Shown one piece after another: positions 1 to 64,000 of a DNA stretch of 64,000 nt (positions within the stretch are counted from its first letter, which is position 1; each line of letters begins with the position of its first letter). Source of the stretch: Bacteroidetes bacterium GWF2_35_48 (lineage in GTDB: Bacteria; Bacteroidota; Bacteroidia; Bacteroidales; GWF2-35-48); assembly GCA_001769125.1 (NCBI GenBank), contig MEOG01000069.1, positions 1-64,000 of the forward strand, given 5' to 3'. The notes beneath the pieces are model-generated. The model saw only the letters and a list, made by a program, of their open reading frames with translations, was not told the origin of the DNA and did not search any database. Both the position numbers and the translations under genes were made by a program.

Positions 1-68
1 CCAAAAAGATAAAATTTTGTCGGACAACAGTGTTTTTTTATACAAATTCTGTTTGATTTTATATTTAT

Positions 69-287
69 CCGCATAAATCCGCAAAATCAGCGTCATCTGC
101 GTTCCAAAATAGCACAACGATTTGTATTTCCTCTGCGTACATCTGCAAATTCTGTATCATCTGCGACCTAAAACAATACAACAATCTGTGTTATTCGAGT
201 TTTACAATAGTACACTGATCTTACTGATACGACTGAATTATTTATTTTAATCCGCGTACATCCGCAAAATCCGTGTCATCTGCGTCC
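69..287. repeat. three dispersed copies of a ~37-bp intergenic repeat
   Basis: The first 360 bases hold no gene. They carry three related copies (about 69-103, 131-168 and 250-287) of a unit that reads roughly ccgcgtaaatccgc, then aaatc, then gtcatctgcgtcc. The copies are in the same orientation and diverge by several bases. The rest of the stretch is AT-rich and featureless. Units of this kind are scattered between genes in many Bacteroidota genomes; a function is not known to me. Confidence 0.7.
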
Positions 288-337
288 TCTTATCTGTAAT
301 TACAACCACAAAGAAAACGAAATCTTTCAATAATTAA

Positions 338-345
338 TATCTTTG
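338..345 (+). promoter_or_regulatory. Bacteroidota -7 promoter element for the sulfatase gene
   Basis: TATCTTTG is an exact match to the Bacteroidota -7 consensus TAnnTTTG and lies 15 bases before the ATG at 361. A clear -33 TTTG is not visible. The element overlaps an alternative TTG start at 343, which argues that translation begins at the ATG at 361 on a very short leader. Confidence 0.6.
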
Positions 346-360
346 CAAATAGTTAGAATT

Positions 361-2259
361 ATGAAGGAGCATTTTATACATATTAAACTTTTGCTAAAAC
401 GACTTGTGTTGCTTTTGATTTTATTTGAAGTAACCCGTGTTTTATTTTTCATTTTCAATTACCCGGTTTTCAAATCAATTTCATTTACCGAAACCCTTTC
501 TGTTTTGTTCTGGGGAATTCGTTTTGATTTTGCTTCAATTTTTTATCTGAATAGTTTTTTCATCTTACTACACCTGATTCCCGGAAATTTCAAAGAAAAA
601 AAATCATACCAATTATTTCTCAAAATTATTTTTCTTTTTGTTAATGCGCTTGCTCTGCTATCAAATTTTGTTGATTGCGCGTATTATGAATATCTTGGTA
701 AACGAAGTACTGCCGATTTTTTTAAGCTGTTTGGCATGGGAGACGACATTACAAACCTTTTACCACAATATATAAAAGACTTCTGGTATGTTCTTTTAAT
801 ATGGATTGCTACATTGATTGCAGCCTGGTTTTTCTATCCAATAATAAAACAGGTTTCTGTTTCTCAAAAACAATCAACATTAAAAAATATTTTCATTCAA
901 ACCGGAATTTCTGTTTTGCTTCTTGGCATTTTTTTCTCCATTGCAAGAGGCTGGGAACTCAAGCCCTTACGCATAATCAGCGCTGTGGAATACACCGATG
1001 CCCGCTATGCTCCTCTGCTCTTAAATACACCGTTTACAATTCTGAATACTTATAATATTGAACAAATTGAGGAGAAAAAATATTTTCCGGACGAAGAACT
1101 TGATAAATATTTTAATCCTGTAAAACATTATCAAAACACAGAAAAATTTGCAGCAAAAAATGTTGTGGTTATTATTCTTGAAAGCTTTTCCCGCGCATAC
1201 ATCGGAGCATTAAATAACAACAAGGGACACACTCCTTTTCTTGATTCATTAATTAAAAAAAGTTTGTGTTTTTCAAATGCCTATGCAAACGGAAAACGCT
1301 CTATCGAAGCGCTTCCCTCAATAATTGCAAGCCTTCCGCCACTGATGAGCGAGCCTTTTATTTCTTCAAATTATTCTGCAAATCACATCAACAGCCTTGC
1401 AGGGATATTGAAAAAAGAAGGATATAAAACTGCTTTTTTTCATGGGGGAGATAATGGAACCATGGGCTTCGACCTGTTTGCAAAAAGCGCAGGATTTGAT
1501 GAGTATTGCGGGAGAAAAGAATATAACAATGAAAAAGATTACGATGGCAACTGGGGGATTTACGACGAACCTTTTATGAAATATTTTGTAAAAAAAATGG
1601 ACATCTACAAACAACCTTTTTTCACTTGCCTGTTCACGCTTTCTTCGCATCACCCTTATTCTGTTCCTGAAAAATATAAAAACAAATTTGAAGGAGGCGA
1701 ACTCAATATTCTGAAATCTATCGAATATACTGATTATGCACTTGGTGATTTTTTCAGAAATGCAGAAAAGAAAGAATGGTTTCAGAATACAATTTTTGTT
1801 ATTACCGCAGACCACACCGCACCAGTATTAGAAGAACATTATAAAACAAAAACAGGAATGTTTGCGATTCCCATAATTTTTTATGCACCGGGAGACACTA
1901 CTGTTTTAGGAACCTTTGATCAGATAACACAGCAAATTGACATCATGCCCACAGTTCTCGATTACCTCAATTACAACAATGCTTTTATCAGTTTCGGAAA
2001 TTCTGTTTTTGATACTACAAATACTTTTTTCTCCATCAATTTTCTTGACGATTATTATCAACTTGTTCAGAATAATTTTGTGTTGCATTTCGACGGTGAA
2101 AAATCAATTGCTGTTTATGACATGAAAAAAGACAGCCTCTTAACAGACAACATTCTTTTAAAAAGCAAAACCCATATTTTATCTATGGAACACAAACTAA
2201 AAGCTATCATTCAGTCTTTCAATAACCGGATGATAACAAATAAACTTTCTCTGCAATAA
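361..2259 (+). CDS. LtaS-type membrane sulfatase-fold phosphoglycerol transferase family protein
   Basis: Predicted inner-membrane protein of 632 residues. About five hydrophobic helices fill residues 10-210 and are followed by an extracytoplasmic alkaline-phosphatase/sulfatase-fold domain (PF00884), as in lipoteichoic acid synthases and OpgB-like enzymes. Visible landmarks are NVVVIILESFSR (metal-binding Glu near 274), NGKRSIEALPS with Ser314 in the nucleophile position, FHGGDNG near 361, GNWGIYDE near 397, SSHHPYS near 429 and the metal motif ADHT near 483. In Gram-negative Bacteroidota such proteins probably transfer phosphoglycerol or phosphoethanolamine groups to envelope glycans; the substrate cannot be read here. 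The ATG at 361 is preferred to TTG 343, which lies inside the promoter element. It stands alone, with 146 bases to the next gene. Confidence 0.85.
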   Translation: MKEHFIHIKLLLKRLVLLLILFEVTRVLFFIFNYPVFKSISFTETLSVLFWGIRFDFASIFYLNSFFILLHLIPGNFKEKKSYQLFLKIIFLFVNALALLSNFVDCAYYEYLGKRSTADFFKLFGMGDDITNLLPQYIKDFWYVLLIWIATLIAAWFFYPIIKQVSVSQKQSTLKNIFIQTGISVLLLGIFFSIARGWELKPLRIISAVEYTDARYAPLLLNTPFTILNTYNIEQIEEKKYFPDEELDKYFNPVKHYQNTEKFAAKNVVVIILESFSRAYIGALNNNKGHTPFLDSLIKKSLCFSNAYANGKRSIEALPSIIASLPPLMSEPFISSNYSANHINSLAGILKKEGYKTAFFHGGDNGTMGFDLFAKSAGFDEYCGRKEYNNEKDYDGNWGIYDEPFMKYFVKKMDIYKQPFFTCLFTLSSHHPYSVPEKYKNKFEGGELNILKSIEYTDYALGDFFRNAEKKEWFQNTIFVITADHTAPVLEEHYKTKTGMFAIPIIFYAPGDTTVLGTFDQITQQIDIMPTVLDYLNYNNAFISFGNSVFDTTNTFFSINFLDDYYQLVQNNFVLHFDGEKSIAVYDMKKDSLLTDNILLKSKTHILSMEHKLKAIIQSFNNRMITNKLSLQ

Positions 2260-2405
2260 TTTTTGTATAATATCAAAAAAGTATTTATTTTGTAATTATT
2301 AGGATTGCAACTCAACAACTCAAATATACTTTTTTCTTTCTTTCAAAATTATTTTTGTTAAGGATTACGGATATTATTCTGTAAATGATTTATAAATTAA
2401 ATAAC

Positions 2406-4031
2406 ATGAAATACACATATCTATTTTTCTGTTTTTTATGGGCTTTTTCTTCCAATTCTTTGGCTCAGTCTGAAAAAATATATTTTGATAAATCTGGGAA
2501 ACCCGCATCTCAGGCAGACGCTTATTATTACAGAACAATAACGGATAAGCCCGGGTTCTACAAGTCCTTTTATATTTCAGATAATTCTCTGTATTTTGAA
2601 GGTCAGATTGAAATCGCAGATGCAAAAAACGAAGCAGACAACAAGTACAAAGAAACCTGCACATGGTATTATAAAAATGGGCAGAAAAAAGCTATTCGTT
2701 CTTTTAATAATGAAGGTCTTGAGCACGGAACAAGTTATTACTATTTTGAATCAGGAAGAATAGAAAAAGAAATTGAATTTAAAAACGGTAAAATTGTAAA
2801 TAACCGATACAAAGAATACTCCGAAAACGGACAGGTTTCAAGAATTTTTGAAGAAAAATTTCAGGAGAACAGCAATGAATGGGATTTATATGTAAGCGAT
2901 AAAAGTTCTGCAAAATTTACCGGAGATGCTCTTGAAATAAATTCTGCTACCGACGAAGGCACTGCACGTTTTATAAGTATTCCTATAGAAAGTAACGATT
3001 TTGTGATTGAAGCAATTATGAATTTTGATAAATGCCCCGACAACTTCAGAAGTGGTATTATATGGGGTTTTAAAGACTGGCAGAATTATCACTATTTTTT
3101 GATTGGCAAGTCCGAATTGTATATCGGAACAATTTATGAAGGAATTAAAGCCAGTAAGGTAGATGGTATGTTTACAGGAGATGTAAAAGAAAAAGCTTCT
3201 AACAATATTAAAATACTCAGTAACGATGGTAAATTAATTTTTAGCCTGAATGGACTGGTGCAGTATAAAATGGATTATTCAACTTTTTTTGGAAATAAAA
3301 TGGGTTTTGCATTAAGCGGAAAATCTACAATTAAAGCCGAAAAATTAATGGTTAAAGAAATAAGTTTTAAGAATTCTGCTTCAACACCTAACAACGATAT
3401 GGATGTAAAATCTACAGGCTCCGGTCTTATCGTCAGTCAAAATGGCTACATCTTAACCAATTACCATGTAGTGGAAGGGAGCGGAAAAATACTTATTGAA
3501 TTTTCTTTCAATGGTCAGGAAAAACAGTATACAGCAAAACTTATACAAAAAGACATTGATAACGATCTGGCATTAATAAAAATAGTGGAAGAAGATTTTA
3601 GTATTGATCCTCTTCCCTATGCTATAAGAGAATCCGGAAATCTTGATGTTGGTGCATCTGTGTTTACGGTCGGATTTCCTTATGCCCTTAAAGGTATGGG
3701 AAAAGAAGTGAAATTCAGCGATGGGAAAATCAGTTCTAAAACTGGCTACAATAATGCTGTTAACATGTACCAAACCTCAATACCCGTACAGCCAGGAAAC
3801 AGCGGCGGACCTGTTTTTTCAGACAAAGGACAACTGGTGGGAGTTATCAATGCAAAATTAAGAGGGGGAGACAATGTTTCTTACATCATTAAACTGAATT
3901 ATGTAAAAAATCTCATAGAATTACTTCCCGAAACCATTCCAATGCCCAATAATCAAGCAATTTTAAATATGCCTCTGGAAGAAAAAATTAAAGTAATTTC
4001 AAATTATGTTGTTTTAATTAAAATTAAATAA
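2406..4031 (+). CDS. secreted MORN_2 repeat / trypsin-like (DegP-type) serine protease fusion
   Basis: Secreted protein of 541 residues. The signal peptide MKYTYLFFCFLWAFSSNSLAQ supports the start at 2406 rather than the in-frame ATG at 2385. After it come MORN_2-type repeats (WYYKNGQKKA, YYYFESGRIEKE, YKEYSENGQ; about residues 80-155), then a beta-sandwich-like region (about 165-320) resembling LamG/3-keto-disaccharide hydrolase folds. The C-terminal trypsin-like domain has a full triad: His354 in TNYHVV, Asp387 in NDLALI, Ser466 in PGNSGGP. No PDZ domain follows. It is the first gene of a three-gene run with gaps of 2 and 11 bases, so it probably acts in the periplasm or at the surface with those partners. 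The combination is unusual; the target is unknown. Confidence 0.8.
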   Translation: MKYTYLFFCFLWAFSSNSLAQSEKIYFDKSGKPASQADAYYYRTITDKPGFYKSFYISDNSLYFEGQIEIADAKNEADNKYKETCTWYYKNGQKKAIRSFNNEGLEHGTSYYYFESGRIEKEIEFKNGKIVNNRYKEYSENGQVSRIFEEKFQENSNEWDLYVSDKSSAKFTGDALEINSATDEGTARFISIPIESNDFVIEAIMNFDKCPDNFRSGIIWGFKDWQNYHYFLIGKSELYIGTIYEGIKASKVDGMFTGDVKEKASNNIKILSNDGKLIFSLNGLVQYKMDYSTFFGNKMGFALSGKSTIKAEKLMVKEISFKNSASTPNNDMDVKSTGSGLIVSQNGYILTNYHVVEGSGKILIEFSFNGQEKQYTAKLIQKDIDNDLALIKIVEEDFSIDPLPYAIRESGNLDVGASVFTVGFPYALKGMGKEVKFSDGKISSKTGYNNAVNMYQTSIPVQPGNSGGPVFSDKGQLVGVINAKLRGGDNVSYIIKLNYVKNLIELLPETIPMPNNQAILNMPLEEKIKVISNYVVLIKIK

Positions 4032-4033
4032 AT

Positions 4034-5716
4034 ATGCGGTTTTATGCTTTTTTTATTGTCCTGTCTTTATTAACAATTTCTTCATTTTCGCAGAAATTAG
4101 ATATCAAATGGAGCGAACAGATGAAATACTCGAACAAACAAGACGGTTTTTTTAAATCGGTTGCCGGAGTAAATGATAAATATATTTATTGTCTTTTTAC
4201 CCGCAATTTGAAAAAACGCATTATTACCGACAAATATCTGAAAATAGTCGCTTTCGACAGGCAAACACTTCAAAAAGTGTCTTCAGTTGGTCTAAAAGGA
4301 TATCCGGAGAACAAAGAAAAACGCGATTTGTTAAAAAAGCTCCATTATTATAAAACAATTATTTTCGATAAAGTGGTTTATGTTTTCTGGACTTTAGAAT
4401 CAAGTGGGCGTGAAGAAATTTATGTTCAAAGTTTTAATGAATCGCTAGGAAAACTTTCTTCTATTAAAAAAGTGTATGAATTAACTTCAGAACGTTCTGA
4501 TAATAAAAAAGCAGAGGCATTAGTTCTCGGTACAAAAAACGATCTTGTTCTTATAGGGGGCGAAAAAGCAGCAAAAAAAGAAGAATCTGTAACCCTTTCT
4601 TATAAACTGTTAAACTCCGATTTAAGTTTTGTTTCTTCCAACGAAGTAGAACTACCTATTAAAGTTACCGGAAAATCGTATGGACTTACAAGCTATTACG
4701 AACTCGGTGATGATGGAAATCTTTACGTTTATTCTTATGTGTCAATGGGCAAAGAAGAACAAAAAGAACTTGGTAAAAACGAATACACCTATTACTGTAT
4801 TTTTTCAGCTATAAATCTTGATAAAGGTGCTATTAAATCTTACCGTATTAAATTTGATCAGAAAAACATTTACAGTCTGCGTAGTTTTCACGATGGTAAT
4901 TCTATTAAATTGTATGGCTATTATACAGATTTGACTATTGACCCGAAAGCAGGTGCTACTCATGGTTTGTTTTATTCAAATATTGATAAAAATACACTCG
5001 AAATTATTGAAGAACCTATATTTACAGCCTTTTCTACTGAAGAAAAAAATAAAATTAAAAAAGATGAAAAAGAACCTTATCTCGTAAATTCAATTATAAC
5101 AAAAGTTCAAAAGTATAACGACAGAGACATTTTGTTCAGTTATAAAACGCATAGTTACTCTTATACAAGCTGTAACGGTAAAACCTGCCATACGGTTATT
5201 GAATGTAAAAATTCTGATGTTTTATGTATGGCTGTAAACAAAAAAGGTGAAATTGAATGGTTGAATAACCACGACAGATTCTACATTCATAACGGATGGT
5301 ATGTTGAAGATGTTCAGATTCTTTTTGAAGACAATAAATTTTTCATCACTTATGCCGACAGAAATAAATTTGATGCGAAAAGAAACAGAAAGGTGTCTAA
5401 AAGTAAACGAGAACTCCGAGATTTCATAGATTATATTATTCTCGACCCTGAAAATGGTCAAACCACTCAACATGAAATTGTTTTAAACCCTCCCGGAACA
5501 AAGAAAAAAAATCGAAAATACGCAGATGCCAGCGATATTGTTGAAAAAAATAATGCTTTATATATTACCAGTACAAAAGTTAAAATGAAACCCGCAGCTA
5601 TAGCGGTCTCTATAGCGCTTATTCCGGTGTTGGTCGTTGGGTCAATGATCCCATCTTTTATGCCATCCTCCTATTACGGAATTGGTTTTGTTGGAAATAT
5701 TCAGATAGTCAAGTAA
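4034..5716 (+). CDS. exported protein of unknown function, second gene of protease operon
   Basis: 560 residues, not recognised. It has an N-terminal signal peptide (MRFYAFFIVLSLLTISSFSQ) and a hydrophobic segment near the C-terminus (about residues 517-545, AAIAVSIALIPVLVVGSMI), so it may stay attached to a membrane. The body is rich in Lys, Tyr and Ser with beta-strand-like stretches (YIYCLFTR, VYVFWTL, DILFSYKTH) reminiscent of a propeller, but no repeat is clear enough to name. It starts 2 bases after the stop of the MORN/trypsin protease gene and is followed after 11 bases by another exported protein, so the three are very likely co-transcribed. Confidence 0.75.
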   Translation: MRFYAFFIVLSLLTISSFSQKLDIKWSEQMKYSNKQDGFFKSVAGVNDKYIYCLFTRNLKKRIITDKYLKIVAFDRQTLQKVSSVGLKGYPENKEKRDLLKKLHYYKTIIFDKVVYVFWTLESSGREEIYVQSFNESLGKLSSIKKVYELTSERSDNKKAEALVLGTKNDLVLIGGEKAAKKEESVTLSYKLLNSDLSFVSSNEVELPIKVTGKSYGLTSYYELGDDGNLYVYSYVSMGKEEQKELGKNEYTYYCIFSAINLDKGAIKSYRIKFDQKNIYSLRSFHDGNSIKLYGYYTDLTIDPKAGATHGLFYSNIDKNTLEIIEEPIFTAFSTEEKNKIKKDEKEPYLVNSIITKVQKYNDRDILFSYKTHSYSYTSCNGKTCHTVIECKNSDVLCMAVNKKGEIEWLNNHDRFYIHNGWYVEDVQILFEDNKFFITYADRNKFDAKRNRKVSKSKRELRDFIDYIILDPENGQTTQHEIVLNPPGTKKKNRKYADASDIVEKNNALYITSTKVKMKPAAIAVSIALIPVLVVGSMIPSFMPSSYYGIGFVGNIQIVK

Positions 5717-5727
5717 AACAATATAGC

Positions 5728-6543
5728 ATGAAATATTCTATTCTTATAACTGTTATTTTTATTATAAATTCTGTATGCGGATTTTCTCAAAACACACCAC
5801 CGTCAAATGATCTGGATAACTTATATACTCCTCCTGCCGGATCTGTGCTTGATACCAAAGGGGCAAAATCTACCAGCCAGACAAAACCGGGATCAGTAAC
5901 TCAGTCGAAAAATATTACATTGTTTAATCTTGCACTCGTACTAAGGTCTAACATTTATGTAACTTATGAAAGATCGCTAAACGACCAGTTTTCTGTACTG
6001 GGAGGCTTGGGTACTTATTTTGCAAGAGACATGTTTGAATTTGTTACATCAGAGATGGGGTCTGAGTTGTTTTCTTCAAGCGATGATGGAGGTACTCATT
6101 ACAGAAGAATATGGAATCCTCTTTATTCTGATTTATCATCAGGAGGAATTCAGTTTGGTTTTGCCGGTCGTTTTTACTTTGAAGACGATTATGAAGATAG
6201 GTCTTATCTGGAGTTGGGAGCAAGATACTATCAGTGGTACTTTACTTCTAAAACAAGAACAGGTTCAAGTGTAATCTTAAAACCAGGAACAGAATTTGCC
6301 ATTTATAATCAGCAATATTTTTTAAATTATGGAAAACAGTATACAACCGGAGATAAAATAAAATTTGCGCATGAGTTTTATTATGGCATTGGTCTCAGAT
6401 TCTATTCCTGTGATGAATTAGAGGACACAGAAACAACAAATGTTAATGGCAGCTCACTGACGACCTATTCCCCTACGGGTAACCGCCATTCACTAAAAAC
6501 AATCAGTTTGTTATTAGGATATAAACTTGGCATTGGCTGGTAG
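5728..6543 (+). CDS. predicted outer-membrane beta-barrel-like protein, third gene of protease operon
   Basis: 271 residues with signal peptide MKYSILITVIFIINSVCGFSQ, then a low-complexity Pro/Ser/Thr linker (residues 24-60). Alternating strands end in aromatic residues (FAGRFYFEDDYEDRSYLELG, ARYYQWYF, LGYKLGIGW at the C-terminus), the pattern of small outer-membrane barrels of the OmpW/porin-like type. No specific family recognised. Its place behind the MORN/trypsin protease and an exported protein of unknown function suggests an envelope role for the whole operon. Confidence 0.65.
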   Translation: MKYSILITVIFIINSVCGFSQNTPPSNDLDNLYTPPAGSVLDTKGAKSTSQTKPGSVTQSKNITLFNLALVLRSNIYVTYERSLNDQFSVLGGLGTYFARDMFEFVTSEMGSELFSSSDDGGTHYRRIWNPLYSDLSSGGIQFGFAGRFYFEDDYEDRSYLELGARYYQWYFTSKTRTGSSVILKPGTEFAIYNQQYFLNYGKQYTTGDKIKFAHEFYYGIGLRFYSCDELEDTETTNVNGSSLTTYSPTGNRHSLKTISLLLGYKLGIGW

Positions 6544-6612
6544 TTATACTGTAAACGTATGGTATTTTAACATTTTACTGTTTTTGCAACCCCCACCTGC
6601 AACAATTTGTCA

Positions 6613-6650
6613 ACCTTAGTGAATCTTAGTGTCCTTAGTGGCTTAGTGGT
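6613..6650 (+). repeat. dispersed 'ccttagtg' intergenic repeat
   Basis: Short degenerate tandem: accttagtgaatcttagtg followed by tccttagtggcttagtggt, i.e. about four units built on cTTAGTG. It lies between the exported-protein operon and the TPR-phosphatase promoter and is distinct from the other intergenic repeats in the window. Confidence 0.6.
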
Positions 6651-6721
6651 AAAATTTTTCTTGTTAATACTTTCCCTGATAAATTTTTACAAAAAAAATA
6701 GACTTCTGTCCCGCAAAATAT

Positions 6722-6729
6722 TAAATTTG
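6722..6729 (+). promoter_or_regulatory. -7 promoter element of the TPR-SpoIIE gene
   Basis: TAAATTTG matches TAnnTTTG exactly, 19 bases before the ATG at 6748. A TTTG -33 element is not obvious (TTCTG at 6704-6708 is the nearest). It supports the start at 6748 over the upstream TTG at 6607. Confidence 0.5.
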
Positions 6730-6747
6730 TATTTAAAAATTATAACC

Positions 6748-9345
6748 ATGCGTTTCTTTTTTCTACTAATTCTGACAGGCATTTTTATCTTGCATTCTGT
6801 TGCACAAAGCAATACAGACAGCCTCATCCGTATTATTGAAAAGACACATAAAGACAGTGCTAAAATTAACCTGCTGAATAAAATCAGTGCTGAATTAGTG
6901 GGTATAGATAATAATGCCGCTTTGAAATATGCCGAACAGGCAAAAAATCTTTCTGAAAAAATTGGCGACAACAAATATCTTTCTCTTTCTTTATATAATA
7001 TCGGCTGTGCGTATAAAGATATGGCAGAATATAATAAATGCCTGGATTTTCTCAAACAATCACTGCAACTTCGCCGGGAGATGAAAGATGAGATTGAGAT
7101 TTCTGCTTCTCTTGCAAATATTGGATTGGTATACAAAGACATGAACCAATCTGATAAATCGCAGCAATACCTTTCAGAAGCAATGCAAATAAGCGAACGA
7201 ATTCACGATCTCAACGGATTGGCAAACGCTAAAAGCGGTCTCGGAAGCTTGTTTTGGAAAAATAAAAACTTTGCGCAGGCATTGATACATTTTATGGAAG
7301 TGCTTGAAATAAGAGAAAGATTGGGCGTGAAAAAAGACATGGCTATCAGCATGAACAATCTTGGTATGGTCTATAAGGATTATGCAAATTTTTCCATGGC
7401 GAAAGAATTTTACCAAAAATCTCTTGACATAAGCAGAAGTATTGTTGATATTAAAACAGAAGCAAATACCCTGAATCTCATTGGCGGTTTATTTTGGGAT
7501 ATGAAACTTTATGGAGAAGCTATCGAATATTATCTGGAATCGTTAAAGCTCCGTGAAAAAATCGGAAATAAAAAAGATATTGCCGCTTCGAATCATAATA
7601 TTGGCAGCGTTTTTAAAAGCATCAACCATAATACCAAAGCACTGTATTATTATGAAAAAGCTTTGGAGTTCCGAAAAGAACTGGGAGACGAATCGCTTCT
7701 CTCTTATACCTTAAATGATATGGGAACGGTATATAAAAACCTGAAAAACTACGAAAAGGCGCTTGAACTCTACAATGAAGCTCTTGAAATACGAAGAAAT
7801 CTTGCAGATAAAATCGGGATAGCCGGATCTTATAAAAATATTGGGATTATTTACAAAGAAAAAAAACAATACGATGTGGCTGTTCTTACTTACGAAAAAG
7901 CGTTGGCACTCTATGAAGAAACAAATGATAAAAGAAATGTAGCAAATGTTTTAAATTATATAGGAAACGTTTTTCTTGAAAAAAATAAAACCAATGACGC
8001 TTCAGAATATTATAAAAAAGCTTTAAATGTAAGTCATGAAGCCGGATACAAAGAGGGAATCATTTTCAGCAACCTCAATTTGGCTGATTTAACGATAAAA
8101 AAAGGGCAAAAAAAAGAATCAATCCCTTTCCTTGAAGAAGCCCTGAACGTTGCAAGAGATATTGATCTGAAAGAAGCCTTATTGCGCATTTACGATCTTT
8201 TCAACGATTTGTATTCTGGAATGGGAGATTATAAAAAAGCATGGGATTTTAAATGCCTGCATGCTGAAATTAAAGACAGCCTGATGGCAGAAGAAAATAT
8301 TAAAAAAATCGCCGAAGTACAGGTCAAATATCTTGTTTACAAACAAGACAAGGAAATGAGTGAAAAAAAGTTCGAATTATTTCAAAAACAATCCCAGCTC
8401 GCTACAGAAAAAAATATCAGATATTTTTTGCTTTTCGGTCTGTTGATAATTCTGTTAGTTTTATTTTTATTATATCGGCAGTATAAAACAAAAAAGCGTT
8501 CCAACATAAAACTTGCAGCCCAGAAAAACGAAATAGAAAAACAATCGCAATTACTTGAATTTGCAAACGTGCAGCTACAGGAAAAAAATACCCAGATTAC
8601 CGACAGCATCCATTATGCAAAACTTATTCAGGAAGCAATACTTCCAAGAGAAAAATATATTAAAGAAAGTCTGCCCGATTCATTTATTCATTTCAAACCA
8701 AGAGATATTGTAAGTGGAGATTTTTATTGGTTTCATAAGGAAAATAATTTTATATTTTTTGCTGTGGTAGATTGTACCGGACATGGAGTACCGGGTGGCT
8801 TTATGAGTATGATTGGCTATACCTTGTTAAACGATATTGTTAAAGAGAAAAAAACATTTGAACCCGCCAAAGTGCTCGAAAAATTAAATCTTGCCGTTTT
8901 TCATACCCTGAACCAGAAAGAAAGCAAACAAGATGATGGCATGGATATTTCATTTTGTTGCATTGATACAAATGAAAATGTAATTTCATTAAGCCTCGCG
9001 AATCAAAGTGCTTATTTTTGTCAGGATGGAGAAATAAAATCTTTATCAGGCGATATTTTTTCCATTGGTGGAATTTTTTCCAGCAGGGTACAGGTAAATT
9101 TCACAACACATTCATTTGCTCTGAAAAAAGGCTCTGTGTTATATATGCTTTCTGATGGTTATGCCGACCAGATCGGCGAAGAAGGAAATGATAAATTCAG
9201 TACCGCGCGTTTTGAAAAAACACTCACAGAAATTAACCAACTTCCTTTAGAAAAACAACAGGAAATAATCAATAATAATTTTCTTGCATGGAAAGGCAGC
9301 CGTCGCCAGATAGACGATGTTCTAGTAACAGGAATACGGTTTTAG
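6748..9345 (+). CDS. TPR sensor / transmembrane / SpoIIE-type PP2C phosphatase
   Basis: 865-residue membrane signalling protein. A signal peptide (MRFFFLLILTGIFILHSVAQ) is followed by roughly ten tetratricopeptide repeats up to about residue 500; repeated cores are ALKYAEQA, YNKCLDFLKQSL and YEKALELYNEALEI. One transmembrane helix (about 556-577, FLLFGLLIILLVLFLLY), a short coiled coil, then a SpoIIE/RsbU-like serine phosphatase domain (about 615-865) with metal-binding motifs VVDCTGHGVPGG, MLSDGYADQIG and RRQIDDVLVTG. The TPR part should be periplasmic and the phosphatase cytoplasmic. Such proteins usually dephosphorylate an anti-sigma-antagonist (STAS) protein, but no STAS or kinase gene is adjacent. 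The upstream extension to 6607 runs through a repeat and promoter and is rejected. A second SpoIIE protein with a different sensor lies at 54095-57616. Confidence 0.9.
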   Translation: MRFFFLLILTGIFILHSVAQSNTDSLIRIIEKTHKDSAKINLLNKISAELVGIDNNAALKYAEQAKNLSEKIGDNKYLSLSLYNIGCAYKDMAEYNKCLDFLKQSLQLRREMKDEIEISASLANIGLVYKDMNQSDKSQQYLSEAMQISERIHDLNGLANAKSGLGSLFWKNKNFAQALIHFMEVLEIRERLGVKKDMAISMNNLGMVYKDYANFSMAKEFYQKSLDISRSIVDIKTEANTLNLIGGLFWDMKLYGEAIEYYLESLKLREKIGNKKDIAASNHNIGSVFKSINHNTKALYYYEKALEFRKELGDESLLSYTLNDMGTVYKNLKNYEKALELYNEALEIRRNLADKIGIAGSYKNIGIIYKEKKQYDVAVLTYEKALALYEETNDKRNVANVLNYIGNVFLEKNKTNDASEYYKKALNVSHEAGYKEGIIFSNLNLADLTIKKGQKKESIPFLEEALNVARDIDLKEALLRIYDLFNDLYSGMGDYKKAWDFKCLHAEIKDSLMAEENIKKIAEVQVKYLVYKQDKEMSEKKFELFQKQSQLATEKNIRYFLLFGLLIILLVLFLLYRQYKTKKRSNIKLAAQKNEIEKQSQLLEFANVQLQEKNTQITDSIHYAKLIQEAILPREKYIKESLPDSFIHFKPRDIVSGDFYWFHKENNFIFFAVVDCTGHGVPGGFMSMIGYTLLNDIVKEKKTFEPAKVLEKLNLAVFHTLNQKESKQDDGMDISFCCIDTNENVISLSLANQSAYFCQDGEIKSLSGDIFSIGGIFSSRVQVNFTTHSFALKKGSVLYMLSDGYADQIGEEGNDKFSTARFEKTLTEINQLPLEKQQEIINNNFLAWKGSRRQIDDVLVTGIRF

Positions 9346-9371
9346 ATAGTTATTGTGGCATCTGCGGCATA

Positions 9372-9941
9372 TTAAAACTTTCCATCCAAAACTCCCTCAA
9401 TTACCTCCGGAAAATAGTTATACTCCAAAACATGAATTTTCTGTGCGAGTGTTTCCGGTGTATCGTTCGCTATAATATTACATTTCGCCTGATAAATAAT
9501 AGACCCCTCGTCGTATTTTTCATTTACATAATGAATACTGATTCCGCTTTCTTTTTCTCCGTTTTCAATAACAGCCTTGTGAACCTTGTCGCCATACATT
9601 CCTTTTCCACCATATTTTGGCAGAAGCGCAGGATGAATATTTATTACCCTGTTCGGAAAAAGCCGGAGGATTTTTTCAGGAAAAAGCCATAAAAACCCTG
9701 CAAGAATTATTAAATCCGGGTTAATATTTATAAGTATATCTGATATTGCATTTGTCGAATAAAAATCTTCTTTATTAAATATTTTACAGGGGATATTCAA
9801 AATTTTTGCCCTTTCAATAATATAAGCATTCGGATTATTCGTCAAAAACAGGGATATTTCAACATTTTTATCTTTAAAATATTTCGTTATTGTTTCAGCA
9901 TTAGAACCCGAACCCGAAGCAAAAATTACTATTTTTTTCAT
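9372..9941 (-). CDS. purN: phosphoribosylglycinamide formyltransferase
   Basis: Third step of de novo purine synthesis: transfers the formyl group of 10-formyltetrahydrofolate to GAR in the cytoplasm. 189 residues, slightly shorter than E. coli PurN. The N-terminal phosphate-binding loop FASGSGSNAE and the catalytic residues Asn101 and His103 (INIHPALLP) and Asp144 (KYDEGSIIY) are present, matching N106/H108/D144 of E. coli. It converges on the TPR-phosphatase gene with 26 bases between stops. Its likely promoter region is the AT-rich stretch after 9941; no exact -7 element seen. purQ lies 19 kb away, so purine genes here are scattered. Confidence 0.95.
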   Translation of the reverse strand: MKKIVIFASGSGSNAETITKYFKDKNVEISLFLTNNPNAYIIERAKILNIPCKIFNKEDFYSTNAISDILININPDLIILAGFLWLFPEKILRLFPNRVINIHPALLPKYGGKGMYGDKVHKAVIENGEKESGISIHYVNEKYDEGSIIYQAKCNIIANDTPETLAQKIHVLEYNYFPEVIEGVLDGKF

Positions 9942-10043
9942 CTTAAAACTGAATAATTTATGGCTGCTAAAATATTACAATATTTCCTTAAAAATAAATA
10001 TTGAAACAGATATTATTTAATGCTGCATAGAAAATTCGTTACT

Positions 10044-10085
10044 CCAAGTTCGCGCTCGACTTAGTCGGGTGCGTTGCTTAATCCC
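10044..10085 (+). repeat. REP-like palindromic repeat, left copy
   Basis: Contains TTCGCGCTCGACTTAGTCGG followed by gtgcgttgcttaat. The core CTCGACTTAGTCGgG is a near-perfect palindrome. It sits 4 bases beyond the 3' end of the transposase gene and is in the same orientation as the copy at 10793-10831. Confidence 0.75.
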
Positions 10086-10088
10086 ATT

Positions 10089-10645
10089 TTAAAAACAAAT
10101 CAATTTGGGACTTTCATAAATTATATCTAAAACTGAATCTAGTTCAGCATAGTTTCTGGCAGAATTATAAATATAGTCTTCTTGATTTTCAACAAGCCCT
10201 TCAACAACCGGGTTTTGGTGAATATAGTTCAACTTTTGATAAAAAAAATGGTTTGAATAAATAATTTCCGGATGATATCCATCCTGCCAAACTTTATTTT
10301 TTTCATTCCTGTTGCAACTATCTCCACTGTGCTGAACTATTTTAAATTCTTCTTTTTTTTGATCATCATCCTGTAGCAAATGAGAAATTTGTACAGAAGT
10401 AAATTTTTCAAGTCCCTTATGATGCATGATAAATTGTTTTGTTCAGCTTTTGTTATCAGGTGAATATGACTTGGCATTATGCAATAAGCAAACAATAAAA
10501 GTCCTTTGTTATGTTGACAAAATCTAAGGGAGTCTATTAGGACATCTGCATATTTTTTATCATTGAAAATTGAAATCCATTTAACTGTAGCGAATGTAAT
10601 GAAATATGGTTTATCAGGGTCGTGAATTTTATAATGTTCAGACAT
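10089..10645 (-). pseudogene. REP-associated tyrosine transposase (RAYT, Y1/HUH), frameshifted
   Basis: A single-stranded-DNA transposase of the IS200/REP-associated family (PF01797), probably able in its intact form to mobilise the flanking palindromes. The start ATG at 10645 opens the familiar N-terminus (DPDKPYFITFATVKW) and the HUH motif MPSHIHLI, but the frame is lost at about 10404 and ends at 10337. The C-terminal part (KVWQDGYHPEIIYS, YIHQNPVVEGLVENQEDY) continues in the -1 frame to 10089. One missing A in the run at 10404-10408 would explain it; alternatively the message reads A-AAT-TTA at the junction, a canonical -1 slippery heptamer. The longer in-frame extension upstream of 10645 is translated repeat and is not used. 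Confidence 0.85.
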
Positions 10646-10684
10646 TAATTTGTTTTTTTTACAAAGATAAAATAATTTTATGAT

Positions 10685-10709
10685 GCACTCGACTAAGTCG
10701 AGCGCGAAC
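10685..10709 (-). repeat. REP-like palindromic repeat, inner inverted copy
   Basis: GCACTCGACTAAGTCGAGCG plus cgaac, the reverse complement of the flanking copies. Core CTCGACT-A-AGTCGAG (10688-10702) is a perfect 7-bp-arm palindrome. A half copy (gtcgagcgcaaac) follows at about 10721-10733. It lies just upstream of the transposase start. Confidence 0.75.
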
Positions 10710-10792
10710 AGAAACAGACAGTCGAGCGCAAACAAAGACCAAGCGCAAACAACAGAAGGGAAACTGATAAAATCAATACCAGTAACAGAAAC

Positions 10793-10831
10793 CCAAGTTT
10801 CCGCTCGACTTAGTCGAGTGCGTTGCTTAAT
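10793..10831 (+). repeat. REP-like palindromic repeat, right copy
   Basis: CCGCTCGACTTAGTCGAGTG followed by cgttgcttaat; same orientation and nearly the same sequence as 10044-10085, so the transposase is bracketed by direct copies with one inverted copy inside. Confidence 0.75.
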
Positions 10832-10835
10832 ACCA

Positions 10836-10986
10836 TTCAACAAAAATAAAGATTATTCATTAATGCAACTAATAGCTAATGTTTGATGTATCGGATATAG
10901 CAGCAGGAGCATATATTATTGCAATAGGCAGTCCCGAAGCAAAAGGCTGTTCAATGAAAATAAATATTATTCATTGATGCAACTAA
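10836..10986 (+). repeat. pair of 37-bp direct repeats
   Basis: Copies at 10836-10872 and 10950-10986 match at 33 of 37 positions (ttcaa...aaaataaa.attattcatt.atgcaactaa). The second includes the stop codon of the T9SS-tail relic at 10879-10977, so the first is probably another remnant of the same gene end. Confidence 0.75.
10879..10977 (+). pseudogene. relic of a T9SS C-terminal sorting domain
   Basis: Thirty-two codons ending in TGA read MFDVSDIAAGAYIIAI, then GSPEAKGCSMKINIIH. The pattern (D)-(I/L)-(A)-AGAYII, a short turn, then an alternating basic/hydrophobic tail is the last strand pair of a T9SS type A sorting domain. The frame is closed by a stop just upstream, so only the tail remains. 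It adjoins a REP/transposase patch and precedes an intact T9SS gene, suggesting decay or rearrangement of a secreted-protein gene here. Confidence 0.55.
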
Positions 10987-11028
10987 CATGTTCTGTTTAA
11001 TGTCTTATCTTCGTAGGAAAATAAAATT

Positions 11029-12579
11029 ATGAAAACCATAAAGAAATGTTTAAGAACTTCCTCTTTCCTTTTCAGAGGAAGTTCTTTTATATTATTCCTA
11101 TTATTCAACCTTTTTCTACAAGCACAAACTATCCGTTTTAATAAGACCTATATTGAAGAAAATCCATTAACACTTAATGTTGTTGCCCTTGATACGGGAT
11201 ATGTTGTAGCAGGTACCGGTAATGATGGCAGATACTATATTCTTATTAATGGAACTGATTTACAAGGAAATTTAAGATGGGTAAAAAGATATAAAAATTC
11301 CGGTTATCACACATATAGTGGAGCTCAAAATTCATTGATAAAAACCCTTGATGGAGGCTTTGCTCTTGCCGGGTCAAAACCAGGCCTGGGCTTTCGTTCC
11401 GGTTATTTTATGAAATTTGATGATTCGTTTGATACCCTTTGGACAAAAACCTATCTTACTGATACAAATTTTATTGCTTTTTACAATTGCACCCAAACAA
11501 ATGATAGCTGTTACGTTCTAGTAGGAGAAAAAGGGGTTAATAGTAATGACTCAAAATTTGTATTAGTTAAAATAAACACAGAAGGTGACACGCTTTGGAG
11601 CAAATATTATGGAGGTAATTCTTTTGAAACAGGCTTTAAAGTAATAAACACAAAAACCAATGATTTATTGGCAGGTGGTAAAACCTTTAGTTTTTGTAGC
11701 CTTTCAACAGGATATTGCGGTGAATGGTATATCATTCGTACCGACAGTGCCGGAAACTTGAACTGGGAAAACCATTATGGAAATCCGAATTATGATGATG
11801 GCCCAGTTCATAGTATTATAAATTTAAAAGATTCTGGATTTTTAGTATCCGGCTTAAAAGTAACAGGTTTGAATGGCTCAACCTCTCTTTACAAAGGTCG
11901 AATAATCCGGTTTAATAAAAATATGGAAATTGTTTGGGATAAACTATATTTTAATCAAAGCGAAATGACAGATATAGGAATTATTGTTGAATTACAGAAT
12001 GGCGATTTCGCCACAGTCGGCTACGAATCAAATTCATATTCAACGCACAATCGTCCCTTATTATTTAAACTGAATTCATCTGGCGATATTATATGGAAAA
12101 GAGAAATTCTTGCTCCTAATGTTGATACAACTTTTACCGGAGGTTTTCATACTCTGTCAACTACAAATGATGGCGGCTATATTTTAACAGGGAACGCCTA
12201 TATCAACGACCCGATAAACTACAACCAAATATGGCTTGTAAAAACAGACAGTATGGGCTGCGATGGGTTTAATCCTTGCGATACGACAACAGTATCGAAC
12301 GATTTACAAATTACTCCACCGCTAGCGGATTACGAATTAATAATTTATCCGAACCCAGCAGAAGAAAACATTTTAATTGCAGCACAAAGTACAGAAGAAA
12401 ACTTTCAAAACGCAATTGTAACAGTGGTTGATTTAACCGGTAAACCGGTATTAACAGAACCCATAGAAAAAAACACGAATTATCATCAACTAAATATTTC
12501 TTCAATAAAACAAGGTTTGTATTTTGTAAAAATTCAAGGAAAAAACTTTGTTTATTCGGGCAGGTTTATGAAGTATTGA
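11029..12579 (+). CDS. T9SS-exported repeat (propeller-like) protein
   Basis: 516-residue secreted protein. A signal peptide (about 1-33, ending FLQAQ) leads into about seven repeats of roughly 55 residues with the form G-D-T-L-W-S-K-Y-Y-G-G...DGGF/Y-L-L-x-G (e.g. LDGGFALAGSKPG, NDGGYILTGNAYI), typical of beta-propeller-like surface proteins. The C-terminus (from about 440: IIYPNPAEENILI, then VVDLTGKPVL, KQGLYFVKI, SGRFMKY) is a T9SS type A sorting domain, so it should be cleaved and displayed or released at the cell surface. A near-consensus -7 element TATCTTCG is at 11006-11013. The signal-peptide codons contain a perfect 13-bp inverted repeat (11052-11086). Ligand unknown. Confidence 0.85.
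   Translation: MKTIKKCLRTSSFLFRGSSFILFLLFNLFLQAQTIRFNKTYIEENPLTLNVVALDTGYVVAGTGNDGRYYILINGTDLQGNLRWVKRYKNSGYHTYSGAQNSLIKTLDGGFALAGSKPGLGFRSGYFMKFDDSFDTLWTKTYLTDTNFIAFYNCTQTNDSCYVLVGEKGVNSNDSKFVLVKINTEGDTLWSKYYGGNSFETGFKVINTKTNDLLAGGKTFSFCSLSTGYCGEWYIIRTDSAGNLNWENHYGNPNYDDGPVHSIINLKDSGFLVSGLKVTGLNGSTSLYKGRIIRFNKNMEIVWDKLYFNQSEMTDIGIIVELQNGDFATVGYESNSYSTHNRPLLFKLNSSGDIIWKREILAPNVDTTFTGGFHTLSTTNDGGYILTGNAYINDPINYNQIWLVKTDSMGCDGFNPCDTTTVSNDLQITPPLADYELIIYPNPAEENILIAAQSTEENFQNAIVTVVDLTGKPVLTEPIEKNTNYHQLNISSIKQGLYFVKIQGKNFVYSGRFMKY
11052..11086 (+). other. perfect 13-bp inverted repeat inside signal-peptide codons
   Basis: AAGAACTTCCTCT (11052-11064), a 9-base loop, and AGAGGAAGTTCTT (11074-11086). 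The hairpin begins 23 bases after the A of the start codon, where mRNA structure can affect early translation. It encodes residues about 8-20 of the signal peptide. Confidence 0.8.
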
Positions 12580-12620
12580 ACGAACATTAATTTTCATGAA
12601 TTTTGTCTAATTTATTCAGC

Positions 12621-12669
12621 AAGAAAAGTTTGTTTTTATGCCCAATTTGAAACAAAATGAACTTTTCTT
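12621..12669 (+). terminator. possible hairpin terminator after the T9SS gene
   Basis: AAGAAAAGTT (12621-12630) pairs with AACTTTTCTT (12660-12669), with inner arms TGTTT and AAACA. The stem is AT-rich and no clean T-run follows, so termination is uncertain. It lies between the T9SS gene and the hip operator. Confidence 0.35.
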
Positions 12670-12675
12670 AAAACT

Positions 12676-12697
12676 AAATCACATTATAATGTGATTT
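12676..12697. promoter_or_regulatory. HipB operator O1, perfect 22-bp palindrome
   Basis: AAATCACATTA joined to TAATGTGATTT, a perfect 22-bp palindrome immediately upstream of the hip promoter. Its 5' half is nearly repeated exactly 60 bp downstream (12736-12757). HipB proteins bind such palindromes as dimers to repress their own operon. Confidence 0.75.
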
Positions 12698-12699
12698 TA

Positions 12700-12729
12700 T
12701 TGTTTTTTTTTAATAAAATTATACTTTTG
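12700..12729 (+). promoter_or_regulatory. hipBST promoter
   Basis: TTG at 12700-12702, 19-base spacer, and TACTTTTG at 12722-12729 (exact TAnnTTTG). It lies between the two palindromic operators, 20 bases ahead of the hipB start. Confidence 0.65.
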
Positions 12730-12735
12730 TGTCTA

Positions 12736-12757
12736 AAATCACAATATAATGTTAGTC
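12736..12757. promoter_or_regulatory. HipB operator O2, imperfect copy over the hipB start
   Basis: AAATCACAATATAATGTTAG resembles O1 (AAATCACATTATAATGTGAT) with changes mostly in the right half. It overlaps the hipB ATG at 12749. The 60-bp centre spacing from O1 is nearly six helical turns, compatible with two dimers on the same face and DNA bending. Confidence 0.6.
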
Positions 12758-12955
12758 AGCCACCTTGGAGAAACCATAAAAGCACGCAGAAAAGAATTAA
12801 GCATTACTCAGCCACATTTAGCAGAATTGGCAGAAATCAGTGTTAATACCTTGTATAAATTGGAACGAGGACAAGGCAATCCCTCATTAGAGGTGTTAAA
12901 TAAATTAGCAGATGTTTTGGGAATGGAACTGACGCTTGATGTGAAAAAACAATAA
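12749..12955 (+). CDS. hipB: HipB-like antitoxin/repressor (XRE helix-turn-helix)
   Basis: 68-residue DNA-binding protein. The XRE HTH covers about residues 8-62: IKARRKELSITQPHLAELAE, then ISVNTLYKLERGQGNPSLEV and LADVLGMEL. It is the first of three tightly spaced genes with a separate HipA N-terminal domain (gap 8) and a HipA kinase core (overlap 4). It should repress its own promoter through the palindromes at 12676-12697 and 12736-12757 and take part in holding the kinase inactive. In HipBST systems HipB chiefly boosts the antitoxin action of HipS. Confidence 0.85.
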   Translation: MLVSHLGETIKARRKELSITQPHLAELAEISVNTLYKLERGQGNPSLEVLNKLADVLGMELTLDVKKQ

Positions 12956-12963
12956 TAAAGTAA

Positions 12964-13293
12964 ATGAGAGCAATGGAAATTTACCATAACGGAATATTTG
13001 TCGGGACTTTAACCGAAGAAAACCGGCAACAATATTTTTTTAAATATGACGAGAATTATTTTAATGATGCAAATAAACCGGCTATTAGCTTAACGTTTCC
13101 TAAAACAAAAAGGGAATACAAAAATGCTTTTTTATTTCCATTCTTCTTTAACATGTTAAGCGAAGGTGTAAACAGAAAACTTCAAAGTAAACTATTACGA
13201 ATTGATGAAGAAGATAGTTTTGGTTTATTAATGGCAACTGCACAAAATGACACAATTGGAGCAGTAACAGTAAAACCGATAACCGTAAAATGA
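12964..13293 (+). CDS. hipS: HipS-like antitoxin (stand-alone HipA N-terminal subdomain)
   Basis: 109 residues matching only the N-subdomain 1 of HipA (couple_hipA, PF13657): YHNGIFVGTLTEE, FKYDENYF, AISLTFPKTKREY, LFPFFFNMLSEGVNRKL, SFGLLMATAQNDTIGAVTV. In canonical HipA this is fused to the kinase; here it is a separate gene, as in HipBST of enteropathogenic E. coli where HipS is the true antitoxin. Start at 12964 or at the second ATG 12973. Its stop overlaps the kinase start by 4 bases (ATGA), giving translational coupling. It has no tryptophan, whereas a Trp is reported to matter in E. coli HipS, so the inhibitory contact may differ. Confidence 0.8.
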   Translation: MRAMEIYHNGIFVGTLTEENRQQYFFKYDENYFNDANKPAISLTFPKTKREYKNAFLFPFFFNMLSEGVNRKLQSKLLRIDEEDSFGLLMATAQNDTIGAVTVKPITVK

Positions 13294-14300
13294 ACTTAAA
13301 TGAATTAAAATATTGTCCCGGAACATTAGCTGAAGGATTTTCAGCTTACAGTCCGAGTTGTTTGAGGAATATGTTTAGCGGTAAAAAAGTAAATTACATT
13401 TTGCCTTATGAACAACCTCAGCAAAATGAAGAAGTCGCTGCTCTGTTTATTGAAAACCGTAAACGTATATCCATATCTGGAGTGCAGGAAAAATTAAGTT
13501 TTCTTCTTGACAAGAATCTTTTGCGCTTGACTAAAGAAGGAGAAAAAGGAACCTATATCCTTAAACCTATACCAAGAGATTTAAAAAAAGTTGACCAGAT
13601 TCCGGCAAACGAACATCTGACAATGCAAATAGCAAAACAGGTTTTTAATTTAAACACGGCTGAAAATGCCTTGGTGTTTTTTAAAAATGGCTCACCAGCT
13701 TACATTACTAAACGTTTTGATGTAAAAAAAGAAGGAGGAAAATGGGGCAAAGAAGATTTCGCAACACTTGCGGGTAAAACCAAAGATAATGCAGGTGTTA
13801 ATTTTAAATATGATTACAGCTATGAAGAAATTGGAATGTTGATACAAAAATATGTTCCTGCATGGAGAGTAGAAATAGAAAAATATTTTTCTTTGGTTGT
13901 TTTTAATTATCTGTTTTCAAACGGTGATGCACACTTAAAAAATTTCTCTTTGCTTGAGTCATCCAAAGGTGATTATTTGCTTAGTCCTGCCTACGATTTA
14001 ATAAATACAAGGCTTCATGTTGATGATTCTGACTTTGCTTTGGATAAAGGCTTGTTTGCTGACGATTTTAAAAGTGAAGAATGCAAAAAAAATGGACAAC
14101 CTTCTATAAATGATTTCACAGAATTTGCCAAAAGAATAGGTGTGGTTGTAAGCAGGATTGAAAAATTATTGAATCCGTTTGTAGAAAAACAATCGTTTAT
14201 AGAAACTTTAGTAAACCATTCTTTTTTAAGCAAGGCTGACAAAAGAGGATATTTGTTGATGTATAACACGAGACGGAACTACTTGAAAAAAACGATTTGA
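13290..14300 (+). CDS. hipT: HipT-like serine/threonine kinase toxin (HipA core without N-subdomain)
   Basis: 336-residue HipA-fold kinase lacking the N-terminal subdomain found in 430-440-residue HipA. Visible are the Gly-rich loop RKRISISGVQEKLSF with an S-I-S motif at residues 61-63, ATP-binding Lys92 in TYILKPIP, YITKRFDV, catalytic Asp213 in NGDAHLKNF and metal-binding Asp236 in AYDLIN. The S-x-S motif sits almost exactly where E. coli HipT is autophosphorylated (S57/S59). By analogy it would phosphorylate an aminoacyl-tRNA synthetase (GltX for HipA, TrpS for E. coli HipT) and halt translation; the target here is unknown. Ends the operon; no strong terminator seen in the 264 bases to acpP. 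Confidence 0.85.
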   Translation: MNLNELKYCPGTLAEGFSAYSPSCLRNMFSGKKVNYILPYEQPQQNEEVAALFIENRKRISISGVQEKLSFLLDKNLLRLTKEGEKGTYILKPIPRDLKKVDQIPANEHLTMQIAKQVFNLNTAENALVFFKNGSPAYITKRFDVKKEGGKWGKEDFATLAGKTKDNAGVNFKYDYSYEEIGMLIQKYVPAWRVEIEKYFSLVVFNYLFSNGDAHLKNFSLLESSKGDYLLSPAYDLINTRLHVDDSDFALDKGLFADDFKSEECKKNGQPSINDFTEFAKRIGVVVSRIEKLLNPFVEKQSFIETLVNHSFLSKADKRGYLLMYNTRRNYLKKTI

Positions 14301-14482
14301 ACAACTTGACTTTTTATCTCCCGGTTTTGTGTTTTCTGTAGGTGTCGGGACTTCTTGCATTACCTCTGACGAATAATAAACAGCATACGCGACTTAAAAG
14401 TTATCAACAAACGTAATGTACTTAAAAATAACATTTTAACCTTATGGATTTGATAATAAAAATAAAAAAATCTATATATTTT

Positions 14483-14512
14483 TTTGTTATTTTAATCTTA
14501 AATATATCTTTG
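14483..14512 (+). promoter_or_regulatory. acpP-fabF promoter
   Basis: TTTG at 14483-14486, an 18-base spacer, and TATCTTTG at 14505-14512: a textbook Bacteroidota promoter. It leaves a leader of about 45 bases before the acpP ATG. Confidence 0.75.
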
Positions 14513-14564
14513 CAAGTTCAAAAAATAATTATTAATATTAATATTAACCAAAATTTAAAAATTT

Positions 14565-14801
14565 ATGTCAGACATTGCATCAAGAGTAAAGGCTATTATC
14601 GTAGATAAATTAGGTGTTGATGAAAATGAAGTTACACCCGAAGCCAGCTTCACAAATGACCTGGGTGCTGATTCATTAGACACAGTTGAATTGATTATGG
14701 AATTCGAAAAAGAATTCAATATTGCCATCCCAGACGATCAGGCAGAAAAAATCACAACAGTTGGTGACACCATTAAATATATTGAAGGAAACATAAAGTA
14801 A
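14565..14801 (+). CDS. acpP: acyl carrier protein
   Basis: 78-residue acidic carrier of acyl chains in type II fatty acid synthesis. The phosphopantetheine attachment serine is Ser37 in the signature [15 protein letters not shown]. Length and four-helix pattern are those of a standard AcpP. It is followed after 7 bases by fabF, the classic acpP-fabF order, and is driven by the strong promoter at 14483-14512. Confidence 0.97.
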
Positions 14802-14808
14802 AAATTTT

Positions 14809-16056
14809 ATGGAATTTAAAAGAGTAGTTGTAACAGGCCTTGGAGCTTTAACTCCTATTGGCAATACATTTGCTGAATATAAAGAATCATTGTTTGCCGG
14901 AGTTAGCGGCGCTAATCTGATTACTCATTTTAATGCTGAAAAATTTAAGACCCGGTTTGCATGTGAGTTAAAAAATTATGATCCCAACAAGTATTTCGAC
15001 AGAAAAGAAGCAAGAAAATTGGATCTTTTTGCTCAGTATGCACTTATTACTTCAGAAGAAGCAATAAAAGACTCCGGCTTGAATTTAGAAAGCATTGATC
15101 ACGACAGAGCTGGTGTTATTTGGGGTTCAGGAATTGGTGGACTTTTAACTTTTTACGAAGAAGTAACCGCTTATGCAAAGGGAGATGGAACTCCCCGTTT
15201 TAGCCCTTTCTTTATCCCAAAAATGATTGCAGATATTGCTGCCGGACATATTTCAATGAAATATAGTTTCCGCGGACCTAACTATGCGACAGTTTCTGCC
15301 TGTGCGTCTTCAACTCATGCACTCATTGAATCTTTAATGCATATTCGTTTAGGTAAGGTAGATGTTATGATTACAGGAGGTTCAGAAGCTGCAATTAATG
15401 ATGCGGGAATGGGAGGGTTCAGCTCTATGCAGGCCATTTCTACTCGTAACGACGATTTCAAAACAGCTTCAAGACCTTTCGATGCAGATCGTGACGGTTT
15501 TGTTATGGGCGAAGGCAGTGGTTGTCTTATTCTTGAAGAATATGAACACGCTGTTCGCAGAGGAGCAAAAATTTATTGTGAAGTAGCAGGCGGCGGTATG
15601 TCTGCAGATGCATATCACCTTACAGCACCCCATCCGGAAGGTCTGGGCGCTAAAAATGTTATGAAATATGCATTGAAAGATGCTGGCATTGAACCTGAAG
15701 CTATTGATTATATAAATGTACATGGCACATCCACTCCCTTGGGTGATATTGCTGAAACGCTGGCTATTAAAGATGTTTTTGGAGAACATGCTTATAAGTT
15801 AAGCATAAGCGCTACAAAATCCATGACTGGGCATCTTCTAGGAGCTGCCGGAGCTATTGAATCAATTGCTGCTATTCTTGCAATTCAAAACAATAAAATT
15901 CCTCCTACAATTAATCATTTTACAGACGATCCCCAAATTGATAACAAAATGAACTTCACGCTTAATACTGCTCAGGATAAAGTGGTAAATTATGCATTGA
16001 ATAATACTTTTGGTTTTGGCGGTCATAATTCATCTGTAATTTTTAAGAAAATTTAA
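14809..16056 (+). CDS. fabF: beta-ketoacyl-ACP synthase II
   Basis: Condenses malonyl-ACP with acyl-ACP in fatty acid elongation. 415 residues, normal for KAS II. The Cys-His-His triad is Cys165 (VSACASSTH), His305 (NVHGTSTPLGD) and His342 (SMTGHLLGAAG); the C-terminal FGFGGHNSS loop is intact. Second gene of the acpP operon, closed by a clear terminator. Confidence 0.97.
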   Translation: MEFKRVVVTGLGALTPIGNTFAEYKESLFAGVSGANLITHFNAEKFKTRFACELKNYDPNKYFDRKEARKLDLFAQYALITSEEAIKDSGLNLESIDHDRAGVIWGSGIGGLLTFYEEVTAYAKGDGTPRFSPFFIPKMIADIAAGHISMKYSFRGPNYATVSACASSTHALIESLMHIRLGKVDVMITGGSEAAINDAGMGGFSSMQAISTRNDDFKTASRPFDADRDGFVMGEGSGCLILEEYEHAVRRGAKIYCEVAGGGMSADAYHLTAPHPEGLGAKNVMKYALKDAGIEPEAIDYINVHGTSTPLGDIAETLAIKDVFGEHAYKLSISATKSMTGHLLGAAGAIESIAAILAIQNNKIPPTINHFTDDPQIDNKMNFTLNTAQDKVVNYALNNTFGFGGHNSSVIFKKI

Positions 16057-16070
16057 GCTTTTGCTTTTTT

Positions 16071-16102
16071 AAAAACCCGTGTAAATGTTGCACGGGTTTT
16101 TT
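16071..16102 (+). terminator. terminator of acpP-fabF
   Basis: AAAACCCGTG, 9-base loop, CACGGGTTTT with following T residues; a strong intrinsic terminator 15 bases after the fabF stop. Confidence 0.9.
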
Positions 16103-16288
16103 ATTTTAATGAATATCAGTAACTTGATACTGAAAAGGCAACATTGGCATAGTATTTGCAATTGCATGTCGGCAGGGTTAAATGAATTTTTAAAAGAGCA
16201 AAGTTTTTTTTTAAAATAAAAATATCTTAAATTTACAAACCCTAAAAAAAGAAAATTATTAATTAAATTAATTTAAATTTTTAAAACT

Positions 16289-16864
16289 ATGAAAACAAGA
16301 ATTTTTGTAAGCGCTCTTCTGATTGGTTTGTTTGCAGTTGTATTTACCTCATGCAAATCAAAACAATCTGCGGCAGGTAAAGGATCAAAAGAACTCACTA
16401 TTCCTTGTGGCGAATATGGAAAATCAGACGACAACTATTTCAGAGCAGACGCTAGCGCTGAAAGTATGAATCTACAGGCTTCACGTGAAAAAGCTTTAAC
16501 AAACGCAAGACAAAGACTTGCCGGTTTGATTTCTACCAAGGTTAAAGCTGTTAACGACAGATATATGCAGGATGTTACCGTTGGTAAAAATTCTGAATAT
16601 GAAGAAAAATATGAAAGTTTAACCCGCGAAGTTATCAATCAACAGCTTGTTGGCGTAAAAGTATCCTGCGAAAAACCAATGCAGACTTCTGATGGTAAAT
16701 ATCAGACTTTTATTGCTCTCGAACTTAAAAAAGAAGATCTTTTAAAAGGTATTGGCGACAAAATCACTAACAACCAGAAACTGAAAGTTGATTATGACAA
16801 AATGAAATACGAAAAGATTTTCAATGAAGAAATGAAAAAACTCGAAGACGAACAGAACAGGTAA
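16289..16864 (+). CDS. LPP20-like lipoprotein
   Basis: 191-residue predicted lipoprotein: signal peptide with lipobox FTSC (Cys22), then a low-complexity KSKQSAAGKGS linker. The core (about 40-160) resembles the LPP20 family: a helix rich in Ala (MNLQASREKALTNARQRLAGLIS) followed by strands (VGVKVSCEKPM, YQTFIALELKKEDL). A Lys/Glu-rich helix ends the protein. Function of LPP20-like proteins is unclear. It has its own terminator (16887-16918) but is followed by a gene with a similar Ala-rich helix. Confidence 0.7.
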   Translation: MKTRIFVSALLIGLFAVVFTSCKSKQSAAGKGSKELTIPCGEYGKSDDNYFRADASAESMNLQASREKALTNARQRLAGLISTKVKAVNDRYMQDVTVGKNSEYEEKYESLTREVINQQLVGVKVSCEKPMQTSDGKYQTFIALELKKEDLLKGIGDKITNNQKLKVDYDKMKYEKIFNEEMKKLEDEQNR

Positions 16865-16886
16865 TATTCTTCTGAATGTTTTTAAA

Positions 16887-16918
16887 AAGCCCCTCCTAAA
16901 AAAAGGGGCTTGTTTTTT
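16887..16918 (+). terminator. terminator of the LPP20-like gene
   Basis: AAGCCCCT (16887-16894), short A-rich loop, AGGGGCTT (16904-16911), then tgttttttt. Strong intrinsic terminator. Confidence 0.9.
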
Positions 16919-16963
16919 TAGTACCTGAAATCAAATCTTTATCTTTACTAAAAATTTTAACGC

Positions 16964-17770
16964 ATGAAATATTTAGTTTTATTCCTTATTTTTTTCAATA
17001 TCATGCATCTTGCTTTCTCAGGCGATGGCATAAAAAAAATAAAAATAAATAAAGCCTTCGGAATTGCAGTTGGCGATGAAAAAACCAGTCTTGAGGATGT
17101 AAAGCGCAGAGCTATAAACGAAGCCAAAATAGATGCTTTGAAGCAAGCGGGTATCGGCGAAAATCTTTCTTCTTATCAGAACCTCTACAAAACAGAAGAT
17201 ACTAAAAATTATATGGAACTTTTTACCTCCGATGTTTTGGTAAATATTCGCGGGGATGTGAATGATGTTAAAGAATTAAATGTTAAAAAAGATATTACTC
17301 CCGAAGGCTTTATTCAGGTTACTGTTGAGATAAGTTGTACCGTAATAAAATATACAACAGATCCAGATATGACACTTGATGCAGAAGTTGACGGGATAGA
17401 AAAATTTTATAAATCCGGCGATAAATTAAATTTTAATGTTTCTCCCAATGTGAACTCTTTTGCCCGTATTTTTCTTGTTGTTCGCGAAACAAACGAGTCA
17501 TTTTTGATTTTCCCAAACGAGTACCATAAAAATTTTGAGATGAAAAAAGGGGAAAAATACAGTTTTCCTTCCGATAAATATGAGCTTGAATTATCTACTA
17601 ATATTGACTCCGAGATTGATAATGTAATAATTGTTTTACTGAAAGAAGATATACCCTATACCGGAGACATTTCTTATGAAAAAATTTATCGTTGGATTAA
17701 CATGATTCCTCTTGATAAAAGAAAAGTTATAACTTCTTCGATAAATATCACAAAAGCAGCCAAAAAATAA
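16964..17770 (+). CDS. exported DUF4384-domain protein
   Basis: 268 residues with signal peptide MKYLVLFLIFFNIMHLAFS. The N-terminal half (20-145) has an LPP20/FlgO-like segment (EDVKRRAINEAKIDALKQAG, then TPEGFIQVTVEISCTV); the C-terminal half (about 155-250) is a DUF4384-type beta domain (FYKSGDKLNFNVSPNVNSFA, then IFLVVRETNESFLIFPNEYH). Such proteins are envelope-associated and often sit with TolB- or caspase-like partners; none is here. The stop overlaps the next start as TAATG, so it is translationally coupled to the MORN lipoprotein. A near-consensus TATCTTTA lies at 16938-16945. Confidence 0.7.
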   Translation: MKYLVLFLIFFNIMHLAFSGDGIKKIKINKAFGIAVGDEKTSLEDVKRRAINEAKIDALKQAGIGENLSSYQNLYKTEDTKNYMELFTSDVLVNIRGDVNDVKELNVKKDITPEGFIQVTVEISCTVIKYTTDPDMTLDAEVDGIEKFYKSGDKLNFNVSPNVNSFARIFLVVRETNESFLIFPNEYHKNFEMKKGEKYSFPSDKYELELSTNIDSEIDNVIIVLLKEDIPYTGDISYEKIYRWINMIPLDKRKVITSSINITKAAKK

Positions 17771-18321
17771 TGAAAAAGCTTATAGAATTTTTGTTATTAT
17801 CAATTTTTCCATTATTCCTTTCCTGCCAATGTCCAGCCGTTTTAGACGCAGATAAACTTGTAGAAAAAGATGGGAAAAAGTATTGTAATGGAAAACTATT
17901 TTCAGGTACGGCTTATGTGTTTACAAATGCGAAGAAAATACAGATAGAGTCTGTGTATGTTAACGGATTGCTGAATGGAATTGAAACCACCTATTATGCT
18001 GATGGGAAAAAGCAATCTGAAACTCATTATCAAAACGGAAAATTTAACGGTCTTTGGATTGAATATTATGAATCTGGGCAAAAAAAATTTGCAACAAATT
18101 ATAAAGATGATTACAAATTAGGATTAAGCACACACTGGTACCTTAACGGTCAAAAAGAGGAAGAAGGAAATTACGATAATTGCCGCGAAATCGGTAAATG
18201 GATCTACTGGTACGAAAACGGTCAGATAAAAGAAGAAGGTTCTTTCGAAAATGCTGAAAAAAAAGGATTGTGGAAAGAATATTCTGAAGATGGGAAAAAT
18301 GTGAAAGAGCATAGTTATTAA
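17770..18321 (+). CDS. MORN_2 repeat lipoprotein
   Basis: 183 residues. Signal peptide with lipobox FLSC (Cys19), then about six MORN_2-type repeats of some 23 residues (e.g. GIETTYYADGKKQSETHYQN, GLWIEYYESGQKKFATNY, GKWIYWYENGQIKEEGSF). These repeats are often labelled YwqK-like antitoxin, a name with little functional support; they form extended beta-sheets. Lipid-anchored, probably in the outer membrane, and co-expressed with the DUF4384 protein through a 1-base overlap. Confidence 0.8.
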   Translation: MKKLIEFLLLSIFPLFLSCQCPAVLDADKLVEKDGKKYCNGKLFSGTAYVFTNAKKIQIESVYVNGLLNGIETTYYADGKKQSETHYQNGKFNGLWIEYYESGQKKFATNYKDDYKLGLSTHWYLNGQKEEEGNYDNCREIGKWIYWYENGQIKEEGSFENAEKKGLWKEYSEDGKNVKEHSY

Positions 18322-18330
18322 ATGGCAAGA

Positions 18331-18453
18331 AGTCGGCAGTCAGCAGTCAAAAAAGTCAGCAGACAAAAAAGTCGGCAGTCAGGAAGACTGAAGACTGTGG
18401 ACTGAAGACTGTGGACTGAGGACTGTAGACTGAAGACTGTGGACTGATGACTG
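18331..18453 (+). repeat. degenerate GACTG/CAGTC simple repeat
   Basis: A run built on agtcggcagtcagcagtc changing at about 18385 to gaagactgtggactgaagac units. It contains many copies of GACTG and its complement CAGTC, so the two halves can pair. It separates the MORN lipoprotein gene from the PAP2 gene. Confidence 0.8.
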
Positions 18454-18492
18454 TTTAATAAAAAAGCACTTTATGTAACAAGAGTTTAAAAA

Positions 18493-19074
18493 ATGTTCGA
18501 TCAGCTACAACAATTAGACACAAATCTTTTTCTTTTCCTTAACGGATTGCATTCGCCCGTAATGGATAAACCCATGTGGTATTTATCGCAGCATCTTCCA
18601 TGGATTCCCCTGTATATTCTTGTTATCTGGTTTGCCATCAGAAAATTTAAAATGAATGCTATCGTAATTATTGCGCTTCTTTTTATTACATGGGGGCTTT
18701 GCGATTTGTTTTCAGACACGATAAAGCATGCGGTTCAACGCTACCGACCTACTCACAACACAATTATAGGCGATCTGGTACATACCGTTAACGGATACAG
18801 GGGCGGAAAATACGGCTTTGTTTCTTCTCATTCTGCAAACTCCTTTGGCGTTGCCCTGATGATTGTGCTTTTATTTAAAAACAAAGAATGGACCCGCTTT
18901 CTTTTTATCTGGCCAGTAATTGTGGCTTATACGCGCATTTATCTCGGAGTTCATTACCCCTCTGATATTTTTTGCGGCGCACTAACCGGTTTTGCCACTG
19001 CTTTTGTAATTTATTTGTTGTATGTAAAATTTCTTCAAAAATACAATTTAAATAATCTGCACTTTAAAGAATGA
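18493..19074 (+). CDS. PAP2-family membrane phosphatase
   Basis: 193-residue integral membrane phosphatase with about five helices. The three PAP2 motifs are visible: KHAVQRYRP (motif 1), SSHSANSFG (motif 2, with S-S-H-S in place of P-S-G-H) and RIYLGVHYPSD (motif 3 with catalytic His and Asp). Likely substrates are undecaprenyl pyrophosphate or lipid A/phosphatidate phosphates; the sequence does not decide between them. Monocistronic. Confidence 0.88.
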   Translation: MFDQLQQLDTNLFLFLNGLHSPVMDKPMWYLSQHLPWIPLYILVIWFAIRKFKMNAIVIIALLFITWGLCDLFSDTIKHAVQRYRPTHNTIIGDLVHTVNGYRGGKYGFVSSHSANSFGVALMIVLLFKNKEWTRFLFIWPVIVAYTRIYLGVHYPSDIFCGALTGFATAFVIYLLYVKFLQKYNLNNLHFKE

Positions 19075-19240
19075 TAATCAGACACTATTTTCTTTTTTCA
19101 TTTTTTCTTGAAAAAACTTATAAACACGCTTGTTAAAAAAGATTTTTTAATTGTTTAAAAGTACTGTTCAATAAAAAATTCTGTACCGTTACAAACTTCT
19201 AATTTAGCACTCCAAATTTTTAATACGAATATACAAACAG

Positions 19241-20053
19241 ATGGGAAAAGTTATTGCAATTGCAAATCAGAAGGGTGGAGTAGGAAAAACAACTACAGCC
19301 ATAAATTTAGCTGCATCGCTTGCTGTGCTTGAATACAAGGTATTGTTGATTGATGCCGATCCTCAGGCAAACGCTACATCCGGCGCAGGGTTTGAAGTTA
19401 AAAATATTAAAACCAGTATTTATGAGTCAATTATTGATGAAGTGCCGGTTGAAAATATTATTTTGAACACAGAAATCCCTGGTCTTGATATTATTCCTTC
19501 ACACATTGACCTCGTTGGAGCTGAAATTGAAATGCTTGAATTGCCTAATCGAGAAAAAGTTATGCGGCATGTCATTGAAAAAGTAAAAGACAATTATGAT
19601 TTTGTTTTTATTGACTGCTCTCCGTCTCTTGGACTTATTACTGTTAATTCGCTTACAGCTGCAAATTCTGTAATTATTCCCGTTCAATGCGAGTATTTTG
19701 CTTTGGAAGGTCTCGGTAAATTATTAAACACAATAAAAATAATTCAGAGCAGACTGAATCCGGAGCTCGAAATAGAGGGATTTTTGCTGACAATGTATGA
19801 CGCCCGCCTGAAACTTTCGAACCAGATTGTTGAAGAAGTGAAAAAACATTTTCAGCAAATGGTATTTTCTACGCTTATCCATAGAAATGTGAAGCTGGGC
19901 GAAGCTCCCAGTTTTGGAAAATCTATTGTTGAATACGATGCTGCTTCAACAGGGGCAGTAAATTATCTGAACCTTGCGCGCGAATTATTGCAAAAAAATA
20001 ATTTAACACGCGTACCAGAATCTGAAAAAATTATTGAAAATATTGACGAATAA
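19241..20053 (+). CDS. parA: chromosome partitioning ATPase ParA (Soj)
   Basis: 270-residue deviant Walker ATPase that drives chromosome segregation with ParB-parS. The P-loop is QKGGVGKTTT (signature Lys11, Lys16), followed by LLIDADPQANAT (Walker A') and FVFIDCSPSLG (Walker B). The chromosomal type lacks an N-terminal HTH. Overlaps parB by one base (TAATG). No parS-like 16-mer (TGTTnCACGTGAAACA) was seen in the window by eye. Confidence 0.96.
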   Translation: MGKVIAIANQKGGVGKTTTAINLAASLAVLEYKVLLIDADPQANATSGAGFEVKNIKTSIYESIIDEVPVENIILNTEIPGLDIIPSHIDLVGAEIEMLELPNREKVMRHVIEKVKDNYDFVFIDCSPSLGLITVNSLTAANSVIIPVQCEYFALEGLGKLLNTIKIIQSRLNPELEIEGFLLTMYDARLKLSNQIVEEVKKHFQQMVFSTLIHRNVKLGEAPSFGKSIVEYDAASTGAVNYLNLARELLQKNNLTRVPESEKIIENIDE

Positions 20054-20943
20054 TGGGATTAAAAAGAAATGTACTGGGGCGAGGGCTTGATGCCCTCATT
20101 GAAGGAGCCAGCAATGAAAACCGGACTTTTGCCGGTCGTATTTCATTTATCTCGCTTGATAAAATAGAAGCTAACCCTTATCAGCCAAGAACAGAATTTG
20201 ATGAAAACACCCTGAACGACCTTGCTGCATCAATAAAAAGCATAGGAATCATTCAACCGATTACTGTTCGCTCTCTTGGAGGTGATAACTACCAGCTTAT
20301 TTCCGGAGAACGGCGTATGCGCGCGTCGAAAATTGCAGGACTCGATTCTATTCCTGCTTATGTGCGTACAGCAGACGATCAGGGAATGTTGGAAATGGCG
20401 CTTGTGGAAAACCTGCAACGCGAAGACCTAGATCCTATTGAAGTTGCTGTTAGTTTTATCCGGCTTATGGATGAGTGCAATCTAACACAGGAAGAACTTA
20501 GCGAAAGGGTGGGTAAACAACGCTCAACCATTTCAAATTATGTTCGTCTTCTTAAGCTGCCTCCCGAAATTCAACTCGGACTGAAAAATAAAGAAATTTC
20601 TATGGGACATGCGCGAGCCCTTATAAATATTGAAGACTCGGAAACACAATTGATGATTTACAATCAAACGGTTCGGTACGATTTTTCTGTAAGAAAAACA
20701 GAAGAGGTGGTAAGGGAAATTGGCGCAGAAAAAACGGATACAATAGAAAAAACAAGCCGTAAACGATTTGCGACACCCGAAGAATTTATTAACCTGAAAG
20801 CGCACCTGACAACGTTTTTTAAAACCGATGTAGATTTTAAAATGAGCGGTTCAGGCAAAGGGCGAATTGTTATTCCATTTAGTACCGAAGAAGATTTGGA
20901 AAGAATAATAAACACACTCGATGATTTGAATAAAACAGAATGA
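20053..20943 (+). CDS. parB: chromosome partitioning protein ParB (Spo0J)
   Basis: 296-residue parS-binding CTP-switch protein. N-terminal ParB domain: NPYQPRTEFDE (box I) and SGERRMRASKIAGL (box II, CTP/arginine motif), then ENLQREDLDPIEVA and the HTH TQEELSERVGKQRSTISNYV. The C-terminal dimerisation region ends at the stop. Translationally coupled to parA and closed by a perfect 12-bp hairpin terminator. Confidence 0.96.
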   Translation: MGLKRNVLGRGLDALIEGASNENRTFAGRISFISLDKIEANPYQPRTEFDENTLNDLAASIKSIGIIQPITVRSLGGDNYQLISGERRMRASKIAGLDSIPAYVRTADDQGMLEMALVENLQREDLDPIEVAVSFIRLMDECNLTQEELSERVGKQRSTISNYVRLLKLPPEIQLGLKNKEISMGHARALINIEDSETQLMIYNQTVRYDFSVRKTEEVVREIGAEKTDTIEKTSRKRFATPEEFINLKAHLTTFFKTDVDFKMSGSGKGRIVIPFSTEEDLERIINTLDDLNKTE

Positions 20944-20952
20944 TTTTAAACG

Positions 20953-20980
20953 AAAACGCTAACCTCCTGGTTAGCGTTTT
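20953..20980 (+). terminator. terminator of parAB
   Basis: AAAACGCTAACC, loop TCCT, GGTTAGCGTTTT, then ttgtt: perfect 12-bp stem 10 bases after the parB stop. Confidence 0.9.
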
Positions 20981-21183
20981 TTGTTAGAGGTAATAGTTTG
21001 GCATAATATCAGAACTTCTGACCCAGTTACTGATTATCAATTATTTCTGTTAATTAGCCCGTAAACTAAATTGTCGTAAAATTCGTAAAGTTGTCGTTAA
21101 CGCAATCCTGTTATTGTTGATTATCAGATATAAAATTTCATTAATTGCTGTACTCCCGACTTAATACAAAAACTGCGATATTC

Positions 21184-21344
21184 ACAGGGCGCTCCTAAAG
21201 GAGCTTATTATCTAGGACTCTGTAATTTATTATAAACAGTATCGTTCCTATCGGAACTTAAAATACAAAAAATCCGTTAGGATTTTACTGTTTATTGAAA
21301 AGTTTGTATGTTAGTTGAATATAAGCTCCATCGGAGCGCCCTGT
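21184..21344. repeat. composite intergenic element of four hairpins with inverted ends
   Basis: The 658 bases between the parAB terminator and the TetR gene contain no gene but this element. Its ends ACAGGGCGCTCC (21184-21195) and GGAGCGCCCTGT (21333-21344) are perfect inverted repeats, extended by GGAGCTTAT / ATAAGCTCC. Inside, four small palindromes follow one another: GCTCC-TAAA-GGAGC (21191-21204), GTTCC-TATC-GGAAC (21244-21257), AAAATCC-GTTA-GGATTTT (21269-21286) and GCTCC-ATC-GGAGC (21325-21337). The whole could fold as one long cruciform or RNA. No coding capacity. Confidence 0.8.
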
Positions 21345-21638
21345 AATCTGTAAAGGAATAAACATGCTTTTACCATGGCGACATTTTTGTCTGCTGCCAA
21401 ATCAGGAGTTCTGAATTTTAGCGCGGTGCTGCCGCTTAAAAAAAAGCTGCAGAGCAGCGTAATATTCTTTAAGTGAATTTTTAGATATTTTTACCGGACA
21501 ATAATGAATTTTATAATATCTATCTACCCGAAAAAACCATTTTATAAAAATACTTAAAAGTTCAAAAAATTGAAGAAAAACCGAAGATTTTCATATTTTT
21601 ACACAAAAATTCAAATAAATACATCTAAACCAAAAAAA

Positions 21639-22226
21639 ATGACACCGGAAGAAAAAGAAAATGTACGGACAATGATTGTTGAAGCAGCAGCTACAATGTT
21701 TGGAAAATATGGTTATAAAAAAACCACTATGGATGATATTGCGCTTGCCTCCCGAAAAGGAAAAACAGCAATTTATTACTATTATAAAAACAAAGAAGAT
21801 ATATTCAGGGCAGTCATTGACAAGGAAGCAAAAATGTTGAGCGAGGAAATTCTTCGCGCTGTTTCAAAAGAACAAAAACCGGTAGAAAAATTAAAAGCAT
21901 ACATTAATGCACGAATGCATACACTGAAAAATGTTGCAACTTTTTACAATGCAATGAAAAGCGAGCTTCTTGATCATCTCAATTTTATGAATAAAACACG
22001 ATTAAACTATGACAAAGCCGAGCTTATGCTGGTTTCGTCTATTTTAATGGAAGGAGTAAATCAAAAAGAATTTAGTATTAGCGATATTGAATCTACTGCA
22101 ACAACAATCGTAGCCTTATTAAAGGGAATGGAAATCCCTCTGATTATAGAAACTGCGCCTTCAGATTTAGATGACAGGCTGGAGAAAATTATAAATCTGC
22201 TTTACAATGGAATATTAAAAAGATAA
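21639..22226 (+). CDS. TetR-family transcriptional regulator
   Basis: 195 residues from the ATG at 21639; the TTG at 21570 would add an unsupported basic tail. The N-terminal HTH (about residues 6-55) reads IVEAAATMFGKYGYKKTTMD, then DIALASRKGKTAIYYYYKNK, classic TetR. The C-terminal ligand domain is not assignable. It converges on the DUF5723 gene with 12 bases between stops, so its target is not obvious from context. Confidence 0.9.
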   Translation: MTPEEKENVRTMIVEAAATMFGKYGYKKTTMDDIALASRKGKTAIYYYYKNKEDIFRAVIDKEAKMLSEEILRAVSKEQKPVEKLKAYINARMHTLKNVATFYNAMKSELLDHLNFMNKTRLNYDKAELMLVSSILMEGVNQKEFSISDIESTATTIVALLKGMEIPLIIETAPSDLDDRLEKIINLLYNGILKR

Positions 22227-22238
22227 TATCCAGACTTT

Positions 22239-23786
22239 CTACAAGAATGATTTCGTAACCTGTTTCGGGCAACCGAAAATTAAATTACAGCCAAACCTGA
22301 AATTTACATTTCTTGCGCTATAAGGCAACGGTATGCCTGTTGAAGCCTCGGATCGGATACCAAAGAAATTATCTGTTATTATGTAAAACTGCATAAAAGA
22401 GGCTTTTGCTGCAATTCCAAGCCCCATATTCATCCAGTATCGGTTTATCATGGAATAGGTAAATGTTGCAGACAGCCATTTATAGAAATTTGTATTTACA
22501 GACAAGGTAAAAGAAGGATGCAGACTGCGCTGGTAAATTTCAGTACGGGTTAACAGACCGAAATTCACAAAATCATTGTATTTATAAGTTCCCCCAATAT
22601 AAATTTTTGTTGGTAAAAAACTATTGTACGCTTTCTGATTATGCGTTACCATAAAATTTGAATAAACAGAATCGCCCCACGCCTTAATGATGCTGTCTAT
22701 ATTATTATTTTTATTCAGATAAGGCGGAAAATCTACTCCTGTATAGGTGTAATTCCCATTTTGTTTGAAAGAGTAAGTATTCGCTTTCCATCTGATAAAA
22801 CCGATGTCAATAATACTTGCCTGCACTTCAATTTTATCGGTTATCTGATAAATAGCACCCAGATCGAGCCCTAATCCAAAATTTTTACGATTCAGAAAAT
22901 ATTTTGAATTGAGAATTTCTGATGGAGAAATATTGCTCGTTGAGTCGCCTACAGCAAGGCTGTCTCTATTCCACAAATTAAAGCTTAAACTGTCTGCAAT
23001 ACCGCTGCCATCACTATAATCAATATAAATGGGTTCTGGGAGAGAAGCATTGATTTCAAGGTCGGAAATCATTTGCAAATCGAAGGTATTAGGGTCTGTA
23101 TGCAGGCGAATATCTGATTTACGCGTATAAACATTCGATTTTCCGAAAAGCCATTTAACATTTGCTCCTAATTTTAGCTTGTCGTTCATTTTGCGCTGAA
23201 CACCGGTAAGAAATTCGCGATAGTGTGTAAAATTCATTCCAAGACCGCTGAATCGTGCCGGTTCATCAATATAAGCACCGTTACCTTTCCATATAAGTCC
23301 TATTAAATCTTTGGGATAACCTAAACTGAAATTAATTTTCTCAGTAAGCCCAACAGAAAAATACCAATCTTCGTATTTAAAACCGCCACCCAAAAGGAGT
23401 ATCTGAATATCTCCTGTAATATAATTAATCGGGCGCATGGCTTTTAACAAATAATCAAAATCAGGAACAAGAGAATCGGACGTGTTAATCGTATTTCCCG
23501 GCCCGGAAGAATCTGCGTCTACAGTAAGGATGTCACCTTTTTTAAATGCTTTTTTCAAAGAAAATCCTGTATGCCCTAAATTGATAGACATAGGTGGAGG
23601 AAGCTGCCCGAAAACAGGCATAAGGATTCCGTAAACATTAACTTTGCATTCATATCCGTTTGCAGGATTTGCAAGATTAACCTGAGGTACACGATTCATA
23701 AAATAAAGGGTATTGTCTTGCTGCGAGTATGACAGAATTGAAATCGCTGTAAAAATTATTATGAAAAATATTTTTGTTGTATTCAT
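22239..23786 (-). CDS. DUF5723-family outer-membrane protein
   Basis: 515 residues from ATG 23786, which opens a signal peptide (MNTTKIFFIIIFTAISILSYSQ); the longer frame to 23822 adds only hydrophobic codons. Features of DUF5723: YFMNRVPQVNLANPA near the mature N-terminus, GHTGFSLKKAF, and many amphipathic strands ending in a short tail (NVNFRFGCNLIFGCPKQ). Members resemble FadL/PorV-type barrels of Bacteroidota; function unknown. It is 35 bases downstream of a lipoprotein gene in the same orientation. Confidence 0.7.
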   Translation of the reverse strand: MNTTKIFFIIIFTAISILSYSQQDNTLYFMNRVPQVNLANPANGYECKVNVYGILMPVFGQLPPPMSINLGHTGFSLKKAFKKGDILTVDADSSGPGNTINTSDSLVPDFDYLLKAMRPINYITGDIQILLLGGGFKYEDWYFSVGLTEKINFSLGYPKDLIGLIWKGNGAYIDEPARFSGLGMNFTHYREFLTGVQRKMNDKLKLGANVKWLFGKSNVYTRKSDIRLHTDPNTFDLQMISDLEINASLPEPIYIDYSDGSGIADSLSFNLWNRDSLAVGDSTSNISPSEILNSKYFLNRKNFGLGLDLGAIYQITDKIEVQASIIDIGFIRWKANTYSFKQNGNYTYTGVDFPPYLNKNNNIDSIIKAWGDSVYSNFMVTHNQKAYNSFLPTKIYIGGTYKYNDFVNFGLLTRTEIYQRSLHPSFTLSVNTNFYKWLSATFTYSMINRYWMNMGLGIAAKASFMQFYIITDNFFGIRSEASTGIPLPYSARNVNFRFGCNLIFGCPKQVTKSFL

Positions 23787-23821
23787 AGCTATTAAAATTA
23801 AAGTTAAAATTTGAAAAATCA

Positions 23822-25525
23822 CTAATCAAAGTCTCCGAGATTCTGAATAATAATCGTATTTGCATCAAACTCTAACTGAACGCCTACATGCAGTTTGATT
23901 TTATAATTGTTGTAAAATTTAACAGATCTGTTTGGGGCACCGGTTGTTTTGAATACTGCTTTATAAAAAATATGTGTTACTTTATCTTGATGCATTTTTG
24001 CAAGTTTAGCTTCATTCATAACAATATCAGATGTGTTAGAATTAGAACTTACAACAGTTCCATCTGAGCCTAAATTACCACCGGGAACAATAACCGGATT
24101 AATAATAATAAGCGAATCTTTAATCTGGTAGGTATCAAAAATTGTATCGTGGCGTGCAAAATATAATTGTAATGCAATATCAACAGGGAAGCCATTTTCA
24201 GAATATATTCTGAACAAACTACGTTTTAAGACATGCCCATGGTAATCGTGGTAAAATTTAGAAAAATCAAATTTTTCAGTATCCTGCAAGGCGAGCCCAT
24301 CGGCCCATCCCCATAAAGGAAGCTGAACCTCAACTTCCGCACTGATGGCACTGTTTTCGGTAATAAAATTTGTGTAACTCAAAGCAGGATTGAGAACCCC
24401 TGTGCCTTGAAAAAACACGTATTCGGGAGAGATGCCTATTGCCTGCGCTATATTGCTGTTATTTCTGTTTAAGACGATGCTGTCTTTAATTGTATGTCCA
24501 TATTGAGAATACACATTCGGGTATGCGATATTTTTCGGGTTGGTAATTGTAGGAACACCAGAACCCGAGATATTTGTTGATGTCTGATTGATGGTTGATA
24601 AAGCGCTAAGCGAATTAAGAAAAAACCGAACAGGCATTCCAAAAGAATTTTTGAGTTTAATTTTTACCTGCGGATCTTCAAAATAAAAACCCCCGTCAAA
24701 TGCTTCGGAAAACATATTCAGGTTAACCGAGTCTCCCTCAAATAAAACCACCTGATTGCCAAAATATCCAAAAACAGAAATATATTTGATATTAGAAAGG
24801 CTCGCATTAACACTAATACCACCAGCAGTAACAGGCGCACCCGAATGCGTTAACTGTACACCAATCTGTAGAGGTAATTCTCCATGATGTGCAGCCGTTG
24901 TTGATAAATCCATTTTATAACCGAACATATCGTAAAAAACAACTGTCTGGTCAAATGTTCCTGTTGCAGTGTTTATATTAACTTCTTTGGAATAGGGTAG
25001 ACCGTTCTTTTTTATGCTTGGAAAGGTTATTGTTATTTTTCCGGTGTGTAAAAAAGTAGATGAAACATTCAGAGAGAATGTTGCTTCTTTTATATAAATA
25101 CTATCAAAGGAAGCATCGCTCGGCATAAAGGAGAGGGGATAAATATTTGTTTCGGAAAAAGAAACACTTGTTCCTGCCTGTGTAAAGCCTGCGGCAGACA
25201 TCTCTGCCTGCGACCTTACAAACGATTCATTCATGTTTTGATCGCTGATTTTAAATAAACTCGAAGCAGGAATAGACCGGATACTATCGTAATACATGAT
25301 AAACAGGAATCCGGTATTGTCCCAGTTAAAAAGATGCAATGAATCGTAATCGCGAACAAGATCACGCATGTCGAGCGTGCCATGACCAACAGGAAGCGCA
25401 AAGTTCGGATTCCACTCCATTGTCGTAGTTATTTTGCTGAAATCAAAACCGTCTTTCTTGCAGCCGTAATAAATAACGGCAGAAAATAAGATAAAAAAGA
25501 TAATGAGTAATTTTTTATTTTTCAT
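23822..25525 (-). CDS. large lipoprotein of unknown function
   Basis: 567 residues, not recognised. Signal peptide with lipobox YYGC (Cys22) followed by KKDGFDFSKI. The mature protein opens with MEWNPNFALPVGHGTLDMRD, a stretch I have seen only as a feature of Bacteroidota lipoproteins encoded next to barrel proteins, and is mostly beta-strand (TFSLNVSSTFLHTGKITITF). Likely outer-membrane anchored, acting with the DUF5723 protein encoded just downstream. Confidence 0.7.
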   Translation of the reverse strand: MKNKKLLIIFFILFSAVIYYGCKKDGFDFSKITTTMEWNPNFALPVGHGTLDMRDLVRDYDSLHLFNWDNTGFLFIMYYDSIRSIPASSLFKISDQNMNESFVRSQAEMSAAGFTQAGTSVSFSETNIYPLSFMPSDASFDSIYIKEATFSLNVSSTFLHTGKITITFPSIKKNGLPYSKEVNINTATGTFDQTVVFYDMFGYKMDLSTTAAHHGELPLQIGVQLTHSGAPVTAGGISVNASLSNIKYISVFGYFGNQVVLFEGDSVNLNMFSEAFDGGFYFEDPQVKIKLKNSFGMPVRFFLNSLSALSTINQTSTNISGSGVPTITNPKNIAYPNVYSQYGHTIKDSIVLNRNNSNIAQAIGISPEYVFFQGTGVLNPALSYTNFITENSAISAEVEVQLPLWGWADGLALQDTEKFDFSKFYHDYHGHVLKRSLFRIYSENGFPVDIALQLYFARHDTIFDTYQIKDSLIIINPVIVPGGNLGSDGTVVSSNSNTSDIVMNEAKLAKMHQDKVTHIFYKAVFKTTGAPNRSVKFYNNYKIKLHVGVQLEFDANTIIIQNLGDFD

Positions 25526-25596
25526 GATAAATACGTTTTAATTTTAGAGTATTATAATTTACATAAGAGTTATAAGATCAAAATAGAAAATTCGGG

Positions 25597-28371
25597 TTAT
25601 TTCACTTCGTAATTATATATATAATTTTCGCTTCCCCCAACAACAAGGTTAAAATTATCGCTATCTTTAGTAAAATAACCTATACTAAACATGGTTTTAC
25701 CCAATAGCGGAAAACCTGAATAAAGCGAGCCATTACTGTTGAGAAGATATATTTTACCAACATCCCTGCAAATAAAACCTAATTTTTTTGCATTTTTAGC
25801 AAAAGAGAATAACACGGGAGTCGAAGAAATTGTACCCTCAAACTCTTGTTGGTAAATAAGTGCTGTATTTTCTTTATATACTTCAATTTTATTTTTATCG
25901 GCAAAAACAAATTCTTTTTTTCCATCGTTATTTACATCTTCATAAAGAAAATAATGATCTGATGAAAAAGTTTTTATTTTTTTACTTGTAACAGAACCAT
26001 CAGAAGCAATAATTTTTATTGCTCCGCTTGTATCTGTTGTTACTAATTTAACATTTTTTTTGTCGGCATGTAAATAAAAAGGATTGTTTTTTGAGCGTAG
26101 TATTTCTTTTTCAAGTTTAATTTTAATTGCACCTTTTTTATCGCTTATATAAGTTTTTCGCGTATCAGAAAAAACAATATATTCTTTTTTCTCTTGTTTA
26201 TAAAACTGTATTTTAGAATATACGGGATTGTCCGTTTTTTTAAAACCCCACTCTTTCACAACCCCTCCGTCTTTGTTATATGCATATATTTTTTTATCTT
26301 CTCCTGCAACATAAATTGTGAAATCTTTTTTCTTTCCTTCGGCAAGAGTAAGCCCATTCGTTGCCAGAGAGCGAAGTTTCAAAGGAAATTGTTTCAGATA
26401 ATTTCCAAGAATATCAACAATATAAATATAATTTTTCGTATTAAAAAGAAATTGGATTTTGCCGTTATTATAATAATCAACCTGATATACTTCCCCCATA
26501 ATTTTTTCTTTTATATCAAGCCTCCATAGCTTATTCCCAACACTATTAATCAGAAAAATATTATGGGCTTCATCCTGAACAAAAATACATTTTTCATCGG
26601 TGCTGAAATTTTCAACAAGCAAGGGTCTTGATTTTACAAGCGTATCAATTTTGGTTTCCCATATTGTGCGTGGCTGATCAAGGTAAACGGGATTATACTT
26701 AATGTAAAAATTATTATAAAGCATATCATTCATAGATTTAAACTGAAACGCAAAAGCCTGAAATCTTTGAAAAGTAGCCGTATTGTCAATAATAATTTTT
26801 GATATTTTCTGATTAAAAAAAGAGGAATAAAATCTTGGTGAGCGCGCAATATTTGAATAAAAATAGAAGTTCGATGTGCCGGTTAAATTATCATAAAACT
26901 GCTTGTAATTATTATCATCGCCAAGGGTTTTCTGAAGAATTTTATAATGCACAAATTCGCCCAATGATTTTGGCGTATTACCAAAAATCATAAAATTGTC
27001 AATAAAAGTAAAATAATTGGCATTTACTTTTGAAAACATACTTCCGTATAGCTTGGAAATAATCCCGGGATAGGGCATTTTGTACATTTTAAAAACAGTT
27101 TGATCGTCGAGCTTGTAATCGCTTTTAAATGAAGACTCATCGGTTTTACTTTTGGTTGCATAGGCAGTTATTAATTTTGAAAATTCTTCCTCTGCATCTG
27201 TCCTGTTTTTTGTGTTAATAATAATATAAGAGTTGTTTTCAAAATCTTTTGAGTTCTCTATATCGGTAAATGCAATGCCGATTTCTTTATCAATAGCAGA
27301 AATAAATAATTTTTCAATGTCAATTCCTGTTTCCTTTTTTATAGCATTAATTTCCTGCGCTTGCTTGTTCGCATAACCTGAAAATTGAAGATATTTTTTA
27401 TAATCGCGGTGGAATTTTGTAAGATCGCTTAAACCCATTGCAAGAAATACAGAAGTGTTGCCTGGTAGAATTTCCGGGATTGTAATGGTTTGAGGGCTTT
27501 GTTTTAAAAAAACATTTAAGTAATTATTTGATGAATCGTTCGTGTAGGAAAAACCGTTCAGCAATGCCCCATCTTTTTTTAAATTTACATCAAGCTCTGT
27601 CCAGCAGGCAAAATGCTTAATTGGTAAAAAATCTTTTTTATATTGTTTGTCCCCATAAATCATCAGCAGGCGAGGGAGTTCTTTATAATTGATATACAAA
27701 TTTGCATCAACATTTTGTCCCGCTGTTTTAATGATTTTTTTAAAGCCCTTGTCAGACAGCAGGGAGATTTCTGTGTCAAGTTGCCGTACAGAGGTTTCTA
27801 ATAAAATAGGGTAAAAGCTCAGAAGAAAAATTCCTTTATAAAGTGTGAAAGAAAAATCATTGTCTTTCTTTCCTGAAAATTTTACATCATAAATATCTAT
27901 ATTATTATATTTTCTTTGCCTTACAGTCGCTTTCCCACGAATCATTGCATTGAAAAACTCTGAAATCTCTTCAATAGTAACAGATTCTGGCATGGAAACA
28001 AGAAACAAATAATCAATTTTGTCATCACTTGTAAGGTGTGAAGACACTAAACTTGCTTTGTTTTTGATTAAGTATTTAGCCTTCTGGTTAAGCCGGAACA
28101 AAGAGTCAAGGAAATTTAATTGGGCATTGTATTTATTTATAGCAGGAATATTAAGCAGTTCTGTCCACATATCATTTTCATGCTCAATTTTACGGATGCA
28201 TTCATACAGGTTTGTTGTCTGAATAATATATACAGCATCAATAGGCACTCCATAGATTGCAGATGCCGCATTAGAACTTGTAACCGATTTTTTCAGGAAT
28301 TTGTAACCAATCACTGCAGAAATTGAAGCAACAACTACAATTATTCCAATAATAATCAATATTTTTTTCAT
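25597..28371 (-). CDS. membrane-anchored DUF3352-like protein with C-terminal propeller
   Basis: 924 residues from ATG 28371. One N-terminal helix (ILIIIGIIVVVASISAVIGY) anchors it. Residues about 35-560 look like DUF3352 (PVDAVYII-type opening GVPIDAVYIIQTTNL, later GNTSVFLAMGLSDLTKF and FMIFGNTPKSLGEFVHY). From about 600 on, short repeats such as NKLWRLDIKEK, YIYIVDILGNYLKQFPLKLR, KIYAYNKDGG and KIYLLNSNGSLYSGFPL form a PQQ/WD-like propeller. Role unknown; DUF3352 proteins are envelope proteins in diverse bacteria. An exact -7 element is at 28395-28402. Confidence 0.65.
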   Translation of the reverse strand: MKKILIIIGIIVVVASISAVIGYKFLKKSVTSSNAASAIYGVPIDAVYIIQTTNLYECIRKIEHENDMWTELLNIPAINKYNAQLNFLDSLFRLNQKAKYLIKNKASLVSSHLTSDDKIDYLFLVSMPESVTIEEISEFFNAMIRGKATVRQRKYNNIDIYDVKFSGKKDNDFSFTLYKGIFLLSFYPILLETSVRQLDTEISLLSDKGFKKIIKTAGQNVDANLYINYKELPRLLMIYGDKQYKKDFLPIKHFACWTELDVNLKKDGALLNGFSYTNDSSNNYLNVFLKQSPQTITIPEILPGNTSVFLAMGLSDLTKFHRDYKKYLQFSGYANKQAQEINAIKKETGIDIEKLFISAIDKEIGIAFTDIENSKDFENNSYIIINTKNRTDAEEEFSKLITAYATKSKTDESSFKSDYKLDDQTVFKMYKMPYPGIISKLYGSMFSKVNANYFTFIDNFMIFGNTPKSLGEFVHYKILQKTLGDDNNYKQFYDNLTGTSNFYFYSNIARSPRFYSSFFNQKISKIIIDNTATFQRFQAFAFQFKSMNDMLYNNFYIKYNPVYLDQPRTIWETKIDTLVKSRPLLVENFSTDEKCIFVQDEAHNIFLINSVGNKLWRLDIKEKIMGEVYQVDYYNNGKIQFLFNTKNYIYIVDILGNYLKQFPLKLRSLATNGLTLAEGKKKDFTIYVAGEDKKIYAYNKDGGVVKEWGFKKTDNPVYSKIQFYKQEKKEYIVFSDTRKTYISDKKGAIKIKLEKEILRSKNNPFYLHADKKNVKLVTTDTSGAIKIIASDGSVTSKKIKTFSSDHYFLYEDVNNDGKKEFVFADKNKIEVYKENTALIYQQEFEGTISSTPVLFSFAKNAKKLGFICRDVGKIYLLNSNGSLYSGFPLLGKTMFSIGYFTKDSDNFNLVVGGSENYIYNYEVK

Positions 28372-28394
28372 AAAAAGTGTATTCTGAATAAGGT

Positions 28395-28402
28395 CAAAAT
28401 TA
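28395..28402 (-). promoter_or_regulatory. -7 element for the DUF3352-like gene
   Basis: On the minus strand TAATTTTG, exact TAnnTTTG, 23 bases before the ATG at 28371. No clear -33 element. Confidence 0.45.
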
Positions 28403-28621
28403 CAGATAAATTTTAATACCCGGATGCGAATATGCATGAAAAAGACACAAATAGGTCAGGTCGCTTTATTTTTTTTGTTCGTTTGTTATTAATAGCTATT
28501 TTTGACAGAAATAAAAGACCTGATTTGAAGAAAAGAAGTATTGTGAAAAATTCGATATGCGGTAATTTTTGATACTTTTTTCAACAAAACAGGCAAGATT
28601 GAAATATTTAAATTAAACAAT

Positions 28622-29320
28622 ATGAAATTTGGTGTTGTAATATTTCCCGGATCGAATTGCGATCATGATATGATATATGTCCTTGAAGATATCATGGAGA
28701 AAGAGGTTGTGAAATTATGGCATAAAGACAAAGACCTGAAAAATGTTGATGCAATAATACTCCCGGGTGGTTTTTCTTATGGTGATTATTTACGATCCGG
28801 AGCACTTGCACGGTTTTCTCCCATCATGGAAGAAGTTATAAAATTTGCCGACAATGGCGGATTTGTTTATGGTGTATGCAATGGATTTCAGATATTGTGC
28901 GAGTCAGGACTACTACCAGGAGCATTGCTGCATAATACGAATAAAAAATTTATTTGTAAAAATTCTTTTATAAAAGCTGAGAGCATAAATACGTTTGCTA
29001 CGATGCTTTGCGATACCAACCGCGCGCTTAAAATTCCTATTGCTCATGGCGAAGGCAGATATTATGCAGATGCGAAAACCTTGCAGGAATTAAATTACAA
29101 CAAACAAATTATTTTCCGCTATTGCGACGAAGATGGCAACATGACAGAAGCCGCTAACCCAAATGGTTCTGTTAATAATATTGCCGGAATCTGCAATAAA
29201 AAACGTAATGTTGTAGGAATGATGCCTCACCCAGAACGCGCATCGGACGATGAGCTTGGAAATACTGACGGTAAAATAATTTTTGACTCCATGGTAAAAT
29301 TTCTTGGGAAAAACAGTTAA
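28622..29320 (+). CDS. purQ: phosphoribosylformylglycinamidine synthase glutaminase subunit
   Basis: 232-residue class I glutamine amidotransferase that supplies ammonia to PurL in purine synthesis. N-terminal [12 protein letters not shown], nucleophile Cys86 in [12 protein letters not shown], catalytic His203 and Glu205 in [12 protein letters not shown], and [15 protein letters not shown] are diagnostic. A separate purQ implies a small PurL plus PurS elsewhere; neither is in the window. 39 bases upstream of waaA in the same direction. Confidence 0.95.
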
Positions 29321-29359
29321 AATAATTGATGTTACGCTAATAAGTGAACCATTTCATTC

Positions 29360-30595
29360 ATGAAAATTCTGTATAATATTCTGGTTTCACTATATTTTTT
29401 CGCTGTTTTTGTTGCGCAATTTTTTAATAAAAAAGCAAAGCTTTTCATAAAAGGTCGTGCAGATATTTTTCAAAAAATAAAAAAACAAGTAAATTCTAAC
29501 GATAAAATAGCATGGTTTCATGCGGCTTCTTTAGGCGAGTTTGAGCAGGGTTACCCTGTAATGGAAGCTTTCAAAAAAAAATGGCCGGAGTATAAAATCC
29601 TGCTTACTTTTTTTTCTCCTTCAGGATATGAAATCCGTAAAAATTATTCCGGAGCTGATTATATATTCTACCTTCCCATGGATTTTCCTGCCAATGCGAA
29701 AAAATTCATTGCGCTTGTAAATCCGAAAATCGTTTTTTTTATTAAATATGAATTTTGGTACAATTATCTTTCAACCCTTAAAAAAAAGAATATTCCTGTA
29801 TATCTTTTTTCGGCTATTTTCAGAGAAGATCAGATTTTTTTCAAATGGTATGGAACGTTCTACAGAAACATTCTTACCTGCTTCAGTTGCATATTTGTTC
29901 AAAATGAAAATTCAAAAAAATTACTTTCCGAAATAGATATTAAAAATGTTACTGTGTGCGGAGATACGCGCTTCGACAGGGTTTTTGAAATTGCGATGAA
30001 TGTAAAGGAAATACCTGTGGCTGCTGCTTTCAGCAAAGATGCTTTTGTGATTGTTGCCGGAAGCTCATGGGAAAAAGATGAAGAGCTGCTCGCTACTTTT
30101 TTCAATTCTTTACACGCAACAGATAATGTTAAAATTATTATTGCGCCTCACGAAATAAAACCTTTAAATATTGAAAGAATAGAAAAAATATTTATTGCAA
30201 AATCAATAAAATTTTCTGAAGCCTCAGAAGAAAATGTTATTGATAAAAATCTTTTAATTATTGATAATATCGGAATGTTATCTTCGCTTTACAAATATGG
30301 AAAAATTGCATTCATAGGCGGAGGTTTTGGAAAAGGAATTCACAATACGCTTGAGGCAGCGATATTTGGAATGCCCGTACTTTTTGGTCCAAATTACCAC
30401 AAGTTTCAGGAAGCAAAAGACCTTATTGAAATCGGTGCTGCATTTAGTATTTCTTCACAGACAGATATTTTTTCTGTTTTAAATACATTTCTGAATAATA
30501 AAGAGAAGCTAAAAGTCTCATCAGAAGCTGCTCGCAACTATGTGAAAAACGGAAGAGGTGGGACAGAGGTTATTCTTGGAAGTGTGGAGATGTAG
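29360..30595 (+). CDS. waaA: 3-deoxy-D-manno-octulosonic acid (Kdo) transferase
   Basis: 411-residue GT30 glycosyltransferase adding Kdo to lipid IVA at the inner membrane. N-terminal membrane helix, then HAASLGEFEQG with catalytic Glu60, TFFSPSGYE, PMDFPANAKKF, KYEFWYNYL, and in the C-terminal half AGSSWEKDEELL, FIGGGFGKGIHNTLEAAIFG and FGPNYHKFQEA. Confirms a Gram-negative cell with Kdo-containing LPS. Possibly co-transcribed with purQ. Confidence 0.95.
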   Translation: MKILYNILVSLYFFAVFVAQFFNKKAKLFIKGRADIFQKIKKQVNSNDKIAWFHAASLGEFEQGYPVMEAFKKKWPEYKILLTFFSPSGYEIRKNYSGADYIFYLPMDFPANAKKFIALVNPKIVFFIKYEFWYNYLSTLKKKNIPVYLFSAIFREDQIFFKWYGTFYRNILTCFSCIFVQNENSKKLLSEIDIKNVTVCGDTRFDRVFEIAMNVKEIPVAAAFSKDAFVIVAGSSWEKDEELLATFFNSLHATDNVKIIIAPHEIKPLNIERIEKIFIAKSIKFSEASEENVIDKNLLIIDNIGMLSSLYKYGKIAFIGGGFGKGIHNTLEAAIFGMPVLFGPNYHKFQEAKDLIEIGAAFSISSQTDIFSVLNTFLNNKEKLKVSSEAARNYVKNGRGGTEVILGSVEM

Positions 30596-30669
30596 AGAGG
30601 CAGTGGTAGATATACTTAAATTCTTTAGTTTGCAAGGTGCAGGTTGTAGAGCGTGTGCCTATCAATATA

Positions 30670-31065
30670 CTATCTGTAAATTAAATTAAGGTCTGTTAGT
30701 TCTCTTCCAATTTGATGAATTCCAATTAATATTTTTTCTGTCTGTTGATGTGATGGTTTTTTTCGTCCTTGAACATATTGTGATAATAATGTTGGATTCA
30801 TACCTATTTTTTCTGCTAAAAATTTGGAATTTAAGACACGATAATATTGAAAAAATTGTTTAAAGTCAATTTCAAAATTTAAATTTTCTAATGTGATAGT
30901 TATTCCCTGTTCTTCTAAATAAAAATTTGTTGCTTCAATTGTATTATTTATTAACTCAGGGATTGTGCGTCCAGTTGAGAATATTGGGTAATCATTTGCA
31001 TATGCTGAAAATCCAGTTTTTGTTTTTTCAACTATTATTGTTGTTTTATTTATATTCTTTTTCAT
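30670..31065 (-). CDS. hicB: HicB-family antitoxin with C-terminal HTH
   Basis: 131 residues. The N-terminal half has the degraded RNase H-like HicB fold (VEKTKTGFSAYANDYPIFST, then GRTIPELINNTIEATNFYLE), the C-terminal half an XRE-type HTH (LAEKIGMNPTLLSQYVQGRK). It neutralises HicA and represses the operon through the HTH. Lies 12 bases after hicA, toxin first, as usual for HicAB. Confidence 0.85.
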   Translation of the reverse strand: MKKNINKTTIIVEKTKTGFSAYANDYPIFSTGRTIPELINNTIEATNFYLEEQGITITLENLNFEIDFKQFFQYYRVLNSKFLAEKIGMNPTLLSQYVQGRKKPSHQQTEKILIGIHQIGRELTDLNLIYR

Positions 31066-31077
31066 AATTTTCCTTTT

Positions 31078-31269
31078 TTATTTATTATCAATACCTGCAT
31101 CTTTTAATATTTTTTTCTGTAATCCTTTACCAATTTCCTGACTACCATGATTTGGAAAGATTATTAACCCATCTTTAGTAGGATGTTTCATTTTAACATG
31201 AGAACCTTTTTGAGATATTGGAAACCATCCATCATGAGTTAATATTCGATATAATTCAGAACATTTCAT
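31078..31269 (-). CDS. hicA: HicA-family mRNA interferase toxin
   Basis: 63 residues with the double-stranded-RNA-binding-like fold of HicA and the catalytic His24 in SQKGSHVKMKHP, preceded by LYRILTHDGWFPI and followed by GLIIFPNHGSQEIGKGLQKK. Cleaves mRNA without the ribosome when free of HicB. The promoter upstream carries a perfect palindrome over the -7 box. Confidence 0.88.
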   Translation of the reverse strand: MKCSELYRILTHDGWFPISQKGSHVKMKHPTKDGLIIFPNHGSQEIGKGLQKKILKDAGIDNK

Positions 31270-31295
31270 TAATTTAATTTAAAATATTAATAACA

Positions 31296-31317
31296 CAAAG
31301 GTAAATAATTATTTACC
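31296..31317 (-). promoter_or_regulatory. hicAB promoter overlapped by an 18-bp operator palindrome
   Basis: On the minus strand TACCTTTG (31296-31303) is an exact -7 element. It overlaps the perfect palindrome GGTAAATAATTATTTACC (31300-31317). Binding of the HicB HTH there would block RNA polymerase directly. Confidence 0.65.
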
Positions 31318-31535
31318 CGACTCCAAATTTTTGTTACTAAATTTTATTTTTAGGCATTGGCTCTACGATTCCTGCGCTGGCACGGTTTCGCTTACCTTTG
31401 GATTATTTCGCATGCATGTGTAGGGCTGGCATTATCATAAAAGCGAAATTGTGCTATGCGCAGTATTGCACGAAGTCTTAATTATTATCAACCTGTAACT
31501 TGCTACGCTGCGGCGCAAAGCAAAAACCGAACAGT

Positions 31536-33992
31536 TTATCGAACAATCATTATTTTTTTTGTGAAATAGTTGTTTCCGCTTGTTATTTTTAAAAAATAAA
31601 TTCCCGAAGTAAGTGTTGAAACATTTATTTTTTTTGATGTTTCTTTATTTGTGAAAACAGCTACTTTTTCTCCTGTGATACTGAAAATTTCAATTCTATC
31701 AATTCTTAAAAACTTCGATTTAACATAAAAATAATCAGCGCATGGATTTGGAAAAACAGAAAAATCATCCTGCATTAAAAGGTCCTGATGTCCGCTTCCA
31801 AAATCAATATTAATATTGTCAAGATACAGGCTGTTTCCCCCTCCTGCGATACATGTAAATTTGAATTGAAGACTCTGTCCTGAAAATGCTGTGAGAGAAA
31901 CAGAATCCTGTCTCCAGTCATTTTCATTTCCAGGAATAAAAGACATAGTTGACAAATCGTCTGCGCTTGTAAGATCTGAACCTGTTTTCATATAAACAGG
32001 AACAGAATCATAGCTTGCACCGCAATCAGAAGAAACGTAAACTTTCAAAGTATCTTTACTTGTGCTGTCTTTTCTGCTGTATGCAACATTAAAAAATAAA
32101 CGTGGCGCAACCGATGCAGAAAGATTTATTACAGGTGAAATCAGATGATCCTGCTGACCAAATACGCCGAAAAAATACAAATTCATAAAAACAGAATAGC
32201 CTCCGGTCTGCGCTGTTACAACAGATATTCTCGACCAGGTTGCAGCATTGTCCGGATTCTGAATGCTCCATCCCTGAGGAGGAAACGAACTGTATTCAAA
32301 GCTTTCTCTTATCGGCAATGGCTTTCCATTTACATTGAATAGTGTTGTAATCGTGTCGTTGTTGGCGTACATATCTGCTTCTCCGTTTGGCAATGCGACC
32401 CAGCATTTGAATGTATGATTACCATCAACAGGGAAAAAACCGGGAAGCACAACCGTATCTCTGTATTCTGTCAATAAATTTCCCGACCACGAAAAAGAAG
32501 TAGAAGTGCCGTTGTCAATACTATAATATATTTGAAGAGAAGTTAAAATATTTGTACCCAGATTTCTGATTATAATTCGTGGATTTATTGTTTGCACCGT
32601 ACAGTAAAACGATTCAGGGACAAGTGCAATAAGCACCTGTGCATCATAAGCCATCATGGGAGGATTATACCCTTCTATAGTCAAAGGTTCTGAACCCTGC
32701 GGATCAAGCCAGTCCTTCAGTCGCTCAGAAGAAGATATTCCATCCCATGAAACGGAAAACTGACCGTAGAAATCATTCATATCATCAGGAGGGGCAGTGC
32801 ATGAAGAAGGTCCACCATAAAGCTGCCCGATAACTTTTTTTTCGGAAGAAAATAAGGGCGAACCGGAAGAGCCCGGCTCTGTTGCTCCCAGCGTCCAATC
32901 TGCCCTCCAGCAGGGTGCGCCTGAATATATTTCCGATTCTGTAGGATTTTCAGCGAAAGATATTTTTTTAATATCTCCTCTTGGATGATGTATGCAAACT
33001 GATGAATTCACGGGCATTCCTGAGCGATCCCAGCCTGCGTAAAAAACATGAAAAAATGATGGGATTACATCATTCATCCTTACAAGACAAAAATCAGAAC
33101 CTGCATTACGCGCTTTTAATTCACATCCGCTGATGCTTACCTGATCGTGAGACGGACTGGCAGCCGGATTCGGGCATGCAGGGCTTTGCCAGTTGAACCA
33201 GAATATCCAGCTTGAAAAGTTACTTGATGAAGAACAGTGATTCGCCGTAAGCACATAAGGAGCACCATCGTTTGCCGTATTATTTACAAGTACTCCCGAG
33301 CAAAAAGCATTGTTATTCACCACAAGCATACACACGGAACGTATCTGGTCATCCCAGCCCTGCGATTCCGGGCAGGCAACATTTACATTGCACGAACCCG
33401 AACCTCCAAATCCTTTTGCATATTCAAACGCATTTCTGTAGCCATGTACAACACGATCAATAATTAATGCTCCATCAAAAGAAACTATTGCCGGTTCATG
33501 ATATTCAAGAATTACGGATTCGCCCGATATTAACGTAGTTGCAAAAACATTATCCTTTCTGTTGTTCTTTTCTGTAAAAGCACCGAGTATTTCTGTTTTC
33601 GGTTCATTATAAATAAACAATTTTGCGCCGGGAGGAAGATGAAAAGAAGAAAACCTGAAATTAAAAGACAGAGCGCCTTCTGAATAAATACGCAAACGCC
33701 AGAGCCTGTCGCCGTTTTCAAGCTGATCAAAAACAGCTTTTTTCTTAAAATCAATTTCAATATCATAAGGAAATCCAAACCGCCAGGGAATTTCTTTGAT
33801 TTTATCGTTAGCCAAATCTTCTGCAACAAGCCTGTGTATATCGGGTAAAGGAATGCTGACTGCGGGAATATTTTTTTTCAGGCTCGAAGAAATATTTTTT
33901 TCAAAACTTAGTGGAACACCACCCTGACTTAGTTGCGCAAAGATTTTAATAGAGAACAGAAATAATAAAAACAGGGGGAATAAAAATTTCAT
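31536..33992 (-). CDS. T9SS-exported trypsin-like protease (lysyl endopeptidase-like)
   Basis: 818-residue secreted serine protease. A signal peptide (about 1-19) and propeptide-like region precede the catalytic domain (about 205-420): CSGVLVNNT, TANHC with His252, SDFCLVRM with Asp300, EPGSSGSP with Ser376. Many cysteines and the G-S-S-G-S-P serine loop resemble Achromobacter lysyl endopeptidase (S1E-like). After it come a CARDB-like domain, a jelly-roll MAM/concanavalin-like region (QGWSIQNPDNAATWSRI) and a T9SS type A sorting domain (FSVFPNPCADYFYV, GIYFLKITSG, FTKKIMIVR). Starts 9 bases after the umuD-like gene, so it is probably co-transcribed. Confidence 0.85.
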   Translation of the reverse strand: MKFLFPLFLLFLFSIKIFAQLSQGGVPLSFEKNISSSLKKNIPAVSIPLPDIHRLVAEDLANDKIKEIPWRFGFPYDIEIDFKKKAVFDQLENGDRLWRLRIYSEGALSFNFRFSSFHLPPGAKLFIYNEPKTEILGAFTEKNNRKDNVFATTLISGESVILEYHEPAIVSFDGALIIDRVVHGYRNAFEYAKGFGGSGSCNVNVACPESQGWDDQIRSVCMLVVNNNAFCSGVLVNNTANDGAPYVLTANHCSSSSNFSSWIFWFNWQSPACPNPAASPSHDQVSISGCELKARNAGSDFCLVRMNDVIPSFFHVFYAGWDRSGMPVNSSVCIHHPRGDIKKISFAENPTESEIYSGAPCWRADWTLGATEPGSSGSPLFSSEKKVIGQLYGGPSSCTAPPDDMNDFYGQFSVSWDGISSSERLKDWLDPQGSEPLTIEGYNPPMMAYDAQVLIALVPESFYCTVQTINPRIIIRNLGTNILTSLQIYYSIDNGTSTSFSWSGNLLTEYRDTVVLPGFFPVDGNHTFKCWVALPNGEADMYANNDTITTLFNVNGKPLPIRESFEYSSFPPQGWSIQNPDNAATWSRISVVTAQTGGYSVFMNLYFFGVFGQQDHLISPVINLSASVAPRLFFNVAYSRKDSTSKDTLKVYVSSDCGASYDSVPVYMKTGSDLTSADDLSTMSFIPGNENDWRQDSVSLTAFSGQSLQFKFTCIAGGGNSLYLDNINIDFGSGHQDLLMQDDFSVFPNPCADYFYVKSKFLRIDRIEIFSITGEKVAVFTNKETSKKINVSTLTSGIYFLKITSGNNYFTKKIMIVR

Positions 33993-34001
33993 ATAAAAAA
34001 T

Positions 34002-34445
34002 TTACACTTTATGAATAATATAAGACACAATGCCCCATATCTGAAAATCTGCTTCTTCAGCTATTTTCAGGGGTTTGAAGTCTGGGTTTTCAGGAACTAA
34101 ATACAGGCCGTCTTTCTTTTTTAAAATTCGTTTTACCGTAAATTCTCCGTTAAGAACACAAACGGCAATATCGTTACTTTTGGCTTCCAGAGCGCGATCT
34201 ATAACCAACAAATCGCCATTAAAAATGCCCGCTCCCTCCATAGAATTGCCACTTACACGTATATAAAATGTTGCTGCTGGATGCTTTACAATATATTGGT
34301 TCAGATCCAGATTTTTATCAACATAATCTTCTGCGGGAGAAGGAAAGCCTGCTGAGACTTTTGATGTAAACAAAGGCAACCCAAGAGGCTGCCCTGCATC
34401 AGGAATCAGAAATTCAAGGCTTGCTTTTTTTATGATTGGCTTCAT
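34002..34445 (-). CDS. umuD: UmuD-like S24 self-cleaving protein, no umuC adjacent
   Basis: 147 residues. The RecA-stimulated cleavage site is Ala32-Gly33 (KVSAGFPSP), with catalytic Ser68 (VSGNSMEGAGI) and Lys105 (GEFTVKRIL); the Ser-Lys spacing of 37 equals E. coli UmuD (S60/K97). No DNA-binding domain, so it is not LexA. UmuD' normally forms Pol V with UmuC, but there is no umuC on either side: it is 9 bases behind a MORN repeat gene and 9 bases before a secreted protease gene. Either umuC is elsewhere or the protein serves another purpose. Confidence 0.85.
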   Translation of the reverse strand: MKPIIKKASLEFLIPDAGQPLGLPLFTSKVSAGFPSPAEDYVDKNLDLNQYIVKHPAATFYIRVSGNSMEGAGIFNGDLLVIDRALEAKSNDIAVCVLNGEFTVKRILKKKDGLYLVPENPDFKPLKIAEEADFQIWGIVSYIIHKV

Positions 34446-34454
34446 GGGAGCAAA

Positions 34455-36221
34455 TTATTTTTCTTTATTAACAATTGTTTTTACCAAGCGATTTTTTTTG
34501 AAAATGGCTTCATAGATAACTTCTCCTTTTTGGTTGTAATAGCGAACCTTGCCGTGTTTTTTTCCTAAGGTCCATTCCATTTCACTTTTTGCTTGTCCCC
34601 ACTTGTACCACTCTTTCCATTTACCATCTGGTTTGCCTTTGGTGTAATATTCTTCTTTTAATTTAACGCCAGAAATGTCAAAATACTGCCATTTCGCATC
34701 TTTGTAACCATCTTTATTATTTCCGCCAGATTCCAATTGTCCGTTTTCAAAAAAAGACATATTAGGTCCGTTCAGAATTGAATCGCGAAATGTTTCAACA
34801 CTTTTTGTCCTGCCGTTTTCATACCAGAAGGTAGATGAGCTGTCGCGTATTCCTTTTTTATAATGATTTTCAGATTTACGAAATCCATTCGTGTACCACT
34901 TTGTCCATTTTCCGGTAAGGATTCCATTGTCATAAGAACCTTCCATGGTTTTCTTTCCATCTTCAGCATATTCTATCCACACTCCGTGCTCTTTTCCATC
35001 TGCATAAGCTCCCTCATGAAATTTATCGCCGTTTTCGTAATAAATAATCCAGGGGCCGTCTTTTACTCCAAAATTATATGTTGTTTCTTTCCATACTGCG
35101 CCATTTGCATACCACCATGTCCATTTGCCATGCATTTTCCCCTGATTATAGTCTCCTTCGTTTCCTTTACCTCCATCTTTGCGCCAATACGTCCATTTGC
35201 CATGCTGAATGTCTTCAGAAAAATTACCTTCAATATCAATTTTCCCATCAGGATTCCACCATTTAGCAGTGCCGTTTTTCTTATCATTAGAAAAAAATAT
35301 TTCAGATTCTTTTATATCTTTATTAAACCAACGTGTTACAAGCCCTTCTCTTTTGTCGTCTTTGTAACTGGCTTTCATTTTCAGTACACCGTTTTCGTCC
35401 CAGAATTGCCAATCTCTTTGTTTTTTGCTGTTTTCCAATGTACCTTCCATTTCTTTCTGACCATTTCTGAACCATGAAATATTTTTCCCATTTTCAAAGT
35501 TCATTTCACTCATCAGATTTCCATCATCGAACCAGAATTGCCATTTGCCGGTCTTTTTGCCGTTTGTATACGTACCGCTGCTTTTCTTATTTTCATTTTG
35601 AAAATAATATGTCCACAGACCGGACTCTTTTCCATTAATAAATTCGCCCTGTTCTTTTATCTTTCCGTTTGGATAATAATCGGTAATTTTTCCGTTTCCG
35701 TTCTGGAGCATTTGCATACCCTTTGAATCCCAATAACTAACGATCTTTACGTCATAGGGCGGAATATAAAATTCTTCCTTTTTCTTATTTCCGTTTTCAT
35801 AATATGTTTTCCATAAACTGTCTCTTATTCCCCATTTATGAAAACCTTCCAACAGCAAAGCTCCCTTCTCATTCCATGCTTTATACATTCCATTTTGAAT
35901 ACCGTTAAAAAATTCCGTTTCTTCTTGCTTATTACCATTGGAAAAATAATTTATTACAAAACCATTTATCGCTCCATTTGTAAAGTCTATTTCCTGAATT
36001 TTCTCCTCTTTTTTGTTCCAGTAGGTCCACTTCCCCTCTTCAAGCCCAAGCTTAAGAGCTCCTTCACTTTGTTTTTTACCGTTTTTATATTTATAGGTTA
36101 CCCATTCTCCATCCGGAATTATCTGTTTGATAACCTCTGTAGTATCAATATCCGGCGGGTCTTCCTGTGAAAAACAAACCAGGCCTGAAAAAAACAGCAA
36201 AACAAAAAAGACGTATTTCAT
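34455..36221 (-). CDS. long exported MORN_2 repeat protein
   Basis: 588 residues from ATG 36221, which opens a signal peptide (MKYVFFVLLFFSGLVCFSQ). Almost the entire mature protein is about twenty repeats of roughly 23 residues with consensus G-K-W-T-Y-W-x-x-x-G-x-x-x-x-E-G-x-F-x-N-G-K (e.g. GKWTYWRKDGGKGNEGDYNQ, GVWIEYAEDGKKTMEGSYDN). Predicted to form a long beta-sheet rod, likely a surface or periplasmic scaffold. First gene of a minus-strand run with umuD and the T9SS protease. The third MORN_2 protein of the window. Confidence 0.85.
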   Translation of the reverse strand: MKYVFFVLLFFSGLVCFSQEDPPDIDTTEVIKQIIPDGEWVTYKYKNGKKQSEGALKLGLEEGKWTYWNKKEEKIQEIDFTNGAINGFVINYFSNGNKQEETEFFNGIQNGMYKAWNEKGALLLEGFHKWGIRDSLWKTYYENGNKKKEEFYIPPYDVKIVSYWDSKGMQMLQNGNGKITDYYPNGKIKEQGEFINGKESGLWTYYFQNENKKSSGTYTNGKKTGKWQFWFDDGNLMSEMNFENGKNISWFRNGQKEMEGTLENSKKQRDWQFWDENGVLKMKASYKDDKREGLVTRWFNKDIKESEIFFSNDKKNGTAKWWNPDGKIDIEGNFSEDIQHGKWTYWRKDGGKGNEGDYNQGKMHGKWTWWYANGAVWKETTYNFGVKDGPWIIYYENGDKFHEGAYADGKEHGVWIEYAEDGKKTMEGSYDNGILTGKWTKWYTNGFRKSENHYKKGIRDSSSTFWYENGRTKSVETFRDSILNGPNMSFFENGQLESGGNNKDGYKDAKWQYFDISGVKLKEEYYTKGKPDGKWKEWYKWGQAKSEMEWTLGKKHGKVRYYNQKGEVIYEAIFKKNRLVKTIVNKEK

Positions 36222-36304
36222 ATATGATGTATTTATGATAAAACGCTGCAATTTACACCTAAGGTATTATAAATGCAAAAAATTGTTTTTTATATGGTAT
36301 AATT

Positions 36305-36334
36305 TTTGCAATAAAAATAAATTACGTATTTTTG
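36305..36334 (+). promoter_or_regulatory. promoter of the FlgO/barrel protein gene
   Basis: TTTG at 36305-36308, 18-base spacer, TATTTTTG at 36327-36334. The ATG at 36346 follows after 11 bases, so the transcript would be almost leaderless. Confidence 0.65.
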
Positions 36335-36345
36335 ATTTTTTTTAT

Positions 36346-37302
36346 ATGAGAAAAACTTTTATCCTCTTCATATTTTCTGCAATAAGCTTATGTTTAAATG
36401 CGCAGGAAAAAGTGTATATGCCTTTTTTTGAAGTTTTAAATATGCACCCAGATTATCAGTATTCTTCTTCAAAACTTTTTAAAAGTTATTTGACAGAACA
36501 GAATGTTTATGATTTGATTCTTCCCGAAAAAAGCGATACGCTATACAAGGAATCAACTGCAAAAACAGCAGAAACCGCGAAAACACTGGGAGCTTCTTTT
36601 TATGCAATCGGGGAAATAAATGTGGTTGGGCAGAATTTGATGGTTATATCTTTAAGTATGTATAAAACTTCAGATGCATCAAAAGTCTGGAGCGACATTG
36701 TAAAAGCAAAGGGACTTGCGGATCTTGACCCGGTATTGCAAAAACTTGCGAGGGCTATATCTTCAAATACAAAATCAAATTTAGAGGGAGATATTTATAA
36801 TGTTTCAAATTATGAATCTAAAACCCTTCAAAAAGTTAATGCCAGTTATTACTGGGGCTTGAAAGTAGGAGGCGCATACCCCTTTATGAAATATATTACA
36901 AAACCCTCTGCCGGTATTGGAGCAGTATTTTCTTATGACAGCAGAAACTGGATTGTTGATGTTACAGGAGAAATGTATTTTGGCGATGCAGGAATTTATG
37001 ATTTTAATGTTGCCATGACTTATCCTTTTACATCAAAAATGCACGGTCCTTTTGCTTCCGGGGGATTAGGTTTTGGTGGTATTTCATATAAAGAAACGAA
37101 AATAAATTTTTATGGCGATCCTTATCCTGATCCTACTTCGACTGGAGGTCTTATGCTTTTTGCAGGTGGAGGATATTTGATAAACAGAAACTCCAATGTA
37201 AATGTAAGAATCGGGGCTCAGGCATTTGTTTCAGGATTTAAAGCGCAAGGAATTATACCTGTTGGAATTATGTTTAACATTACTGTTTTGTTTGAAAAAT
37301 AA
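36346..37302 (+). CDS. exported protein: FlgO/CsgG-like domain plus outer-membrane barrel
   Basis: 318 residues from ATG 36346, placed by the promoter and the signal peptide MRKTFILFIFSAISLCLNAQ; the longer frame upstream overlaps the divergent MORN gene and is rejected. Residues 20-150 (SSKLFKSYLTEQNVYDLILP, LGASFYAIGEINVVGQNLMV) resemble the FlgO/TolB-N type fold. Residues 165-318 look like an outer-membrane beta-barrel (YYWGLKVGGAYPFMKY, ending VGIMFNITVLFEK). Function unknown. Divergent from the MORN/umuD/protease unit. Confidence 0.65.
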   Translation: MRKTFILFIFSAISLCLNAQEKVYMPFFEVLNMHPDYQYSSSKLFKSYLTEQNVYDLILPEKSDTLYKESTAKTAETAKTLGASFYAIGEINVVGQNLMVISLSMYKTSDASKVWSDIVKAKGLADLDPVLQKLARAISSNTKSNLEGDIYNVSNYESKTLQKVNASYYWGLKVGGAYPFMKYITKPSAGIGAVFSYDSRNWIVDVTGEMYFGDAGIYDFNVAMTYPFTSKMHGPFASGGLGFGGISYKETKINFYGDPYPDPTSTGGLMLFAGGGYLINRNSNVNVRIGAQAFVSGFKAQGIIPVGIMFNITVLFEK

Positions 37303-37322
37303 ACAAGTAAAACAACATTATA

Positions 37323-37410
37323 GCCACAGATTCACAGATTTAAAATTAATCTATTAATAATTTCAATAAATAAACAAGCTTTGCTTGTCTAAAATCTGTG
37401 AATCTGTGGC
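37323..37410. repeat. 19-bp perfect inverted repeat with nested palindrome
   Basis: GCCACAGATTCACAGATTT (37323-37341) and AAATCTGTGAATCTGTGGC (37392-37410) are perfect inverted arms, with ACAAGC-TTT-GCTTGT (37374-37388) nested in the loop. It occupies the 334-base gap after the barrel gene; the rest of the gap (37411-37579) shows nothing else. It may act as a two-way terminator or be a mobile miniature element. Confidence 0.8.
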
Positions 37411-37579
37411 AATAATTAATGAAATGAGGAAGAATTGGAGTCTCTCGTTGTGTTAAAATTAATGCATCCACAATTTTTGTCGAATAACCTCATTTTGTGG
37501 CTAAAATTAAAATGATGTAATGCAGTAGTCTAAAAAAAATTCCTGATAGTTTTACTGAAACTGATATTTTCACAAATAA

Positions 37580-37610
37580 TTGTAATTTTAAAAAATATTT
37601 TCTATTTTTG
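37580..37610 (+). promoter_or_regulatory. promoter of the 243-residue T9SS gene
   Basis: TTG at 37580-37582, 20-base spacer, TATTTTTG at 37603-37610, 26 bases before the ATG at 37637. Confidence 0.55.
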
Positions 37611-37636
37611 AATTTTAACCCAAAATATAAAGAATT

Positions 37637-38368
37637 ATGAAAAAATATTTACCTCTGTTTTTAGTTTTCACAGTGTTCAACATATTCGGATATGCGCAAT
37701 CTCTGCAATTATTTACAATTGAAAATGGAACAAACGTAACCAATACAACCTACACGCATCAGGGAACAGTTGCAGAAGATGAAATTATTGTCGGTCTTCA
37801 TGTAAAAAATAATTCCTCCTCATCAATGAGTGTGAAAGTGCGCAGAATCAACCAAAGTATTGTTCCCGGTACGCAAAATGCATTATGCTGGGGTCTATGT
37901 TATTCACCTTTGGTTAATCTTTCTCCTACGGCAATTACAATAGATGCAGGTGCTACAAATACAGTTGATTTTGCTGGTCATTATTTACCGTATGCTTTAG
38001 TGGGAGTTTCTACTGTAATGTATTCATTTTTTGATGCCACCAATCCAAATGATTCCGTATGGATAATTGTTCAATACGATGTTACAAATACTGGGGTTCA
38101 AAATTTATCATCAAATACAAATTATATTTCAGGTGCTTATCCATCTCCTGCAAACAATTTTGTAAGTTTTAATTTCTGTACAAAAGGTAATTTAAAAGGT
38201 CATATTGCCATACATAATATTTTAGGCGAACTCATTAAAAAAGTGGATATTTTCAGCTCCGGATCTGTAAAATTTAATACATCCGAACTTAAACAGGGTG
38301 CTTATGTTGTTACGTTTGTAGTTGATGATAAAATTATAAAAACCAGCCGCTTTTTGGTAGCCCATTAA
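37637..38368 (+). CDS. small T9SS-exported protein
   Basis: 243 residues. Signal peptide MKKYLPLFLVFTVFNIFGYAQ, then one beta-sandwich domain (about 25-150) with an Ig-like look (VAEDEIIVGLHVKNNSSSSM, SVKVRRINQSIVPGT). A T9SS type A sorting domain follows from about 165: GAYPSPANNFVSFNF, IHNILGELIKKVDI, KQGAYVVTFVVDD, KTSRFLVAH. Secreted or surface-bound; ligand unknown. Its stop codon overlaps that of the convergent sirtuin gene. Confidence 0.8.
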   Translation: MKKYLPLFLVFTVFNIFGYAQSLQLFTIENGTNVTNTTYTHQGTVAEDEIIVGLHVKNNSSSSMSVKVRRINQSIVPGTQNALCWGLCYSPLVNLSPTAITIDAGATNTVDFAGHYLPYALVGVSTVMYSFFDATNPNDSVWIIVQYDVTNTGVQNLSSNTNYISGAYPSPANNFVSFNFCTKGNLKGHIAIHNILGELIKKVDIFSSGSVKFNTSELKQGAYVVTFVVDDKIIKTSRFLVAH

Positions 38369-39057
38369 TGATATTTTTCTTTAAGGATTTGAGCCAGATG
38401 GGTAACTCCTGTGCTGGCTTTTTCTTTTATATGTTCTATCTTTCTGAAGATATTTGCTGTAACCGGGTTCGGGTCAACAATGAACAACGGAGCGGTTTTT
38501 GGAGCATATTCAACAAGCCCTGCCGCAGGATATACATTTAACGAAGTACCTATAACAACGAAAATATCTGCATGTTGCGCTAATATGGCTGCATTCATCA
38601 TTTCAGGAACCGCTTCGCCAAACCACACGATATGAGGTCTGAGCTGCGAGCCTTTATCGCATTTATCGCCCATTTGAATTTCTTTATAACGGATATCATA
38701 AATTAAAGAAGGGTCCAGCGTACTGCGGACTTTAACCAGCTCTCCATGAAGATGAAGAATGTTCGTGCTTCCTGCCCGCTCATGTAAATCGTCTACATTT
38801 TGCGTGATAATTTGCACATCAAAAAACTTTTCTAATTCAGCAAGCATGATATGCCCAGCATTAGGCTGCACTGTTTCAAGCTGCTTTCTCCGTTCATTGT
38901 AAAAACGAATTACCAATTCTTTATTCTTATGCCAGCCCTCAATGCTTGCAACTTCCATAACATCGTATTCTTCCCACAAACCTCCGGCATCGCGAAAAGT
39001 TTTTATACCACTCTCCGCGCTTATTCCTGCTCCTGTAAGTACAACTAATTTTTTCAT
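38365..39057 (-). CDS. cobB: NAD-dependent Sir2-family protein deacylase
   Basis: 230 residues. NAD-binding GAGISAESGIKTFRDAGGLW, TQNVDDLHERAG, catalytic His104 in LHLHGEL, and VIGTSLNVYPAAGL. Tyr53 and Arg56 (RFYNERRKQL) form the Y-x-x-R acyl-pocket pair of class III (SIRT5/CobB) enzymes that remove succinyl and malonyl groups. The zinc-ribbon segment between LVKVRST and LRPHIVWFGEAVP keeps only one cysteine (GDKCDKGSQ), so no Cys4 zinc site can form; this form is, as far as I recall, common in Bacteroidota. Convergent with the T9SS gene, stop codons overlapping. Confidence 0.9.
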   Translation of the reverse strand: MKKLVVLTGAGISAESGIKTFRDAGGLWEEYDVMEVASIEGWHKNKELVIRFYNERRKQLETVQPNAGHIMLAELEKFFDVQIITQNVDDLHERAGSTNILHLHGELVKVRSTLDPSLIYDIRYKEIQMGDKCDKGSQLRPHIVWFGEAVPEMMNAAILAQHADIFVVIGTSLNVYPAAGLVEYAPKTAPLFIVDPNPVTANIFRKIEHIKEKASTGVTHLAQILKEKYH

Positions 39058-39222
39058 TTTTTTTTAACGTATAATTCACTTGTTATTATTAAGTTCCGTA
39101 AAGATAAATATTTAGTCTGTAAGCAACTACACAGGCGTATTCTCTTTTATTAACAATTTGATAAAATCCTTGTTTTCGTAAATTCTGCAAGATTATAATT
39201 TGTAAGTTTGCATTGCGGAAAA

Positions 39223-39355
39223 ATAGTAGATGTTCAATAGTGCAACGATAGATGTTCGGTAGATGTACAATTGTTGATTCGGTAGATGTACAATTGTATT
39301 CCTACTGAATTTCTATTGAATTTCTATTGAATTCCTATTGAATCTCTATTGAAAG
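39223..39355. repeat. tandem repeats upstream of dnaG
   Basis: Two adjacent families. TTCGGTAGATGTACAATTGT occurs at 39255-39274 and 39278-39297 (23-bp period), with degenerate copies from 39223. Then five 11-bp units of (T/C)CTA(T/C)TGAATT follow at 39301-39355. The block ends 27 bases before the dnaG ATG. The preceding part of the 325-base gap (39058-39220) is AT-rich with no feature seen. Confidence 0.85.
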
Positions 39356-39382
39356 ACCACTGTTTTTATATGATATTAGCAA

Positions 39383-41344
39383 ATGATAGATCAACCCACG
39401 ATACAAAGAATTCATGATGCGTCAGAAATTATTGATGTGATTTCTGATTACGTTACCCTAAAAAGAAGAGGTGCAAATCATTTGGGTTTATGCCCCTTTC
39501 ACAATGAAAAAACGCCCTCTTTCACTGTATCAGGGGCGAAAGGCATTTACAAATGTTTTGGTTGCGGAAAAGGAGGCAATGCGGTTAATTTCATTATGGA
39601 TATTGAGCATCTTACGTACCCGGATGCATTAAAACATCTTGCCAAAAAATACCATATTGAAGTTAAAGAGGCGGAACAGACTCAAGAGCAGATTGATTTC
39701 GCAACAGAAAGAGAAAGCCTGATGATTGTTTCTGATTTCGCACAAAAATTTTTCACAAAAACATTGTTTGAACATAAGGAAGGAAGGGCTATTGGATTCA
39801 GCTATCTGCACGACCACAGGGGCATTTCTGATGCGCTTATTGAAAAATTTCAGCTTGGTTACTCCCCGGATCAAAAAGATGCGTTAACAAAAGAGGCACA
39901 GGAAAACGGGTACAAACTCGAATATTTAGTTAAAACAGGACTTACCGTTCAAAAAGAAACCTGGACAGCAGACCGTTTCAGCAGCAGGGTTATTTTTCCT
40001 ATTCATAATGTTTCAGGGAGGGTTATTGCGTTTGGTGGTCGTACCCTGAAAACAGATAAAAATATTGCAAAATACCTTAACAGTCCGGAGTCTGAAATTT
40101 ACAGCAAAAGCAAAATTCTGTATGGTTTATTTTTCGCTAAAAAAACCATTATTCAAAAAGACAAATGTTACCTTGTTGAGGGATATACAGACGTTATTTC
40201 CATGCACCAGGCATCTGTGGAAAACGTGGTGGCTTCTTCCGGAACATCGCTTACCGTTGAGCAGATACGGCAGATAAAACGCTTCACAAATAATCTTACC
40301 ATTCTTTATGATGGAGACTTTGCCGGAATAAAAGCGTCCTTGCGTGGAATCAATCTCGTGCTTGAAGAAGGGATGGATGTAAAAGTTTTGCTTTTCCCTG
40401 ATGGAGAAGACCCGGATTCCTATTCTAGAAAATTAAGTTCTTCAGAATTTCTTTCTTTTATAGAAAAAAATGAAACCGATTTCATAACATTCAAAACCCG
40501 CTTACTTGCTGAAGATTCAAAGAACGACCCCATAAAAAAAGTTCAGCTTATTACAGATATTGTTGAGTCTGTCGCAATGATTCCCGATACCATAAGACGT
40601 TCTGTTTATATCAAGGAATGTAGCACGATAATGGATATCAGCGAGGATATTCTTTTATCAGAAGTCAATAAACGCAGAAGAAAATCGGCGCAGAAAGATA
40701 AGGAAGAACGAGAAAAAACAGAGGCTACGGAAAATGCAGAAGCAATAAAAAAAACGATTTCAAGTCCAAATATAATTCGGGAAACCCAGTTTGAAGTTGA
40801 AGAACAGGAAATCATTCGCCTTCTTCTTAATTATGGAGAAAAAATACTGGTAAAAGAAATTAATGAAGCAACAAATGAAGAAATTGAAATAACAACTGCA
40901 GCATATATTATCCGTGAAATATTAAAAGATGAACTGGAACTTACCATTCCCCGGTATAAAAAAATATTTGATGAATTCCAACAATTAATAATGGATAATC
41001 AAAGCTACAGTCAGAAGCATTTCGTTAATCATGAAGACAATGAAATTACGAATACAGCAGCCGATATTCTTTCAAAAGTTTATCCTTTAAGTAAAATTCA
41101 TGCAGCCGGTGGTGTTTTTATTGAATTAGAAGAAATGAAATTAGAGCGTATTGTCCCCAAAACAATCATTGAATATAAAAACAAAGTTATTTTATCCCGA
41201 ATGAAAGACGTTTTCGCACAAATGCTCAAAGCACAGGAGACCGGAGATAAGGTTCTTTTTGAAGAATTACAGCAAAGCTACATTGCTTTTACAGAATTGA
41301 AAAAACAACTTTCTGAATTACTTGGTGGAAGAATTATTGTGTAA
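39383..41344 (+). CDS. dnaG: DNA primase
   Basis: 653-residue primase that makes RNA primers at the replication fork. N-terminal zinc-binding domain LCPFHNEKTPSF and IYKCFGCGKGGNAVNF (CHC2 type), catalytic core with VIFPIHNVSGRVIAFGGRTL and the Toprim motifs YLVEGYTDVISMHQA (Glu) and TILYDGDFAGIKASLRG (D-x-D-like), then a helical C-terminal DnaB-binding region from about 440. Monocistronic here, without the usual rpsU/rpoD neighbours. The promoter should lie within or beside the tandem repeats upstream. Confidence 0.96.
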   Translation: MIDQPTIQRIHDASEIIDVISDYVTLKRRGANHLGLCPFHNEKTPSFTVSGAKGIYKCFGCGKGGNAVNFIMDIEHLTYPDALKHLAKKYHIEVKEAEQTQEQIDFATERESLMIVSDFAQKFFTKTLFEHKEGRAIGFSYLHDHRGISDALIEKFQLGYSPDQKDALTKEAQENGYKLEYLVKTGLTVQKETWTADRFSSRVIFPIHNVSGRVIAFGGRTLKTDKNIAKYLNSPESEIYSKSKILYGLFFAKKTIIQKDKCYLVEGYTDVISMHQASVENVVASSGTSLTVEQIRQIKRFTNNLTILYDGDFAGIKASLRGINLVLEEGMDVKVLLFPDGEDPDSYSRKLSSSEFLSFIEKNETDFITFKTRLLAEDSKNDPIKKVQLITDIVESVAMIPDTIRRSVYIKECSTIMDISEDILLSEVNKRRRKSAQKDKEEREKTEATENAEAIKKTISSPNIIRETQFEVEEQEIIRLLLNYGEKILVKEINEATNEEIEITTAAYIIREILKDELELTIPRYKKIFDEFQQLIMDNQSYSQKHFVNHEDNEITNTAADILSKVYPLSKIHAAGGVFIELEEMKLERIVPKTIIEYKNKVILSRMKDVFAQMLKAQETGDKVLFEELQQSYIAFTELKKQLSELLGGRIIV

Positions 41345-41364
41345 CAAAAAAAAATAACAATAAG

Positions 41365-41563
41365 CGCACTCGTCCCCTCCCTGCGAAGCATTACCCGGAG
41401 ACGAGCGCAAACGAATCCCCAAGGTTCGCGCTCGTCTCGGGGCTGGTAAAAGGGCAGGCGGACGAGTGCGGGAATAGGGACATTATTTTTTAAACCAAAA
41501 AAATACCAAAAAACGCACTCGTCCCCTCCCCGCGAAGCATTACCCGTAGACGAGCGCGAGCGA
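41365..41563. repeat. REP-like GC-rich repeat cluster
   Basis: Two 50-base direct copies (41365-41414 and 41514-41563) reading CGCACTCGTCCCCTCCC then gcgaagcattacccg.agacgagcgc. Between them an inverted relative (TTCGCGCTCGTCTCGGGG, later gacgagtgcggg; about 41422-41471). The ends TTCGCGCTCG and CGAGTGCG are those of the palindromes flanking the RAYT pseudogene at 10 kb. GC content is strikingly above its surroundings. It fills most of the 499-base gap after dnaG. Confidence 0.8.
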
Positions 41564-41620
41564 ACGAGGCGACATAATAAAAAAATTTCCCCTAAATTAT
41601 TAATGTATTTAAAAAATATT

Positions 41621-41628
41621 TATATTTG
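41621..41628 (+). promoter_or_regulatory. possible -7 element upstream of the truncated adhesin
   Basis: TATATTTG, exact TAnnTTTG, 215 bases before the ATG at 41844. The long leader (41640-41843) contains only a direct repeat of tttttgaaaca near 41745-41766. A weaker TAATTTCG at 41834-41841 is closer to the gene. Confidence 0.3.
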
Positions 41629-41843
41629 TGATTCTCAATAACCTGGAGTTTTCATTTGATTGTACGCATAAGAAAAATTGATGTTCGTCAATAGTTTTTG
41701 CATTATACGTCCCTGAAAAGGGCATATCTGTCTAAAATAGAATTTTTGAAACATTTTTTTGAAACAATTCAATGGAAATGTTCGTAGAAACATTAAGGTT
41801 GAATAGTTATTATTATTAAAGTTTAAAGTTTTCTAATTTCGTT

Positions 41844-44492
41844 ATGAAAAACAAAAAACAAATATTAATATTTTTGTTTCCTATAATCCTATTTTTATTG
41901 GGTTCTTTTGGATTTTGTTTTTCACAAGAAATTATTGAGCGCAAAAATGAAAATCCAGAAAAGGTAAATAATATACTGGAAATAAAACTTTTTGAAAATG
42001 TTAATGAAATTTTAAAAGAAAAAATAAATGCCATTAATCCTGAAACTACAAAGACTACAAATAAAAAATTAATAGAAAAAAACAAGAAATTCGGCAAAGA
42101 AAATATAACTCAAAAGCCTGTTTATATTACAGGTGGAAATTTAAAAAATAAAACAGTTGCTTTTTTTGATACTACTCCTGCACCAAAAGGGACAACTGCT
42201 GCACCGGCAAACGACGTGCTTTGGACAGGTGTTAGCAATGCTGTTACTTTACCTGTTAATGGTACCTGTGTTACCGGAATGACAAACATTGATGCTACCC
42301 CTGATTATTACGGAGGATGTGTTCCATTCGGGAATAGTTCAGTATGGTTTACCTTTACTCTTACCGGCTCAAATGATATGATAGATATTACATTTGTCGT
42401 ACCTGGGAGTATAGGAGCGCCTTCGTTAGGCAATGGTAATACGGTGAGTTTATTTCTTTTTACCGGTCCGCCGGCCAGTCCGCATGGTGTGCAGACTGTC
42501 TGTGATGTGGCGACTGCAACTTTTTCTTTTAATGATCTGACAGCTGGTACTACTTATTATTTGCTGGTTTCAACGGCTGAACTAGATGAGGGTAATTTTA
42601 ATATCTGTGCTACCCAAAGTATCATGCCTACCGGAAGCCAAACCGGGCCTGAACAGGATTGTCAGGGTGCGTTGCCCTTATGTTCAAGCCCGATTACTTT
42701 TACCGGATCTTACACTGGATACGGTGATATAGATGAAGTTGCCGGGACAACGTGCCTTGCCTATGGTGAAACTAACTCTGTATGGTATGTTTTTACCCCG
42801 CAAAGCACAGGGTCGTTTTATTTTACCATTGCTGTGGGTGCAACAAAAGATTATGATTTTGCCCTATACAACATTACAACTATAGGTTGTGAGGGTATTC
42901 CATCAGCTACACCGGTACGTTGCAACTTTTCATCAGCCAAAGGAAATACAGGTCTCACTACTACGCTTTCTACAGAATTGCCTGCTTTATCTCAGGATGC
43001 CGGTGGAACTAAAGAAATGAACGGAATCAGCGATATGGCAGCCGGAAATACCTATGCCCTAATTATTGACAACTGGACTGGCGATAACAGTGGGTTTACG
43101 TTAAGTTATGGTGGTACGGCTACCATTACTGACGTAACACCTCCGGCAATTTTAACAGCAGTACCTTCATGCACGGATAATACTATACTGATTACACTGA
43201 GTGAGGCAGTTAAGTGTATTACTGTCAGTCAGGCTGATTTTACATTGACTAATACTACTACCTCTACCGATTTTACGGGAGCTATTTCCAGTCTCGTGGG
43301 ATACAATTGCCCTGTTACCAATGGCGCTTTGACAAATCAAATTTTAATAACCCACAATGGGTCGCTTACTACCGGAAGTTATGAATTAAAATTAGTGGCT
43401 TCGCCACAACTCGAAGATAAATGCGGAAATATTATAACAGGGGGCAGTGTCGAAGTGTTTCCCTATCTAGGGGCTTTAACTCTTACAGCCAGCGATGCAA
43501 GTTTATGTCCGGGAGATTTAACCAATCTCGATGCAAATGGTGCCGACGGAACTCCTTCGGTTCTTATATACACTCTTAATCCAGGAGGATTAACTAATAC
43601 AACTAATGGTCAATTTAATAACTTGTCACCTGCCATAACTACGATTTATACGGTTTCGGCTACCTACGGAGTTTGTTCCAAAACTGCTAATACAACGATA
43701 ACCGTAGAGGGGAACGTGGTTACTGCACTTACCCCCACAGCAAAAACAGTTTGTGATTTTGCGACTCATGTTTTTATTACCGCTGTAACAACCATAAACG
43801 GAGAACCATGCCCAACCTGTACTTATTCCTGGACAACATCTGATGGAAGCATTGTATCTGGTGCTAATACGGCTATTGTTGAAGTTAATGCGGCTGGAAC
43901 CTATACCGTTACTTCAGCAACAGGAGCAGGTTGTCCCAGTAGCACAAGTCCTTCAAGTGTTGTTTCTCTGGCTTCAAGCGGTGGCGGAGGTGGCACTTGT
44001 GATGTTATTTATGTTTCGCCGGTCGGTGGTGGTGATGGTTTAACCAAATCAACCCCGACAGATTTAGCCACTGCCATAGAAAATGGCAGGTGTACCTATT
44101 CTGTAATTAAAATGCAAAAAGGGGTTTATACGCTTGCACAATATCAGGTAATACATTCTTATACCACTATTGAGGGAGGTTATGATACTGATTTTTTGAT
44201 AAAATCCAGCGACATGAGCGGAAGTACTAATTCTACTACTATCCGCAGAACAACAGCAGGAGACTCTGATGATGCTGCAAAATGTTCTGCTTTTGTTGTG
44301 GATGTTGGGGCAGATGCTTTCAGAATTCAGGATATCAGAATTGAATTGCCTGGCTGCACATCAAGCCCTTATAGTCATGGGGCGGGTACAAACAAAACAA
44401 ATTATGGGATTAGGCTGGGATCTGGTTGTACAAATTATAATATTGTCAGGTGTTATATTGATGCAGGAGTGGGATCGGCACCGGCACCGTAA
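41844..44492 (+). CDS. secreted multidomain adhesin-like protein, probably 3'-truncated
   Basis: 882 residues. Signal peptide (about 1-28), then a charged Lys/Glu/Asn-rich stretch (30-110). Two PPC-like beta domains follow: about 122-265 (SSVWFTFTLTG) and about 268-428 (TNSVWYVFTPQSTGSFYFTI, YALIIDNWTGDNSGFTLSY). Then Ig-like domains (433-535, 540-625) and one with paired cysteines (PCPTCTYSWTTSDG). From about 725 begins a right-handed beta-helix (DVIYVSPVGGGDG, KMQKGVYTLAQYQVI) that stops abruptly at RCYIDAGVGSAPAP. No T9SS sorting domain is present, although this architecture normally continues for hundreds of residues and ends in one. The gene looks cut at its 3' end, near a Gly-rich segment. 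Confidence 0.75.
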   Translation: MKNKKQILIFLFPIILFLLGSFGFCFSQEIIERKNENPEKVNNILEIKLFENVNEILKEKINAINPETTKTTNKKLIEKNKKFGKENITQKPVYITGGNLKNKTVAFFDTTPAPKGTTAAPANDVLWTGVSNAVTLPVNGTCVTGMTNIDATPDYYGGCVPFGNSSVWFTFTLTGSNDMIDITFVVPGSIGAPSLGNGNTVSLFLFTGPPASPHGVQTVCDVATATFSFNDLTAGTTYYLLVSTAELDEGNFNICATQSIMPTGSQTGPEQDCQGALPLCSSPITFTGSYTGYGDIDEVAGTTCLAYGETNSVWYVFTPQSTGSFYFTIAVGATKDYDFALYNITTIGCEGIPSATPVRCNFSSAKGNTGLTTTLSTELPALSQDAGGTKEMNGISDMAAGNTYALIIDNWTGDNSGFTLSYGGTATITDVTPPAILTAVPSCTDNTILITLSEAVKCITVSQADFTLTNTTTSTDFTGAISSLVGYNCPVTNGALTNQILITHNGSLTTGSYELKLVASPQLEDKCGNIITGGSVEVFPYLGALTLTASDASLCPGDLTNLDANGADGTPSVLIYTLNPGGLTNTTNGQFNNLSPAITTIYTVSATYGVCSKTANTTITVEGNVVTALTPTAKTVCDFATHVFITAVTTINGEPCPTCTYSWTTSDGSIVSGANTAIVEVNAAGTYTVTSATGAGCPSSTSPSSVVSLASSGGGGGTCDVIYVSPVGGGDGLTKSTPTDLATAIENGRCTYSVIKMQKGVYTLAQYQVIHSYTTIEGGYDTDFLIKSSDMSGSTNSTTIRRTTAGDSDDAAKCSAFVVDVGADAFRIQDIRIELPGCTSSPYSHGAGTNKTNYGIRLGSGCTNYNIVRCYIDAGVGSAPAP

Positions 44493-44689
44493 ACGTAAGA
44501 GTTAATAAAACTATGTGTTGAGAGAAGTCGAAGTATTGAAAGTATAAGAGTTAATAAAGTAGAAAGCTTGTAAAGAAAAATAGGAATAGTGGTAACGGAT
44601 ATTGAAATTCGTGTCTAAAATAATAATATGCGTAACATCACTTATTTAACTATTTATAATTCAGAATATTTGTAAAAGTAATAGTAATC

Positions 44690-45070
44690 ATGGGCATTAC
44701 AAAAGTAACAGTTGGTATTAGAAATCTTAACAAGTCAAAAAAAGGGTTTGAAGATATTTTTTTAGTTGATACCGGTTCTATTGACTGTATGGCTCCTGCC
44801 AGTAAACTTAAAAAAGCCGGAATCTTGCCTGAAGGGAAACATGTTTACCAACTTGCAAATGGTCAGGATGTTGAGTATGAATATGGTTTTGATAGAGTTA
44901 GTTTTATTGGTCATGAAACAGTGGCTCAAATAATTTTTGGCCCTGCAGGAGTTGAGCCAATTTTGGGTGTTGTGGCACTTGAAAATGCTAACATTATGGT
45001 AGATCCTGTTAGCAGAACTTTAAAAAGTGTACCAACAAAGCATTTAAAAAAGTTGATTTTTAAAAAATAG
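44690..45070 (+). CDS. retropepsin-like clan AA aspartic protease
   Basis: 126 residues, cytoplasmic by lack of a signal peptide. One half-pepsin domain: catalytic Asp27 in FLVDTGSIDCMAP, the flap region YQLANGQDVEYEYGFDRVSF and the hydrophobic-Gly motif PILGVVALENANIMVD. Like retropepsins it would act as a homodimer. Its stop codon is 2 bases before the start of the 2265-residue T9SS adhesin, so the two are co-transcribed and probably translationally coupled. Substrate unknown; the adhesin is a candidate only by position. The 197 bases upstream hold two copies of taagagttaataaa and no strong promoter. Confidence 0.8.
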   Translation: MGITKVTVGIRNLNKSKKGFEDIFLVDTGSIDCMAPASKLKKAGILPEGKHVYQLANGQDVEYEYGFDRVSFIGHETVAQIIFGPAGVEPILGVVALENANIMVDPVSRTLKSVPTKHLKKLIFKK

Positions 45071-45072
45071 AA

Positions 45073-48000
45073 ATGATTAAAAATCTCAAACATATTATTA
45101 AAAAAATAATTTTACTTATTGCAGGTGTTGCATTTGTGAGTTTGCTACTGATACCGGAAAAGGGATTTGGGCAAACGGCTACTTTTAATGCAACAGATAC
45201 ATGGTTATGCCCACAAGGGGTTACTTCGGTAACAGTAGAATGTTGGGGCGGCGGCGGTGCTGGAGGAGGAAACACAACTGCGGCTGATGGTGGCGGTGGT
45301 GGTGGTGGCGGTGCTTACAGTAAAAAAATAAATATTGCAGTAACTCCCGGATTAACTTATACTGTAACAGTTGGAACTGGTGGAACAGGAACAACTGGAA
45401 TTGGTGGAACAGGAAACGATTCTTGGTTTTTAGATGCCACAACTGTTCTTGCCAAAGGTGGTACAGGTGGTAATCCGCCAATTGCTGGTGCAGGAGGACT
45501 TCCTGGCGTAGGAGGTGTTGCTGGTTCATGTATTGGCGATGTTGGTACTATTTGGGCAGGAGGTGCTGGTGGTACTGGGAAGGATAATAATAATGGTATT
45601 GGGGGTAGTGGTGGAACTTCTGCTGGAACAGCTTCAGTTGGTAATCCAGGTGTTGATGCTTCAACATTAGATGTAAATGCACCCTTAGGCGGTGGAAATA
45701 GTGGTGGAGGAGGTTCTGGTAGTAATGGTGTAGCGGGCTTTGCTCCGGGTGGAGCTGGTGGTGGCTCAGGAAGTGATGGTACTTGGTCGGGTGGTGCAGG
45801 AGCTAACGGAAGAGTAATTATTCATTATCCTACTATTAGTATAGGAGCAAATGCACAGGCTCTTGCAAATGTTTGTCCTAATGTTATTGATGCTAAAATT
45901 CATAGTTTTACGGTAACAGGGGTTAATGGTGGTGGTACATTAACAGGATTATCTTTTGTTACCACAGGAGATTATTTAGCTTCAGAAATTGTAAATTTTA
46001 AATTATATTATACAGCTACAAGTACATTCTCTACATCTAATTTGTTAGCAACAATTGCCGCTCCGGCTGCTGCGGGAACACAAACTTTTCCTGCTTTTTC
46101 TCAGGCTGTGGGAACAGCAACAAATTATTTTTGGATAACTATGGATGTAGGCTCTGCTACGGTTGCTGGGCATATTTTGGCTGTTAATGGTACGTTAGTA
46201 GCTAATGTCACTGCAAATTTAGTACCCACGGGTTCAACAAGTACAGCAAGTGGAAACCAAACCATGTTAGCTCCTGTAGCTATTGCAGATGCAGATGTTA
46301 TTAATGGAAATGGGTATGTTTGTACAAACTTAAGCGGAGTTGCATTTTCTTGTCCTGTTATAACCGGAGCAAGCAGTTATGTTTGGACAATGTCTACAGA
46401 TGCTACAATTGCAACAGGGGATGGAACAAATTCTATTACAGTTGATTTTGGTGCTGCGGCAACTCAGGGTTTTATTTATGTTGCGGGTTCTAATGGAACA
46501 TGTACAGGAAAATCATCGTCTGTAGCCATTTATTTAATGGATGCACCTGTAATAACAACACAACCAACGGCAACATATTATGGGTGCAATTCCACATCTC
46601 TTACATTTTCTGTAGTTGCAACAGGTGCTGGGTTAACTTATGAATGGCAAAGAAATACTGTGGCTGTTAGCGGCGGTGTATATAGTGGTGAAACAACTGA
46701 AAATCTTATAATAAGTGATCCTGCTGGTTTATCTGGTAGCGTATATCGTTGTGTGATAGATGGTCCTTGCGGCTCAATAATTTCTGATAATGCTACTTTA
46801 ACAGTATTGGCAAGTGGTATGTCTGGATCTTATACTGTTGGAGCCGCCGGGAATTACGCCAGATTAGAACTTGCATTTACCGACATAAATAATAGAGGAT
46901 TAACGGGTAATGTACAATTAGAAATTATTTCTGATATAACCGAAACAGCTACTGCGAGCTTAAATCAATGGACTAATTGTGGTAATACGGGTTATACAGT
47001 TACAATTTATCCTACTGGTTCAGCTCGTACAATATCTGGCGCAATAACAACTTCTTTAATAACACTAAATGGTGCAGACAATGTTACTATTGATGGGAGT
47101 CTTGGGGGAGGTGGAACAGATACAAGTTTAACAATTAGTAATACTGATTTAACTTTCGCTGGTTCTACAATAAAATTTATTAATGATGCATGTTATAATA
47201 CAATTAAGTATTGTCGGATAAAAGGTACTGAAAATTCAACTACTAATGGCGTAGTTTTCTTTAGTACTGCCACCGCTACCGGAAATAACAATAACACAAT
47301 TACATCTTGTCAAATTAGAGATGGTGCAACTAATCCCGTGGTGTGTATTTATGCATTAGGAACTGTTGGGATGGAAAATAGCAATAATACGATTTCAAAT
47401 TGTTGGATTTATAATTTTTGGAAAACCTCAAGTGTTTCATATGGTATGAAAATATATGGTGGTAACACGAAGTGGACTATTTCAGGGAATAGTATATTTC
47501 AGAAAGCAGCTCGCCAAAATTGTGATTTTTATGGAATTGTTGTTAATAATGCAAACGGTCAGGAGTTTGTTGTAGAGAACAATAAAATTGGAGGACAGGA
47601 TCCAGATTGTGGTGGTGCTGCTCTTACGTATTCATATACAGTATATAACCCATATTTTTATGGAATATTTTTAACAACCAGTACGTCAGGGATTTCTTAT
47701 ATTCAAAATAATACTATAAAAAATTTAAATATTACAACAGTAGCAATAGCAGCTCCAGATGTGTGTATTGTACCTATAGCTGCTTCTACGGGAAGAATTG
47801 ATGTTACTGGAAACACTATTGGGGATAATGGTGCAGGCACTTCAATTATAATAACAATGAATGCTAATGGTGGTAATTATCCAATTAATATAGGTATTTA
47901 CAAAACTGGAGATGGTAATATTTTAAATAATTCAGTAGGTTCAATAACCTTTAATGGAACTATTACGGTAACTAATGTTTTTTATGGTTATTTTATTTCG

Positions 48001-51000
48001 GGTACTGTTACAACTGATGTATTAGTTTCAGGCAACACAATTGGTAGTACTAGTCAAGTGAATAGTATTCAGACTTTAGCACATGCAACAAATTCCCCAG
48101 TTAAGTTTATAGGGTTTATTTTTGGCACTGCGGGTAATTATATCACAACTGTTTCAAATAATACTGTTGCAAATATTACTATGAGTGGTACAGGAGTTCT
48201 TCCAATGTTTAGGGGTATTAATAATCAGGCAACAGGAGGCACTCAAAATCTTATCAATAATACAGTGTTTAATATTTCAAATGCTAGCAGTAATACCTCA
48301 GAATCTATTACTGGAATTATTAATTTTAATGGCAATACTACAATATCACAGAACACTATTCATTCATTATCTGCAATTGGTGCAGCACAAGTTGTTGCGG
48401 AAGGTATTTATAATCAGGGTACAGCAAGTGCTAATGTAATAAGTAGTAACTTTATTCATAGCTTTACTACAACTCAAGCTGGAGCATATCAGAGAGGTAT
48501 TAATTTGTCTGCAGGGCCATCTACTGTATCTAATAATATGATTAGACTTGGTATTAATGCTTCAGGAGGATCAATAAATGCTGCAACGTTTATTTATGGA
48601 TTATATAAGGCTACAACAGCTAATACCAATTTTTATTTTAATAGCGTATATATTGGGGGCAATAATACAGGGGTAGCAGCAGCAACTTATGCGTTTAGAA
48701 GATTGGCAGCAGGAACAGATATTTCAAAAAATAATATATATTATAATGCTCGTACCGGTTTAGGTAACCATTTTGCAATTGTGATAGAGGCAACAACAAC
48801 TTTTACCAGTGATTATAATGACTTGTTTAGTGCTGCTGCTGGTACGCTTGGTTCTGTTAACGGAGGAGGAGCTGCTTTAACTTTTGCTAATTGGAAAATT
48901 GCAATTCTTGCTCCCAAAGATGCTGCTTCTATAAGCTTAGATCCATCATTTATTACCCCATTGGGTACTTCAGCAACAGTTAATTTACATATTAATGATG
49001 CTAGTCCTTGTAAAGGTGTTGGTTGGTTTGGATCAAATATTTTAATAGATTATGATTTTCAGACTAGGCAGACAGGAGTTAGCCCAAACGGACCAAGTAT
49101 TGGGGCAGATGAACTTTTCACTATTGCTTTAGGTAATGATGCTTATGGAATATATTCTCCTGAAGAGTTAGACGGTACAGTGTCAAATTGTGAAATATAT
49201 GCTACGGGCGGTACACCTGGTGGCTTAGGTATTAAAGTTGCAAAACCAACAGATGCATTTTATACAAATGTTGGAATTAGTGGTTATCAAATTATTACAA
49301 CTGAAAATAAATCGTGCACGAATAATAATATTAATTTAACTACTACTGATGGTACTCCTGACTGGCTTCTTGGTAATGGCTCTAATCCTGCTTCCGGGGC
49401 AATAAGTCCAATAACAACTCAATTTTCTTCAACTGGAAGGAAAGATATTCTTGAAAGTGTAAAAGTGTTTAAGGATTTTGTAAATATAACTATGGTTGCT
49501 CCTTCAGCTGGATCAATTTTAGGCGCGCCTGTTGGTGCCGGTTGCCCAACTACTTATTCTTACTCAAGTTCAGTTGCAGGTAGTGCAGGATTTACATATT
49601 ATTGGACAGCTGTAACTCCCGGTGGTTGCCAAGCATTAATCGCAGACAATGATGCATCAACAACAGATATAACTTTTGTAAATACAACCGGAGTAAATCA
49701 GGTGTTTACTTTAAAATTAGATATAACAACGGAGTGTTGTGGTCCATTACCACAGGTTATCAGATATATAACTATTTGGCCGGGTCCTTTGGCACCCGTA
49801 ATAGACGGAGGGCCCTTTTCGGTTTGTACAGGCGGAGAACAGTCGTTTTCGGTAGATATTCCGGATCCTGATCCCGGATATGCTTACGGCTGGTATAGTT
49901 TGTCTGCCGGGGGTACTTTCTATGGTGCGGGATCTTCGTACACGGTTACCACTGCATTGTCAGGTGCTAATTCATACTGGGCGCAGGCTACCAATAGTTT
50001 TGGCTGCAATAGTGCCCGCACTGCCGCTGTAGTAACGGGCATTGACGAACCTGCACCAACAGTGGTCAACAGCTCTACCTGCGGAGCCGCCGATGTTACA
50101 TTAACGGTAACTGCTCCGGGGGCAGGATACACGTATGTATGGTATAGTGGCAGTTGTGGCGGTACTGAGTTGCAGTCCAGTACTGCTATTTCTTACACCT
50201 CGAATATTACAGCCGATGTTACCTATTATGTGAGAGCTATTCCTCCGGGTTGTGGTCCGGGACTTTGTGCTTCTCCTTTTATTAATTATACTGAACCGCC
50301 AAATCCTGTTTCCTGGCTGGGTAATAACACGGATTGGTTTAATACTGCAAACTGGACTTCTGGTTGCGTGCCTAGTTGTGGGGTAAACATTGAAATTCCT
50401 AATCTTGGCAACGATCCGGATATTGGATATAATGCAGCAGCACATGCTTCCTGTCAGGACATTCTATTGGAGAGCGGGGCAATACTTTCGTTTTCTGATT
50501 CTAGAGCAGAATTAGGCGTTTGCGGAAATTTTACTCATACAGGTATACTAACTACCAACAATTTAGGAAAAGTTACTTTTGAAGGTAGCGCTCCACAGGC
50601 ATATACCCGAATCGGTACAGGTGATTTTAATAATGTTGGGGTTGCTAATTCAAACGGACTAACGCTTAATAATAATTTATCAATTGGCACAGTAGGGACT
50701 TTATCGTTGAATACAGGCACTATTACCACCGGGGGTAATTACCTTATTGTAAAGAATATGGCAACAGATGCAATAAATGCGTATTCTGCCACATCCTACA
50801 TCAATGGAAATTTGAGCAGGTATGTGGCTACCGGTTCATACGATTTTCCGGTAGGGAATGCTAATGCCTACGAATTAGCCAATATTGATTTGATTAATAA
50901 TACTAGCATTGGTAATCTTACTGTTAATTTTGGAAATCCTGAAAATGCAACTGGGACTGGTCTACCATTACCCGAAACTTTTGGAGATTATGATGCCGTG

Positions 51001-51870
51001 TTGAATTGTGGAGGAGTTGATGCTACAACCGGAAATGCAAATGGTGGAGTATGGACAATAACTCCAGATGCAGGTTCATCTACCAATTGTGATATTACTT
51101 TGTATGGTAGAAATTTTGATAACGCAGGTACTGTTGGTCATACTGTTTTAAAAAGAACCACAGCCGGACCGGGAGCATGGGAATTAAATGGAACTGCTGC
51201 CACAGCTGTTTTGGCTTCAAATGTTGTCAGTACTAGCCGTACAGGGATGACTGGCTTTTCGCAGTTTGCAATTGGTCGTAGAAACAATGGGGCAACACTT
51301 CCAATTTACTTGTCTCAATTCTCCGTTTCATGCAGCGATAATTTCGCCCATCTCATCTGGTCTACAGCCTCTGAAATTAATAACGACTATTTTATTTTAG
51401 AACGTAGCTTTGATTCAGAAAACTGGGAACTTGTTGCTGAAATAAAAGGGGTAGGTAATTCAAGCAGTATTGAAAATTATGAATATATTGACAAACAAAC
51501 TACGTTCTTACAAATTTATTATAGGCTTTCACAAGTTGATTACAATGGAAAAAAGACTGTGTTTAATATCGTTACGACAAACTGTTTAAATAATAGTAAC
51601 CATCAGGCAGGTCGGCTCATATTATTCCCCAACCCAGCGTGCGATTATCTGAGCCTTGTATTTTCAGATGTTGCTGAAAAAACCGGAAAAATTGAAATTC
51701 TTGACGAACTCGGCAAAAAAGTTTTTGAAAAAGTAATAGCAACTGACAACGACTGGAGTAAAATACAAATAGACATCAGTGGTCTTGCGCAAGGTCAGTA
51801 CTACCTTAAAACCCTTTTTGAAAGAGAAAGTCTTCCTGTGCAAAAATTTGTTGTGAACAGGGGTTGGTAA
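45073..51870 (+). CDS. giant T9SS-exported modular adhesin
   Basis: 2265 residues. Signal peptide (about 1-34, ending KGFGQ), then a glycine-rich domain (35-255; FNATDTWLCPQGVTSVTVEC followed by long G-G-G runs), a beta domain seen in surface sialidase-like proteins (255-395), an Ig-like domain (about 490-580, LTYEWQRNTVAVSGG), a right-handed parallel beta-helix (585-1345, many N-N-T-I/N-G-N motifs), cysteine-containing Ig/PKD-like modules (1475-1740), a surface-layer-like region beginning WLGNNTDWFNTANWTSG (1747), and a T9SS type A sorting domain (2180-2265: LILFPNPACDYLSL, GQYYLKTLF). Expected to be displayed on the surface and to bind cells or polymers. Base composition changes near 49.5 kb, hinting at a mosaic. 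Coupled to the retropepsin gene. Confidence 0.85.
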   Translation: MIKNLKHIIKKIILLIAGVAFVSLLLIPEKGFGQTATFNATDTWLCPQGVTSVTVECWGGGGAGGGNTTAADGGGGGGGGAYSKKINIAVTPGLTYTVTVGTGGTGTTGIGGTGNDSWFLDATTVLAKGGTGGNPPIAGAGGLPGVGGVAGSCIGDVGTIWAGGAGGTGKDNNNGIGGSGGTSAGTASVGNPGVDASTLDVNAPLGGGNSGGGGSGSNGVAGFAPGGAGGGSGSDGTWSGGAGANGRVIIHYPTISIGANAQALANVCPNVIDAKIHSFTVTGVNGGGTLTGLSFVTTGDYLASEIVNFKLYYTATSTFSTSNLLATIAAPAAAGTQTFPAFSQAVGTATNYFWITMDVGSATVAGHILAVNGTLVANVTANLVPTGSTSTASGNQTMLAPVAIADADVINGNGYVCTNLSGVAFSCPVITGASSYVWTMSTDATIATGDGTNSITVDFGAAATQGFIYVAGSNGTCTGKSSSVAIYLMDAPVITTQPTATYYGCNSTSLTFSVVATGAGLTYEWQRNTVAVSGGVYSGETTENLIISDPAGLSGSVYRCVIDGPCGSIISDNATLTVLASGMSGSYTVGAAGNYARLELAFTDINNRGLTGNVQLEIISDITETATASLNQWTNCGNTGYTVTIYPTGSARTISGAITTSLITLNGADNVTIDGSLGGGGTDTSLTISNTDLTFAGSTIKFINDACYNTIKYCRIKGTENSTTNGVVFFSTATATGNNNNTITSCQIRDGATNPVVCIYALGTVGMENSNNTISNCWIYNFWKTSSVSYGMKIYGGNTKWTISGNSIFQKAARQNCDFYGIVVNNANGQEFVVENNKIGGQDPDCGGAALTYSYTVYNPYFYGIFLTTSTSGISYIQNNTIKNLNITTVAIAAPDVCIVPIAASTGRIDVTGNTIGDNGAGTSIIITMNANGGNYPINIGIYKTGDGNILNNSVGSITFNGTITVTNVFYGYFISGTVTTDVLVSGNTIGSTSQVNSIQTLAHATNSPVKFIGFIFGTAGNYITTVSNNTVANITMSGTGVLPMFRGINNQATGGTQNLINNTVFNISNASSNTSESITGIINFNGNTTISQNTIHSLSAIGAAQVVAEGIYNQGTASANVISSNFIHSFTTTQAGAYQRGINLSAGPSTVSNNMIRLGINASGGSINAATFIYGLYKATTANTNFYFNSVYIGGNNTGVAAATYAFRRLAAGTDISKNNIYYNARTGLGNHFAIVIEATTTFTSDYNDLFSAAAGTLGSVNGGGAALTFANWKIAILAPKDAASISLDPSFITPLGTSATVNLHINDASPCKGVGWFGSNILIDYDFQTRQTGVSPNGPSIGADELFTIALGNDAYGIYSPEELDGTVSNCEIYATGGTPGGLGIKVAKPTDAFYTNVGISGYQIITTENKSCTNNNINLTTTDGTPDWLLGNGSNPASGAISPITTQFSSTGRKDILESVKVFKDFVNITMVAPSAGSILGAPVGAGCPTTYSYSSSVAGSAGFTYYWTAVTPGGCQALIADNDASTTDITFVNTTGVNQVFTLKLDITTECCGPLPQVIRYITIWPGPLAPVIDGGPFSVCTGGEQSFSVDIPDPDPGYAYGWYSLSAGGTFYGAGSSYTVTTALSGANSYWAQATNSFGCNSARTAAVVTGIDEPAPTVVNSSTCGAADVTLTVTAPGAGYTYVWYSGSCGGTELQSSTAISYTSNITADVTYYVRAIPPGCGPGLCASPFINYTEPPNPVSWLGNNTDWFNTANWTSGCVPSCGVNIEIPNLGNDPDIGYNAAAHASCQDILLESGAILSFSDSRAELGVCGNFTHTGILTTNNLGKVTFEGSAPQAYTRIGTGDFNNVGVANSNGLTLNNNLSIGTVGTLSLNTGTITTGGNYLIVKNMATDAINAYSATSYINGNLSRYVATGSYDFPVGNANAYELANIDLINNTSIGNLTVNFGNPENATGTGLPLPETFGDYDAVLNCGGVDATTGNANGGVWTITPDAGSSTNCDITLYGRNFDNAGTVGHTVLKRTTAGPGAWELNGTAATAVLASNVVSTSRTGMTGFSQFAIGRRNNGATLPIYLSQFSVSCSDNFAHLIWSTASEINNDYFILERSFDSENWELVAEIKGVGNSSSIENYEYIDKQTTFLQIYYRLSQVDYNGKKTVFNIVTTNCLNNSNHQAGRLILFPNPACDYLSLVFSDVAEKTGKIEILDELGKKVFEKVIATDNDWSKIQIDISGLAQGQYYLKTLFERESLPVQKFVVNRGW

Positions 51871-51888
51871 TCTCCATGTTGCCCCATG

Positions 51889-52240
51889 CCCTTAGTTCGC
51901 GCTCGTATCCGCAATAGCCTTGTGTGCAGGAGGACGAGTGTACCCAATAACCAGCTTACGGTCTTCTTGTCTGCCACAATACGCCTGTTTTTTCCTTGCT
52001 CAAACCTCCGAAGTCTCATCTTTGCAAGCCACTGAAGACTTCGCAGGTTATTCCAACGCTACCGCCCTTAGTTCGCGCGCGTCTCCGCAATAGCCTTGTG
52101 TGCAGGAGGACGAGTGCGCCCGATAACCAGCTCACAGCCTTCTTGTCTGCCACAATACGCCTGTTCTTCCCTTGCTCAAACCTCCGAAGTCTCATCCCCG
52201 CAAGCCATTGAAGACTTCGCAGGTTATTCCAACGCTACCG
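51889..52240 (+). repeat. 176-bp tandem duplication of a REP-like GC-rich block
   Basis: Copy 1 at 51889-52064 and copy 2 at 52065-52240 are head to tail and differ at only a few bases. Each begins CCCTTAGTTCGCGC, contains ggacgagtg and ends gcaggttattccaacgctac. The ends TTCGCGC and GACGAGTG relate it to the REP family at 10 kb and 41.4 kb. It lies 18 bases after the giant adhesin stop. Frames read through it are spurious. Confidence 0.85.
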
Positions 52241-52279
52241 CTTGCCCATATTCATTGTCGCAAAGGAAACCCGCTTACA

Positions 52280-52410
52280 CGGATTTGTGCCATACTGCGA
52301 TGCGCTTAGCTGGTCGAAGCGAGCCTGTCGAAGTGCAATCCGGGTAAAACACACCAAATTTTCGCCACGCTGTCTCGGATTTGTGCCATACTGAGCCGAA
52401 GTGCAATCCG
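52280..52410. repeat. two copies of an imperfect hairpin repeat
   Basis: CGGATTTGTGCCATACTG begins copies at 52280-52342 and 52376-52410, and both end in CGAAGTGCAATCCG; the outer CGGATT/AATCCG arms can pair. Copy 1 has an extra insert containing gtcgaagcgagcctgtcgaag. The remainder up to 52492 shows nothing else. Confidence 0.7.
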
Positions 52411-52492
52411 AGCCTCTCTATTCTCGTCGCCGCAGCGATTCAGACAAGTACCATCGTATTTACAAATTTTCCTATCTTGCGAAAAAAAAACT

Positions 52493-53392
52493 ATGCGCTG
52501 TCGCCTGCTTTTCTTTTATGTTTTTTTAATGTTTTCGTACTCTGCGTTATCGCAAGACAGCACCGGAGTTCTGCTTCGTTTAAAAAAACATATTGAAATT
52601 CTTGCTTCCGATTCATTGCAGGGTCGCCGTGCCGGAACAGAATATGAAAAAAAAGCATACCGCTACATTATTAGTGAATTTTCAAAAACAACCCTCAAAC
52701 CTTATGGCAAAAACTGGGTACACCCCTTTTCTTTTAAAGATGAAGACAGCCTGAAAAAAACAGCATACAATGTAATTGCCTATTTAGACAATAAAGCAAG
52801 CAAAACAATTGTTATCGCTGCGCATTACGACCATCTGGGAATAGGAGGGACAAAATCGCGTTCTTATGGGAAAAAAGCCATACATAACGGAGCCGACGAT
52901 AATGCAAGCGGGGTTGCTGTTTTTTTGGAATTAGCCAAATCACTTTCTGAAAATAATTTGAAAAATAATTATCTTTTTATTGCTTTCTCCGCGCATGAAG
53001 AGGGCTTGTTTGGCTCAAAGCTCTTTATGGCAGACTACAAAAAATTACTTCCTGATATTCGCTTAATGCTCAATATAGACATGATTGGCCGCATGGATAC
53101 TATTTCAAAAAATCTCTCGCTTTTCACATCCGGTCTTCCTGCTTCTATTGACTCCCTTGCGCAATCTTACTGCCCGCAGGATATTTATCTAAAAATTATA
53201 AAAGAAAATTTCCCTGAATCTGATCATTCCGCCTTTAAAAACAAAAAAATTCCCTGCCTTTTCATTACCACCGGTGCTCACGAAGATTACCATAAAATCA
53301 CAGATGATGCAGAAAAAATTAATTATGCGGGTTTGTTGAAAATTTACGATTTCTTACAGCAACTTATTTTTGATTTAGATAATTCAAAATAG
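52493..53392 (+). CDS. secreted M28-family zinc aminopeptidase
   Basis: 299 residues. Signal peptide MRCRLLFFYVFLMFSYSALSQ, then one M28 domain. Zinc ligands and catalytic residues are visible: His in IAAHYDHLG, bridging Asp in GADDNASGVA, catalytic Glu and ligand Glu in FSAHEEGLFGS, Asp in LNIDMIGRMD and His in ESDHSAFKN. Periplasmic or exported, releasing N-terminal amino acids from peptides. No sorting domain, so not a T9SS client. A TATCTTGC element lies near 52472-52479. Confidence 0.9.
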   Translation: MRCRLLFFYVFLMFSYSALSQDSTGVLLRLKKHIEILASDSLQGRRAGTEYEKKAYRYIISEFSKTTLKPYGKNWVHPFSFKDEDSLKKTAYNVIAYLDNKASKTIVIAAHYDHLGIGGTKSRSYGKKAIHNGADDNASGVAVFLELAKSLSENNLKNNYLFIAFSAHEEGLFGSKLFMADYKKLLPDIRLMLNIDMIGRMDTISKNLSLFTSGLPASIDSLAQSYCPQDIYLKIIKENFPESDHSAFKNKKIPCLFITTGAHEDYHKITDDAEKINYAGLLKIYDFLQQLIFDLDNSK

Positions 53393-53559
53393 CATTATAA
53401 AATAAATTTTTTGTAAGAGTTTGAACCCTTGCAGACTTGTGCTGAGCAAAGTCGAAGTAGGTTTCATTATAAATATTTGATTATCCGTTTAAATAAGTTG
53501 AAAATTCAGCTTATGCGATGTTAGAAGCTGTGGGGTGTACCTCAAAATAATTTTATTCG

Positions 53560-53973
53560 TTAAATTATTCCATCTTTCCCGAAATTTTTAGATACATATA
53601 TCCCTTCATTTGACCCAATAAAAATGTCTTTTCCATTACTTACCACAGCATTAGTAAGAAAGTCAATTGAGGTTCTGTTTTCTTTCCATGTTGATCCATT
53701 ATCTGTTGAAATTGATATATAAACTCCACCGATTGCAATAATAGTTGATCCACTGATGTATAGACCTCCACTCAAATCGCCCGGGTAGTATGGTCTTTTA
53801 GTTTCTGAAAACGAATTTCCATTATCAGTTATCAGACCAAGTTTACGATCAAAGGTAACCCCTACAACTTCTTTTCCATTAGTTCCAATGGAACCTAATT
53901 TCTGGGCATTTACAAAACTACTCAACAGAAGAAGATTGACTGTGAGAAAAAATATTGAGATTTTATTTTTCAT
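53560..53973 (-). CDS. short exported Asp-box (BNR-like) protein, possibly truncated
   Basis: 137 residues. Signal peptide MKNKISIFFLTVNLLLLSSFVNAQ, then about two propeller-like units: KLGLITDNGNSFSE and VYISISTDNGSTWKENRTS are Asp-box motifs, followed by IFIGSNEGIYVSKNFGKDG. BNR propellers normally have five or more units plus, in this phylum, a T9SS tail. Here the protein ends after two and a half, so it is probably a decayed or truncated copy. The flanking 167 bases downstream (53393-53559) hold only a dispersed ctgagcaaagtcgaagta fragment. Confidence 0.6.
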   Translation of the reverse strand: MKNKISIFFLTVNLLLLSSFVNAQKLGSIGTNGKEVVGVTFDRKLGLITDNGNSFSETKRPYYPGDLSGGLYISGSTIIAIGGVYISISTDNGSTWKENRTSIDFLTNAVVSNGKDIFIGSNEGIYVSKNFGKDGII

Positions 53974-54094
53974 AGTAATGGTTTTAAAATTAAATACTAT
54001 AAATTTCTTGGTATTACTTTTTAATAGTATTATTCATCCATATTAAAATTAGCACGAAGCTACAAAAAGCGAAACAACGGACTGCCCACAGAGC

Positions 54095-57000
54095 TTATAT
54101 CCTCATACCCATAATTGCAATATCATCAATCTGGGTAGCGCCATTTTTCCATTCTTCGATGGTGTTGTTGAGAATTTCTTTTTGGTCGTGTGTGGGATTT
54201 TGAGAGATTGTTACAAACAGTTTTTTCAATTGCTTGTACATAAATTTCTTTCCTTTAGGTCCGCCAAACTGATCAGGATAACCGTCAGAAGTCAAATAAA
54301 TCATATCTCCTTTTTTCAGTTCTATAAGATTATTTGAAAAAGGTCGCGTTGTTCCGCCAAAAATACCAATGGGCATTTTATCAGGATTAACCTCTTCAAG
54401 AGCTTCGAGGGGTTCTTCTCCGATTGTCAGATATTTCTCTTTGCGCACAACGTACAATGAATTATTTGCGCCTGCAACCTGAAGTTTGTACTTTTCTTCT
54501 TCGCCCGATTCGCGCACAGGGTCAAGGTCAAGAATGCACATGGTAATATCCATTCCGTCTTTCTGCTCTCCCGATTTCCCTGTCTGGTGCAAAGAGTTTA
54601 TAATTAAATCGCGTAACTGATCAAGTACCTCGCTTGCTTTTATATGGTTCTTAATGCTTTCAACAGGATAAGCATTGGTTATTTCATTCAGAAATGCGGT
54701 TCCCAGCATACTCATAAAAGCACCGGGCACGCCATGACCCGTGCAGTCGGCCACACAAAAAACAAGCAGTCCGCTTGCAGTTTCTTCCTCTACTGCAATA
54801 TATTTTCCTTTTTCATTCAATCGCATAGGCGGATAATATTTTGCCCAATAAAAATCGCCTGACACTATATCGCGAGGTTTGAAAAGAATAAAATGTTCAG
54901 GAAGACTTTTCGTAACATATTCTTCAGGAGGCAAAATAGCAGTCTGTATGCGTTTAGCATAATGAATACTGTCTGTTATCTCTTTCTTTTGTTCTACAAT
55001 TTCATCGCGTTGTCCTTCTATTTCGTCGCGTTGTGTTTCAATTTCTTCTTTTTGTTGTTGGAGCTCTGTATTCAAATATACCAACTGATCGTGCTGCCCT
55101 TGTATTTCTTCTTTTTGTTTAACAACCTCTGCCGTGCGTTCTTTAACAATTTGTTCGAGCCTTTGTTTTTCTTTAAGAAGCCTGTACGTATTGATTTTTA
55201 CAATAGCATACACCACGATAAATGCAAGAATAATATAAATAAGAAAAGCCCACCAGGTTCTGTACCAAGGTGGAAAAACGATGAATTTATAGGTAATTTC
55301 AGGACTAACTATTCCATAAATATTTTTGGCTCTTACATGGAAAACATAAGTACCGGGGTCTAAATTGGTATAATCTTTTTTCGGGTCGCTCGTCCAGTCA
55401 GACCATTTTTCGTCTTTATATCCCTCTAAATAAAAGCTGAAAATATTTGCAGATTCGTCTTCATAACCGGGATATGAAAAATTAAAAGTTATGGAATTAT
55501 ATGCATAATCAATAGATGGAATCATTTGCTCGCTCTGATGCAGCGCTATTTTTCTGACAATAGAATCGTCGGATTTTATTTCTGTATAAAAAGTTCCCCA
55601 GAAAATTACACTGTCTCTTCCAATGGTTACCTTTCTTATTAAAGAGGGTTTCACAACATTAAAATCTTTGTGTATGGAATTATCAAACTGAAAAATTCCA
55701 TTATTACAGCCAATCCATACCTGCCCGGCTGTATCACAATATATTGACTCAAAATAAAGATCTTTCAGTCTGTTAAAAGAAATGGTATCGGGAAACAGTT
55801 TATTATCTTTGGTTCTGTACATTTCTATCCATTGGGAATCTTTATCGTAAAGGCTGAAAAATAAATTACCCGAATTATCGCCGGCAATGATATAAACACC
55901 TGATGTGTTTTTTTCTAAAATATCAGAAGGGTAAAACCGTGTTTTTACGGAATCGTATTCAAAAAGCCCTCCTTCAGTAGCAAAGAGCAATTTTTCCCCG
56001 TAATTAAAAACACGATATGTAGAAAGTTTTCTGTTTCCTTTTTCAAAATAAGCAGAATCAAAAAGAGTGATGTATGGGAATTCTACTGTAGAAAAAGATG
56101 TGTCTGTCCAAAACTTTATTTTATAAAAACCATCATCGTCTGTACCCAGCCACAAATTGCCGTTTACATCTTCCTGAATGCTTCTTACGGGTTTATCAAG
56201 CGATCTTTGTTCTTCTTTGAAGCGAAATGTTTTGTTGATTTTTCCTTCGTCTTTCCATTGTCCGTTATTGAATATAATTGAACTCAAACCTTCAGCGCAG
56301 CCAATAAACACACGCTTTGGATTTTTTTTCGACTGCAATAATTTACTGCACGATTGATGTGAAAACAAATGCCGCGCACTATTGTTTGATATTTCGTAAA
56401 CGCCTGTCCCTGCTGCAACCAGCAATAGCTCTTCTGTCGTTTTACCTAGCGGAATTTTTACAGAACACACATTCCAGCATTGTGAATTTATGCCCTGCAC
56501 CTGCCGGAACATTCCTTTTTCAAGATAAAAAACACCGAGGTCTGTTGTCGCATATAACGTTTCTTTGTGCATACAAATAGATGTTACTCCTCCTTTCAAT
56601 CCGAGAGATTCATCCCAACTGCTGAATTGCGAAGATATTTCTGCTTTTGATACGCCGTTATTTAATCCGAACCATAAATTTTTCTGATAGTCTGAATAAG
56701 AATAATAAACGAATTCATCCTGTAACCCTGCCCTTTTATCAATGATTCTTCTTATGTTTCCTTTTTTGTCGAAAACCAAAACTCCACCGTTAAATGTTGA
56801 AAAAGCAAAATAAGTTTCATCAATTACAAGACCCTGATAAAGCGCATTTTCAATAATAAAATCATCTACATTTTTATATGCCGGATCTTTAGAAAAAACA
56901 TTATTTTTAGTATCGAAAAAATATACACCCTGCGTTTGTGTGCCGATTAGAATTTTATCTTTATCAAAAGGCAGCATTGTAAAAATTCGTTCTTCAGAAA

Positions 57001-57616
57001 ATTTTTCTCCGCCAGGAACAGAAATTAACTGATCGTTTTTCAGGTATTTCAAACCGCTTCCCCGTTCACGAATATACAATACATTGTTTACATAAAAACT
57101 TAGATGAAAACTTGTATTTTTTTCGGGATACCAAATTTTATATTTACCGTTTTTCCAGAGAATCAGCGATTGAAACGATTGAAAAAACACGCCATCCTCT
57201 GTTGTGTATGTTTTAAAAATATCACTAAAATCCTGATCTTTTTCTGCTATTTTATTTTTAAAGGAAAGATATTTTAATTTCCCTTTACTATCGGGCAACA
57301 GTACGCCAAAATCGGCTTTTGCGCCCACGTAAATAACTCCGGAACTATCAATAGAAAAAGAACGAACCGTATTTTGTTCCGAAGGATTATTTGTAATATG
57401 CCTCCATGTAGTACCGTCGTATTCGTAAATTCCCTGATTGGTATTTCCAACATAAACAAGCCCTCTGTGATCTTGAATAACAGCCCAGTTTTGAGGTGTG
57501 CCTTTATATGCTTTCGGAGAAAAATTTTTAATATAGGGTTTTCCTGCTTCCTGCGCTGCTACAGTGAAATAAACAGATATAGAAAATAATAATAGTATGA
57601 TTCTGCCGAATGACAT
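54095..57616 (-). CDS. propeller / Y_Y_Y / transmembrane / SpoIIE-type phosphatase sensor
   Basis: 1173-residue membrane sensor. A signal peptide (1-21) is followed by a two-component-regulator-type beta-propeller (about 30-700; VYVGNTNQGIYEYDGTTWRH, LWFGLNNGVSK, LWLGTDDDGFYKI, VWIGCNNGIFQFD), a Y_Y_Y domain (720-785; FNFSYPGYEDESANIFSFYL), one helix (about 790-812), a long coiled coil of QKEEI/QRDEI repeats, and a cytoplasmic SpoIIE PP2C domain (885-1173; VADCTGHGVPGAF, LTSDGYPDQFGG, ATQIDDIAIMG). The sensor resembles hybrid two-component systems of Bacteroidota that read glycans, but the output is a phosphatase rather than a kinase. Promoter TTTG-N20-TAGGTTTG at 57636-57667. Confidence 0.9.
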   Translation of the reverse strand: MSFGRIILLLFSISVYFTVAAQEAGKPYIKNFSPKAYKGTPQNWAVIQDHRGLVYVGNTNQGIYEYDGTTWRHITNNPSEQNTVRSFSIDSSGVIYVGAKADFGVLLPDSKGKLKYLSFKNKIAEKDQDFSDIFKTYTTEDGVFFQSFQSLILWKNGKYKIWYPEKNTSFHLSFYVNNVLYIRERGSGLKYLKNDQLISVPGGEKFSEERIFTMLPFDKDKILIGTQTQGVYFFDTKNNVFSKDPAYKNVDDFIIENALYQGLVIDETYFAFSTFNGGVLVFDKKGNIRRIIDKRAGLQDEFVYYSYSDYQKNLWFGLNNGVSKAEISSQFSSWDESLGLKGGVTSICMHKETLYATTDLGVFYLEKGMFRQVQGINSQCWNVCSVKIPLGKTTEELLLVAAGTGVYEISNNSARHLFSHQSCSKLLQSKKNPKRVFIGCAEGLSSIIFNNGQWKDEGKINKTFRFKEEQRSLDKPVRSIQEDVNGNLWLGTDDDGFYKIKFWTDTSFSTVEFPYITLFDSAYFEKGNRKLSTYRVFNYGEKLLFATEGGLFEYDSVKTRFYPSDILEKNTSGVYIIAGDNSGNLFFSLYDKDSQWIEMYRTKDNKLFPDTISFNRLKDLYFESIYCDTAGQVWIGCNNGIFQFDNSIHKDFNVVKPSLIRKVTIGRDSVIFWGTFYTEIKSDDSIVRKIALHQSEQMIPSIDYAYNSITFNFSYPGYEDESANIFSFYLEGYKDEKWSDWTSDPKKDYTNLDPGTYVFHVRAKNIYGIVSPEITYKFIVFPPWYRTWWAFLIYIILAFIVVYAIVKINTYRLLKEKQRLEQIVKERTAEVVKQKEEIQGQHDQLVYLNTELQQQKEEIETQRDEIEGQRDEIVEQKKEITDSIHYAKRIQTAILPPEEYVTKSLPEHFILFKPRDIVSGDFYWAKYYPPMRLNEKGKYIAVEEETASGLLVFCVADCTGHGVPGAFMSMLGTAFLNEITNAYPVESIKNHIKASEVLDQLRDLIINSLHQTGKSGEQKDGMDITMCILDLDPVRESGEEEKYKLQVAGANNSLYVVRKEKYLTIGEEPLEALEEVNPDKMPIGIFGGTTRPFSNNLIELKKGDMIYLTSDGYPDQFGGPKGKKFMYKQLKKLFVTISQNPTHDQKEILNNTIEEWKNGATQIDDIAIMGMRI

Positions 57617-57635
57617 AGAAATTATTTTAGCATTG

Positions 57636-57667
57636 CAAACCTAATGTAAATTTAGCAAAAACACAAA
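57636..57667 (-). promoter_or_regulatory. promoter of the propeller-SpoIIE gene
   Basis: On the minus strand TTTG (57664-57667), a 20-base spacer and TAGGTTTG (57636-57643), 20 bases before the ATG at 57616. Confidence 0.65.
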
Positions 57668-58020
57668 AGATATACTTAGTGTTTGCAAGAAAACGCCAAT
57701 CATCCGCACTAGCTGGCTCAAACAACCACTGGTTGTTTGCCGTGTCATAAAAACAGTCATTTACAAAAGTAAATCTACCTGTCGGTAGACAGGCTCCTTG
57801 GTTTTCATGACTTCGAAAGCATTTCGGCAAGCTCAATGTATCACCTTGTATTTGACGTTTTCTTTATCAAACACACAGTTTTTTGCTGACACAAATTACA
57901 GTTTTAGGGGAAACGTATGTTTCAATTAATATTTTTATAGTACGCTTCTCATGCAAAGCAAGACAGGGATGGAACTTGATTGGGTAAAGGGTATAAATTA
58001 TTTTTTCGCACAAGAGTTTT
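57668..58020. other. intergenic region with short palindromes
   Basis: No gene. It contains CAAACAACCA-C-TGGTTGTTTG at about 57719-57739, and a ctacctgtcggtagacagg palindrome at about 57775-57793. The 69-codon frame on the minus strand (57627-57836) runs through these repeats and the promoter and is not credible. Nothing else seen up to the uvrA stop. Confidence 0.6.
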
Positions 58021-60810
58021 TCACATTTTATTCTTTAAAAATTTTCCGGTATAAGAATTATTACACAGACACAAATCTTCCGGTGTTCCTTCAAAAACAA
58101 GGTTTCCTCCGGTAGCACCACCTTCCGGACCTAAATCAATAAGCCAGTCTGCTGTTTTGATAACTTCCATATTGTGCTCAATCACAATTACAGTGTGCCC
58201 ATGCTTTATTAATTCAGAAAGTGCGTTGAGTAATTTTTTAATATCATGAAAATGCAAACCTGTGGTTGGTTCATCGAAAATGAAAAGCGTGGGTTCTGCT
58301 TTTTCTTTTCCCAGAAACGAAGCCAGTTTTACTCTCTGACTTTCTCCACCGCTGAGCGTTGATGAAGATTGCCCAAGTTTGATGTATCCCAAACCAACAT
58401 CTGCCAGGGTATTGAGCTTTTCAACTATTTTCTTTTCTGTGCTTCCCGATGTTTTTGAAAACAGAACAATTGCCTCGTCAATAGTGAGGTTGAGAATATC
58501 AAAGATTGAATGATCCTGATATTTTACTTCCAGCACATCTTCTTTAAACCTTTGCCCCTTGCAGCTTTCACACACTAAATGCACATCTGCCATAAACTGC
58601 ATTTCCACGGTAATAATTCCTTCTCCCTGACATTCCTCGCACCTTCCACCATCAATATTAAAAGAAAAATGAGAAGCTGTAAACCCGTTTAGTTTCGCAT
58701 GTTTCTGTGATGCAAACAGCTTGCGTATTTCATCATACACTTTTATATACGTAACAGGATTTGACCGAGAAGATTTTCCAATCGGGTTCTGGTCTATAAA
58801 CTCTACGTCACGCAGCAGATGCAAATCACCTTTCAAAATATTAAAGCTTCCGGTTTTTTCTCCATACCCTCCATACAATTTTTTCAGGGCAGGATACAAT
58901 ATTTTCTTTACAAGCGATGATTTGCCTGAGCCGCTTACACCTGTTATTACTGTAAAAATATTTAAAGGAAATTTTACATCAATATTTTTCAGATTGTTTT
59001 CACGCGCGCCGAGAATCTGAATAAAATTATTCCATTTTTTTCGTACAAGAGGCTTTTGAATTTTTTGCCTTCCCGTGAGGTACTGCGCAGTAAGCGATTG
59101 ATCGTTCTCCAATTCTTTCAGTGTTCCCTGAAATACGACTTCGCCTCCAAGCCTGCCTGCAAAAGGACCAATATCAATAATCTCATCCGAAGAGCGCATT
59201 ACCTCTTCATCGTGCTCCACAACAATAACCGTGTTGCCTATGTCGCGCAATTGTTTCAGCACTTTAATTAATTGATGCGTATCGCGCGGATGCAGACCAA
59301 TACTGGGCTCGTCGAGTACATACAAAGAGCCGATAAGGCTGCTGCCGAGTGAAGTCGCCAGATTAATGCGCTGCGACTCTCCTCCTGATAAAGTATTTGA
59401 ATACCTGTTAAGTGTCAGATAACCCAAGCCAACATCGGATAAAAATTGCAGTCGGCTTTTTATTTCTATTAATAAGCGGCTCGATATTTTTTCATCTGCT
59501 GAATTTAGCTTTATGTGATGCATAAATTCATGAAGTTCGTTTACAGGCATCAAAACCAGCTCCTGAAGCGATTTTCTATCAATCTTCACATAAGATGCTT
59601 CTTTTTTTAACCGCGTTCCCAAGCAAGAAGGGCAGGTTGTTTTCCCCTGATAGCGCGACAAAAGAATGCGGTATTGAATTTTATATTTTTTTTCTTCAAG
59701 GTGATTGAAAAAATCAAAAATTCCTTTAAAATATTTGTTCCCCTTCCAAAGAATCGCTTTCTGCTCAGCCGTTAAATCATGATAAGGCGTATGAATGGGA
59801 AAATTAAACTTCGAAGCATTATAAACAAGTTCGTCTTTCCACTCCTGTAGTTTATCGCCTTTCCAGCAGGCTACAGCTTCTTCGTATATGGAAAGATTTT
59901 TGTTGGGAATAACAAGGTCTTCATCTATGCCGATGGTTCTGCCGAATCCCTCACAAACAGGGCATGCTCCGAGCGGACTGTTAAAGCTGAAAAAATGTTC
60001 GGTTGGCATTTCAAACGTAATTCCATCCTGTTCAAAACGATTGGAAAATATTTCAGAAATTATTTTGTCCTCTTTTTCTGCGCGAATGATGCAATTTCCC
60101 TTCCCTTCAAAGAATGCAGTTTCTATGCTGTCGCCCATTCTGCCAAGCGTGTCCGGATCATTTTTAACTTTAAAACGGTCAACCAAAACATTTATCAGAT
60201 TAAGGTTTTTTTCCGACAGTTTTTCTTTAATAACAAGTTCTATCTCGTTTATTTCTCCATTAATTTCTACGCGTGAAAATCCCTGCTGATGGAGAAGGTG
60301 TAGTTTGTCTTTCAACGGCTTCCCGTCATCGGTTTGAACTGCTGCCAATACCAGAATTTTTGTATCCTGCGGGAAAGACAAAATATAATTAATTACATCT
60401 TTTACGGTATGTTTTTTTACCTCTTTTCCTGAAACAGGACTGATTGTTCTACCAATTCGCGCAAAAAGGAGTTTCAGATAATCGTAAATTTCCGTTGAAG
60501 TGCCAACAGTAGAGCGGGGATTATGCGTGATGACTTTTTGTTGTATCGCGATAGCTGGAGGAATGCCCCTTATAAAATCAACCTCGGGTTTGTTTATTTT
60601 CTCGAGAAACTGCCTTGTGTAAGACGACAGGCTTTCCACATATCTGCGCTGCCCCTCTGCATAAAGTGTATCGAATGCAAGCGAAGATTTTCCGGAACCG
60701 GAAAGTCCGGTTATAACAATTAACTTATTCCGTGAAATGGAAAGAGAAATATTTTTCAGGTTATTGACCCGAGCCTTACTGATTTCTATTTTGGAATTAC
60801 TATCCGACAT
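58021..60810 (-). CDS. uvrA: excinuclease ABC subunit A
   Basis: 929-residue damage-recognition ATPase of nucleotide excision repair. Two ABC ATPase modules: Walker [14 protein letters not shown] and [13 protein letters not shown]; signatures [12 protein letters not shown] and [12 protein letters not shown]; Walker B-like [15 protein letters not shown] and [15 protein letters not shown]. The C-terminal zinc module has CEECQGEG and [16 protein letters not shown] and CPSCLGTR form the other. Length is normal. Start ATG 60810 ([10 protein letters not shown]) is preferred to a codon 24 bases upstream because an exact -7 element lies at 60832-60839. Confidence 0.97.
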
Positions 60811-60831
60811 GAGAAGAAAATAAATGATTCG

Positions 60832-60839
60832 CAAAAATA
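60832..60839 (-). promoter_or_regulatory. -7 element of uvrA
   Basis: Minus strand TATTTTTG, exact TAnnTTTG, 21 bases before the ATG at 60810. No -33 TTTG at the usual distance. Confidence 0.45.
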
Positions 60840-60892
60840 ATATAAAGGTGCATGAATCCTATTAAGTAGAAAAATTTTATCGGAAAGAAATA

Positions 60893-62815
60893 TTATTTTG
60901 CCCGTGCGTAAGAGCGTTTCTTAACAAGAGATTTAATTACAGCGCATATACTATCTGTGTCAAAGCCACATTCTGCTTGCTGCTCTTTTTGTGTGGCATG
61001 CTCAATAAAGCGATCGGGAATACCCAGTCTTACTACTTTCGCATGATATCCGTTGTCATTCATAAATTCTAACACTGCAGAGCCAAAGCCTCCGTTAAGG
61101 CAGCCATCTTCTATTGTGATAACATTTTTAAATCGGGTAAAAACATCGTGCAGAATTTTTTCATCAAGAGGTTTTGCAAAACGCATATCAAAGTGGGCGA
61201 CATCAATATTTTCAATATCTAATCTTTTTGCAGCTTCAACCACAAAATTTCCCGGATGCCCAAGCGATAACACCGCAATATCTCTTCCCTGCCTGATAAT
61301 TCTGCCGGTTCCTGTTTCTATTTTTTTGAAAGGAAGCATCCATTCATCATGTACGCCATTTCCGCGCGGGTATCTTATAACATAAGGCCCCGTATTTTCT
61401 GCCTGAGCTGTGTACATAATATTACGCAATTCTATCTCATCCATTGGCGCTGCAATCGTAACATTAGGAATGCATCTGAAATAAGCAATGTCGTAGGCTC
61501 CGTGATGTGTTGCCCCATCCTGACCAACCAATCCTGCCCTGTCGAGACAGAAAACCACATGCAAATTCTGAAGTGCCACATCGTGCAATGCCTGATCAAA
61601 AGCCCTCTGCATAAAAGAAGAATAAATATTACAGAAAGGAATCATTCCTTTTGTAGCCAGTCCGGCAGAAAACGTTACAGCATGTTGCTCTGCAATACCT
61701 ACGTCGAAAGCCCGTTCCGGCATTTTCTCAAATAAAAAATTCATAGAACAGCCTGAAGCCATTGCCGGAGTTATGCCAATGATTTTATCGTTTTTTTCTG
61801 CAAGTTCAACCAGCGTTTTTCCGAAAACATCCTGATAACGGGGGGGCTCAGATGCCTCATGTTTAATTGCTATCAATTCTCCGGTTTTCTTATCAAAATG
61901 ACCGGGCGCATGGTAAATAGTCTGATTTTGTTCGGCCTGTTTTAAGCCTTTTCCTTTAACCGTTTTTATATGCAAAACTTTTGGACCGGTAATATTGCTA
62001 AGGTCTCGCAACACCTTTGTCAGCAACGCAACATCATGACCGTCAACAGGACCGAAATAGCGAATTCCGAGAGACTGAAAAAGGTTGCTGTTACGAAGAA
62101 TGATGGTTTTTAAACCTGTATTGATTTTCTGCGCTATTGCCTGCGCGTTAGGTCCCAGACGGTTAACTTTTCCAAGCAGACGCCATACATCGTCTTTAAC
62201 TTTATTGTAGGTTTTTGAAGTGGAAATATCGAGTAAATATTCGCTTAACGCGCCTGTATTCGGGTCTATTGCCATGTTGTTATCATTAAGAATAACAAGA
62301 ATATTTGCTTTAGAAGCGGCAACATTGTTTAATCCTTCAAAAGCCATACCCCCTGTCATAGAGCCATCTCCTATTACGGCAATAACATTTCTTTTTTCTT
62401 TATTGAATTTAGAGGCAATGGCAATTCCAAGCGCAGCAGAAACAGAAGTAGAGGAATGTCCCACTCCGAAAGAATCGTGTTCACTTTCTTTCATGTTTGG
62501 AAACCCGCTTATGCCTCCACGTTTACGATTTGTATGAAATTCATCTTTTCTGCCTGTAAGAATTTTATGACCATAAGCCTGATGTCCCACATCCCAAACA
62601 ATCTGATCCCAAGGAGTTGAAAACACGTAATGAAGCGCAACCGTAAGTTCAACCGTTCCGAGGCTTGCCCCAAGATGACCGGGGTTTGCAGAAACTTCAT
62701 CAATAATAAAATGGCGTAACTCTTTACATAGGGCAACAAGCTGCTCTTCCGGAAGCTTTTTAAGATCTTTCGGCAAATGAATTTTTTCCAATAACGTTCC
62801 TTGCCTGCCAGCCAT
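60893..62815 (-). CDS. dxs: 1-deoxy-D-xylulose-5-phosphate synthase
   Basis: First enzyme of the MEP isoprenoid pathway; condenses pyruvate and glyceraldehyde 3-phosphate using thiamine diphosphate. 640 residues. Visible: SANPGHLGASLGTVELTVAL, HQAYGHKILTGR, ThDP motif GDGSMTGGMAFEGLNN, PVDGHDVALL, catalytic Glu in FDVGIAEQHAVTFSAGLA, and RYPRGNG. The start is the ATG at 62815; a TTG three codons upstream is less likely. Strong promoter at 62833-62865. Confidence 0.96.
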   Translation of the reverse strand: MAGRQGTLLEKIHLPKDLKKLPEEQLVALCKELRHFIIDEVSANPGHLGASLGTVELTVALHYVFSTPWDQIVWDVGHQAYGHKILTGRKDEFHTNRKRGGISGFPNMKESEHDSFGVGHSSTSVSAALGIAIASKFNKEKRNVIAVIGDGSMTGGMAFEGLNNVAASKANILVILNDNNMAIDPNTGALSEYLLDISTSKTYNKVKDDVWRLLGKVNRLGPNAQAIAQKINTGLKTIILRNSNLFQSLGIRYFGPVDGHDVALLTKVLRDLSNITGPKVLHIKTVKGKGLKQAEQNQTIYHAPGHFDKKTGELIAIKHEASEPPRYQDVFGKTLVELAEKNDKIIGITPAMASGCSMNFLFEKMPERAFDVGIAEQHAVTFSAGLATKGMIPFCNIYSSFMQRAFDQALHDVALQNLHVVFCLDRAGLVGQDGATHHGAYDIAYFRCIPNVTIAAPMDEIELRNIMYTAQAENTGPYVIRYPRGNGVHDEWMLPFKKIETGTGRIIRQGRDIAVLSLGHPGNFVVEAAKRLDIENIDVAHFDMRFAKPLDEKILHDVFTRFKNVITIEDGCLNGGFGSAVLEFMNDNGYHAKVVRLGIPDRFIEHATQKEQQAECGFDTDSICAVIKSLVKKRSYARAK

Positions 62816-62832
62816 TTTATTCAAATAAATTA

Positions 62833-62865
62833 CAAAAGTAATAAACTATTACTAAAAATAACAAA
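62833..62865 (-). promoter_or_regulatory. dxs promoter
   Basis: Minus strand TTTG (62862-62865), 21-base spacer, TACTTTTG (62833-62840), 17 bases before the ATG. Full Bacteroidota consensus. Confidence 0.7.
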
Positions 62866-63260
62866 ACGCGAATATGATAAAATACGTATTTTATAAAGAT
62901 AATTTATTTTAAACAAAAGCTTCTATAAAACCAAAAGTCCCAATTCTTGTTCTATTTGCGGGCTTTGGAAAATATTCTTGTGAATATTGTGACTGTTTTA
63001 ACCGTTTTTTCTGCGGTAATAAACTACTCTCAGTGGGGGGATTTTGTTTTTTAACGACGAAGCTCGTAAGCTTTGCCGAGCGGGGGAATGTTTGGTGCGT
63101 GGTTTTGTAAGGTGCAAACCAAGCATAATTTACGATATATTGTTTGGTAAGAATGTGAAAAAATGCTATTTTTGTCATACAAATAATGGTTGCTATTATA
63201 AAAAAATTATATCTGAAGTCAATGCCTTGTAAAATAAATAAAACATTTTTTCTCTGAAAA
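62866..63260. other. intergenic region, no credible gene
   Basis: An 89-codon minus-strand frame (62909-63178) is rich in Lys, Pro and Ser with no domain. Its central part corresponds to a GC-richer stretch (63055-63125, containing aagctttgccgagcgggg) that looks like a dispersed intergenic repeat of this phylum rather than a gene. Nothing else seen. Confidence 0.5.
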
Positions 63261-63263
63261 ACT

Positions 63264-63299
63264 AAAACGCCAATCCGACCTTTGGCGGACTGGCGTTTT
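63264..63299. terminator. bidirectional hairpin terminator
   Basis: AAAACGCCAATCCG (63264-63277) pairs with CGGACTGGCGTTTT (63286-63299) with one mismatch; T-rich tracts lie on both sides (ttttgtttttat on plus, ttttagtttttc on minus). On the minus strand it could end the transcript of the three-repeat protein gene. Confidence 0.75.
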
Positions 63300-63342
63300 G
63301 TTTTTATTTGTGCTTATCGCACGGATTGCAAATCCGCGCTAA

Positions 63343-63489
63343 CGAGGACAAATTTTATCAAAATGGGAATTGTTAGATAATAACAAATACCTTCGTATCG
63401 GCATCAATACATTCAGAATTTCATATATCTCAGGAAGATTATTGGGTTTACAATATGGAGATATGAATATTTTTTATGTTCCTGAATAG
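63343..63489 (+). other. short open frame, possible gene remnant
   Basis: An open frame of 48 codons without an ATG near its start reads SKWELLDNNKYLRIGINTFR then ISYISGRLLGLQYGDMNIFY and VPE, stop TAG at 63487-63489. The residue mix looks protein-like but no family is recognised. It follows a CGGATTGCAAATCCG palindrome at 63322-63336. It may be the end of a decayed gene. Confidence 0.3.
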
Positions 63490-63495
63490 TGTTTG

Positions 63496-63912
63496 TTATC
63501 TAATTCCATTCAATTCATTTACCCAGTCTGTTCTTCGTGCTTTCCATTTTTCATCAACAGCCGTCCATTTAATATTTGACTCAAGTTCTGCAAGAAGTTT
63601 TGCCACTTGTCCGTTAGAGCTTGCTGTTTTGCATTCGTTTACCCATGCATTACGGCGGGCAGCCCAATTTTTCTCAACGGCTTCCCATTTCACATTTGAC
63701 TCAAACTGTAAAAGTAATTGTGCGCTTTCCTGTGGAGTATTTTCAGCTTTACAATTTGTAACCCATTGATCCCTCACACCGCTCCATTTTGTATCTACTG
63801 CTTCCCATTTTGTGTGGCTTTCCAGTTCAAGAATATATGAAGAAACATTTTGCGCCTGAAGTGTTAAAACACCTATTAAAAAGAAAATAAGAATAAATAA
63901 ATTTGTTTTCAT
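63496..63912 (-). CDS. small exported protein with three internal W-rich repeats
   Basis: 138 residues, family not recognised. Signal peptide MKTNLFILIFFLIGVLTLQAQ, then three tandem repeats of about 36 residues: KWEAVDTKWSGVRDQWVTNC, KWEAVEKNWAARRNAWVNEC and KWTAVDEKWKARRTDWVNEL. Consensus is E-S-x-x-K-W-x-A-V-(D/E)-x-x-W-x-x-R-R-x-x-W-V-N-E-(C/L). Heptad spacing of the tryptophans suggests helical hairpins with an aromatic face. Cysteines at the ends of repeats 1 and 2 could form a disulfide. Periplasmic or secreted; function unknown. Near-consensus TATCTTTA lies upstream on the minus strand. Confidence 0.75.
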   Translation of the reverse strand: MKTNLFILIFFLIGVLTLQAQNVSSYILELESHTKWEAVDTKWSGVRDQWVTNCKAENTPQESAQLLLQFESNVKWEAVEKNWAARRNAWVNECKTASSNGQVAKLLAELESNIKWTAVDEKWKARRTDWVNELNGIR

Positions 63913-63966
63913 AGAATTATGATTTTAAAGTTTCATAAAGTAAAGATATTAAAAATTCCTTAAAAC

Positions 63967-63999
63967 AAAAAAGGTGCGAAAAATCCTCGCACCTTTTTT
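63967..63999. terminator. strong hairpin terminator at the right edge
   Basis: AAAAAAGGTGCGA (63967-63979), loop, TCGCACCTTTTTT (63987-63999): a perfect 13-bp stem with A- and T-runs, usable in either direction. It probably ends a minus-strand gene beyond the window and insulates the three-repeat protein gene. Confidence 0.85.
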
Positions 64000-64000
64000 G

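What the first reader, a model, noticed from the sequence alone, without database searches (positions are those of the whole stretch)
12676..14300. Complete HipBST-like tripartite toxin-antitoxin operon in a Bacteroidota genome
Seen: separate genes for an XRE repressor, a stand-alone HipA N-subdomain (109 aa) and a HipA kinase core (336 aa), with an 8-base gap and a 4-base overlap. The kinase has S-I-S at residues 61-63 in its Gly-rich loop. Known: E. coli O127 HipBST has this order, HipS is the antitoxin and HipT is autophosphorylated at S57/S59. Inference: this is a distant HipBST in which the small N-domain protein, not HipB, neutralises the kinase. The HipS-like protein has no tryptophan, so the inhibitory interface may be new.
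Basis: partly seen in the sequence, partly recalled or inferred. Interest (0 to 1): 0.75.

Follow-up and report, generated by a model that had tools for sequence, protein, structure and literature searches.

The report
Bacteroidota HipBST toxin-antitoxin operon
This is a three-gene toxin-antitoxin module (DNA-binding repressor, small kinase-blocking protein, growth-stopping kinase) of the known HipBST kind, carried in a mobile stretch of a Bacteroidota chromosome; it belongs to a large, apparently undescribed branch of that family but is otherwise ordinary.

Summary
In detail: hipB 12749-12955, hipS 12964-13293 and hipT 13290-14300 are three intact genes with an 8-base gap and an ATGA overlap. 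The S-I-S motif is at residues 61-63 and the kinase residues are intact. Every structural HipBST feature I could test was met. It is not a recent split: all intact relatives (about 90, several phyla) are split, and sampled pairs show purifying selection. They form a firm kinase clade (100/97) distinct from the E. coli and Legionella types, with S-x-S in every member, no Trp at the HipS wedge position, and an invariant Asn next to it. The operon sits in a 4.6-kb insertion between purN and acpP; relatives sit on plasmids and beside a conjugation gene. Verdict: a well-supported new member, in a distinct subclade. Inhibition by HipS is inferred, not shown.

The parts
12677..12696 (.). operator O1, perfect palindrome AATCACATTATAATGTGATT
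   Evidence: only perfect match to AATCACA-N6-TGTGATT in the 5.98-Mb genome; found at about -73 in relatives, 51/84 with a strong site upstream of hipB vs 2.9 expected
12722..12729 (+). putative Bacteroidota -7 promoter element TAnnTTTG (TACTTTTG)
   Evidence: exact TAnnTTTG at a fixed place between the two operators in 16 of 34 relatives, 1.1 expected; window position
12737..12756 (.). operator O2, imperfect copy (2 of 14 positions differ) overlapping the hipB start codon
   Evidence: spacing O1-O2 60-62 bp in 49/84 relatives; other spacings tested give 0-2 loci each
12749..12955 (+). hipB: 68-aa HTH (XRE/HTH_3) repressor
   Evidence: Pfam HTH_3 50.8 bits; couple_hipB TIGR03070 61.5 bits, below its cut-off of 71.65; weak match to HipB(Lp)
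12964..13293 (+). hipS: 109-aa HipA N-subdomain-1 protein, predicted antitoxin
   Evidence: Couple_hipA 75.2 bits; HipS(Lp) and HipS(Ec) among the best PDB matches; AF2 pLDDT 90.6, TM 0.84-0.85 to HipS(Lp), 0.81 to HipS(Ec)
13162..13173 (+). hipS codons E67 G68 V69 N70: wedge segment; V69 stands where O127 has Trp65
   Evidence: E67, G68, N70 in 87/87 relatives; position 69 is V/A/S/T in 80/87, never W
13290..14300 (+). hipT: 336-aa HipA-like Ser/Thr kinase core, predicted toxin
   Evidence: HipA_C 129.5 bits; AF2 pLDDT 92.4; Z 33.9 to HipT(Lp), 32.9 to HipT(Ec)
13470..13493 (+). Gly-rich (P-) loop S61-I-S-G-V-Q-E-K68, the two candidate autophosphorylation serines
   Evidence: S61 and S63 invariant in 87 relatives; residues 63-65 are the only stretch with pLDDT below 50
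13920..13997 (+). catalytic NGDAHLKN (D213) and Mg-binding PAYD (D236)
   Evidence: invariant columns of alignment A1
9942..14564 (.). accessory insertion between purN and acpP-fabF that contains hipBST
   Evidence: purN and acpP are direct neighbours in relatives G001, G048, G077, G008

Best explanation
A HipBST toxin-antitoxin module. HipT is a HipA-fold Ser/Thr kinase that, when free, phosphorylates an essential target (most likely an aminoacyl-tRNA synthetase) and stops growth. HipS, the detached N-subdomain-1, caps HipT and holds its SIS Gly-rich loop in the ejected state that cannot bind ATP. HipB represses the operon by binding two palindromes about 61 bp apart, one upstream of the promoter and one over the promoter exit and start codon, probably as a HipB-S-T complex. 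The module is mobile accessory DNA. Shown here: gene content, predicted fold, catalytic residues, conserved operators, co-occurrence of hipS with every intact hipT examined, mobility. Inferred by homology: toxicity, neutralisation by HipS, autophosphorylation, repression. Unknown: the target.
For: Domains. PDB hits rank HipT/HipS of Legionella, then E. coli O127, far above HipA. Models match HipT and HipS structures. Tripartite order kept in all 87 kinases of the clade and in 14 of 15 of the second clade (hipB not found in one); no fused member. dN/dS mostly 0.02-0.20 in all three genes for close pairs. Operators with fixed spacing. Insertion between purN and acpP; plasmid copies; copies next to a TraG/T4SS coupling gene. 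Mechanism of homologues: PMC6581861, PMC10627512, PMC9325769, PMC10653801.
Against: No experiment on this clade was found. The HipS residue that matters in E. coli (W65) is absent, so the inhibitory contact must differ. The HipT of Legionella is not rescued by TrpS or GltX, so the target cannot be transferred by homology. The complex could not be modelled here.
Confidence: 0.87

Rival explanations
1. A recently split HipBA: one fused hipA gene broken in two by a frameshift, with HipB still the true antitoxin.
For: HipS and HipT correspond to the two ends of HipA; the overlap is only 4 nt. The AU test does not reject this clade being sister to the fused Bacteroidota HipAs (p 0.345).
Against: All intact relatives across several phyla are split, with the short junctions conserved and purifying selection in close pairs. 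Fused Bacteroidota HipAs form a separate clade, 100/98. HipT matches HipT structures better than HipA (Z 33 vs 23).
Confidence: 0.03
2. A HipBST in which HipB, not HipS, is the main neutraliser, HipS being only a structural subunit needed for kinase folding or substrate choice.
For: The Trp wedge of O127 HipS is missing in the whole clade.
Against: Legionella HipS also lacks it and still neutralises (PMC10653801). HipS is present beside every intact HipT examined here (102 of 102), while one second-clade locus lacks a detectable HipB (L029).
Confidence: 0.07
3. A decayed or silent remnant with no activity.
For: It lies in an insertion with transposase remnants; some relatives elsewhere are broken (L088, L109, L111).
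Against: All three frames and all catalytic and invariant residues are intact, and the operators and promoter element are preserved.
Confidence: 0.03

Closest known systems
HipBST of Legionella pneumophila (HipBST-Lp; PDB 7VKB, 8EZR; PMC9325769, PMC10653801)
   Same: Gene order, 4-bp overlap of hipS and hipT, folds, no Trp at the wedge position; this type is reported as widespread in Bacteroidota/FCB. Nearest structures.
   Different: About 30% identity; belongs with the second clade (G2), not the window's: HipT(Lp) scores 364 bits with the G2 profile and 165 with the window-clade profile. Single P-loop serine (SVQ). Three operators with 53-bp gaps instead of two about 61 bp apart.
HipBST of E. 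coli O127:H6 (PMC6581861, PMC10627512; PDB 7AB3-5)
   Same: Gene order, SIS double serine in the Gly-rich loop, same folds (Z 32.9).
   Different: HipS uses Trp65, here V69; about 24% identity; separate clade.
HipBA (E. coli K-12, S. oneidensis)
   Same: Kinase fold and HTH partner; N-subdomain-1 homologous to HipS.
   Different: Fused toxin, HipB is the antitoxin, single loop serine, different operators; clearly more distant.
HipJS family (PMC8262856)
   Same: Separate HipS-like putative antitoxin for a kinase core.
   Different: hipS follows the kinase gene and there is no hipB; from the paper only, not compared by sequence here.

Membership tests
HipBST | three adjacent genes in the order HTH, HipA N-subdomain-1, kinase core | tested here: met
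   same in relatives
HipBST | kinase lacks N-subdomain-1 but keeps Gly-rich loop, catalytic and Mg-binding motifs | tested here: met
   S61-I-S63-G, D213, D236; aligns to HipA structures only from about HipA residue 118 on
HipBST | kinase groups with HipT rather than inside fused HipA | tested here: met
   all split kinases one side of a branch 97/89, window clade 100/97, fused Bacteroidota HipA 100/98; deeper order not settled, AU p 0.345
HipBST | fold of HipS and HipT | tested here: met
HipBST | HipS is the antitoxin, HipB is not | not testable with these tools
   needs co-expression; known for E. coli and Legionella homologues
HipBST | HipT toxic and autophosphorylated | not testable with these tools
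   both candidate serines conserved
HipBST | HipB autoregulates through operators | tested here: inconclusive
   conserved palindromic pair at the promoter, binding not measured
HipBST-Ec subclade | Trp65 wedge in HipS | tested here: not met
   V69; no Trp there in 87 relatives
HipBST-Lp subclade | kinase belongs with HipT(Lp) | tested here: not met
   Lp scores 364 vs 165 bits with the other clade; two separate starred clades. The Legionella row itself was not put in the tree
HipBA | single fused HipA toxin | tested here: not met
   the genome has a separate fused HipA elsewhere

The most novel reading that the evidence does not exclude
The window belongs to a third, undescribed HipBST subclass centred on Bacteroidota, in which HipS ejects the SIS loop with a small residue plus an invariant Asn (EG-V/A/S-N) instead of a Trp wedge, and HipB acts through a two-operator array with one site over the start codon.
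Probability: 0.45. Interest if true: 0.4.

Novelty: new member of a known kind. Interest (0 to 1): 0.27.

Why it matters
It places this Bacteroidota HipBST in a separate, well-populated clade that pairs the double-serine loop of the E. coli type with a Trp-less HipS like the Legionella type. Those two features can therefore be tested apart, which the two studied systems do not allow. The conserved operator pair is a ready-made binding assay.

Tried and rejected
Viral contigs and phage records: no relative of the kinase. PADLOC: only weak matches. Recent-split idea: rejected (see rivals). Single origin of the split: not shown, since AU tests reject neither the window clade as sister to fused Bacteroidota HipA (p 0.345) nor the window clade grouped with the E. 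coli type (p 0.409); the third test did not finish. Target-site duplication at the insertion: only 10-11 base AT-rich matches, not convincing. 'No Trp in HipS' as a marker: rejected, because the position and not the count is what is conserved. Whether the published set of 86 HipBST-Lp representatives already includes this clade could not be checked, as its supplementary tables are not readable here.

Full report
Observation. Pfam gives HTH_3, Couple_hipA (75.2 bits) and HipA_C (129.5 bits). S61-I-S63, D213 and D236 are in place.

Relatives. A search of 98 related genomes plus the window's own and of about 85,000 species genomes gave, after removing partial or broken copies, 87 kinases of the window's type (including the window) and 15 of a second type. 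All 102 have hipS beside them; hipB was found in 101. The hipS-hipT junction is most often the 4-base overlap. No member is fused. Hosts include Bacteroidota, Ignavibacteria, Neomarinimicrobiota and Akkermansia, with a more distant copy on an Arcobacter plasmid. Close pairs give dN/dS mostly 0.02-0.20 for all three genes.

Phylogeny. In a 79-row maximum-likelihood tree of kinase cores the split kinases lie together (97/89). Inside are three firm groups: the E. coli type (100/100), the second type (100/99) and the window's type (100/97). Fused Bacteroidota HipAs are a separate clade (100/98). The order of these deep branches is not settled. Profiles settle what the second type is: HipT(Lp) scores 364 bits with it and 165 with the window's type. 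HipS gives the same picture, 126 vs 74 bits. So the window is neither of the two studied HipBST types. I left the Legionella sequence itself out of the tree.

Loop and wedge. The window's clade has S-[I/V/L/F]-S in 87 of 87 HipT; the second clade has SIQ, TVT, AVT and others. At the HipS position of O127 Trp65 the window's clade has V (51), A (13), S (13), T (3) or another residue, never W, followed by an invariant Asn; the second clade has W in 12 of 15. Five plasmid copies that join this clade vary a little more at and after that position but also lack W. In O127, W65A abolishes neutralisation (PMC10627512). In Legionella the position is I65/M66 and Trp is not needed (PMC10653801). The clade thus combines the O127-like loop with a Legionella-like Trp-less HipS.

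Structure. HipT model pLDDT 92.4; the only stretch under 50 is residues 63-65, in the Gly-rich loop, as expected for a loop that switches. Best PDB matches are HipT(Lp) Z 33.9 and HipT(Ec) Z 32.9, with HipA at 22.9. HipS model pLDDT 90.6, best matches HipS(Lp) and HipS(Ec).

Regulation. 12677-12696 is a perfect 20-bp palindrome, AATCACATTATAATGTGATT, the only perfect match to AATCACA-N6-TGTGATT in the 5.98-Mb genome. A second, imperfect copy at 12737-12756 overlaps the hipB start codon. Of 84 relatives with enough upstream DNA, 51 have a strong site (2.9 expected) and 49 have a pair 60-62 bp apart, while other spacings tested give 0-2. TAnnTTTG, the Bacteroidota -7 element (named from general knowledge), lies between them at a fixed place in 16 of 34 (1.1 expected); in the window it is TACTTTTG at 12722-12729. 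None of 14 second-type loci has the site. Legionella has three operators with 53-bp gaps instead (PMC10653801). Binding by HipB is inferred.

Mobility. In relatives G001 (same genus), G048, G077 and G008 purN lies directly next to acpP-fabF. In the window 4.6 kb lies between them: a broken IS200-like transposase, a gene with a type IX secretion tail, and hipBST. The same-genus hipBST sits on another contig, and the window's kinase is closer to a Saprospiraceae copy (84%) than to the same-genus copy (79%). Other members lie on plasmids of Flammeovirga, Runella and Bacteroides, and two in Maribellus lie next to a TraG/T4SS coupling gene. Stabilising mobile DNA is therefore a plausible role, inferred from place alone.

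Judgement. A HipBST module in good repair, in a distinct subclade. What looks unreported in the papers I could read is the clade itself, its EG-small-N signature, and its operator pair.

Noticed in passing
window 10089-10843: IS200-like (Y1_Tnp) transposase remnant on the - strand, apparently broken over two overlapping frames (only the 10337-10843 frame matches, just under the Pfam cut-off), inside the same purN-acpP insertion
   Followed up: partly
L142 (Aliivibrio fischeri plasmid pCG103-32) 1822-4539: hipBST followed at once by a second, different HipT-like kinase gene (loop SPT) with no hipS of its own
   Followed up: no
L061, L062, L071 (Maribellus maritimus): three hipBST copies in one genome, two of them on 3.85-kb contigs (89% identical) between a TraG-like coupling gene and a DUF4099 gene
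   Followed up: partly
L053 2664-2989: hipS itself split into two ORFs (64 and 46 aa, 4-nt overlap) before an intact hipT; a sequencing error is possible
   Followed up: no
L001 (G000:C105:140651-141292 and flanks): the window's genome also holds a fused HipA-type kinase (425-aa frame) behind an HTH gene, of the separate Bacteroidota fused clade
   Followed up: partly
L047 and L052: 340 nt between hipS and hipT, and 392 nt between hipB and hipS, instead of the usual overlap or few bases
   Followed up: no
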